Assembly (NCBI GenBank): GCA_017555205.1
Contig: JAFZGW010000025.1
Coordinates: 1-36,753, forward strand
Direction of reading: 5' to 3'
Source of the DNA: Akkermansia sp.
GTDB lineage: Bacteria > Verrucomicrobiota > Verrucomicrobiia > Verrucomicrobiales > Akkermansiaceae
Length of the DNA stretch: 36,753 nt
The notes beneath the pieces are model-generated. The model saw only the letters and a program-made list of their open reading frames with translations, was not told where the DNA came from and searched no databases. Position numbers and translations under genes: made by a program. Shown piece by piece: positions 1 to 36,753 of this stretch (position 1 is the stretch's first letter; every line of letters starts with the position of its first letter).

Positions 1-169
1 TAACTCTATTTTAGAGTGTTTATAAATTTGCCCAAATGCATTTTTTATGACACCGAGGATTATCAGTCTGACATTCAATGGCTTAACTTTATTGAATCGG
101 TCAAAAACGGAAATAAACACCAGCAAATCTGGAACAGGCCCCCGCTATCGCCGGTTCATTTATTGCCCC

Positions 170-198
170 TTGCCAAGCAAAGGGAATTATGCTAGACT
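170..198 (+). promoter_or_regulatory. sigma70-type promoter of menF, probably leaderless
   Basis: TTGCCA at 170-175, a 17-nt spacer and TAGACT at 193-198. Only six bases separate the -10 box from the ATG at 205, so transcription should begin at the start codon itself. No Shine-Dalgarno is visible. The box match is moderate (5/6 and 4/6), but spacing and position repeat at other genes here. Confidence 0.55.
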
Positions 199-204
199 GG
201 GCGC

Positions 205-1242
205 ATGCAGATGCCGTATGCAGACAGAGTAGATGCCTTGTGCAGGCGGCACTGTGCCTTTGCGCTCTATGCGCTACCGGGAGATACTGAGCCGCACTTC
301 TGCATGGCGACAGATGGCCGAACGGAGCAAGATTTCATTTTCAGCAACGGATTTATACTGGCGACCTTCACTGGGCAGCAACTCTTCATCCCGGCGGAAT
401 TAGATGAACCGCCTGCGGCAGACGCTTGGCCGGAGCTACAGCAAGAGCCACTGCAAGCAGCAACCAAGCGTGAGGAATATGCCGCTAAGTTTAAACTCTA
501 TACGGATTTTATACGCAACGGGCAAGTTCGCAAAATAGTATTGGCTCGCACGGAAGATGCCGAGGTAAGGCAAGATTTTTCCCCCGTGCAGGCATTTCTG
601 CAAGCATGCACCAACCGCCCGGAGGCCTTCAAAGCGCTCGTACATACCCCGCAACACGGCACTTGGCTATTCTGTACACCGGAACTGCTCATAACCGGCA
701 GCGACAACGACTGGTACACTATGGCTCTCGCCGGCACACGCACGCCCAGTCAATTGCCATGGGATACCAAAAATCGCCGAGAGCAGGTACTGGTTACAGA
801 ATTCATGCGCGAGGTGCTCACGCCGCTGACCGACGAAATCAACGAAAGCGAACCCGAAAACCTGCGAGCAGGCAATATCGAGCACCTTTGTACCCGCTTT
901 CACCTGCGCATGCCCCCGGGCCGCCTGCTACTACTGCTGGACCAACTACCCCCTACTCCGGCCGTCTGCGGCTCGCCCGTAGAGGCTGCGCGTAAACTTT
1001 TGCTCACCTACCCCGATATTGACCGCTCATGCTATGCCGGCTACCTAGGGCCATGGGGCAAAGGCGAAGTTCATCTCTACGTTGCTCTGAGGTGCATGCA
1101 GATTTTCCCAGGCTTCTGCCGACTGTATGCCGGCGGTGGACTTATGCCCGACTCAGTCGAAGAGAGCGAGTGGCAGGAAACCGCAGCAAAAATGCAGACC
1201 ATGAGGGCGCTGCTGCACAATTTTCTTCCTACGTCAACTTGA
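205..1242 (+). CDS. menF: isochorismate synthase (MenF/EntC family)
   Basis: A 345-residue chorismate-utilising enzyme, most likely converting chorismate to isochorismate for menaquinone synthesis. The visible family signatures are KIVLAR (K110, position of the catalytic base), LAGTR (175-179), EHL (226-228), PTPAVCGSP (250-258), DRSCYAG, and a C-terminal metal-binding stretch with EESEWQET (319-326). The length fits MenF/EntC/DhbC rather than the longer TrpE or PabB. One oddity is that the usual His before PTPAV is Pro249. The start at 205 is supported by a -10 box six bases upstream. The gene appears monocistronic: 138 bp separate it from the copper ATPase, and no other men gene is in view. 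A siderophore role cannot be excluded but has no local support. Confidence 0.85.
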   Translation: MQMPYADRVDALCRRHCAFALYALPGDTEPHFCMATDGRTEQDFIFSNGFILATFTGQQLFIPAELDEPPAADAWPELQQEPLQAATKREEYAAKFKLYTDFIRNGQVRKIVLARTEDAEVRQDFSPVQAFLQACTNRPEAFKALVHTPQHGTWLFCTPELLITGSDNDWYTMALAGTRTPSQLPWDTKNRREQVLVTEFMREVLTPLTDEINESEPENLRAGNIEHLCTRFHLRMPPGRLLLLLDQLPPTPAVCGSPVEAARKLLLTYPDIDRSCYAGYLGPWGKGEVHLYVALRCMQIFPGFCRLYAGGGLMPDSVEESEWQETAAKMQTMRALLHNFLPTST

Positions 1243-1380
1243 GCTGCTACGGTTTCCTCGCCGGTTCAGGGCCCCTCTTCTAATTGCCCGATTTTTTGTA
1301 CTGAGCTTCCGCCAGCATGACAACAATTAACCTTTCCCAACTCAGCAAAAACCGTACAATAAAAGTAATTTAACGCAGTT

Positions 1381-3729
1381 ATGCGAGAGGAACAATTCAA
1401 AGTAACCGGCATGAGCTGCTCCGCTTGCTCAGCCAGAGTGGAGCGTGCCGTGGCGGTACTGCCTGGGGTGCAGAGTGTACAAGTAAACCTACTGACCGGC
1501 AGCATGCGAGTACAATTCAGCGTGGAACAGAGCGAGGCCACTATCATATCTGCGGTCGAAGCCGCAGGCTATGGTGCAGCCTTGGCTCAGGGTGCCACCA
1601 CTACGAGAAGCAATGACAGCGGACTGCGCCGCCGATTGGTACTGTCGCTAAGCATTCTGTTGCCGCTCATGGCCATTCACCACCTATGGCATGGCCTGCC
1701 CTCGGCTATCGTGCAGCTCCTGCTGGCGCTGCCAATTCTGTGGCTTAACCGAAAGTTTTTTATCAACGGGCTGAAAGGGGCTCTGAAGGGAGCAGCCAAC
1801 ATGGACACTCTGGTAGCGCTGGGTGCAGGTGCCGCTATGATGGACGGTCTGGCCAATTTCTATTTTGCCCACCGCGGGGCCTATTATTTCGAGTGTGCGG
1901 CTATGATTGTAACACTCATCACCCTGGGCAAATGGCTGGAAAGCCGAGCCACAGGCCGCACCGGCGAAGCACTGGAAAAACTGCTCGCTCTGCTGCCGCG
2001 AACCGCTACTGTTCTGCGAAACGGCACTCCCACCAACATCCCGGCAGACGCTGTGCAAGTAGGCGAAATCGTACTGGTTCGCCCCGGTGAACGCATGCCT
2101 GTGGACGGCACCGTAACTGCGGGCACCTCGGCAGCGGATGAGGCAGCCCTCACCGGTGAAAGTCTACCGGTGGAAAAAACGCCGGGAGCCTGCGTGTATG
2201 CCGGTACAGTAAACCGCAATGGCGCACTGCAAGTACGGGCAGACAAAACAGCGGCGACCAGCGCACTGGCCGACATCGTATCCCTAGTGGGCAAGGCAGC
2301 TGCCACCAAAGCCCCCATTTCTCGCCTGGCCGACCGTATATCGGGCGTGTTTGTGCCAGTTGTCGTGGCCATATCACTTCTGACAGCTCTTACTTGGCTA
2401 TTGCAGGGTGCCGGGGTGGGCTTTGCGCTATCATGCGCCATTGCCGTGCTGGTTATCAGTTGTCCCTGCGCGCTGGGACTGGCCACACCGGTAGCAATCA
2501 TGGTTGGGACAGGACGCGGGGCTGAGTGTGGTATATTGTTCCGCAACGGTACAGCACTCGAGACCGCCCGGCGCGCCACAGCCGTAGTGCTCGACAAAAC
2601 CGGCACCATCACCACCGGTCACCCGGTCGTCACCGATACCTTACCCGCTCCCGCTCACAGCAACGAAGAACTGCTGCAGCTCGCCGTCACCTTGGAGAGC
2701 GGCAGCAATCACCCGCTGGCCGAGGCCGTACTACAGGCCGCAGCAAGTCTTACACCCGAACCTTGCAACTGCTTAACTTACCTACCCGGGAGAGGCATAA
2801 CAGCGAGCATCGGCTCCGTACCCTGTGCCGCCGGAAATGCCGCCCTAATGTCCGAAATAGGCGTAAGTGTCCCCGATGTCGCCGCACTGACCGCAGCAGG
2901 TAAAACCCCGATTTTCTTCGCCCGTGGCAACGAACTCATCGGCACTCTGGCTGTGGCCGACACTATAAAGCCCGAATCACCCGCAGCCATTGCCGCCATG
3001 AAGCAAGCCGGCCTGCGCGTGCTCATGATAAGCGGCGACAACTCCCGCACGGTCCATGCCATCGCCCTACGCGCCGGGGTGGATGAAGTCCATGCCGAAG
3101 CCCTGCCGCAGGACAAGGATGCGCTGGTGCGCCGCCTGCAAGCTGAAGGGCACTGCGTTGCCATGGTGGGCGATGGAATCAACGATGCCCCCGCTCTCAC
3201 CCGAGCCGACGTCGGCATCGCCATCGGTGCCGGCACCGATATCGCCATGGAGTGCGCCGGAGTTATCCTAGTGCGCAGCAATCTGATGGACGCCGTAGCT
3301 GCTCTGCGCCTGAGCCGTGCCGTGCTGCGCAATATACGCCAAAACCTCTTCTGGGCGCTGCTTTACAACTGCTTAGCCATTCCCGTAGCAGCCGGCATTC
3401 TTTATCCCCTCACCGGTTGGCTTCTCCACCCGGCCGTGGCCGCTGCCGCCATGGGGATGAGTAGCCTTTGCGTAGTCTCCAACGCTCTGCGACTGCGCCA
3501 CTTCACCCCCACCCCACAACTCAATATGAACACCATCACCATACATGTAGACGGCATGATGTGCCCCCATTGCGAAAATCACGTCAATAAAGCACTGCTT
3601 GCCATTCCCGGAATCACCGACTGCCACGCCGATTACAAGGCAAAAACCGTCACGATTACCACCTCTCACGACGTTCCGCTCGCTACCATTCACCACACAA
3701 TAACCGAGCTCGGCTATAACATCCTCTGA
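1381..3729 (+). CDS. copA: copper-translocating P1B-type ATPase with N- and C-terminal HMA domains
   Basis: A 782-residue heavy-metal exporter of the inner membrane that uses ATP to expel Cu(I). An N-terminal HMA domain carries GMSCSAC (10-16). Paired membrane helices follow, then the actuator motif TGES (258-261), the CPC metal site in a membrane helix (361-363), the phosphorylation motif DKTGT with Asp405, an SNHPL nucleotide-binding motif and GDGINDAP. After the last helices comes a second HMA domain with GMMCPHC (Cys728 and Cys731), beginning near an internal Met716. The C-terminal domain looks like a CopZ-type chaperone fused to the pump. No copper-responsive regulator or separate chaperone gene is adjacent. 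A possible -10 box TACAAT lies at 1355-1360, but its -35 box is poor. Confidence 0.93.
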   Translation: MREEQFKVTGMSCSACSARVERAVAVLPGVQSVQVNLLTGSMRVQFSVEQSEATIISAVEAAGYGAALAQGATTTRSNDSGLRRRLVLSLSILLPLMAIHHLWHGLPSAIVQLLLALPILWLNRKFFINGLKGALKGAANMDTLVALGAGAAMMDGLANFYFAHRGAYYFECAAMIVTLITLGKWLESRATGRTGEALEKLLALLPRTATVLRNGTPTNIPADAVQVGEIVLVRPGERMPVDGTVTAGTSAADEAALTGESLPVEKTPGACVYAGTVNRNGALQVRADKTAATSALADIVSLVGKAAATKAPISRLADRISGVFVPVVVAISLLTALTWLLQGAGVGFALSCAIAVLVISCPCALGLATPVAIMVGTGRGAECGILFRNGTALETARRATAVVLDKTGTITTGHPVVTDTLPAPAHSNEELLQLAVTLESGSNHPLAEAVLQAAASLTPEPCNCLTYLPGRGITASIGSVPCAAGNAALMSEIGVSVPDVAALTAAGKTPIFFARGNELIGTLAVADTIKPESPAAIAAMKQAGLRVLMISGDNSRTVHAIALRAGVDEVHAEALPQDKDALVRRLQAEGHCVAMVGDGINDAPALTRADVGIAIGAGTDIAMECAGVILVRSNLMDAVAALRLSRAVLRNIRQNLFWALLYNCLAIPVAAGILYPLTGWLLHPAVAAAAMGMSSLCVVSNALRLRHFTPTPQLNMNTITIHVDGMMCPHCENHVNKALLAIPGITDCHADYKAKTVTITTSHDVPLATIHHTITELGYNIL

Positions 3730-3841
3730 TTTCGCCCTCAAAATCACTACCACATACATCGTAATACACATTCGTGCCTACTGATAGTCTGTGGTTTACA
3801 CATAACTCGCACAAAATGCCACAAAATAGCATCTTTTTTGC

Positions 3842-3871
3842 TTGACGAAACTACCTAAATTTGGTTATAAT
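3842..3871 (+). promoter_or_regulatory. strong sigma70-type promoter of a candidate small RNA
   Basis: TTGACG at 3842-3847, an 18-nt spacer and a perfect TATAAT at 3866-3871. It is one of the best promoters in the window, yet no convincing reading frame follows. Predicted transcription start is about 3878. Confidence 0.7.
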
Positions 3872-3877
3872 GTCCCT

Positions 3878-4050
3878 GTCCTTGGAATCAGACGTAAAAC
3901 AGATTCTTGGGTCCAAAAGGGTCCATTTCATAGGGTAGTTGGGCTCCCCCTGGTCTTCGGATCAGGGGGAGACTCCTTTCAAGGGCAAAGAGGCAAAATC
4001 ATGTCCGCGCAACGCTCCATCTTTGTGCAAGCTGCGGCTTATACCTTTCT
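3878..4050 (+). ncRNA. candidate structured small RNA of unknown family
   Basis: The 518 bp between copA and the thioredoxin-like gene have no credible protein gene but contain a strong promoter followed by strong RNA structure. A 12-bp perfect stem at 3944-3955/3960-3971 is capped by a C(UUCG)G tetraloop. It can be extended through a bulged A by pairing 3941-3943 with 3973-3975. A second hairpin pairs GGAATC (3884-3889) with GATTCT (3902-3907). It shows none of the signatures of SRP RNA, tmRNA or RNase P RNA that I know. A 6S-like RNA is conceivable from size and rod shape, but I cannot pair the two ends. The 3' end is a guess. A long untranslated leader for the next gene is less likely because that gene has its own promoter. 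Confidence 0.45.
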
Positions 4051-4212
4051 CCTCAGAAAAATAAACACAGGGCATGCCAAACCTCACTTCGAAACATAAT
4101 ACCATAACCCCACAGCATCGCGCAATCCAAATTATACCAAAGACACTCATAGAGACATAAATAGATATTGCTCGAAGTAACAAATTTACACGAAAACGGT
4201 ATGATTTTTCGA

Positions 4213-4241
4213 TTGACACATGGGTAGTGCTTTGCTAAGCT
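4213..4241 (+). promoter_or_regulatory. sigma70-type promoter, leaderless
   Basis: A perfect TTGACA at 4213-4218, a 17-nt spacer and TAAGCT at 4236-4241. The ATG at 4248 lies six bases after the -10 box, so the mRNA should start at the initiation codon. Confidence 0.7.
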
Positions 4242-4247
4242 ACGGAC

Positions 4248-4922
4248 ATGGCAATCAGTAAATATACAATAGGGCTGTTAGTTGCACTAATGGGGCTCCC
4301 CCTTACCTCAACGTCTGCCCTGGGGCAGGAGGAATTGCAACTCGACCCGGCAGTTGAAACCGAACTCAATGGCGAGGACGTTGATTCTTCTTCAAAAACA
4401 AAAAAGAAAAAAAAGAAGAAGAAGTCAGCAAAGGGAAAAGATGCAGCCGATACAGACGATAAAGCCACCGATACCAAGGAGGTCAGCAAGGTTGCCGAGG
4501 CTCTTAAGAAATTTAAGTTTATCAGCGGCAAACCAAATCTGAAAGCCGAGTACTACATATACATGTACTCCGCCAGCTGGTGTGGTTACTGCAAGATGTG
4601 CATGCCCTCAGCTGTTAAAGAATATAAAAAAATACGCAGCAGCAAGCAAGTAGAGTTTATCCTCATCAACGGCGACAAGAGCAAGGCCGAGGCAATAGCC
4701 TATATGAAGGAGTACAAAGCCAAAATGCCCTGCATTGCGTTTGATGACCTTAAAGCTACGAACTTCATGGGGCTCCCCGGCTGCGGCATGCCGGGGTTCC
4801 CGGCCATAAGTATTGCCGATAAAAACGGCAAACAGATTATCTCCCAAGTCGGAGCGAGCAAAGTGAAAGAAGTCCTCGAAAACTGGCGAGATTATACCAT
4901 TAAGCGCAAGAATGAGGATTAA
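4248..4922 (+). CDS. secreted thioredoxin-like protein with Lys-rich linker
   Basis: 224 residues. An N-terminal signal peptide (about 1-26, ending near SALG) is followed by an acidic stretch and a lysine-rich linker (about residues 50-65) encoded by an A-rich tract at 4395-4424. A thioredoxin-like domain begins near residue 100. The active-site motif is WCGYC with Cys112 and Cys115, and a further Cys at 118. A likely cis-proline follows in GFPAISI. These features indicate a periplasmic or membrane-associated thiol-disulfide protein; whether it reduces, oxidises or isomerises cannot be told. Additional cysteines (MPCIAF, GCGM) are unusual. It is transcribed alone between its own promoter and a terminator at 4952. 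It is not closely like TlpA or DsbA by motif order. Confidence 0.75.
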   Translation: MAISKYTIGLLVALMGLPLTSTSALGQEELQLDPAVETELNGEDVDSSSKTKKKKKKKKSAKGKDAADTDDKATDTKEVSKVAEALKKFKFISGKPNLKAEYYIYMYSASWCGYCKMCMPSAVKEYKKIRSSKQVEFILINGDKSKAEAIAYMKEYKAKMPCIAFDDLKATNFMGLPGCGMPGFPAISIADKNGKQIISQVGASKVKEVLENWRDYTIKRKNED

Positions 4923-4951
4923 GCTGCTCAACCACTAAGAGAAAAATACCA

Positions 4952-4983
4952 CCCGCGTGCCAACATCGACACGCGGGATTTTT
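4952..4983 (+). terminator. Rho-independent terminator after the thioredoxin-like gene
   Basis: Perfect 8-bp stem CCCGCGTG/CACGCGGG (4952-4959 with 4970-4977) followed by five T residues. Confidence 0.85.
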
Positions 4984-5000
4984 ATTACAACAAACCAGAG

Positions 5001-5036
5001 AAAAAAACCGGCCCTGCCTCATGAAGAGGCAGGGCC
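5001..5036 (-). terminator. Rho-independent terminator of the ribosomal protein operon
   Basis: Stem 5010-5020 pairs with 5026-5036 (11 bp, GC-rich) around a five-base loop. On the minus strand it is followed by a seven-T run (A residues at 5001-5007). It lies 30 bp after the rplN stop, so the operon ends there rather than continuing into rplX-rplE. Confidence 0.9.
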
Positions 5037-5066
5037 AAAGTTTCAACAAATACCCAAGAAGGGGTA

Positions 5067-5435
5067 TCAGAGCACCTCAGGTGCCAGGGAAACGATCTTC
5101 ATGAAACCTTTTTCACGAAGCTCGCGAGCCACGGGCCCGAAGATACGGGTACCCTTGGGGTTGTTGTCCTTGTCGATGACTACAACGGCGTTGGAGTCAA
5201 AGCGGAGCACGGAGCCATCATCACGACGGATGGGGGCAGCTGTGCGGACAACCACGGCCTTCACCACGCTGCCCTTCTTAACGGAGGCAGTGGGGATAGA
5301 CTCGCGAATGTGGCAGGTAATGATGTCACCGATGTGAGCCTGATCGGTACCGGACTTGCCGATAACACCAATCATCTTAGCGGTGCGGGCGCCGGTGTTG
5401 TCGGCGACCTGAACGAGGGATTCCATCTGGAGCAT
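5067..5435 (-). CDS. rplN: 50S ribosomal protein L14
   Basis: 122 residues, the standard length. It begins [16 protein letters not shown], the L14 signature, and contains the conserved [10 protein letters not shown] region and a C-terminal FGPVAREL stretch. L14 binds 23S rRNA at the subunit interface and contacts L19. It is the last gene of this operon, 22 bp after rpsQ. A strong terminator follows, so the usual downstream partners rplX, rplE, rpsN and rpsH are not co-transcribed here. Confidence 0.98.
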
Positions 5436-5457
5436 GGTATGTAATGTCCTTTCCGGT

Positions 5458-5733
5458 TTAGTGTTTGATGATTTCCACGAGCTCCCAGCGCTTCAACTTG
5501 GAAAGCGGGCGGGTCTCACGAATGCGTACGGTATCGCCAACGTTCGCGGTCTCGTTCTCGTCGTGAGCATAGAACTTCTTGCTCTTCTTAACGATCTTCT
5601 TGAACACGGGGTGCGGCACACGGGCCACATACTCCACAACGATGGTCTTGCTCATCTTGTTGGAGACAACAACGCCGACGCGGGTCTTACGAATGCCCTG
5701 AGGCTTGGTGGTCGTAGTAGTTTCTTCGCTCAT
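5458..5733 (-). CDS. rpsQ: 30S ribosomal protein S17
   Basis: 91 residues. The core has the S17 pattern [16 protein letters not shown] and the later [16 protein letters not shown]-fold motif. S17 is a primary binder of 16S rRNA helices in the 5' domain. A short Thr-rich N-terminal extension precedes the core. Gene order rpmC-rpsQ-rplN is the standard one, with gaps of 27 and 22 bp. Confidence 0.98.
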
Positions 5734-5760
5734 TGTATAAGTCCTTAGGTTACTTCGTTA

Positions 5761-5970
5761 TCAGTTCTGTTCGGCAGCGGCGCCCTCGCCCTGAACAGTC
5801 AGGGCGCAGGCGAGTTCCTTGCGAACGATGCGGAGGCGCTGGTTGTTCTCCAGCTGACCGGTACCCTGCTGCAAGCGCAGGTTGAACAGCTCTTCGCGCA
5901 GACCACGGATGTGGGCGGCGAGCTCCTTAGCGGGCATACCGCGGAAGTCTTTAGCTTTCTTTACAGGCAT
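5761..5970 (-). CDS. rpmC: 50S ribosomal protein L29
   Basis: 69 residues, normal for L29, with the helical hairpin pattern ELAAHIRGLREELFNLRLQ and the basic QLENNQRLRIVRKELA. L29 sits near the exit tunnel next to L23, a docking point for nascent-chain factors. It lies between rplP and rpsQ as usual. Confidence 0.97.
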   Translation of the reverse strand: MPVKKAKDFRGMPAKELAAHIRGLREELFNLRLQQGTGQLENNQRLRIVRKELACALTVQGEGAAAEQN

Positions 5971-6000
5971 AATCTGTGTAATGTTAGTTGTTTACTTGGT

Positions 6001-6435
6001 TTAAGCCTGGGGCTCTACGCCCTGGCGGTATACGAAACGCGTACGGATGCCGAGCTTATTGGAAGCAAGGCGAAGTGCCTCGCGGGCGGCGGACTCGGTT
6101 ACACCGCCAACCTCGAACATGATGTTGCCGGGGCGGCATACAGCAATCCAACCCTCAACAGCACCTTTACCCTTACCCATACGGGTATCCGGCGGGCGCT
6201 TGGTGAAGCTCTTCTGCGGGAAAATGCGGATGTACACGCGACCACGACGGCGCAGGTAACGGTTGATGGCGATACGGCAAGCCTCGATCTGGTTGTTGGT
6301 TACCCAACCGCGAGTCAGTACCTGAAGGCCGAAGTCACCGAAGGCAACATAGTCACCGCTGGTAGCATTACCGCCGCGATTGCCGCGGTGCATCTTGCGG
6401 TGGTTGTCCTTCACTCGTTTAGGCATTAAAGGCAT
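6001..6435 (-). CDS. rplP: 50S ribosomal protein L16
   Basis: 144 residues from the first ATG ([10 protein letters not shown]), or 141 from the second Met; both match how L16 commonly begins. Diagnostic segments are [10 protein letters not shown], the [16 protein letters not shown] region, and [20 protein letters not shown]16 organises the A-site side of the peptidyl transferase region. Order rpsC-rplP-rpmC is standard. Confidence 0.97.
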
Positions 6436-6483
6436 ATTTTATATCTCCTGTAATCGTTAAAGGTTCTTATGATGTGTAGGGGA

Positions 6484-7218
6484 TTAAGCATCGCGGCGAT
6501 CACCACGGTCACGACGGGGGCGAGCCGGGCGGTTGTTCGGGCGGCCGGAGGGAGCAGCACCGGGAACTTCCGGGCGTTTGTTGATCCAGCACTTAATACC
6601 AATGATACCGTAGAGAGTGCGAGCCTCGGCAAAACCGTAGTCGATGGGGGCACGCAGGGTCTGAAGCGGTACTTTACCTTCGCGGTACTGCTCGGCACGA
6701 GCAATGTCGGCACCACCCAAACGGCCGGCGCAACGAATGCGGATACCCTCAGCACCGAAGTCCATGGCAACCTGAACGGCACGCTTCATGGCACGACGGA
6801 AAGATACGCGGCGCTCAAGCTGAGTGGCGATGTTCTCAGCAACAAGCTGAGCATCGAGCTCGGGCTGGCGAATCTCCATGATGTCGAGCTTCACCTGAGC
6901 ACCACCGCAAAGCTTGCTGAGTGCTGCAGTCATGTCTTCGATATTTTTACCCTTGGGTCCGATAACGAGACCGGGACGAGCGGTAGCGATGGTCACGCGA
7001 ACGCTGTTCCAAGCACGCTCGATGGTGATGCGGGAGATAGCGGGGGAAGATCCCTTGAGGTCGCTGTTGAGCTTAGCGGTGTAGTCCTTGATGAACTTAC
7101 GGATCTTGAGGTCCTCGTGGAGCTTGGTGGCATAGTCCTTGCCGGTAGCATACCACTTGGAGCGCCAGTCTTTAGTAACGGCCAGACGGAAGCCGATAGG
7201 ATTTACTTTCTGTCCCAT
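6484..7218 (-). CDS. rpsC: 30S ribosomal protein S3
   Basis: 244 residues, beginning [14 protein letters not shown] as S3 does. It has a KH type II domain with the [10 protein letters not shown] loop and a C-terminal S3 domain with the [12 protein letters not shown] motif. S3 forms part of the mRNA entry tunnel. The tail beyond about residue 220 is a disordered Arg/Pro/Asp-rich extension. It lies 28 bp downstream of rplV. Confidence 0.98.
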
Positions 7219-7246
7219 AGTGTTTGTATATGTGCTTGTGTTGTGG

Positions 7247-7585
7247 TTATGCCTCGGCGTTGGCGAGGATGACGGTGATGTGGGAGGTGCGCTTGCGAAT
7301 CATGTTGGCGGAACCGCGGGCACGAGCCATTGTACGGCGGAAGGTAGGACCTTCGTCGACCATGACGCTCTTGAGCACGAGCTCATCAGCGGAGAGGCCA
7401 TTGTTGTTCTCGGCATTGGCTACGGCGGCCTTCAGAGTCTTGTTGAGGAGGTAGGCGCCCTTCTTGGGAGTGTAGCTGAGCACGTCAGTAGCCTGAGAAA
7501 CAGACATACCCTGAACGGCAGCGGCTACATCGCGCATCTTCTTCGCAGAGATGCGAGCGTTCTTGTATACTGCTTTAACTTCCAT
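7247..7585 (-). CDS. rplV: 50S ribosomal protein L22
   Basis: 112 residues, matching L22. The N-terminal part reads [14 protein letters not shown] and the C-terminal beta-hairpin region contains [21 protein letters not shown], the loop that lines the exit tunnel. Normally rplV follows rpsS directly. Here a 711-bp gene for an exported coiled-coil protein separates them. Confidence 0.97.
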
Positions 7586-7606
7586 TGTTATGGTATTTGT
7601 TGAAGA

Positions 7607-8317
7607 TTAATCATTATTTGTTACGGAAACACTGTCACCGACTGCTATAGAGAGGGCAGGATTGAGCTGGCGTTGTACCAGCATACCTGCGACTTTCTTG
7701 CGAACATCAGTCACGATTGCACGTGCGATTGCCTGGTCACCGCGGGATACCTGCATGGGCATGCCCACTTCCACCTTGCCCTCACGACCGGCGTTGATGA
7801 CGATAAGGCCACTCTCTGAGTCTATGCTCAGCACTCGGGCATCTGTCAGCGTACCGGTGAGGTCATTCTGCGGAGCCTGGCGCAGCCCAAGGGCTACATC
7901 GAGCTCTCGCAGCGCGGCCTCCAGAGCCTGACGGGCAGCGGCATCTTCCACCAATGCACCGCGTGTATAAGCGGTGACAGCAGCAGAGAGCATGAGGGCG
8001 GACTGTCGCAGCGTATCAAGCTCGGCATTTGCTGCCTCGAGCTGAGCTGCTGTGTCAATCAAGCGCTCCTCACCGCTACCAAGTGCTGCGCCTCCGAGAG
8101 CCTCCAATCTGGAGCGGATTTCGCGCAGCTGGCGGCGAGCTTCATCGGCATCTGCCCTGGAGAGGGCATAGCTTTCACGAAGCGTGACGACCTGGCGTTC
8201 GAGTTGTGCGATCTTGTGTTCCGCAGCACCACTGTCCCCCTCGCCTGCACCGGCAACCATACCCATACCGCAAAGGGCAAAGGTGAGAAGCACGGAGTTG
8301 AGACGAGGTGCGGACAT
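7607..8317 (-). CDS. exported coiled-coil protein of unknown function, inside the S10 operon
   Basis: 236 residues. An N-terminal signal peptide (about 1-24, LLTFALCGMGMVAGAG) is followed by a long heptad-like region (about 32-115, rich in Leu, Glu, Arg and Ala) and a further Ala-rich helical stretch. A C-terminal domain (about 155-236) with alternating hydrophobic residues and turns such as GREGKVEVGMPMQVSRGD suggests a small beta-barrel. The gene lies between rpsS and rplV with 21-bp gaps on both sides and the same orientation, so it should share ribosomal-level transcription. I do not recognise it as a ribosomal protein, and the signal peptide argues against that. A cell-envelope or stalk-like role is possible but only inferred from architecture. 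Confidence 0.8.
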   Translation of the reverse strand: MSAPRLNSVLLTFALCGMGMVAGAGEGDSGAAEHKIAQLERQVVTLRESYALSRADADEARRQLREIRSRLEALGGAALGSGEERLIDTAAQLEAANAELDTLRQSALMLSAAVTAYTRGALVEDAAARQALEAALRELDVALGLRQAPQNDLTGTLTDARVLSIDSESGLIVINAGREGKVEVGMPMQVSRGDQAIARAIVTDVRKKVAGMLVQRQLNPALSIAVGDSVSVTNND

Positions 8318-8338
8318 GTGGCAGAGTGCGGGTTACTA

Positions 8339-8608
8339 TTACTTCTTGCCGATACCGCCGTGCGCCTTGAAGATACGCGTGGGGGCGAATTCACCGAGCT
8401 TGTGGCCGACCATGTTCTCCGTTACATACACGGTGGCAAAAGTCTTGCCGGTGTGTACGAGGAAAGTGAGGCCAACGAAATCCGGAATGACCATGGAGGC
8501 GCGGCTCCAGGTTTTGATCGGCTTGCGGTCCCCGCTCTGAAGCTGGGCGTCAACCTTGTCGAGAAGAGGCTGGCTTACGAAGGGTCCTTTTTTGAGGGAA
8601 CGTCCCAT
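8339..8608 (-). CDS. rpsS: 30S ribosomal protein S19
   Basis: 89 residues, beginning [11 protein letters not shown] and containing [14 protein letters not shown] and the [17 protein letters not shown]-terminal signature. S19 sits in the 30S head with S13 near the tRNA sites. It is 28 bp downstream of rplB; the next gene is not rplV but the coiled-coil insertion. Confidence 0.98.
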
Positions 8609-8636
8609 TGTTCTAAGTGATATTGAAGGTTAAAAA

Positions 8637-9470
8637 TTACTTGTTCTTGCGGCGCTGTACGATGAATACGTCGCTGGGCTTGCGCAGACGGCGAGTCTTC
8701 TGACCCTTGGTGTGACCCCAGGGGGACTTCAGGTGCTGACGACCACCACCGGACTTGGACTTACCCTCACCACCACCGTTGGGGTGATCGACGGGGTTCA
8801 TACACATACCACGCACGGTCGGGCGGATGCCCATCCAACGTGTACGGCCGGCCTTACCGGAGGACTCGTTCATGTGCTGAGTGTTGCCCACCTGACCGAT
8901 GGTGCAGTAGCACTCTACACGGAACTTGCGAACTTCACCGGAGGGCATCTTAACCAGAGCGTAGTCGCCGTCACGGTTAGAGAGCACAGCCTGCTGACCG
9001 GCAGAGCGAGCAATCTTGCCACCGGTGCCGGGGCGCACCTCGATGTTGTGAATGGCGGTACCCAGGGGTACGTTCTTCAGGGGCATAGCGTTGCCAACCT
9101 TCGGGGCAACGTTCTCACCGGCCTGTACGGTCATACCAACGGTCAGACCCACGGGGGCAAGAATGTAGCTCTTGGCACCATCGGGGTACTGCACGAGGGC
9201 GATGCGGCAGGTACGGTTCGGATCATATTCGATAGCCAATACAGTGGCAGCCTCGGTACGAGTGCGGCGGAAGTCTACCAGACGATAGTGCTTCTTGTGG
9301 CCACCGCCGATGTGGCGAGTGGTGATGCGACCGTTGTTGTTACGGCCACCGCTCTTGCGGATGGGCTGAAGAAGGGACTTCTCCGGCTTGCTCTTGGTGA
9401 TCTCGTCAAACGCGGGCAGAACCTTGTAGCGGTTGGACGGAGTTGTAGGCTTGAATGACTTGAGGGACAT
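8637..9470 (-). CDS. rplB: 50S ribosomal protein L2
   Basis: 277 residues, the family length. The RNA-binding domain begins around [18 protein letters not shown]. The C-terminal region holds the peptidyl transferase-adjacent loop [12 protein letters not shown]. The first His of that loop, the one linked to catalysis in E. coli, is present; the second is Asn instead of the common His. It sits between rplW and rpsS as expected. Confidence 0.98.
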
Positions 9471-9506
9471 GATAGCTTACTTCTATTGTCGTTATGGGTT
9501 CTCAGA

Positions 9507-9791
9507 TTAGACGAGGTCGAGGCTCTCACCAGCGGCGAGGCGCACATAGGCCTTCTTCCATGCCGGAGCATTGCCGGCGTCCTTGGTGCGCTTGCGGCGC
9601 ACTTTACCGTCATAGTTAGCCGTGCGAACAGCGGCTACCTTCTTGCCGAGGCATTTCTCCACGGCCTGCTTAACTTCAAGCTTGGTGGCCTTTACCGCCA
9701 CTTCAAGCACAAGCTCACCTGTGGTCTCGTGCAGCACAGCGGCCTTTTCGGACACGCGAGGCTTCTTGATTACGTCGTAAATGTCGTTCAT
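9507..9791 (-). CDS. rplW: 50S ribosomal protein L23
   Basis: 94 residues with the L23 pattern: DVIKKPRVSEKA near the N-terminus, a central KATKLEVKQAVEKCLGKKV segment, and a basic loop KVRRKRTKDAG. L23 is the exit-tunnel dock for trigger factor and SRP. The gap to rplD upstream is only 2 bp, suggesting translational coupling. Confidence 0.96.
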   Translation of the reverse strand: MNDIYDVIKKPRVSEKAAVLHETTGELVLEVAVKATKLEVKQAVEKCLGKKVAAVRTANYDGKVRRKRTKDAGNAPAWKKAYVRLAAGESLDLV

Positions 9792-9793
9792 GA

Positions 9794-10402
9794 TTACTTG
9801 GTGCGGTTGGCGATGGTTTCGAGGGCGGACTCAACGATAACAACCTTGTTGGCGTGCAGCAGCTGCTCCACGTTCACTTCGGCGGCGCTCATCAACTGTA
9901 CTTCCTGCACGTTGCGGCCGGCGAGCTTGGTCTTCTCGTCGAAAGAATCAGCAATTACAAGCACCTTGCGGCAGGTGGCGATTTCGGCCACAGCTGCTAC
10001 GAAGCTCTTGGTCTTGCCGTCCTCGATGCTGAATGAAGGAACGGTGCAAACCTTACCGGCAGAGATGATGTCACCAAGCACGCGGCGGAGAGCCAGCTTG
10101 CGGGTGGACTTGTTCACCTTCTTGGTGTAGTCGTGGGGACGGGGGCCGAACACTACGCCACCACCCACGAAGATGGGGGACTGGTGGTCGCCGTGACGGG
10201 CATTACCAGTGCCCTTCTGACGGTAGATTTTGCGGTTGTTACCGGCAACTTCACCACGAGTCTTGGTGCAGGCGGAGCCGGTACGGCGATTGGCGCGGTA
10301 GGCAACTACCAGGTCATGTACGGCCTGATTGCCTTTCTCGGGCCCTACCGTCACGATATTCGCGGCGGTAGCGGCCTCTATGGTCATTTCTGTAGCGGAC
10401 AT
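9794..10402 (-). CDS. rplD: 50S ribosomal protein L4
   Basis: 202 residues. The conserved tunnel loop is visible as QKGTGNARHGDHQSPIFVGG followed by FGPRPHDY, and the C-terminal Rossmann-like domain follows. In E. coli L4 also represses its own operon; whether that happens here cannot be judged from sequence. Standard position between rplC and rplW. Confidence 0.97.
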   Translation of the reverse strand: MSATEMTIEAATAANIVTVGPEKGNQAVHDLVVAYRANRRTGSACTKTRGEVAGNNRKIYRQKGTGNARHGDHQSPIFVGGGVVFGPRPHDYTKKVNKSTRKLALRRVLGDIISAGKVCTVPSFSIEDGKTKSFVAAVAEIATCRKVLVIADSFDEKTKLAGRNVQEVQLMSAAEVNVEQLLHANKVVIVESALETIANRTK

Positions 10403-10426
10403 AGATAGGTTCTCCTAGTTCGTATA

Positions 10427-11071
10427 TTATTTACCGTTCTTCTTCTTGGCCGGGCGAACTACAACGTAAGAACCCTTGGCGCCGGGCACGGGGCCGGAAA
10501 CGAGGATTACGTTGTCATCCTTGCGCACCTGAACGACCTTCAGGTTCTGCACGGTCTTGCGCTCGTTGCCCATGTGACCGGGCATCTTCTGACCCTTCCA
10601 CACACGGGAGGGAGTGGCGCAAGCGCCCACACCACCGGTACGGCGGTGCATCATCGAGCCGTGGGTCATGGGGGAACCAGAGAAGTTGTGACGACGCACA
10701 ACGCCCTGGAAGCCCTTACCCTTGCTGGTGCCGATTACGTCAACCCAGGCGCCCTCCTCAAAGAGCTCTGCACCGGGGTGAGCAGCACCTTCAGCGGGCA
10801 GCTCGGCGGCATCTACGCGGAACTCCTTGAGGAGCTTGGCGGGGGCGATGCCGAGTTTCTTAAAGTGACCAGCTACGGGCTTGGAGAGGCGGCTCTCCTT
10901 CTGCTCGTCAAATGCCACCTGAATGGCGGTGTAGCCATCCTTATCGGCGGTCTTAATCTGGCCGTAAGTGTTGCCGGTCACGTCGATAACCGTGACGGGA
11001 ATCATGGCGCCGGTCTCTTTGTTGAAGACGCGTGTCATGCCAACTTTCTTACCAATAAGTCCTAAAGACAT
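10427..11071 (-). CDS. rplC: 50S ribosomal protein L3
   Basis: 214 residues, beginning MSLGLIGKKVGMTRVF, the L3 signature. The long extension that reaches the peptidyl transferase centre contains HNFSGSPMTHGSMMHRRTG and KGQKMPGHMGNERKT. It is 53 bp downstream of rpsJ. Confidence 0.98.
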   Translation of the reverse strand: MSLGLIGKKVGMTRVFNKETGAMIPVTVIDVTGNTYGQIKTADKDGYTAIQVAFDEQKESRLSKPVAGHFKKLGIAPAKLLKEFRVDAAELPAEGAAHPGAELFEEGAWVDVIGTSKGKGFQGVVRRHNFSGSPMTHGSMMHRRTGGVGACATPSRVWKGQKMPGHMGNERKTVQNLKVVQVRKDDNVILVSGPVPGAKGSYVVVRPAKKKNGK

Positions 11072-11124
11072 GTTAATATGAAATCTGTGTTAAGGTTCGT
11101 AATAATGAGGATCTGAATCGGTGA

Positions 11125-11433
11125 TTAGATCTTGATGGTGATGTCCACGCCTGCGGGCAGGTTGAGCTTCTTGAGCTCCTCAACCGTGCGGGAGGTAGGC
11201 TCCACAATGTCAAGAAGACGCTTGTGGGTGCGGATTTCGAACTGGTCGGCAGATTTCTTGTTAACATGGACCGAGCGGTTCACAGAGAACTTCTCGATAC
11301 GAGTCGGCAAAGGAATCGGTCCGGCGACTTTGGCGCCCGTGCGCTTGGCGGTCTCGACGATCTCGGAAGCGGAGCGGTCGATAGCGCGGCTATCAAAAGC
11401 ACGGAGACGAATGCGGATTTTGGGACTTTGCAT
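11125..11433 (-). CDS. rpsJ: 30S ribosomal protein S10
   Basis: 102 residues, containing [14 protein letters not shown] and the loop segment [21 protein letters not shown]10 (NusE) has a ribosomal role and a transcription antitermination role. In many bacteria tuf lies between fusA and rpsJ; here only 38 bp separate them. Confidence 0.98.
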
Positions 11434-11471
11434 GAACGTGCGGTTATGTTTAGGTTAGTAATTAGGTTGGT

Positions 11472-13652
11472 TTATTTATTACCACCGCGAGCCTTGACGA
11501 TTTCTGTGACAAGGTTCTGGGGTACTTGTTCGAAGTGGGAGGGCTCCATAGAGTAAGAGGCAAGACCCTTGGAAAGGGTACGAATGTCGGTGGAGTAGCC
11601 GAACATTTCAGCCAAGGGAACGTCGGCGGTGAGTACGCACTCAGAGCCCTTGTGCTCCATGTTCTTAACCATGGCGCGGCGGCGGTTGAGGTCGCCCATG
11701 ATATCGCCCTGGTTCTCAGCGGGGGTCACAACTTCAACAGCCATGATGGGCTCAAGCAGCACGGGGGCGCACTTGACAAAGGCGTTCTTCATAGCGAAGA
11801 TAGCAGCCATCTTGAAGGCGTTTTCGTTGGAGTCCACTTCGTGGTAGGAGCCGTCAATCACGTCTACCTCCACGTCCTCTACGGGATAACCGGCAACTGT
11901 GCCGGAGTTCATGGCCTCATTCAGACCGGCGTACACGGCGTTCATGTACTCCTTGGGAATGGCACCACCAACAATCTTGTTGGCAATCTTCAGGCCGGTA
12001 CCACGCTCACCGGGGCGCATGGCGATAACCACGTCACCGTACTGACCACGACCACCGGACTGCTTAACGAGCTTGCCCTGTACGCGGTCAACGGACTTGG
12101 TAATGGTTTCACGGTAGGCAATCTGGGGCTTACCGGTGTTGGCCTCTACCTTGAACTCGCGCTTAAGGCGGTCAACGATAATGTCGAGGTGAAGCTCACC
12201 CATGCCGGCGATGATGGTCTGACCGGTTTCCTCGTCAGTCTTCACGCGGAAGGTGGGGTCTTCAGCAGAGAGGCGCTGGAGAGCGTTGGACATCTTCTCC
12301 TGGTCAGCCTTGGTAAGGGGCTCCACAGCCATGGAGATAACGGTGTCCGGGAAGGTGGGGGGCTCGAGGGTGTAGTCGAAGTCATCAGAGGCGAGGGTAT
12401 CGCCGGTGGTGGCATTCTTCAGACCCACGATAGCGGCGATATCGCCGGAGTATACCTCGCTTACGTCGGTGTGAACGTTAGCCTGAATCTGGAGCAGACG
12501 GCCTACGCGCTCACGCTTGCGGGTACGGGGGTTGTAAACGGTGTCGCCCTTGCGGATAACGCCGGTGTACACGCGGATGAACACCAGAGAACCCACGAAC
12601 TTGTCGGCCCACAGTTTGAATGCGAGGGCAACGGGCTTGTCGTCGTCGGAGGGGATGATGTCCTTGGTCTCGAAGGTCTCGTAACCGTTCTCGTCGAGGC
12701 CGGTGGCCACGGTACCGGTCACGGTAGCAAGCTTAGCCTCGAGCGGGGAGGGCAGGTAGTCAACTACAGCGTCGAGCAGCCCCTGAACACCCTTGTTCTT
12801 GAAGGCGGAACCACCGGTCACGGGGATGAACTTGTTGGCGATACAGGCGCGACGGATAGCGGCCTTGAGGGTGGGAGCATCGATGGGCTCCTCCATGAGG
12901 AAGAGCTCGGCGAGCTCGTCGTCAACGTCTGCAACAGCACCCTTCAGCTCCTCGAGAGCGGCCTCGCCGATCTCCTTGAGCTCCCCCTCGAGCTCCTTCA
13001 CCTCGTAGGTGGAGCCCATGCGGTCGGAGTCACTGTAGTAGATAGCCTTCTGGTTCACCACGTCGATCTGACCACAAAGCTGGTCTTCGGAACCGATGGG
13101 GATAAGAACGGCAGCGGCATTGGCGCCGAGCTTGGTCTTGATGTCGCTAAGAACGTTGTTGAAGTTTGCACCGGTACGGTCCATCTTGTTGACGAAGCAG
13201 ATACGGGGCACTTCATACTTGTTGGCCTGGCGCCATACGGTCTGGGTCTGGGGCTGTACGCCTGCCACACCGCAGAACACAACGATAGCGCCGTCGAGCA
13301 CACGCAGGGAGCGCTCCACCTCAGCGGTGAAGTCCACGTGGCCGGGGGTATCAATAACGTTGAGCTGGAAGTTCTCGTTCTCGAAAAGCTTGCAGCAGCC
13401 CTCGGCAGGCAACTGTTTCCAGTTAGTTGTAACGGCGGCGGAGGTAATGGTAATACCGCGTTCCTGCTCCTGTTCCATCCAGTCGGTCGTCGCAGAACCC
13501 TCGTGGGTCTCGCCGATCTTGTGGATCATGCCGGTGTAGAAAAGGATGCGCTCGGAAAGCGTGGTTTTGCCGCCGTCGATGTGAGCAGCGATACCGAAGT
13601 TACGGTAGCGCTCGAGCGGGGCCTTGCGATCAGGGCTGCTATAACTAGCCAT
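11472..13652 (-). CDS. fusA: translation elongation factor G
   Basis: 726 residues, about 25-30 longer than typical EF-G. The GTPase domain shows AHIDGGKTT (G1), DTPGHVDF (G3) and NKMDRTGA (G4). Domains II-V follow, with IIAGMGELHLDI and the C-terminal GYSTDIRTLSKGLASYSMEPSHFEQVP. EF-G drives tRNA-mRNA translocation and ribosome recycling. Two features stand out: an insertion around residues 80-94 (QLPAEGCCKLFENEN) between the switch I side and G3, and Gly in place of the usual Ala in AHIDAGKTT. Location after rpsL-rpsG is the classical str arrangement. Confidence 0.98.
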   Translation of the reverse strand: MASYSSPDRKAPLERYRNFGIAAHIDGGKTTLSERILFYTGMIHKIGETHEGSATTDWMEQEQERGITITSAAVTTNWKQLPAEGCCKLFENENFQLNVIDTPGHVDFTAEVERSLRVLDGAIVVFCGVAGVQPQTQTVWRQANKYEVPRICFVNKMDRTGANFNNVLSDIKTKLGANAAAVLIPIGSEDQLCGQIDVVNQKAIYYSDSDRMGSTYEVKELEGELKEIGEAALEELKGAVADVDDELAELFLMEEPIDAPTLKAAIRRACIANKFIPVTGGSAFKNKGVQGLLDAVVDYLPSPLEAKLATVTGTVATGLDENGYETFETKDIIPSDDDKPVALAFKLWADKFVGSLVFIRVYTGVIRKGDTVYNPRTRKRERVGRLLQIQANVHTDVSEVYSGDIAAIVGLKNATTGDTLASDDFDYTLEPPTFPDTVISMAVEPLTKADQEKMSNALQRLSAEDPTFRVKTDEETGQTIIAGMGELHLDIIVDRLKREFKVEANTGKPQIAYRETITKSVDRVQGKLVKQSGGRGQYGDVVIAMRPGERGTGLKIANKIVGGAIPKEYMNAVYAGLNEAMNSGTVAGYPVEDVEVDVIDGSYHEVDSNENAFKMAAIFAMKNAFVKCAPVLLEPIMAVEVVTPAENQGDIMGDLNRRRAMVKNMEHKGSECVLTADVPLAEMFGYSTDIRTLSKGLASYSMEPSHFEQVPQNLVTEIVKARGGNK

Positions 13653-13716
13653 AAATTAGTAAAGTAATATGAATGTTTCAGTTTTCAGAGATTACGAGAA
13701 AACTTCGCGCGGGTAA

Positions 13717-14190
13717 TTACCAGCGGAAGTGAGCAAAGGCGCGGTTGGCCTGAGCCATCTTGTGCACGTCATCGCGCTTACGCACGGCAGCACCCTGATT
13801 GGCAGCGGCTTCCTTAATCTCGTTAGCGAGAGCCTTAGCCATGGGGATACCCTTACGATTACGAGCGTAGTTGATAATCCAGCGCATAGCGAGAGCCTCG
13901 GAACGATCGGGAGCAACCTCAAGCGGTACCTGGTAAGTAGCACCACCCACGCGGCGGCTCTTGACCTCCACACGGGGCTTAGCATTCTCAATGGCGCGAG
14001 TCAGCACCTCGAGAGGACTTACAGTGTCAGTACCTTCGTTAGCAAGATCGATAGCCTTGTAAACGATACGCTCAGCCAAGGAGCGCTTGCCGTCAAGCAT
14101 CACCTTACCAATCAGGCGGCCAACGAGCACGGAATCGTAACGGGAGTCACGACGTTCAATTTTCTTATAGACGCGTTTGCGACGAGCCAT
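13717..14190 (-). CDS. rpsG: 30S ribosomal protein S7
   Basis: 157 residues, normal for S7. It begins MARRKRVYKK and contains DSRYDSVLVGRLIGKVMLDG, GGATYQVPLEV and the C-terminal KMAQANRAFAHFRW. S7 nucleates assembly of the 30S head. It follows rpsL by 27 bp and precedes fusA by 64 bp. Confidence 0.98.
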   Translation of the reverse strand: MARRKRVYKKIERRDSRYDSVLVGRLIGKVMLDGKRSLAERIVYKAIDLANEGTDTVSPLEVLTRAIENAKPRVEVKSRRVGGATYQVPLEVAPDRSEALAMRWIINYARNRKGIPMAKALANEIKEAAANQGAAVRKRDDVHKMAQANRAFAHFRW

Positions 14191-14217
14191 AATAGTTTAA
14201 TTTTAAATATTCTAGGT

Positions 14218-14622
14218 TTACTTCTTCTTAGCGGGAGCGGCGGCTGCACCGGCCTTCGGGCGCTTAGCACCGTACTTAGAGCGGCCACGGCGGCGCTTGT
14301 CAACGCCAAGGCAGTCCAGAGCACCACGAACAATGTGATAACGAACACCGGGAAGGTCCTTCACACGACCGCCGCGCACAAGCACGATGGAGTGTTCCTG
14401 AAGGTTGTGACCCTCACCACCAATGTAGGCAATCACTTCTTCGCCATTGGTAAGGCGCACTTTAGCAACTTTACGAAGAGCGGAGTTCGGTTTCTTCGGC
14501 GTACGAGTCATCACCTGAAGGCAGACGCCACGACGCTGCGGACAGCTATGAAGAGCGCGAGACTTCGACTTCTCTTCCGGTACGATTCGCCCTTTTCGGA
14601 CGAGCTGATTAATGGTCGGCAT
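14218..14622 (-). CDS. rpsL: 30S ribosomal protein S12
   Basis: 134 residues from [12 protein letters not shown], the universal S12 start. An in-frame ATG further upstream at 14667 would add 15 residues not found in the family, and AGGAAA lies just before the chosen ATG, so 14622 is preferred. Conserved segments: [32 protein letters not shown] and [13 protein letters not shown]. The decoding-centre lysines linked to streptomycin response appear as wild type. An Ala/Lys-rich tail ends the protein. It is the first gene of the long operon. Confidence 0.97.
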
Positions 14623-14765
14623 GTTTCCTATTAGTTTATTGTTATTCAGGGACTTAGAACGCTTCACACATCCCTCATTACCTCGCGGGAACTGTATTTC
14701 AGCGCTTTCTGCAAGCCCGATAAATACTTGTCACCCTGCGCATTCCTGCGCATAAGTGGTGCAGC

Positions 14766-14793
14766 ATTGTACCTTATTTTGCCGATTTGGCAA
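14766..14793 (-). promoter_or_regulatory. strong promoter of the str-S10 operon
   Basis: On the minus strand TTGCCA (14788-14793), a 16-nt spacer and TACAAT (14766-14771). The region just upstream of the -35 box, about 14795-14833, is almost pure A/T and resembles an UP element, as expected for a ribosomal operon. Predicted start about 14759 gives a leader of roughly 137 nt before rpsL. Confidence 0.75.
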
Positions 14794-14931
14794 GACTTTT
14801 CTTTTGAAAAATCAAATTTTTTGCATTTTTTTGATAGGTTAGCGTATTTTTTTCGGCCTCGCGCGCGCGAGCGCGCGTTCGCGCACTCTTTATATGCAAG
14901 TTGCACTTCCCTCACCTGCTCTCCAATAACT

Positions 14932-14962
14932 AAAAAAAACCGCCGAGGATAAACCTCGGCGG
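14932..14962 (-). terminator. Rho-independent terminator of the prepilin-like gene
   Basis: Nine-bp stem CCGCCGAGG/CCTCGGCGG (14940-14948 with 14954-14962), five-base loop. On the minus strand it is followed by eight T residues (A at 14932-14939). Confidence 0.9.
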
Positions 14963-14979
14963 GGGTAAAAGTTGCTACT

Positions 14980-17900
14980 TTAAATGTCCCACGCATCGAG
15001 CCATTTGAATGACACCACACGGAACCGACGACCGAACACCTTATTGGCGGCGCTCAGCCCCTTAGCCTTGCGTCCATCGGGGTCATACTCTGCTGCGGAG
15101 GGGTCATTGGTCGGGTCTACGTAGTCCATGGTGCGCTGAACAATAGCTTCGCACCATGCTTGGGCAAGAATTGCCTTGCGGGCATTGCGTACGCAACCGT
15201 ATGCACGCACGGTGAAGGTATCATCTCGCACGGTGAGGATATTGCCGAGTGAAGCCAGCACATCACTCTGAATGAGGTAGCCCGGAGCAGCGGTGTAAAT
15301 AGAGCCCTCCTCTGCCTCTTTGAACTTGTAGAGCTCACCACCTGCAGCGGGTGATGTCATTTCATCCATGAACATGCTGTTGATATCAGTTGCATCAATC
15401 GCAGCCTGCAATGCTCCCTTCAGAGCATTCTCCTTATTGGTATCGAGACGGCGATTAATGAAGTCGGACATGTTGAGGAAGGGGCCTCGCTTCTTCACCT
15501 GCTTCACAATCTCGGCAGCGAGCTCGCGAATCTTGTCGGCTTCGAGAGAACGAACCTCACCCCACGCAGCCAACATGCCGTTGCTGCCACGCAGGGAAGA
15601 AGAACCCTGCATCATGCTGTAACCACCCAGCGAGTCAATACTCTTGTCGGCCGTGGATACCATGAAGCGAGAGAAGAGCACTTGGCTATCCGTCTTGCCG
15701 GGCTCTACCAGCGCCAGCTTACCACCGGCATTGGTCACCAGCTTACGTTTGGCCAAGCCCTGCAGTACGGAGGCCCAGGCCTCTACCGAGGTGGAGTTCA
15801 CGTTAAAGCCACCGTCAATCATGAGATATTGAGCAATGTACTTCCAGCCGTCTTCATTCATGAGTCGCTTCACGACATCGGAATCCTTGTACGGGGTATT
15901 CGACTTCACATAGCGAGCTACGGGCAGGGCTTCCTCTCCGCTCAGGAATCGGGAAAGCACATCCTTGGCTTCAATCTTGCCCCTGTTGTTGGGCATATCG
16001 GAGACAGAGGAGCAGAACCAGCGATCCCACATAGCATCGTTAATCAGCAAGGCATGGTCGTAGAAATCACCGAACACCTTGTCATTACCACCCAACTGGC
16101 TGGGGATGTTACTTTCGTGGAAAGCGTACACATCCGTTGCAGGCAAACAGGGGTCAGCAAAAGAGTTGCCGATACCCACACCGGGTACACCGGCCTGGTA
16201 CTGCATGCGGCGCAGGGCTGCCTGTGTCTTGTAGTCCGCAGAACCGCCGGTTTCATACCAACCGGGCTGCAAGCGCATACCTGCGAAACCGGCAAGGGAG
16301 AACGGAGGATGCACAGGCAACTCGAGTACAGATACGAAAGACACCTGCTCACCATCACTGGTAATACCCAGCATACCATTGTTGCCAATGTTGTCCATGG
16401 GGCAAGCATTCATGCCGGCACCCACATCGAGAGCAGCAAGCTGGTAGGGGTGGTACTGGCGCTGCTGTTCATCAGGGTTGATAATCATACTACCCCAGAA
16501 TGCGGGACTCGAGTGCTGCCATGACTTGGTACGGTAATCCTTACCCTCAAATACTCGGGCATCGAGGTTACGGTTGGCAGACTTGGGCACAATACCGAGG
16601 GCAGCAATGAAATAAGGAACGGTATTATCGCTCTGGCTCCCATCCAAACTCCAGCGAGCGTCGTTGCGATTCTCATCGCAGAACACAGTATTCTGAGACG
16701 TATCATCAGGGTTATACCACCCCAACAGACCACGGTGCGGACTTTGACCACGCTTGCCAATACCACCACTGGCGCCACTAGCCTCGGCCATACCGTTGTA
16801 GCCATTAAACAGAGTTATTGCCTCAGGTTTACGGGGTGCAAAATAGAAACCGTCAGGCTCAACGGCGCGGGATACATCGGACATGCCAAGACGCATGCGA
16901 AGATAAAACTGTCCATCCTCAATATTATTCTCGGAGGCCACACCTAACTGTGTGCTTGGTGCCGGGCTGTCATTGTAATATATCTTGGCCTTGTAGCCTG
17001 CTACAGCACTAGCATTGTAGCCAAGAACCCAAGGGTTCGAGTAATCAGATGACTTCTTGTTTTGTCGGGCATTAGCCGGAGAGAAGAAAAGAATCTCACC
17101 GGGTTGGAAGACGATATCAGCACTCTGATCCGCCACTGTAGCCTGGAAGTATTCGCCATAATCATCGCCCAAATCAGCGCGAGAAATACCACGAATACCC
17201 CAAATCCTATCATTCCAATCCTTTACAGTTCGGTTCTGGGGGAAACCATAGGTCTGCATCCAAGCAGACTTATATGGCAGCGCCTGCGACCAAAGCTGAC
17301 GTCCTCTGATGCGCATAGGCACGTTGTACGGGTTCCACCACAAGAACATCGGAGCGAAACAAACACTCAGATCGTATATATTTTTCTGATCGGTCGTCTG
17401 TGTTCCTTTAGAGTTCGGCTCAGTCACCAGACCAAAGTTGCTCATGAAGGCCAGCATAACCGGAGTACGAGCATAGCCGGAGAACTGACTACCCTGGTCC
17501 ATGAGTGAACGGGAGTCATATATCGTACCTTCGCCGGTGGGGGTAAGTTCATCGAGATTAGAGGTAGCGGCCTCGGGGTTACCATGCGGATAACCAACAC
17601 CGCTCATACGGGTGTAGCAGTTATCCACATTACCCAGCAGACGCGCTGTAAAGTTGGCGGAATCCTTCGCTGTGCCATCCGGCCAGCAGTTGTAGTAAGC
17701 GTACAGGTTCTGCCATGAGCCAATGGGCATATTCTCCTCCGTACCGCGCGGGACGTCATTCCCCTCTACCAAAGGACAATCCTGCGACGAACGAGCAGCG
17801 AAGTCCGTCCCTTTCAGGGTTTTCTTGTTGAGCAGCAAGCAAAGGTCTTGCTTAAACCCGCCGGTTCGTACGTTGATGGGCAGTGAATACGATGTGGTGG

Positions 17901-18762
17901 TCACATCGAAGAAATAGGGCATACCGGCCTCCTGAGATGAAGTGGAAGTCAGCGGAATGCTGGCCATGGTGAGCAGCTTGTCCGGAGCCTGAATTCCCTC
18001 CTGCGGCAGGAATGAGAGATACTCGCTGTCCACAAACTGAGGGGACGGCGTATTCCATGTGCGGTGCAGCACCTCCAAGGGTTCGCTGGTGCTCTCGGGG
18101 TCTTTGACGGTGATTTTACTCTTCTGGTTCTCACCGCCTACCCACCAAGCAAAGCAACCGCTGTTTTTACCGGTGGAGGGCATGGAAATAAGGTCGGCAT
18201 ATACCAAGTGGCGGCCACTCAGACGCTTACCGAGCGTACCCTCACCCACTAGGCAAATTCGGTTACCCGGGTCACGGCTACCCAATGATTGCACAGCCTG
18301 AAGCTGGGTCAGCTCTTGCGGACGGCGTGAAGATATCAACCAGCGGCGGAACATGGATGAACGCCCCCTGTCGTATGTAGAGCGAATATCCCCGGCCTTG
18401 CCCGATATGGGTTTGCCGTATATCGGGCCGGACCAGCTATCCCAAACACCCAGAATATGCTGAGCCACCCTGCCCTCTTCTTCTGCCACAATAGCAGAAC
18501 TGGCAGTAACTCGGCGATCCGGTCCAAGCGTCATCTGCAGTTCCCCGATGGCGGCATCAAGCCCCACCAGAGCCTGCTGACGGGCTTCGGATTGCAGCGC
18601 AGTTTGCAGGGCAATTCGATTCTGCGATGATGCCATGGCCAATATACCCACAGCCAACAGGGTAAGCAACATCATCAATGTAAGAGATGCGATAAGAGCG
18701 AAACCATGCTTCTTCCTCTTTATCAATCTCTTAGGTAAAGGAGTCTTGTGTTTGAGCTTCAT
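14980..18762 (-). CDS. large prepilin-like surface protein, Verru_Chthon cassette A-like
   Basis: 1260 residues from the Met at 18762; the earlier ATG at 18804 lies upstream of the predicted transcription start, so it is rejected. The N-terminus is a short basic leader (MKLKHK...KRKKHG) followed by FALIASLTLMMLLTLLAVGI, a type IV prepilin-like sequence with cleavage expected between Gly and Phe, though Glu at position 5 is lacking. A helical segment follows, then a very long region rich in Gly, Asn, Ser, Trp and Tyr. This architecture matches what I recall of the Verru_Chthon cassette protein A family of Verrucomicrobia. That cassette is described as four tandem genes, but here the gene stands alone with its own promoter and terminator. 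Likely role: a large pseudopilin-related surface or secretion protein. Confidence 0.7.
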   Translation of the reverse strand: MKLKHKTPLPKRLIKRKKHGFALIASLTLMMLLTLLAVGILAMASSQNRIALQTALQSEARQQALVGLDAAIGELQMTLGPDRRVTASSAIVAEEEGRVAQHILGVWDSWSGPIYGKPISGKAGDIRSTYDRGRSSMFRRWLISSRRPQELTQLQAVQSLGSRDPGNRICLVGEGTLGKRLSGRHLVYADLISMPSTGKNSGCFAWWVGGENQKSKITVKDPESTSEPLEVLHRTWNTPSPQFVDSEYLSFLPQEGIQAPDKLLTMASIPLTSTSSQEAGMPYFFDVTTTSYSLPINVRTGGFKQDLCLLLNKKTLKGTDFAARSSQDCPLVEGNDVPRGTEENMPIGSWQNLYAYYNCWPDGTAKDSANFTARLLGNVDNCYTRMSGVGYPHGNPEAATSNLDELTPTGEGTIYDSRSLMDQGSQFSGYARTPVMLAFMSNFGLVTEPNSKGTQTTDQKNIYDLSVCFAPMFLWWNPYNVPMRIRGRQLWSQALPYKSAWMQTYGFPQNRTVKDWNDRIWGIRGISRADLGDDYGEYFQATVADQSADIVFQPGEILFFSPANARQNKKSSDYSNPWVLGYNASAVAGYKAKIYYNDSPAPSTQLGVASENNIEDGQFYLRMRLGMSDVSRAVEPDGFYFAPRKPEAITLFNGYNGMAEASGASGGIGKRGQSPHRGLLGWYNPDDTSQNTVFCDENRNDARWSLDGSQSDNTVPYFIAALGIVPKSANRNLDARVFEGKDYRTKSWQHSSPAFWGSMIINPDEQQRQYHPYQLAALDVGAGMNACPMDNIGNNGMLGITSDGEQVSFVSVLELPVHPPFSLAGFAGMRLQPGWYETGGSADYKTQAALRRMQYQAGVPGVGIGNSFADPCLPATDVYAFHESNIPSQLGGNDKVFGDFYDHALLINDAMWDRWFCSSVSDMPNNRGKIEAKDVLSRFLSGEEALPVARYVKSNTPYKDSDVVKRLMNEDGWKYIAQYLMIDGGFNVNSTSVEAWASVLQGLAKRKLVTNAGGKLALVEPGKTDSQVLFSRFMVSTADKSIDSLGGYSMMQGSSSLRGSNGMLAAWGEVRSLEADKIRELAAEIVKQVKKRGPFLNMSDFINRRLDTNKENALKGALQAAIDATDINSMFMDEMTSPAAGGELYKFKEAEEGSIYTAAPGYLIQSDVLASLGNILTVRDDTFTVRAYGCVRNARKAILAQAWCEAIVQRTMDYVDPTNDPSAAEYDPDGRKAKGLSAANKVFGRRFRVVSFKWLDAWDI

Positions 18763-18786
18763 AACACTATATGCAAGTACCTTTCT

Positions 18787-18814
18787 ACTATACACCACAA
18801 ACACGTCGCGTCAA
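18787..18814 (-). promoter_or_regulatory. sigma70-type promoter of the prepilin-like gene
   Basis: Minus strand TTGACG (18809-18814), a 16-nt spacer and TATAGT (18787-18792). Predicted start near 18780 leaves an 18-nt leader to the ATG at 18762. Confidence 0.7.
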
Positions 18815-18907
18815 GCAAAAAACATACGGCCGCAGCCCAAATCTCGCTTTCCTTACTATCCCTTTATTGATTGATTTTTATGATTATCAGGCAAGGTTAA
18901 ATAAATC

Positions 18908-18940
18908 GGGGCGAATCGGCAGCCACAGCCGATTCGCCCC
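18908..18940 (-). terminator. probable terminator of the chagasin operon
   Basis: Perfect 13-bp stem (18908-18920 with 18928-18940) and a 7-base loop. On the minus strand it is followed only by an interrupted T-rich stretch (GATTTATTTAA), so termination may be less efficient than elsewhere. Confidence 0.6.
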
Positions 18941-18967
18941 AATGAAAAAGATGTATAAAACGCCGAT

Positions 18968-19261
18968 TTATTTAGGCACACCGGCGCGGGCTACCTTCGA
19001 AAGGTAAATAAGCAATCTTGGAGTTGCCTCAAAGAGCTCCTTCGTAGCGGGTGAAAGCTCCAATCCCTTCAGGGCATCCGGCGTAATAGCTTCGGGAGTC
19101 TTCAGGTTGGCCATCACATAGTTCTGAATGGCTGCCACGGCATCTTTGTCACCCAGCAAGCTGGCAAGGGGCTCCTTCAGCGAGGGCGGGCAATTAGCCT
19201 CCAGCGCTGCTACTACTTTCTTGCGTATGGCCATAGCGGCCAGATTTTGTAATAATCCCAT
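18968..19261 (-). CDS. small helical protein of unknown function
   Basis: 97 residues; not recognised. It has no signal peptide and reads as mostly alpha-helical, Ala- and Leu-rich, with one Cys in NCPPSL near residue 24 and a Lys-ended tail (ARAGVPK). It starts 17 bp after the stop of the chagasin-like gene on the same strand and is followed by a strong hairpin, so the two form a two-gene operon. The pairing suggests a functional link with the inhibitor but gives no specific role. Confidence 0.7.
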   Translation of the reverse strand: MGLLQNLAAMAIRKKVVAALEANCPPSLKEPLASLLGDKDAVAAIQNYVMANLKTPEAITPDALKGLELSPATKELFEATPRLLIYLSKVARAGVPK

Positions 19262-19278
19262 ATATTGTGTATTCTCTT

Positions 19279-19644
19279 TTATTTAACAGTTACGGTATAT
19301 GTACGAGTGCTGACTGGCGCGGTGTCTTTCTCCCACGGACGAGCATAAATCAACCTTACTGTCCCCTGCCCGCCCTTCACCCCGGTCAGGGCGACCACGG
19401 TGGCGCGGGGGCTGCCGCATAAAGGGGTGCCACTCTCGGGGGACTTCTGCTCGAAAGCCAAATTCACCTGCACCACATCGGGGCATTCGGCCACACTCCA
19501 CAGGAACCCGGTTGTAGGATTCCCGGGCAGAGTCATGGTCATACTCTGCCCCACGGCCAACTCTATAGACTGAGCCACCGGTTCAGCAGCACAGACATCC
19601 GACACCAACGCCCCGGTCAGGGCTATAACCATATTACGTATCAT
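19279..19644 (-). CDS. chagasin-type cysteine protease inhibitor (family I42), secreted
   Basis: 121 residues with an N-terminal signal peptide (about 1-20, cleaved near VCAA). The three chagasin loops are recognisable: GNPTTGFLW at 41-49, a Gly-rich GVKGGQG loop, and RPWE near residue 100. This family forms tight complexes with papain-like cysteine proteases. The protein should act in the periplasm or outside the cell, protecting against the cell's own or host/competitor cysteine proteases; which of these cannot be told. It has its own promoter and is followed by a 97-residue unknown gene. Confidence 0.85.
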   Translation of the reverse strand: MIRNMVIALTGALVSDVCAAEPVAQSIELAVGQSMTMTLPGNPTTGFLWSVAECPDVVQVNLAFEQKSPESGTPLCGSPRATVVALTGVKGGQGTVRLIYARPWEKDTAPVSTRTYTVTVK

Positions 19645-19653
19645 TGTGCTACC

Positions 19654-19682
19654 CTTATATCAGATTTTTCGAGTCAGGTCAA
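19654..19682 (-). promoter_or_regulatory. sigma70-type promoter of the chagasin operon
   Basis: Minus strand TTGACC (19677-19682), a 17-nt spacer and TATAAG (19654-19659). Only nine bases separate the -10 box from the ATG, so the leader is at most a few bases. Confidence 0.7.
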
Positions 19683-19728
19683 GCGTAGGCAGATTTCAGT
19701 ATAATTTTTTCTCCAATCACTTAACATA

Positions 19729-20199
19729 TCAGAACGTACAGAGAATCAGTGCCAGTTGCACGCCACCGGCCAACAGGTAACGGAACGCAGACCACCCCGG
19801 CCGCACCGTGCAGAATCGCCGGGCAACCATAGCACCCACTGCCGGCCAACAGAAAACCAAACCGCTCAATATAGCTCCGCTCAGCATAGGCAGCAAACTC
19901 TCCCCCTCAGCCACCTCACTGCACATGGCCAAAACCGAGAACGGCAAATGCCAGTAGCTCACCACCAGTAGCAGCGCAATATTCTGCCTACACGCACTCC
20001 ATGCCTCGCGCGTAAAAAAGAACTGAGCCAGTCCACTCACAACCAATGTGGCCACCAATACCACACAACACAGCATCACCTTCACATCCCACGGCATAAG
20101 GGGCACACTCCGCTGGCTCCAGAACAACACACTGAGCGGCACGCACACGCCGCAAAACACAGCGCTCAGCAGGGTGTAGAACGGCAATCGGATTTGCAT
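19729..20199 (-). CDS. small integral membrane protein of unknown function
   Basis: 156 residues with four or five hydrophobic segments (about 7-27, 38-62, 72-93, 103-127, 137-155) and short polar loops. There is no recognised motif; several cysteines lie within membrane segments. It has its own promoter, is divergent from dnaE and reads towards the chagasin operon promoter. I cannot assign a function. Confidence 0.7.
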   Translation of the reverse strand: MQIRLPFYTLLSAVFCGVCVPLSVLFWSQRSVPLMPWDVKVMLCCVVLVATLVVSGLAQFFFTREAWSACRQNIALLLVVSYWHLPFSVLAMCSEVAEGESLLPMLSGAILSGLVFCWPAVGAMVARRFCTVRPGWSAFRYLLAGGVQLALILCTF

Positions 20200-20205
20200 G
20201 GGCTC

Positions 20206-20234
20206 ATGATAGCAATGGCAGCATCGCTTTGCAA
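20206..20234 (-). promoter_or_regulatory. sigma70-type promoter, leaderless, of the 156-residue membrane protein gene
   Basis: Minus strand TTGCAA (20229-20234), a 17-nt spacer and TATCAT (20206-20211). Six bases lie between the -10 box and the ATG at 20199. It is divergent from the dnaE promoter. Confidence 0.65.
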
Positions 20235-20260
20235 GCGCAAAAGCTACACAAACTCCGCTC

Positions 20261-20290
20261 TTTACTTTTCACCCGACACTGTGCTATACT
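20261..20290 (+). promoter_or_regulatory. sigma70-type promoter of dnaE
   Basis: TTTACT at 20261-20266, an 18-nt spacer and TATACT at 20285-20290. The ATG at 20303 is 12 bases after the -10 box, leaving a leader of about six bases and no room for a Shine-Dalgarno. Confidence 0.6.
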
Positions 20291-20302
20291 CTGCGGCGTA
20301 CC

Positions 20303-23300
20303 ATGGCATTCACACACCTACACGTTCACACGGAATACTCGCTGCTGGATGGAATGATTCACACGAAGGATCTCATCAAGCGCTGCGCCGAACTGGGCAT
20401 GAACTCCGTCGCTATCACCGACCACGGCAACGTGTTCTCCGCTATTGAGTTCATGGTGAATGTGAAGAAGCACAACAAGGATATCCTTGCCTGGAACAAA
20501 GAGCACCCGGATGAAAAGAAGCCGGTATTCAAACCTATTCTCGGCTGCGAGATTTACCTGTCCCCTACCCCGCTGGATGTCAAAAAGCAAATTCCCGGCC
20601 GCAAAAAGTACACCCACTTGGTACTGCTGTGCGAAAACAACTTAGGTTGGGCAAACCTTATTAAGATAGTCTCGCGCGGGCACTTGGAGGGCTTCTACCA
20701 CAAGCCGCGCGTAGATATGGCCACCCTGCGTGAGTTCAGCCGAGGGCTTATTTGCCTGACCGGGTGCGTAGGCGGCCCGATGCAGGAATGGATTTTGCAG
20801 GACCAACCGGAGAAAGCCGAGGAGGTACTGCTAGAGCTGGTGGACATTTTCGGCAAAAACAACGTTTTCGTAGAGCTGCAAGACCACGAAATTGAAGAAG
20901 AACGCCGCTGTACTCCCGAACTGGTACGCTTGGCTCGCAAACACGATGTAGGCTTGGTCGTAACAAACGATGCCCACTTCCTGAACGAAAGCGACCACGA
21001 TGCTCACGACATTCTCATCTGCGTGGGTACCGGCAACAAACGTATGGACGGTAAGCGCATGCGCTACCCCCGCAGCGTTTACTTCAAGAGCGAGGCGGAA
21101 ATGCGTGAGCTTTTTCCCGAATACCCAGACGCTTACGAAAACACCAACATCATCGCCGAGCGCTGTAACACCTCCATTAAGCTGGACTCCACCTCCACGG
21201 AGCGATACCCCGAATTCGCCCCGGATGACGGCTCCACACGCGAGGAATACCTGCGCAAAATCTGTTACAAAGGTCTCGAAGAGCGCTACGGTAAGGAGCG
21301 CGCGGAAAATGACAAAGACCTGCGCGAGCGTCTGGACTACGAGCTGAGCATTATTAACATGCTCCGCTTCCCCAGCTACTTCCTCATCACCGCAGACTTC
21401 ATTAACTGGGCCAAGGATCACGATATCCCCGTAGGCCCGGGCCGTGGTTCGGCCGCCGGTTCACTGGTGGCCTACTGCATGAAAATTACCAACATCGACC
21501 CCTACAAGTTCTCCCTCATCTTCGAGCGATTCCTCAACCCCGAACGTGTGAGCCCGCCGGATATCGATATCGACTTCTGCCAGACCCGCCGCCCCGAGGT
21601 AATTGACTACGTGCGCCATAAATACGGCGAGCGCGCTGTGACCCACATCATCACCTATGGTACCATGGGTGCTAAGTCTGTGATTAAGGACGTAGCGCGC
21701 GTGCTCGATTTGAGCTATGCGGACAGTGACCGAATAGCCAAGCAGATTGAAAGTGGCCCCGGCGTGACGCTGAAAAAAAGTTACGACGCCAACGAAGACC
21801 TGCGCAATCTACTGCAAGACCCCACCTACGCCGAAGTGTGGGACTACGCGCTCAAGCTCGAAGGCACCGTGCGCAACGTAGGCATGCACGCCGCCGGTGT
21901 GGTGATTGGTGACCGAGCGCTGGATGATTATGTGGCACTCACACGAGATGACCTGAGCAATCCGCAGGGCGAAGTAGTAGCCCAGTGCGATATGAGCGCC
22001 ATTTACAATGCAGGCCTGCTGAAGATGGACTTCCTCGGGCTCAAAACTCTCACCGTGATGAAGGATGCCGAGCGCTATGTACGCTGGCGTGTACCGAATT
22101 TCTGCTACGATGCTGTAGACATTGAGGACAAAGAAACCTTTGCCTTGCTCAACCGAGGCGACACCATGGGCGTGTTCCAGCTGGAATCCGGAGGCATGGT
22201 GGATACCTGCCGCCGCTACGGTATCGACAACATTGAAGATATCATCGCTCTCCTCGCCCTTTACCGCCCCGGTGCCATGCAGTTCATGGACGATATGATT
22301 GCCGTGAAGAAGGGGTTGAAACAAGCAGAATACGAACACCCCCTACTCGAAACGGTATCCGGCCTGACCTACGGCGTAATGATTTACCAAGAACAGGTGC
22401 AGGCCGCCGCCAAACTGTTGGCCGGGTACACCTTGGGTGGTGCAGACTTGCTGCGCCGAGCCATGGGTCACAAAGATATGCAGGAAATGGCCGAACAGCG
22501 CCGCCGTTTCGTGAAAGGCTGCTGGGACGTCAACCAAATTGACGAAAAAACAGCCAACGCAATCTTCGACAAAATCCAGAAGTTCGCCGGTTACGGTTTC
22601 AACAAATCACACTCAGCCTGCTACGGTCACATTTCTTACTGGACCGCGTACCTGAAGGCCCACTATCCGGTGGAATTCCTCTGTGGCCTGATGTCCAACG
22701 AGTCGACCAACGAAAAAATCGGCGTCTTTATTCAAGAGGCTACGCGCTTGGGCATCGAGGTACTCGGCCCTTGCGTGAATCACTCAGCCGTCAAATTCCA
22801 ACCCGAGACTATGCCAAACGGCCACTTGGCCGTGCGATTCGGTCTGGCTTCCATTAAGAGCATGAGCTCCGATACCGTAGAAGTCATCGTGAAAGAGCGC
22901 GAAGCCAACGGCCCTTATAAGAGCTTAGAAGATTTCTGCTACCGCATTCCCCCGCAGAATGTACGCCGAAACCAGTTGGAAGTATTGGTCCAATGCGGAG
23001 CCTTTGACTGGATGCAGGTTTGCCGTGCGCAGCTGTTCGAAACCATTGAACAGTGCCTGAACGGCGCTGCCGGTGTACACAAAGATCGCTCCGTTGGTCA
23101 GATGGCTCTCTTTGCCATGGAGGACACGACCTCTGCGGCGGAAGAAAAAGTCATCTTGCAGGAATGGCCGAAAGAAAAAAGGCTCGACGATGAAAAATTC
23201 CTCACAGGTGCCTACTTCACCGGCAACCCGCTCGACAGTATGCGAGGTATTATCGATGCCCCGAAATATACCCGTATCGGCACGCTTCCCGACCTCACAA

Positions 23301-23818
23301 GCGATGAGATTAAGGGCTCACACGAGATGGCCGGCATGCTGCGCTCAGCCACAATTAAAGTAAGCAAGAGTGGGCAGAAGTTCGCAATCATTGCGGTGGA
23401 AGATTTCACCGGCTGTACGGAGGCGCTGCTTTGGGGCGACTCCTACACCAAAGCGGCGGCAATAGAAGGCCTGCTGCAGGCCGGCAGTTTCGTGAAGTTC
23501 CGTGCCCGTATATCAGAGGATGAGAAAACAGGCGGCAAAAAAGTCTCGGCCAACGGATTGGAACTGCTCAACGCTAACGCACCACGCCGTGGCAAATCAA
23601 AAGAACCCACGCACTACGAAATCGTACTCAATACCGCGCGCCACACCATGGCCGACCTTCAGCATATCAAGGGCATATTGCTCGAGCACGGCGGGCGCAC
23701 CCCGGTGCACATCATCTTCCGCAACTCACTGGGTAACCGTGCAGCCATCGAACTGGGCGAGCGTTACCGTGTAACTCCTTCGCCGAAATTAGACGAACAA
23801 CTTTCACTTTACAGCTAA
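20303..23818 (+). CDS. dnaE: DNA polymerase III alpha subunit
   Basis: 1171 residues, the normal DnaE length. An N-terminal PHP domain begins THLHVHTEYSLLDG and contains TDHGN. The polymerase core has GPGRGSAAGS and the catalytic PPDIDIDFC near residues 417-425. Then come the finger region (GVMIYQEQV, YGFNKSHSACYG), a helix-hairpin-helix region and an OB-fold domain near the C-terminus (EMAGMLRSATIKVSKSGQKF). It is the replicative polymerase of the chromosome. The stop codon overlaps the ATG of a serpin-like gene by one base (TAATG), implying translational coupling. Confidence 0.98.
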   Translation: MAFTHLHVHTEYSLLDGMIHTKDLIKRCAELGMNSVAITDHGNVFSAIEFMVNVKKHNKDILAWNKEHPDEKKPVFKPILGCEIYLSPTPLDVKKQIPGRKKYTHLVLLCENNLGWANLIKIVSRGHLEGFYHKPRVDMATLREFSRGLICLTGCVGGPMQEWILQDQPEKAEEVLLELVDIFGKNNVFVELQDHEIEEERRCTPELVRLARKHDVGLVVTNDAHFLNESDHDAHDILICVGTGNKRMDGKRMRYPRSVYFKSEAEMRELFPEYPDAYENTNIIAERCNTSIKLDSTSTERYPEFAPDDGSTREEYLRKICYKGLEERYGKERAENDKDLRERLDYELSIINMLRFPSYFLITADFINWAKDHDIPVGPGRGSAAGSLVAYCMKITNIDPYKFSLIFERFLNPERVSPPDIDIDFCQTRRPEVIDYVRHKYGERAVTHIITYGTMGAKSVIKDVARVLDLSYADSDRIAKQIESGPGVTLKKSYDANEDLRNLLQDPTYAEVWDYALKLEGTVRNVGMHAAGVVIGDRALDDYVALTRDDLSNPQGEVVAQCDMSAIYNAGLLKMDFLGLKTLTVMKDAERYVRWRVPNFCYDAVDIEDKETFALLNRGDTMGVFQLESGGMVDTCRRYGIDNIEDIIALLALYRPGAMQFMDDMIAVKKGLKQAEYEHPLLETVSGLTYGVMIYQEQVQAAAKLLAGYTLGGADLLRRAMGHKDMQEMAEQRRRFVKGCWDVNQIDEKTANAIFDKIQKFAGYGFNKSHSACYGHISYWTAYLKAHYPVEFLCGLMSNESTNEKIGVFIQEATRLGIEVLGPCVNHSAVKFQPETMPNGHLAVRFGLASIKSMSSDTVEVIVKEREANGPYKSLEDFCYRIPPQNVRRNQLEVLVQCGAFDWMQVCRAQLFETIEQCLNGAAGVHKDRSVGQMALFAMEDTTSAAEEKVILQEWPKEKRLDDEKFLTGAYFTGNPLDSMRGIIDAPKYTRIGTLPDLTSDEIKGSHEMAGMLRSATIKVSKSGQKFAIIAVEDFTGCTEALLWGDSYTKAAAIEGLLQAGSFVKFRARISEDEKTGGKKVSANGLELLNANAPRRGKSKEPTHYEIVLNTARHTMADLQHIKGILLEHGGRTPVHIIFRNSLGNRAAIELGERYRVTPSPKLDEQLSLYS

Positions 23819-25011
23819 TGTTCAATCTCTCTATCAAAAAAATCATACTCGTGGCAACAGCTGCCTTCGCCATGGGACTGCTCTCCCCCTATCTCGTCCA
23901 ATGGATGGAAGAAACGCCGATGGCGGCACCCCCCATCGAGCCGGAGCAAGATAAAGCCCCCATCGCCAGCAATGAATTCACCCTGCGACTGTTGAAAGCA
24001 GCCACCATTGCCAAACCGAAAGGCAACATCACCCTCGCCCCGGACTCTCTTGCAAGCGTCCTGCAACTCATGGTGCCTTTGTCTACCACCGAGGTAGAAC
24101 AGGCAATCAAAAAATTGCAGCTCCCCACCGAACAGCAAAAGAGCTCAGCCTATCATTCCGCCGCCGCCTATCTTTTTGCGGATTCAGCAGCCCCCCTTAC
24201 CCCGGAGCTGGCTCAAATGTATGTCTATGATGTTCCCATAACTCACGACCCGGCTCGGGCTTTCAGCGAAATCAACCTGCGACTGCAAGCAGCTTTCGGA
24301 AAAGACATAGGTACTCCCGCCAACGGCGAAACAATCAACGAAAACACACACTTACTGGCAATCAACGGCATCAACATAACCCCACAGTGGCATATAGCGG
24401 TCAGTGCTGAGGACACCAAGGCACGCCCGTTCTTCAATGCCAATGGCAGTATGCCCCAAGTGCGCTGCATGAGCATGTATAGCGAGCGCTACGCCGAGTG
24501 CCCGCAAGGTAGCTGGAAAGCCGCAGCAATTCGCTTGCACCGCTCCCCCCGGGCAATGCCCGAAACGCCCGATTGCTACCTCATCATTATACAGCCGACC
24601 GGCACAAGCAGTGCTCACCCCATGGCAGCCGCCATGACCGCTGAGCAGTTCAGCGCAATTCGGACCTCGTTGAGAGAATCCACCCGCAGCTGCACCACCC
24701 TGCTGCCCCGACTTAATTTCGCCACTGCGCCACAAGATATTATACCACTCCTCAAAGCGCTCGAAATTGACCCGCTTTTCACCTCAGCAGCCCCCTTCGA
24801 AAAATTAACTCAAGCATCTCCGTGGGCGTTTAACTCCGCTGCGCAATTCTGCTACATCAACATGCAGGAATCCACTCAAGCAGCCGTTAATTCGCGCCCG
24901 GCACCGCCCACGGAACTCAATTTCGACTGCAACCGCCCCTTCATTTGGTTCCTCATGCCACTCTCCTCCCCCCACGCGCCTTTCGCTATGGGAGTAGTGG
25001 AAAATCTGTGA
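23818..25011 (+). CDS. serpin-like protein with shortened reactive-centre loop
   Basis: 397 residues. An N-terminal hydrophobic signal or anchor (about 9-30) is followed by a serpin fold: NITLAPDSLASVLQL resembles the N-terminal serpin signature, DCYLIIIQP and LPRLNF match core strands, and the C-terminus NRPFIWFLM...FAMGVVENL matches the conserved serpin ending. Serpins trap serine or cysteine proteases through a mobile loop. Here the hinge reads ESTQAAVN from Glu351, and the distance from its Thr to the Phe before the conserved Arg-Pro-Phe is about five residues shorter than in alpha-1-antitrypsin. Hinge Gly is Ser. Inhibitory function is therefore uncertain. The gene overlaps dnaE by one base and is followed by a terminator. 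Confidence 0.75.
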   Translation: MFNLSIKKIILVATAAFAMGLLSPYLVQWMEETPMAAPPIEPEQDKAPIASNEFTLRLLKAATIAKPKGNITLAPDSLASVLQLMVPLSTTEVEQAIKKLQLPTEQQKSSAYHSAAAYLFADSAAPLTPELAQMYVYDVPITHDPARAFSEINLRLQAAFGKDIGTPANGETINENTHLLAINGINITPQWHIAVSAEDTKARPFFNANGSMPQVRCMSMYSERYAECPQGSWKAAAIRLHRSPRAMPETPDCYLIIIQPTGTSSAHPMAAAMTAEQFSAIRTSLRESTRSCTTLLPRLNFATAPQDIIPLLKALEIDPLFTSAAPFEKLTQASPWAFNSAAQFCYINMQESTQAAVNSRPAPPTELNFDCNRPFIWFLMPLSSPHAPFAMGVVENL

Positions 25012-25036
25012 ATGAATCCCTCAAGGTATACGAAAA

Positions 25037-25073
25037 TCCCCCGCTCCTTTAAGGATAACGGGGGAATTTTTTT
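25037..25073. terminator. bidirectional terminator between the serpin-like and transporter genes
   Basis: Stem TCCCCCG/CGGGGGA (25037-25043 with 25059-25065), followed by seven T residues on the + strand. On the minus strand the same stem is followed by TTTT (25033-25036). The two genes converge here. Confidence 0.8.
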
Positions 25074-25087
25074 ATCAGAAATTCCCT

Positions 25088-26389
25088 TTACAGGTAAAAC
25101 AGGTACAAATAAAAGCTCGCTATCACGATGGAAAGAATCATGAGCGGAAATGCCACCTTCAAAAATCCCCAGAACGTGACGACCAGGTTTTGTTTGCGAG
25201 CCAGAGAAAGAGCTACCACATTCGCACTGGCACCTATCACCGTACCGTTTCCGCCCAGACAAGCACCCAATGAAAGAGCCCACCACAGCGGCTCTAAATT
25301 ACTGTACCCCATAGCCCCCATATCCTGAATAAGCGGTATCATGGTGGCAACAAATGGTATATTGTCGACAAAAGCCGACATGATAGCACTGAGCCAAAGT
25401 ATGGAAAGCGTTGTTACCGTGTGATTTCCGCCGGTCAATTCCAAGGTACCGGCAGCGAGCCACTTAATGACACCATTTACCTCTAACCCACCAACCAGCA
25501 CAAAGAGCCCGATGAAAAAGAATATGGTGGTCCACTCAACCTTCGAAAATATAAGCTCCAGCATTTTCTCGCGGCGAGGCATAGTCAGCAACAGCAGCAA
25601 AGACGCACCCAACACAGCCACAGTACCGCTCTCCAAACTCCACCCCGGAAATTGACCATGCAGGCAGAAAAGCAAAATGGTAACAACCAAGGTAAATAAG
25701 CATTTATCCAACAGGGGTTTACTACGTATAAGCCCGTCCGTCTTAATTTTCATGATACGCTGCTGTACCTTTGCATCGCACACCAACTGCTTTCGAAATA
25801 CAAACAAAAGCAACGCTACCGTGATAACAAAAACAACCACACAGGGCAATGCCAAATTGGTGACAAAGGCCATGAAATCAAGCTCTTTCACGGCACTGGC
25901 AATCATGATATTGGGTGGGTCGCCAATCATGGTCGACGTTCCACCGATATTGGACGCAAAAATTTGTGCCATCACAAACGGCATAGGCGATATACGCAAA
26001 TCCTTCGCCAAAGTAAAGCTGATAGGCACCGTGAGAAGTACCGTCGTCACATTGTCCAACAGGGCAGAACATATCGCAACAATAACACTCAAACTCACCA
26101 GCAGTGCTTTCGGATTGCCCTTTGCTCGCTGAGCGGCACTTACCGCCAAATAGCGGAACAAACCGGTGCGGCTCAATATCAACACCTGTATCATCATACC
26201 AACCAACAGCGCCAGAGTATTGAAATCGATACATTCTATCGCCTGCTCTTGGGTAATAAGCCCCAGCACTACCATCAGCATAGCACCACACAGCGCAGTT
26301 ACCGTACGGTGCATTTGTTCAGATACAATCAGCGCATAAGTAACCAAAAATACTGATATCGCTGCGTATGTCGTAAAATTAAGTTCCAT
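25088..26389 (-). CDS. ArsB/NhaD-type ion transporter (IT superfamily)
   Basis: 433 residues from the Met at 26389 (MELNFTTYAAIS). The ATG at 26476 would place a polar 29-residue extension upstream of the promoter and is rejected. About eleven to twelve hydrophobic segments are visible. The two inverted halves carry the related loops SNIGGTSTMIGDPPN (near 146) and GGNGTVIGASANVVA (near 380), characteristic of the family that includes NhaD antiporters, ArsB and citrate/P-protein-like carriers. LLDNVTTVLLTVP and FVDNIPFVATMIPLI are matching helix motifs. A sodium/proton exchanger or an anion carrier are both possible; the GDPPN loop slightly favours NhaD-like. It is transcribed alone. Confidence 0.85.
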   Translation of the reverse strand: MELNFTTYAAISVFLVTYALIVSEQMHRTVTALCGAMLMVVLGLITQEQAIECIDFNTLALLVGMMIQVLILSRTGLFRYLAVSAAQRAKGNPKALLVSLSVIVAICSALLDNVTTVLLTVPISFTLAKDLRISPMPFVMAQIFASNIGGTSTMIGDPPNIMIASAVKELDFMAFVTNLALPCVVVFVITVALLLFVFRKQLVCDAKVQQRIMKIKTDGLIRSKPLLDKCLFTLVVTILLFCLHGQFPGWSLESGTVAVLGASLLLLLTMPRREKMLELIFSKVEWTTIFFFIGLFVLVGGLEVNGVIKWLAAGTLELTGGNHTVTTLSILWLSAIMSAFVDNIPFVATMIPLIQDMGAMGYSNLEPLWWALSLGACLGGNGTVIGASANVVALSLARKQNLVVTFWGFLKVAFPLMILSIVIASFYLYLFYL

Positions 26390-26444
26390 GTCCGTGTCCC
26401 TATTCGTTACCCACCTGTGCGCGCACTCGCGCGACGGGTTGGAT

Positions 26445-26472
26445 ATTCTACTACCTTTTTCCGGAATAGCAA
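26445..26472 (-). promoter_or_regulatory. sigma70-type promoter of the ion transporter
   Basis: Minus strand TTGCTA (26467-26472), a 16-nt spacer and TAGAAT (26445-26450). The leader is about 49 nt and contains two adjacent CpG palindromes, GTGCGCGCAC (26417-26426) and TCGCGCGA (26427-26434). Confidence 0.55.
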
Positions 26473-26580
26473 GCAAAATCGCACCTTAACCCCTTTTTTT
26501 ATCGTTTTGTAAAGTCCGCTCCAAGATTATTCACTAACACGGCATTTTTAGCTTCACAAACCAAGAAAAAGCGTGTAGTA

Positions 26581-26586
26581 TATAGT
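26581..26586 (+). promoter_or_regulatory. -10 box of lpxC-fabZ, probably leaderless
   Basis: TATAGT at 26581-26586, six bases before the ATG at 26593. I see no good -35 box at 16-18 nt upstream, so the call rests on the -10 match and on the same spacing seen at several other genes. Confidence 0.45.
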
Positions 26587-26592
26587 CACGAT

Positions 26593-27909
26593 ATGGCTAT
26601 TCAGATGCAACGAACACTAAAGAAGTGTGCCTCCATCAAGGGCACATCGCTTCACACGGGTCTGCCCGTCAACCTCACCATCAAACCGGCAGAGGTCAAT
26701 ACCGGTTTCAAGTTCAGACGCATAGACCTGCCCGATAAGCCCTTTATCGATGCGTCTGCCGCCAAGGTTCAGACTGTTGAGCGTGCCACTACGCTGGCAG
26801 AGGGCTCCGTAAAGGTTCACACGGTTGAGCACATCCTCTCCGCCCTTACCGGCATGGGGGTAGACAACGCCATCATCGAGATGGACAGTAACGAACCGCC
26901 CATCGGCGACGGCTCCGCTTCCCCCTACGTAGAGCTTATTAAGCAGGCCGGCATTGAGGAGCAGGACGCTCCCTGCCACATCTGGGAAATCCGCGAGCCC
27001 ATTCAGGTAGAAAACAAGAACGGCAGCCGAATCATCATCATGCCCGACAAGAAGTTCCGCGTGTCCGTCACCGCCGTGGGACCCGAGGGGCGCGTAACCC
27101 AGTACTTCACCAGTGAGGTCAACCCCGAGACCTACGAAAAAGAGTTCTCCACCGCACGCACCTTCTGTTTCTATGAAGACGTGCAGCCCCTGCTCGACAA
27201 GGGGCTGATTCAGGGCGGCACGCTCGACAATGCTATTGTTATCAAGGGTGATCAGTACATCTGCGCCGGCGGCCTGCGCTTCCACAACGAATGCGCTCGC
27301 CACAAAGCCATGGACATGGTAGGCGACCTCATCCTCAACGGCCACCGTATCCTCGGCCACGTTATCGCCATCATGCCCGGCCACGGCATCAACACTCAAA
27401 TGGCCTCGGCTCTGCAAAAGAAATTCGACAGCATGGAGGCGCTCAAACCCAAGCCCTTCATCTTCCCCTCCGGCGACACCGTGCTCGACACATGTGAAGT
27501 CATCAAACTTCTGCCGCACCGCTATCCCTTCCTCATGGTCGACCGTGTGCTCGGCTTCGAGGGCGATACCAAGTGCGTGGGTCAGAAGAACGTCACTATG
27601 AACGAGCAGTTCTTCCAGGGGCACTTCCCCGGCAAGCCTGTAATGCCCGGCGTGCTGCAGCTGGAGGCTATGGCTCAGGTCGGCTCCATCCTCATGCTGC
27701 GCCTGCCCGAAAATCAGGGTAAGATTGGCTACTTCATGAGCTGCGACAAGGTTAAATGGCGCAAGCCTGTAGAGCCCGGCGATGTGCTCATCATCGAAGC
27801 TGAACTCACCAAGATGCGCGGTGCCATCGGCGTATGCAATGCCCGCTGCCTCGTGAACGGTGAAGTCACCTGCGAAGCCGAGCTGAAATTCATGGTGGCA
27901 GACGCCTGA
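26593..27909 (+). CDS. lpxC-fabZ: bifunctional UDP-3-O-acyl-N-acetylglucosamine deacetylase / 3-hydroxyacyl-ACP dehydratase
   Basis: 438 residues joining two enzymes. Residues 1 to about 290 are LpxC, the zinc deacetylase of lipid A synthesis: KGTSLHTGLPV, TVEHILSALTGMGVDNA with His80 as a zinc ligand, NEPPIGDGSASP, and HNECARHKAMDMVGDL. From about residue 300 the protein is FabZ, the dehydratase of fatty acid elongation: LLPHRYPFLMVDRV, GHFPGKPVMPGVLQLEAMAQ with catalytic His344 and Glu358. The two compete for the 3-hydroxyacyl-ACP pool, so fusion fixes their ratio. Such fusions are known from Bacteroidota, and I recall them in Verrucomicrobiota. It ends in a terminator overlapping the next promoter. 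Confidence 0.95.
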   Translation: MAIQMQRTLKKCASIKGTSLHTGLPVNLTIKPAEVNTGFKFRRIDLPDKPFIDASAAKVQTVERATTLAEGSVKVHTVEHILSALTGMGVDNAIIEMDSNEPPIGDGSASPYVELIKQAGIEEQDAPCHIWEIREPIQVENKNGSRIIIMPDKKFRVSVTAVGPEGRVTQYFTSEVNPETYEKEFSTARTFCFYEDVQPLLDKGLIQGGTLDNAIVIKGDQYICAGGLRFHNECARHKAMDMVGDLILNGHRILGHVIAIMPGHGINTQMASALQKKFDSMEALKPKPFIFPSGDTVLDTCEVIKLLPHRYPFLMVDRVLGFEGDTKCVGQKNVTMNEQFFQGHFPGKPVMPGVLQLEAMAQVGSILMLRLPENQGKIGYFMSCDKVKWRKPVEPGDVLIIEAELTKMRGAIGVCNARCLVNGEVTCEAELKFMVADA

Positions 27910-27945
27910 TGCAGCTCTTTTTGCAGAAAAATCGCAAAAATCAAG

Positions 27946-27973
27946 AATCGGTGCTTGACAAGCACCGATTTTT
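27946..27973 (+). terminator. Rho-independent terminator of lpxC-fabZ, overlapping the rpmH promoter
   Basis: Perfect 11-bp stem 27946-27956 with 27960-27970, three-base loop, and a T-run at 27969-27973. The -35 box of the next promoter (27955-27960) lies at the hairpin tip. Confidence 0.8.
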
Positions 27974-27982
27974 GAGTATCAT
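27955..27982 (+). promoter_or_regulatory. sigma70-type promoter of the rpmH-rnpA-yidD-yidC cluster
   Basis: Perfect TTGACA at 27955-27960, a 16-nt spacer and TATCAT at 27977-27982. Predicted start about 27989 gives a leader of some 63 nt, unlike the leaderless genes nearby. Confidence 0.75.
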
Positions 27983-28051
27983 AGCTGACCCCGACCGCGC
28001 GCAGCGGCCACAGCACACTTCCAAAAACTTCAAACGTAACCATACATCAAT

Positions 28052-28237
28052 ATGAGCAAGAGAACATACCAGCCTTCCAAGCGCTGCCGCAAGCGCCAGT
28101 TCGGTTTCCGCGCACGCATGGCTTCCAAGAATGGTCGTGCCATCCTCGCCCGTCGTCGTGCCAAGGGCCGTAAGCGCCTTCTGCCCAAGGGTGTGGAAAT
28201 CCACTACAAGCGCCACACCATTCAGCACGGTGTTTGA
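28052..28237 (+). CDS. rpmH: 50S ribosomal protein L34
   Basis: 61 residues, a little longer than the usual 44-50. It begins [20 protein letters not shown] and contains [22 protein letters not shown], the L34 signature, followed by a short C-terminal extension ending HTIQHGV. It opens the conserved rpmH-rnpA-yidD-yidC cluster. Confidence 0.97.
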
Positions 28238-28323
28238 TAAGGCGACCGATGTCGGCGAACAGCCAGATTTTAACTGTTTGCGCACCGACATCAGGCACAG
28301 CAATAGCAACGTCCTGTTGTAAG

Positions 28324-28692
28324 ATGCAGCTCAAGCGCAACAATACCATGAAGCGAGCCTCAGAGTTCGCCATGGTGCGCCAAGCTGGACAATCTGAAGC
28401 AGGGCGTTTCCTCATTCTCAGTACTGCCCCCCTGCCCACCGCAGGGGAGCATTCGCGTTTTGGTATCATTACCACCAAGCGCATTGGGCACGCGGTCGTG
28501 CGCAACATGCTACGCAGGCGCGTGCGCGAGATTTTGCGCGCGCACGGCACACCGATTTCGGTCGGGCTCTACGTTGTTATCGTAGTACGAAACCGCGCGG
28601 CTATGACCGACTACGCAGGGTTGGAGAAAGATTTTCTCAAACTGCTGGCGCGTCTCCAAAAAAGAATGAATTGCCCCTCACAGGATGCTTAA
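28324..28692 (+). CDS. rnpA: ribonuclease P protein component
   Basis: 122 residues from the ATG at 28324 ([15 protein letters not shown]). An upstream in-frame TTG start at 28234 would overlap rpmH and add 30 residues without family resemblance, so it is rejected. The basic RNA-binding helix with the RNR-type motif appears as [21 protein letters not shown]. The protein binds the RNase P RNA to process tRNA 5' ends. It overlaps yidD by eight bases. Confidence 0.9.
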
Positions 28693-28942
28693 AAAACTTC
28701 TTATCTTGCCGGTGCTATTCTACAAGCGCTACCTGAGCCGACCTCTGCATGTACTGGCCGGCCCGGGGTCAGGCTGTCGATTTACCCCCAGCTGCTCAAC
28801 TTACTTCATACAGGCTGTAGAAGAACATGGCGCCTTTAAGGGCGCAGCCTTAGGTGTATGGCGCATTCTGCGCTGTAACCCATGGGGCGGCTGCGGACAC
28901 GACCCGGTTCCACCTGCAAAAAACAAGCGTTCTCCCCACTAA
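28685..28942 (+). CDS. yidD: membrane protein insertion efficiency factor YidD
   Basis: 85 residues. Family signatures [26 protein letters not shown] and [14 protein letters not shown] are all present. YidD is a small membrane-associated protein that assists insertion by YidC/Sec; here, as in most bacteria, it lies between rnpA and yidC. It overlaps the rnpA end by eight bases and precedes yidC by 24 bp. Confidence 0.96.
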
Positions 28943-28966
28943 TTTTACCCCCTATACAACAATTTT

Positions 28967-30889
28967 ATGGATAAAACATCAGCAATTGTAGTAGGCTCAT
29001 GCATTGCTCTACTGGCCGCCAACTGGTGGTATACGAGCAATCAGACGCCGCCCCCTGCAGCAGCTCCGCAGGCACAAACTGCCCCCGCCATTCCGGCAGA
29101 GGCACCTGTGGCTCCGGCAGCCCAGCCCCTCGACACACAGTCCACACCTACACCGGCAGTCGCATCCCCCGCTACACCGGTTCCGCAGGTAATTGCCACC
29201 CTGACTTCTACCGATTCTCAGGGTAAGCCGGTGGCAAAGTACTCCTTCAGCGATATCGGCGGCAGCATTCAGCGCGTCGATATGCTCGGCCAGGCCATTA
29301 ACAGCACGAAGGAAGAGCTGCGCGGCGACGTCAGCATCAACGGCAATGTTCCCCAAGGCATCGGTACGCTCATGTTCCGCCTGAGCAATGACGCCGCCCC
29401 GGCATTCGACCAAACAGCCTATAAGGTGGACGAAGCCAACACCAACGACAAACAGGTCAGCCTGCTGGCTCGCATGGGCAATTTAACCGTGCGCAAAATC
29501 TACAAGCTTGTTCCCGTTGCTCAGGCAGATGGCGAAGTAACCGAGGGCAACGCCTACACCGTCACCCTCGATGTCAGCGTGTGGAATACCGGCGACACCC
29601 CGCTCGGCGTTGCCAACTGGGGTCTGTATGCCGGTGGAATGAGCCAAATCAACCATTCCGAAGGCTCCATCTACACCCACTACATCATGCTTGAGAACGG
29701 CGACTTCGAAAAAGAAAACCGCGGTTCTTTCGATTCGTTCTTCGGCTCGGCCAAGCAGAGACTCTATGTGACTGACTGCAAGAAACTCGAGTGGGTCGGC
29801 ACCATGAGCCAATACTACTCCACCGTTGTCATGCCCATGCCCGACAGCGCCCGCAACGCTTACTACGCTGCCCCCACCCGCTACAAGCTCCCCGTTACCG
29901 GCGAGGAAGTTGACGGCGTGGAAATCGCCGCCGGCATACCCGACTTCACTCTCGCGGCACAGTCACCCGGCATGCCCAGCATGCGCACCCTCTCCTACCG
30001 CATCTTCACCGGTCCCAAGCTCAACCTCATGCTTGAGGACATGACCCAGGATATCCCGCGCATTGAGCAAATCATGGACTACGGCTGGCTCTACCTCATC
30101 AGCTACCCCATGAACTGGCTCATCAACGTCTTCCACGACTGGTTCGGCAACTGGGGTTGGGCTATCGTTGCCATGACCTTCGTTGTACGTCTCGTCATCT
30201 GGCCGCTTTACCGCAAGAGCTACATGAGCATGAAGCGCATGAGCCTGCTGCAGCCCAAGATGAAGGAGCTCAAAGAGCTCTACCCCGACGACCAGCAGAA
30301 GGTTAGCATGGAAATGATGCGACTGTACAAGGAATACGGCATATCCCCCTTCGGCGGCTGCCTGCCCATGTTCCTGCAAATCCCCATCTTCTTCGCCTTC
30401 TTCTACGTATTGCAGACTGCTGCCGAGCTGCGCGGCGCCCCCTTCATGGGCTGGGTAACCGACTTGTCGCAGATGGACACCGTCTACACCCTGCCCTTCA
30501 CCATCCTGGGCTGGGAGCCCGTAATCAACGTGCTGCCCTTCATCATGGCTGCCTCTATGATTGCTATGATGAAGATGACCCCGCAGGCAGGTGACCCCAC
30601 TCAGCAGAAAATCATGAAGTTCATGCCCGTCATGTTCTTCCTCTTCTGCTACACCTACCCCAGCGCGCTCGCTCTGTACTGGACCACCACCAACATCATC
30701 TCCATCATCCAAACCATCATCATCCGTCGTCTGCCCCAGCCAACCCTCGAAAAGGTTGACCCCAAAAAGCAGAAACAACCCAAGAAAGGCGGCCTGTTGG
30801 AGCGCATGCAGCGCATGATGGAAGAACAGCAGAAGACGCTCGAGGAGCAGAAACGCCAGAACGCTATGCGTAACAACGGCAAGAAATAA
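28967..30889 (+). CDS. yidC: membrane protein insertase YidC
   Basis: 640 residues, the Gram-negative type. An N-terminal membrane helix (about 5-22) is followed by a Pro/Ala-rich linker (about 30-75) and a large periplasmic beta domain (about 80-365). The C-terminal insertase has five helices. It includes FVVRLVIWPLYRKS, whose Arg lines the substrate groove, the cytoplasmic hairpin LQPKMKELKELYPDDQQK, and FGGCLPMFLQIPIFFAFF. A highly charged, Lys/Gln-rich tail (about 600-640) may help bind ribosomes. It inserts membrane proteins alone or with SecYEG. A strong terminator follows. Confidence 0.97.
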   Translation: MDKTSAIVVGSCIALLAANWWYTSNQTPPPAAAPQAQTAPAIPAEAPVAPAAQPLDTQSTPTPAVASPATPVPQVIATLTSTDSQGKPVAKYSFSDIGGSIQRVDMLGQAINSTKEELRGDVSINGNVPQGIGTLMFRLSNDAAPAFDQTAYKVDEANTNDKQVSLLARMGNLTVRKIYKLVPVAQADGEVTEGNAYTVTLDVSVWNTGDTPLGVANWGLYAGGMSQINHSEGSIYTHYIMLENGDFEKENRGSFDSFFGSAKQRLYVTDCKKLEWVGTMSQYYSTVVMPMPDSARNAYYAAPTRYKLPVTGEEVDGVEIAAGIPDFTLAAQSPGMPSMRTLSYRIFTGPKLNLMLEDMTQDIPRIEQIMDYGWLYLISYPMNWLINVFHDWFGNWGWAIVAMTFVVRLVIWPLYRKSYMSMKRMSLLQPKMKELKELYPDDQQKVSMEMMRLYKEYGISPFGGCLPMFLQIPIFFAFFYVLQTAAELRGAPFMGWVTDLSQMDTVYTLPFTILGWEPVINVLPFIMAASMIAMMKMTPQAGDPTQQKIMKFMPVMFFLFCYTYPSALALYWTTTNIISIIQTIIIRRLPQPTLEKVDPKKQKQPKKGGLLERMQRMMEEQQKTLEEQKRQNAMRNNGKK

Positions 30890-30922
30890 GCTCCCAATTC
30901 AGCTGCTCTGAGTAACTTTCAC

Positions 30923-30954
30923 AAGCGCACCCCATTCTGCGGGTGCGCTTTTTT
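30923..30954 (+). terminator. Rho-independent terminator after yidC
   Basis: Perfect 10-bp stem AAGCGCACCC/GGGTGCGCTT (30923-30932 with 30941-30950), an eight-base loop, and a T-run at 30949-30954. Confidence 0.9.
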
Positions 30955-31010
30955 AGTTCGGAACCTACCCCTGTGGTAACAGTTATTAAACACGGTGAGG
31001 CTTTCGCGTG

Positions 31011-31016
31011 TATCAC
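31011..31016 (+). promoter_or_regulatory. -10 box of the small lipoprotein gene
   Basis: TATCAC, six bases before the ATG at 31023. The nearest -35-like sequence is TTAAAC at 30986-30991 with a long 19-nt spacer, so support is modest. Confidence 0.35.
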
Positions 31017-31022
31017 CTTCCT

Positions 31023-31238
31023 ATGAAAACCCCACGCCACATCTGCCTGTCACTGCTGATTTTCACCTCAGCGCTGTTCACAGCTTGCCAAAACCCGGAG
31101 CCCCCCAGGCGCGCCATTAGCCACCCAACCGTACCGGCGGATCACCCCAATATACAGCCCCCGCCGACGCCCAAAGCTAAAACCCAACCGGACAACTACT
31201 ATTACGACCAAATCCCCGTATCGTTCGACATGCTCTAA
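31023..31238 (+). CDS. small Pro-rich lipoprotein
   Basis: 71 residues from MKTPRHICLSLL. A lipoprotein signal peptide ends in the lipobox LFTAC, giving a mature protein starting at Cys with only about 48 residues. The mature part is Pro-rich (PEPPRR, IQPPPTPKAK) and ends in a Tyr-rich DNYYYDQIP motif. An earlier ATG at 31008 would precede the putative -10 box and is rejected. Function unknown; an envelope-anchored short linker-like protein. Confidence 0.6.
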   Translation: MKTPRHICLSLLIFTSALFTACQNPEPPRRAISHPTVPADHPNIQPPPTPKAKTQPDNYYYDQIPVSFDML

Positions 31239-31249
31239 AAATAATTCAA

Positions 31250-31287
31250 CGCTCTAATTGGTAAACATAGCTTTGCCAATTAGAGCG
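31250..31287 (-). terminator. long inverted repeat, probable terminator of the first kinase gene
   Basis: Perfect 12-bp arms (31250-31261 and 31276-31287), with four further pairs possible inside the loop. On the minus strand it is followed by TTGAATTATTTTT, a reasonable T-rich tail. It may also stop + strand transcripts from the lipoprotein gene. Confidence 0.65.
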
Positions 31288-31314
31288 CGCATTACACTTC
31301 ACGGAGCCTCTTTA

Positions 31315-32871
31315 CTATAAATACTCTTCCTTGACAAGGCTCACAGAAGCAACTAAGACCACCAAAGCAGCCCCGTATACCCCCCAGCTTCCTCCCATCT
31401 CCAGAGCTCCGTCTATCCCATTATCAAAGGCTCCAGCAATCGCCCCAGTCACCCACCCGAAAAGAAAGCCAAATACAGCCCCGCCAGCAAGAGACACCCA
31501 GAGGTCCACCACATCATGCTGAATAGTGGCAATAGCCCATATAGCGCCCAGCACAAGGCCGGCTATTTCACATAGCCACCAAGTAGTACTCAGTGTCTGC
31601 AGATTCCCTGCAATCAAATTATAAATACCGTATACATAAGCTGCACCATACATCATCCCCAAGAATACACGCCAAATAACCATCCCGCGCAGCGACCACC
31701 CCCAGTCCTTGCCGGCAACGACCTTCTCCTTTCCCTTTCGCGCTTTTTCAAGTTCTTCTCCCAATTGCCGAGTGCTCGTCTGCGCCTCTTGCAGCACCCG
31801 ACGTTGGGCATCCAAGTCTCGTTCAACTTCTTGCCGGGCTGTCCGTTCAGCAGCAATCTCTTCCTTCAACTTCTGTTCACGCGCTTCGGCCAGTCGTCTG
31901 GCTTTTTTCTCTGCAGCCAAATCGGTGCTCATTTTCTTCTGTCGAGCCTCGGTCTCCGTCCTAGCCTTCAACTCAGCCTCCTCCTTAGCGCGCTGCTCAG
32001 CCGTCAGCACGGCAATCCACTCATCTGCGCTCTGCCAACGCTCAGCGGGGAGCAATTCACGCGCACGGTCAATACTGCGCAACAAATCTTTACCGTAAAT
32101 ACGGCAAAGCTTAGCATCATCCGCCAACTTATAGGGCACGTAATCCGGCTCACTACCGGTAATCAATCGGTAACAGGTAGCTCCCAGTGCGTAAAAATCA
32201 ATGTGCGGCTTGGGGTGTTTATCGTACTTAGTCTGCGACATCTGCTCCGGCGGGGCATAACCGGGCGTGCCGATTTGCGTGGCCGAGACCGTATTGCGCA
32301 CCGGTCGGGCAGCACCGAAATCAATAAGCACCGGCTCGCCTGCTGCCGACATCATAACATTAGCGGGCTTGATATCGCGGTGCACAATACCGCGGGCATG
32401 CAGCTGCTCCAGCGCACGAAGCAACTTGAGCATAATCCGAACCAACTCAGCCTTTTCGATAGGCTTACCGGCAGGGTACAATTCGCTCAGCGGCTTACCC
32501 TCGATGAAATCCATCACAATATACCCCGTATTTAGGGCGTGGAACACCGAATTAACCTGCACAATATTATCGTGCTTAGCAAAGGTACGCAGCGTGCACG
32601 CCTCCTTCTGGAAGTTCTCCAACGCCCAGCGGGTTTCCTCCTCACAATCCGGATGCGGCATCACCTTATATGAACCGGACTCTCGGTAAACGTAGCCCTG
32701 GGGGAAGGCCTCCTTTATCACCACGCGGTAACCGGTTATCGCCTCCTTCGCTAAATAAGTTATACCGAAACCGCCCTGCCCCAGCTTGCACTCGATAACA
32801 TAATTCATGAGTTCATACCCTTCAGGTAGAACTATTTTACCAACCGCCGATGAGATGTGTTCTGCCTCCAT
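31315..32871 (-). CDS. Hanks-type serine/threonine kinase with coiled coil and membrane tail
   Basis: 518 residues. The kinase domain (about 20-290) is complete: GQGGFG (31-36), catalytic Lys53 in VVIKEAF, HRDIKPAN with Asp166, DFG (184-186) and a short activation segment GTPGYAPPEQ. It is followed by a long charged coiled coil (about 292-385, KARRLAEAREQKLKEE) and then four hydrophobic, Gly/Ala-rich segments (about 398-420, 432-452, 458-482, 493-513). The kinase faces the cytoplasm and the tail anchors it in the membrane; there is no extracellular PASTA-type sensor. It is a tandem paralogue of the neighbouring gene at 32934-34121, with gapless alignment through residue 290. It has its own promoter. 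Substrates are unknown. Confidence 0.9.
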   Translation of the reverse strand: MEAEHISSAVGKIVLPEGYELMNYVIECKLGQGGFGITYLAKEAITGYRVVIKEAFPQGYVYRESGSYKVMPHPDCEEETRWALENFQKEACTLRTFAKHDNIVQVNSVFHALNTGYIVMDFIEGKPLSELYPAGKPIEKAELVRIMLKLLRALEQLHARGIVHRDIKPANVMMSAAGEPVLIDFGAARPVRNTVSATQIGTPGYAPPEQMSQTKYDKHPKPHIDFYALGATCYRLITGSEPDYVPYKLADDAKLCRIYGKDLLRSIDRARELLPAERWQSADEWIAVLTAEQRAKEEAELKARTETEARQKKMSTDLAAEKKARRLAEAREQKLKEEIAAERTARQEVERDLDAQRRVLQEAQTSTRQLGEELEKARKGKEKVVAGKDWGWSLRGMVIWRVFLGMMYGAAYVYGIYNLIAGNLQTLSTTWWLCEIAGLVLGAIWAIATIQHDVVDLWVSLAGGAVFGFLFGWVTGAIAGAFDNGIDGALEMGGSWGVYGAALVVLVASVSLVKEEYL

Positions 32872-32878
32872 ATATGAA

Positions 32879-32906
32879 ATGATACCAAGATAACGACGAG
32901 ATGCAA
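32879..32906 (-). promoter_or_regulatory. sigma70-type promoter of the 518-residue kinase, leaderless
   Basis: Minus strand TTGCAT (32901-32906), a 16-nt spacer and TATCAT (32879-32884), in the gap between the two kinase genes. Seven bases separate the -10 box from the ATG. Confidence 0.6.
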
Positions 32907-32933
32907 ATACCTTTATTTTTACTTTCAGCTATT

Positions 32934-34121
32934 CTAAACTGATTTGGAAGACGGCTTAAAAATGCCCTCCAATACACCGGCAAGAAATCCCCCGAGGAAT
33001 AAGCCCATAAAAACCCCGAAGAAGCCCAAAAGTATTCCCACCCAGCCCCACATGTCAAATCCGTAAAAGCCCCCAATACCACCCCCTAAACATGAACCGA
33101 TGTAAATCAGGCAATCAAAAGGACCGGAATCAGATGTTTTTCCTTTATCAGCCCCATTATTATTCGGAGATACCACATTTCCGCCCTTATCTGCGGCTTT
33201 ATTCGGAACCCCCTCTGCATGTTTTTCCTCTTGCTTACTACCCGGCTCAGTAGTCAGCACCTCCATCCACTCCGCAGCGCTCTGCCAGCGCTCAGCGGGG
33301 AGCAATTCACGCGCACGGTCAATACTGCGCAACAAATCGGCCCCATACTTACTGCAAAGCTTAGCGTCATTCGCCAACTTATAAGGCACATAATCAGGTT
33401 CATTACCGGTGATAAGCCGATAACAAGTCGCCCCCAAAGCATAGAGGTCGATGTGCGGCTTGGGGTGTTTATCGTAATTAGTCTGCGATATCTGCTCCGG
33501 CGGGGCATAACCGGGGGTACCGATTTGCGTAGCAGTTCCCGTATTCATCACCGGTCGAGCCGCGCCGAAATCGATAAGCACCGGTTCAACGCCTGCCGAC
33601 ATCATAATATTCGCGGGCTTAATATCGCGGTGTACAATACCACGAGCATGCAGCTGCTCCAACGCACGCAGCAACTTTTGCAAAATATAAACCAAATCAG
33701 ACTTTTCGATAGAACGGCCGGCAGGGTACAATTCGCTCAACGGCTTACCCTGAATAAAGTCCAGCACGATGTACCCCGTGTTCTGCGCACAGAATACCGA
33801 GTTCACCTGCACAATGTTTTCATGCTTAGCAAACGCACGCAGCGTGCATGCCTCCTTCTGAAAAATATCCAGAGCCCAGCGCATCTCCTCCTCGAATTCC
33901 GGATTAGGCAGCACCCTATACGTTTCCGGTTCTCGGTAAACATAACCATAAGGGAAGGCCTCCTTTATCACCACCCGATAACCGGTTATCGCCTCCTTCG
34001 CCAAATACGTTATACCGAAACCGCCTTGCCCCAGCTTGCGCTCGATAACATAATTAAGCAGCTCAAACCCCTCCGGGAGAGCCGGATTGCTAACAGCCTG
34101 AAATGTACTTCTTCTCTGCAT
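32934..34121 (-). CDS. Hanks-type serine/threonine kinase with short glycine-rich membrane tail
   Basis: 395 residues. The kinase domain is complete, with GQGGFG (31-36), Lys53, HRDIKPAN (Asp166), DFG (184-186) and APPEQ. It aligns with the kinase downstream without a gap over about 275 residues. After residue 290 the paralogues differ completely: here a polar Lys/Asn/Gly-rich linker (about 292-334) leads to two Gly-rich hydrophobic segments (about 336-355 and 358-388, with repeated Gly-x-x-x-Gly spacing) typical of glycine-zipper membrane modules. Cytoplasmic kinase, membrane-anchored, no recognisable extracellular sensor. The gene lies 66 bp after the ankyrin gene and has its own promoter in that gap. 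Confidence 0.9.
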   Translation of the reverse strand: MQRRSTFQAVSNPALPEGFELLNYVIERKLGQGGFGITYLAKEAITGYRVVIKEAFPYGYVYREPETYRVLPNPEFEEEMRWALDIFQKEACTLRAFAKHENIVQVNSVFCAQNTGYIVLDFIQGKPLSELYPAGRSIEKSDLVYILQKLLRALEQLHARGIVHRDIKPANIMMSAGVEPVLIDFGAARPVMNTGTATQIGTPGYAPPEQISQTNYDKHPKPHIDLYALGATCYRLITGNEPDYVPYKLANDAKLCSKYGADLLRSIDRARELLPAERWQSAAEWMEVLTTEPGSKQEEKHAEGVPNKAADKGGNVVSPNNNGADKGKTSDSGPFDCLIYIGSCLGGGIGGFYGFDMWGWVGILLGFFGVFMGLFLGGFLAGVLEGIFKPSSKSV

Positions 34122-34134
34122 ATTCCTTCGCTTT

Positions 34135-34162
34135 ATTATAGCAAATAGATGACTGCAGGCAA
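34135..34162 (-). promoter_or_regulatory. sigma70-type promoter of the 395-residue kinase
   Basis: Minus strand TTGCCT (34157-34162), a 16-nt spacer and a perfect TATAAT (34135-34140). Thirteen bases lie between the -10 box and the ATG, and the short leader contains AAGGA. Confidence 0.65.
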
Positions 34163-34186
34163 GTACCTTCTTCCATCCACTGCAAT

Positions 34187-35689
34187 TTAATGAGCCTGCA
34201 ATAGAGAAACAACCTCCGCGCGGCCATACCGCTGAGCCAATTCCAGTGCCTGTGGTATACGGGTGGCACCGGCGCGCAACAGTAGCTGCACCACCTCCGC
34301 ATGACCTGCTGCAGCGGCATACTCCAGTGCCGTACGCCCGGCAACATCGGAGCCCGAAACCCTGGCATTCATGGCGAGTAATACACGCACCGCCTCAGTC
34401 CTACCAAGAGCAGCCGCCAGTAGCAGCGCAGGTCCATTGAAGTTCCGCCCATCGGCAAAGGGTGCCGGCATCTCACCGGGCAAACCACTGTTCATATCAA
34501 AATAGCAACTGTGCACCGTGTAAATACCGGGAGAATCCCCCTTCTCTATCGCAGTGCGTAGCTCCTGAGCCAGGGCATAATCATCACCGACCTCAGCGCC
34601 ATGTTCCAGCAACATATTCAAAAAGTCGGAGGGAACAACACCATCTTGCTCCTGCCACATCACACTGCGCAAACATTTACGCTCCACTCGCGACAAATCA
34701 TAACCGTGCCGAAACAACAGCGCCAGCACCTTTTCACGCTCCTTAGGATACCGGCAACGACTCATAATATTCGTAGCAGCCATATTCGGATCGGCACCCG
34801 CAGCCAACAGTAGCTCCGCCAATTCCAAAGCATGCTCACCGGGTACAAAAACATGCCCCAAACATGCCGCCAGCGCATTCGGCGCCCCCTCGCCCAAGGC
34901 ATTGGGAGAAGCCCCGGCTGCCAGCAGGCGTTTGCACAGTGCTACCTTCCCCGCCGCAGCGGCTCCCACCAACTGCGCATGCAAAGACGCCCCCAGCCCC
35001 TCAGCCTGCAACAACGGCAGCACTGGATTATGCTCTTGCCAAGAGGACGCCAAAGTCATAGCCAAGTCCAAAGCACACAAACCGGCCTTATTTCGCGCTT
35101 TCAGGTCAGCACCGTGCTCCAGCAGCACCTTCACCATAGCCACCCCGTAGTGGATTTCCTCGCCATCCATCCCCACACCATTCTGCAGCATCAACGGCGT
35201 CTCCCCAGCCTTGTTGCGAGCATTCACATCAGCCCCGGCCTCTATCAGCAAGCGAGCAGACTCCGGATTGTGGTCGCAATAATGCAAGGGCGTGTTCCCC
35301 TCATTATCACGCGCATTGGGATTAGCCCCATGTGCCAGCAGCAATTTGACGGCCTCCGGCCTGTGCAGCAAAAACTCCATCAACGGCGTTTTGCCCCCTT
35401 CACCCACAAAATTCACATTCGCTCCGGCCTCAATCAGCAAACGAGCCACATCCACCGAGCAGGCAACCATCAGCGCAGAACACACGCCCCGGCTACTTAT
35501 ACTGACCTTTTCCATATCAGCCCCCGCAGCCAGCAAGCGCCGAACCTCCTCCGTCTTCCCATCAAAACAAGCACTCCACAAAGGTGTCCGCCCCTCATAG
35601 GCACCTTGCAGCGCGTGAACGTCTGCCACCTCAGCCGCAGCTACCGCACATACCAACGGAAACATCAAAAAAGACTGTAACATATTCAT
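34187..35689 (-). CDS. exported ankyrin-repeat protein
   Basis: 500 residues. An N-terminal signal peptide (about 1-19, FPLVCAVAAAEV) is followed by ankyrin repeats over almost the whole length. Clear repeat cores include GRTPLWSACFDG with RRLLAAGAD, KTPLMEFLLHRPEAVKLLL, GNTPLHYC with ARLLIEAGADVNARN, and near the end GRTALEYAAAAGHAEVVQLL. Several middle repeats are degenerate. Ankyrin repeats are protein-binding scaffolds, so the product is probably a periplasmic or secreted binding protein with no enzymatic domain. It is upstream of two membrane kinases in the same orientation, but each of the three has its own promoter. A second in-frame Met lies two codons downstream of the chosen start. 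Confidence 0.85.
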   Translation of the reverse strand: MNMLQSFLMFPLVCAVAAAEVADVHALQGAYEGRTPLWSACFDGKTEEVRRLLAAGADMEKVSISSRGVCSALMVACSVDVARLLIEAGANVNFVGEGGKTPLMEFLLHRPEAVKLLLAHGANPNARDNEGNTPLHYCDHNPESARLLIEAGADVNARNKAGETPLMLQNGVGMDGEEIHYGVAMVKVLLEHGADLKARNKAGLCALDLAMTLASSWQEHNPVLPLLQAEGLGASLHAQLVGAAAAGKVALCKRLLAAGASPNALGEGAPNALAACLGHVFVPGEHALELAELLLAAGADPNMAATNIMSRCRYPKEREKVLALLFRHGYDLSRVERKCLRSVMWQEQDGVVPSDFLNMLLEHGAEVGDDYALAQELRTAIEKGDSPGIYTVHSCYFDMNSGLPGEMPAPFADGRNFNGPALLLAAALGRTEAVRVLLAMNARVSGSDVAGRTALEYAAAAGHAEVVQLLLRAGATRIPQALELAQRYGRAEVVSLLQAH

Positions 35690-35738
35690 ACGGACAAAAA
35701 TATTAGCGTTAAACGACTCCCTTCCTCATCCTAACAGC

Positions 35739-35767
35739 ATTATACTCCACACCCTCCCATTATGCAA
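35739..35767 (-). promoter_or_regulatory. sigma70-type promoter of the ankyrin gene
   Basis: Minus strand TTGCAT (35762-35767), a 17-nt spacer and a perfect TATAAT (35739-35744). Predicted start about 35732 gives a 43-nt leader with a purine-rich stretch (GGATGAGGAAGGGAG). Confidence 0.75.
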
Positions 35768-35901
35768 GATTTTTTGAATCGGGCTATATTATCCCACTCG
35801 GCAGCTGCAGCTACAAAATCGAAAGTAGGCGAACGCAGCGAGGCACAAAGACAGGTCGCGTGACTGCCTAGGCCACAAATCGCACCGGCGCTTGAAATGG
35901 A

Positions 35902-35933
35902 GAAGCCCGCCAAGCTTTAGCTTAGCGGGCTTC
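35902..35933 (-). terminator. second copy of the 5S-associated hairpin
   Basis: Stem GAAGCCCGC/GCGGGCTTC (35902-35910 with 35925-35933), part of the 90-bp direct repeat, 59 bp inside the gap before the next gene's promoter region. The following minus-strand tail is not a strong T-run. Confidence 0.55.
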
Positions 35934-35939
35934 GTGGAT

Positions 35940-35978
35940 CCTGGCAGCTATCTACTCTCGCGGGACCTATCGTCCGAC
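35940..35978 (-). pseudogene. 5S rRNA 3'-end fragment
   Basis: Thirty-nine bases identical to the last 39 of the complete 5S gene at 36630-36744, including the terminal CCAGG side. The rest of the 5S sequence is absent; unrelated hairpin sequence starts at 35979. It is too short to be a working 5S RNA. Confidence 0.85.
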
Positions 35979-36161
35979 AACGAGCCCGACGGCTGTAAGG
36001 GCTCGTGGCCTGAGCGCTCTGCGCGAAGCCCCCGCCCTGCGGGGGTGAGGGTCCGTGGGGCGGACCCGAAGCAACCTGAGAAGATGGTAGGAGGACGCTT
36101 GGAACAAAGCGAACAGCAAGGGCCAATGAGTAAAAACGCAATAATTTAATGCCACTCATTA

Positions 36162-36270
36162 TGCCACCCCTAGACGGGGTTCATTTTGTTTTTATTTCGG
36201 CACCCGGGGTTCCGCCTCTTGCGAGGCTCCACCGCCGGGCTAGCTTATGCCGCCCCTCACCGGGGCTCAT
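36162..36270 (+). repeat. structured inverted repeat, left arm
   Basis: About 105 bp matching the reverse complement of 36450-36551 with scattered substitutions and small gaps. Shared blocks include TGCCACCC, GGGGTTCA, CCCGGGGTTCCGC, GCCGGGCTA-like and TGCCGCCCC. Each arm itself contains short GC-rich hairpins. Confidence 0.8.
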
Positions 36271-36449
36271 GAATGAGGCGGGCATACGCCCGCGGGAATG
36301 CTTAGATGCCTCCCTGCCCCCTATCGCTCGTCATTAATCATAGCAAGCTACCCTACTCCCGAAGCCTGCGCAGCGGGCGAAGGTCTCGGTTAATTGCACG
36401 GGTGCAAGAGAATCACATAGCCCGCGCGAGCACAGCGAGCCTACCCCAG

Positions 36450-36551
36450 AGCCCCGGCGGGGCGGCACAAGGTAGCCCGGGCGTGAAGCTCCGCAAGGAG
36501 CGGAACCCCGGGAAAAAGGATTAAAATAAATGTGAACCCCGGAGGGTGGCA
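36450..36551 (-). repeat. structured inverted repeat, right arm
   Basis: Inverted partner of 36162-36270, about 180 bp apart. Read on the minus strand it gives TGCCACCC, GGGGTTCA, CCCGGGGTTCCGC, GCCCGGGCTACC and TGCCGCCCC in the same order as the left arm. Differences fall partly in paired positions (CCTCTTGCGAGG versus CTCCTTGCGGAG), which preserves the hairpin. Confidence 0.8.
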
Positions 36552-36578
36552 TAAGGCGTGTTTTCAAAACCGCCCCGA

Positions 36579-36668
36579 CGCTTGAAATGGAGAAGCCCGC
36601 CAAGCTTTAGCTCAGCGGGCTTCGTGGGTCCTGGCAGCTATCTACTCTCGCGGGACCTATCGTCCGAC
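36579..36668 (-). repeat. direct repeat copy 2: within 5S rRNA and its hairpin
   Basis: Partner of 35889-35978; includes the 3' 39 bases of the intact 5S gene and the hairpin that follows it. Confidence 0.9.
36592..36623 (-). terminator. hairpin downstream of 5S rRNA
   Basis: Nine-bp stem GAAGCCCGC/GCGGGCTTC (36592-36600 with 36615-36623), six bases after the 5S end. It is probably a terminator or processing hairpin of the rRNA operon; the T-run is weak. Confidence 0.65.
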
Positions 36669-36744
36669 TACCATCGACGTGCTAATGTTTCACTTCCGGG
36701 TTCGGAATGGGACCGGGTGGGACCATCAGGCTATGACCACCAGG
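36630..36744 (-). rRNA. rrf: 5S ribosomal RNA
   Basis: About 115 nt on the minus strand. The 5' CCTGGTGG pairs with the 3' end near CCAGG. The core reads CCCACCCGGTCCCATTCCGA, then ACCCGGAAGTGAAA, then the GATGGTAGT segment and CGCGAGAGTAG, the universal 5S pattern. It is the 3' end of an rRNA operon whose 23S and 16S genes should lie to the right of the window. Confidence 0.95.
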
Positions 36745-36753
36745 CTTCAGGAA

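Follow-up and report, generated by a model that had tools for sequence, protein, structure and literature searches.

Anatomy of the duplicated 5S rRNA gene end

How does the 3′ end of a 5S rRNA gene come to lie twice in the same orientation, 690 bp apart, when only one of the copies belongs to a complete gene? The arrangement is found near the end of the window, by which we mean the whole 36,753-nt contig JAFZGW010000025.1 of Akkermansia sp. GCA_017555205.1 (contig C62 of G000, a draft genome of 70 contigs with a completeness of 84%). A complete 5S rRNA gene on the minus strand (36629 to 36744; RF00001, 83.1 bits, model positions 1 to 120) is the sole Rfam match at the gathering score in the whole window, in which ARAGORN called no tRNA genes. 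The gene is followed by a terminator-like hairpin recognizable in the sequence (inverted repeat I6, 36592 to 36623, minus strand), and both recur on the same strand as a 40-nt 5S 3′ end (35939 to 35978), identical to the gene at 40/40 positions, with its own terminator-like hairpin (inverted repeat I5, 35902 to 35933). The duplicated end begins at 5S GTCGGAC, which we take to be helix IV in the usual 5S numbering. A sequence-only reading of the window had described a 90-bp repeat, 690 bp apart with two mismatches, of which a single copy lay within a full 5S gene, and realignment bears this out: 35889 to 35978 differs from 36579 to 36668 at 2 of 90 positions (35923 and 35938). Its account of the other copy as a 5S 3′ end plus terminator also holds, with the correction that the fragment measures 40 nt, not 39. 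Ungapped extension in a repeat comparison lengthens the repeat to 105 bp with 6 mismatches (94%) at the same 690-bp spacing, placing the proximal copy at 36567 to 36671 and the distal copy at 35877 to 35981, both on the minus strand. The contig ends 9 nt past the 5S gene, so the assembly could have collapsed further tandem units.

The stretch between the two copies had been proposed to be one 600-bp element or remnant; it proves to be a composite in which two different repeats are layered. The larger is a MITE-like palindromic element of ∼465 bp (36096 to 36560, ends approximate, no strand assigned), recognized from related copies. Its two inverted-repeat parts, 36153 to 36268 and 36449 to 36560, agree at 74% of positions once one of them is reverse-complemented. 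The same genome holds a 98% copy on contig C69, broken by the contig end, and 85 to 87% pieces on C11 and C2, while the relative G024 holds an 89% copy; other contigs end inside this repeat. On C2, three related pieces lie around an ORF matching Y1_Tnp (PF01797; 76.1 bits, cut-off 23), a RAYT-like Y1 transposase at L023 3377 to 4333 with MITE-like pieces on both sides. Like MITEs of the TIRYT/RAYT type, the element consists of gene-free inverted repeats and has these repeats in common with a Y1 transposase element. Relatives show the 5S arrangement without it, so we infer that it inserted later. A repeat of ∼110 bp is also common to the region behind an empty 5S locus of the same genome (L003 ∼230 to 350) and the flank of the C69 copy (L021 ∼3130 to 3250).

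With the MITE-like element set aside, the remaining parts read along the 5S strand as a left arm (CGTCCTCCTACCATC; 36083 to 36097, minus strand), a core of four hairpins (35978 to 36076, minus strand; 88.4 bits with our model R1), and the junction TTGTCGGAC. The left arm is the reverse complement of 5S GATGGTAGTCGGACG except for 2 bases. The core is a member of a dispersed repeat family, identified by the model and by covariation, and is fused at a constant base to the 40-nt 5S 3′ end and its terminator.

The core belongs to a dispersed family of hairpin repeats

Model R1, built from 15 copies, found the core in 46 of 76 Akkermansia genomes (E ≤ 0.001, among up to 55 candidates scored per genome under strict filters), with at least 50 copies in each of six genomes and 4 in G000. 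In a sample of the phylum, 15 of 288 genomes carried it (E ≤ 1e-4, among up to 14 candidates scored per genome): nine Akkermansia, three from other genera of the family, and three that were more distant and weaker. The core thus has the many dispersed, hairpin-forming copies that characterize a dispersed palindromic repeat, REP-like in a broad sense. Its loops are largely constant (CCCCA and TTACAGCCGTC) and its stems covary. Compensatory changes affect 13 of 23 pairs in alignment A1 and, among 54 distinct copies, 19 of 23 pairs (238 cells), a pair count biased towards the model because these rows were aligned by it; none of 500 shuffles was as high, on all five measures. In a 10-row MAFFT alignment of the 5S units, 8 of the 15 pairs of stems 1 and 4 were compensatory, a number reached by 4 of 500 shuffles, and the covariation score of these stems was 0.400 versus 0.117 (0 of 500 shuffles).

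Three of the four core matches in G000 are joined to the ends of stable RNAs, namely, 5S rRNA (C62), tRNA-Met (C52), and a tRNA-like 3′ half (C4), relatives of which adjoin tRNA-His in G072, G075, and G076; the fourth (C60) lies within an intron-like piece. In core-rich genomes, most of the copies inspected have no RNA gene joined to them. Direct repeats of at least 16 nt surround 7 of 38 dispersed copies, counted with a search pattern that missed variants such as the tRNA-Met copy of G003, and at least four of these 7 are pieces of other cores. Two copies (L239 1193 to 1281 and L232 1846 to 1937) seemingly lie within protein-coding sequence, perhaps of a putative RHS-like type.

Filled and empty 5S loci

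The core/5S junction pattern was found, at a constant base, at 13 places in 9 of 76 Akkermansia genomes, which include MAGs named Akkermansia sp. from horse feces and water deer rectum; variants of the junction in G072 and G084 fall outside the search pattern. The upstream 5S gene, or its end at the contig start, is visible in five of the nine genomes (G000, G011, G019, G076, and G082). The unit begins at or near a contig end in G022, G033, and G075; no full 5S gene lies upstream of the junction on the fetched stretch in these three or in G007, where no 5S 5′ part occurs within 2.2 kb around the junction. The genomes are drafts, whose contigs often break at such repeats.

Across 42 5S loci in 28 genomes, chosen from search matches, an extra 5S 3′ piece was found at 11. 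Seven are core units (G000 C62, G011 C96, G019 C54 and C38, G076 C65 and C51, and G082 C42), three are short pieces (19 to 22 nt) that adjoin another palindrome (G030 C5, G077 C32, and G079 C38), and one is inverted (G003 C138). The other 31 loci lack such a piece, among them G075 C46, where a core stands behind the 5S gene without a 5S piece, and a locus in G015 with no 3′-end match at all. The sequence-only reading had proposed a search for empty sites, and they occur inside carrier genomes themselves: searches with the block and the core left six 5S loci in five junction genomes without either (G000 C1, G011 C85, G019 C28, G076 C52, and G082 C31 and C43). Thus, the 5S loci of one genome differ in whether they carry a unit. 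At some loci the units are in tandem, with two each at G082 C42 and G076 C65 (the second G076 unit being truncated), and G072 C57 holds four 5S pieces, spaced by 372 to 385 bp and accompanied by truncated cores, the 5S gene being outside the stretch fetched. Model R1 had no match in the G072 array or at G077 C32. In several species (L086, L097, L101, L102, L108, and L066), the duplicated 5S 3′ pieces contain or adjoin a second palindromic repeat (CCCGTCTTCGC...GCCGAGGC...), close to CCGCGA/GAGTAG.

Filled and empty loci can in part be matched by their neighboring genes. Five ORFs are common to G000 C1, without a unit, and G076 C65, with two, in the same order and at 86 to 91% identity; a sixth match (56%) was dropped as an overlapping frame on the opposite strand. 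The common genes begin several kilobases from the 5S gene in G076 C65, and a kinase-like ORF, only 38 to 44% like the kinases behind the window's unit, stands between them and the units, so the two loci do not differ by the unit alone. A 219-aa ORF likewise connects the G072 array with two loci that lack the core, G076 C52 (70%) and G077 C73 (80% over 146 aa). By eye, the proximal terminator and tail at G076 C65 (CTCCGTTTCAAGC) are like the units of other species, and the distal terminator is like those at the other 5S loci of G076, a pattern that would follow from insertion or from conversion by another rrn locus. Separately, L003 and window positions 196 to 3726 are syntenic with G076 C65, which suggests that C1 adjoins the left end of the window; two rRNA operons would then face each other ∼47 kb apart.

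Similar anatomy at other RNA gene ends

Contig G083 C63 begins inside a 5S gene, which is cut by the contig end, and continues with the 5S 3′ end, a terminator, a perfect inverted 5S piece of 22 nt, a core (88 bits) that points the opposite way, and another 5S end with its terminator; the direct repeat of end and terminator spans 69 bp (94%). Another 5S end of this genome (G083 C95) and G003 C138 have an inverted 5S piece without a core match. An inverted 5S 3′ part behind the terminator, with no core match, was seen at L104 335 to 375 and L261 90 to 120.

tRNA-Met loci show similar anatomy. The corresponding junction pattern was found in 7 of 76 Akkermansia genomes, once with a mismatch, and in all seven a tRNA-Met gene lies just upstream and a core is present. 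The direct repeat in G003 measures 65 bp (98%) and, as at 5S, includes the terminator. Given the G083 and tRNA-Met cases, there was likely more than one founding event.

Probable entry of a hairpin element at the 5S 3′ end

On balance, and with appreciable reserve, we think that the 3′ end of a 5S gene received a small hairpin element devoid of genes, an event that duplicated this end and the terminator while sparing the gene. The general suggestion of the sequence-only reading, insertion at an RNA gene 3′ end with duplication of that end, finds support in the 5S unit, the empty loci, G083, and tRNA-Met. In an ancestor, an element of the core family would have entered the 5S 3′ end, with end and terminator duplicated and the 5S gene left whole. 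Hairpin-directed template switching or single-strand insertion, and not a tyrosine integrase, is the probable route by which the left arm and core joined the gene. Recombination between the 5S 3′ ends that flank the resulting cassette then likely carried copies of it to other rrn loci and built up tandem units. At some later time, and in the lineage of this genome, the separate MITE-like element likely inserted between terminator and core, lengthening the unit to 690 bp. Exchange between rrn loci and repeated insertion at one target would leave the same products, and the spread of the unit could also be explained by old inheritance with loss.

Pairing of the left arm and a possible role as RNA

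Over a longer stretch, the window's left arm matches the inverted 5S sequence at 16/20 positions. When seven arms were compared, across the junction, with the reverse complement of their own genome's 5S, each matched at 13 to 16 of 20 positions (16/20 for the arm at G019 C54). Two differences (GA to TC) are common to 9/9 arms. A bolder reading, to which we grant an outside chance, is a new class of enzyme-less, RNA-like mobile elements that target the 3′ ends of stable RNA genes. Such an element would consist of a four-hairpin core and an arm complementary to the target across the junction (GATGGTA/GTCGGACG at 5S and TTCGA/CCCCGCCGG at tRNA-Met, the slash marking the junction); it would insert, restore the 3′ end and terminator, and use host or transposon enzymes in trans. 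In 5 of 6 genomes (G003 being excluded for its unclear arm), pairing of the tRNA-Met arm with the displaced copy is at least as good as with the working gene. We read the arm as a stretch of the target that was inverted in the course of insertion and perhaps retained by selection, and not as a proven guide.

The unit may instead be a working RNA gene, which we regard as unlikely. Its chimeric transcript would have core hairpins and arm in place of the 5′ two thirds of 5S rRNA, the arm clamping the helix IV strand; it might draw off the partners of 5S rRNA as a decoy or provide the rRNA operon with a second terminator. Besides the covarying stems and constant loops of the core, pairing of the arm points in this direction: across the alignment, 75.6% of cells in the arm and the 5S-derived strand are paired, a level that none of 500 shuffles reached (70.0% in shuffles), and the left and right flanks of the same unit outpair mismatched ones in 10 units (1 of 5,000 permutations; 11 units were given and one was dropped for its short flank, and the ten include two partial units that have another arm). 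Several results argue against it, however. No more than three arm pairs are altered on both sides, a number that 41 of 500 shuffles also reach; the own 5S variant is the best partner for 4 of 8 left arms, assuming one own variant, and the arm in the window pairs better with the variant of another species. The clamp forms in the minimum-energy fold of only 2 of 9 units, the window's unit is broken by 465 bp, and dispersed core copies without a 5S part show the same covariation. As a separate matter, a closing helix was rejected for the dispersed copies as a whole, where the flanks of 42 copies paired no better than mismatched ones (4,948 of 5,000 permutations were as good or better), and likewise for 10 intron-like copies (3,513 of 5,000).

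Unlikely alternatives: decay of a second gene, site-specific integration, and assembly

The fragment might also be what is left of a tandem second 5S gene, its 5′ part having been replaced by repeats and only the 3′ end and terminator surviving. The fragments of G011, G019, and G082 do bear bases special to the 5S genes of their own genomes, a point in its favor. Nevertheless, the junction falls at the same base in nine genomes and none of the 42 5S loci has a second 5S 5′ part, so the decayed second gene that the sequence-only reading had named as its counter-case is unsupported; the similar anatomy at tRNA-Met speaks against it as well, and we rate it very unlikely.

Another candidate is the remnant of a larger integrative element of the phage or IME type whose tyrosine integrase attached it at the 5S 3′ end, which the data lead us to consider highly improbable; the sequence-only reading had likened the footprint to that of integrative elements at tRNA genes. 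Several features of integrase-type elements are present, as in the elements that target tRNA genes: the 3′ end of the target gene is directly repeated at both ends (105 bp, 94%), the target is intact, both in the window and at tRNA-Met (where the gene was called in 7/7 genomes), and insert-free sites exist among paralogous loci, the six named above. Set against these, the unit holds no site-specific integrase gene, only mechanically called ORFs of at most 89 aa overlapping it, and the content between the repeats is two layered repeat families with many other copies. Larger elements bounded by the same repeat, for which a search had been suggested, did not appear among the loci fetched, in an unsystematic look.

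An assembly artefact at a contig end, which the position of the 5S gene at the edge of C62 and the ending of other contigs within the MITE-like repeat would allow, is scarcely credible when the same junction appears in the assemblies of other species, including the named MAGs from horse and water deer.

If the insertion of a hairpin element is the correct reading, palindromic repeats that are usually deemed passive intergenic litter can mimic integrative elements at 5S and tRNA genes while having no integrase of their own, and an rRNA operon can host a cassette capable of tandem multiplication. How hairpin DNA inserts and duplicates gene ends could then be tested within a single genus, by means of its filled and empty 5S and tRNA-Met loci. 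Such repeats may also contribute to the breaks behind rRNA operons in Akkermansia draft assemblies.

Comparison with known systems

A search of the open-access literature, including passages of PMC3733652 and PMC12306157, returned no account of such units at 5S ends or of this Akkermansia repeat, which is no proof of absence. Transposase genes of the RAYT type flanked by terminal inverted repeats are described in PMC3733652 (TIRYT/TIRtron), and the arrangement on C2 resembles them. The MITE-like element at 36096 to 36560 shares with these systems its long inverted parts and the related pieces that flank a Y1 transposase gene in the same genome; it differs in having no internal gene, and its mobilization by that Y1 enzyme is hypothetical. 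The same source includes a GTAG or CGTC tag at one end in the definition of REP-type repeats.

The likeness of the core to domains of group II introns is that intron-like pieces of relatives contain it. One such piece adjoining the core scores 29 or 24 bits with RF02001 (group-II-D1D4-3), under the gathering score of 32, and no intron family matched at gathering score in the window or in a further search. A search for a core enzyme, limited to reverse transcriptases (RTs), linked none to the core: RVT_1 (PF00078) had no match in G000 and matched in 5 of 20 genomes searched, and the core was at 0 of 7 RT-bearing loci of the genus. Neither domain V (in the window, at the Rfam gathering score) nor an RT gene (in G000, with RVT_1), either of which would mark a group II intron, was found. 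We rejected a core within an active group II intron on the weak RF02001 scores, the RT loci without a core, and the failure to recognize an RT ORF nearby by motif and by eye. The intron-like pieces, which are ∼250 to 300 nt long and contain the core (L140, L141, L143, L148, L149, and, on C60 of the window's own genome, L144), start with GTACGACC (GTGCGACC in L149), mostly right after terminator-like T-runs, and resemble the 5′ part of a group II intron; no RT ORF was recognized near them, and L140, L143, and L149 seemingly share an end point.

Comparable in form are REP and BIME repeats and the Rickettsia palindromic elements, which like the core are short, hairpin-forming, dispersed, and often clustered. 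The core differs from them in its length of ∼95 nt, its four hairpins with constant loops, and the fusion of some copies to 5S or tRNA 3′ ends. A further comparison is with another group, the integrative elements at tRNA 3′ ends, which duplicate their attachment site. The 5S unit departs from that group in having no integrase or other genes, in a repeat that includes the terminator, in an insert that is a palindromic repeat, and in its 5S target; it agrees with it in the direct repeat of an RNA gene 3′ end flanking the insert, the intact gene, the tandem copies, and the insert-free loci.
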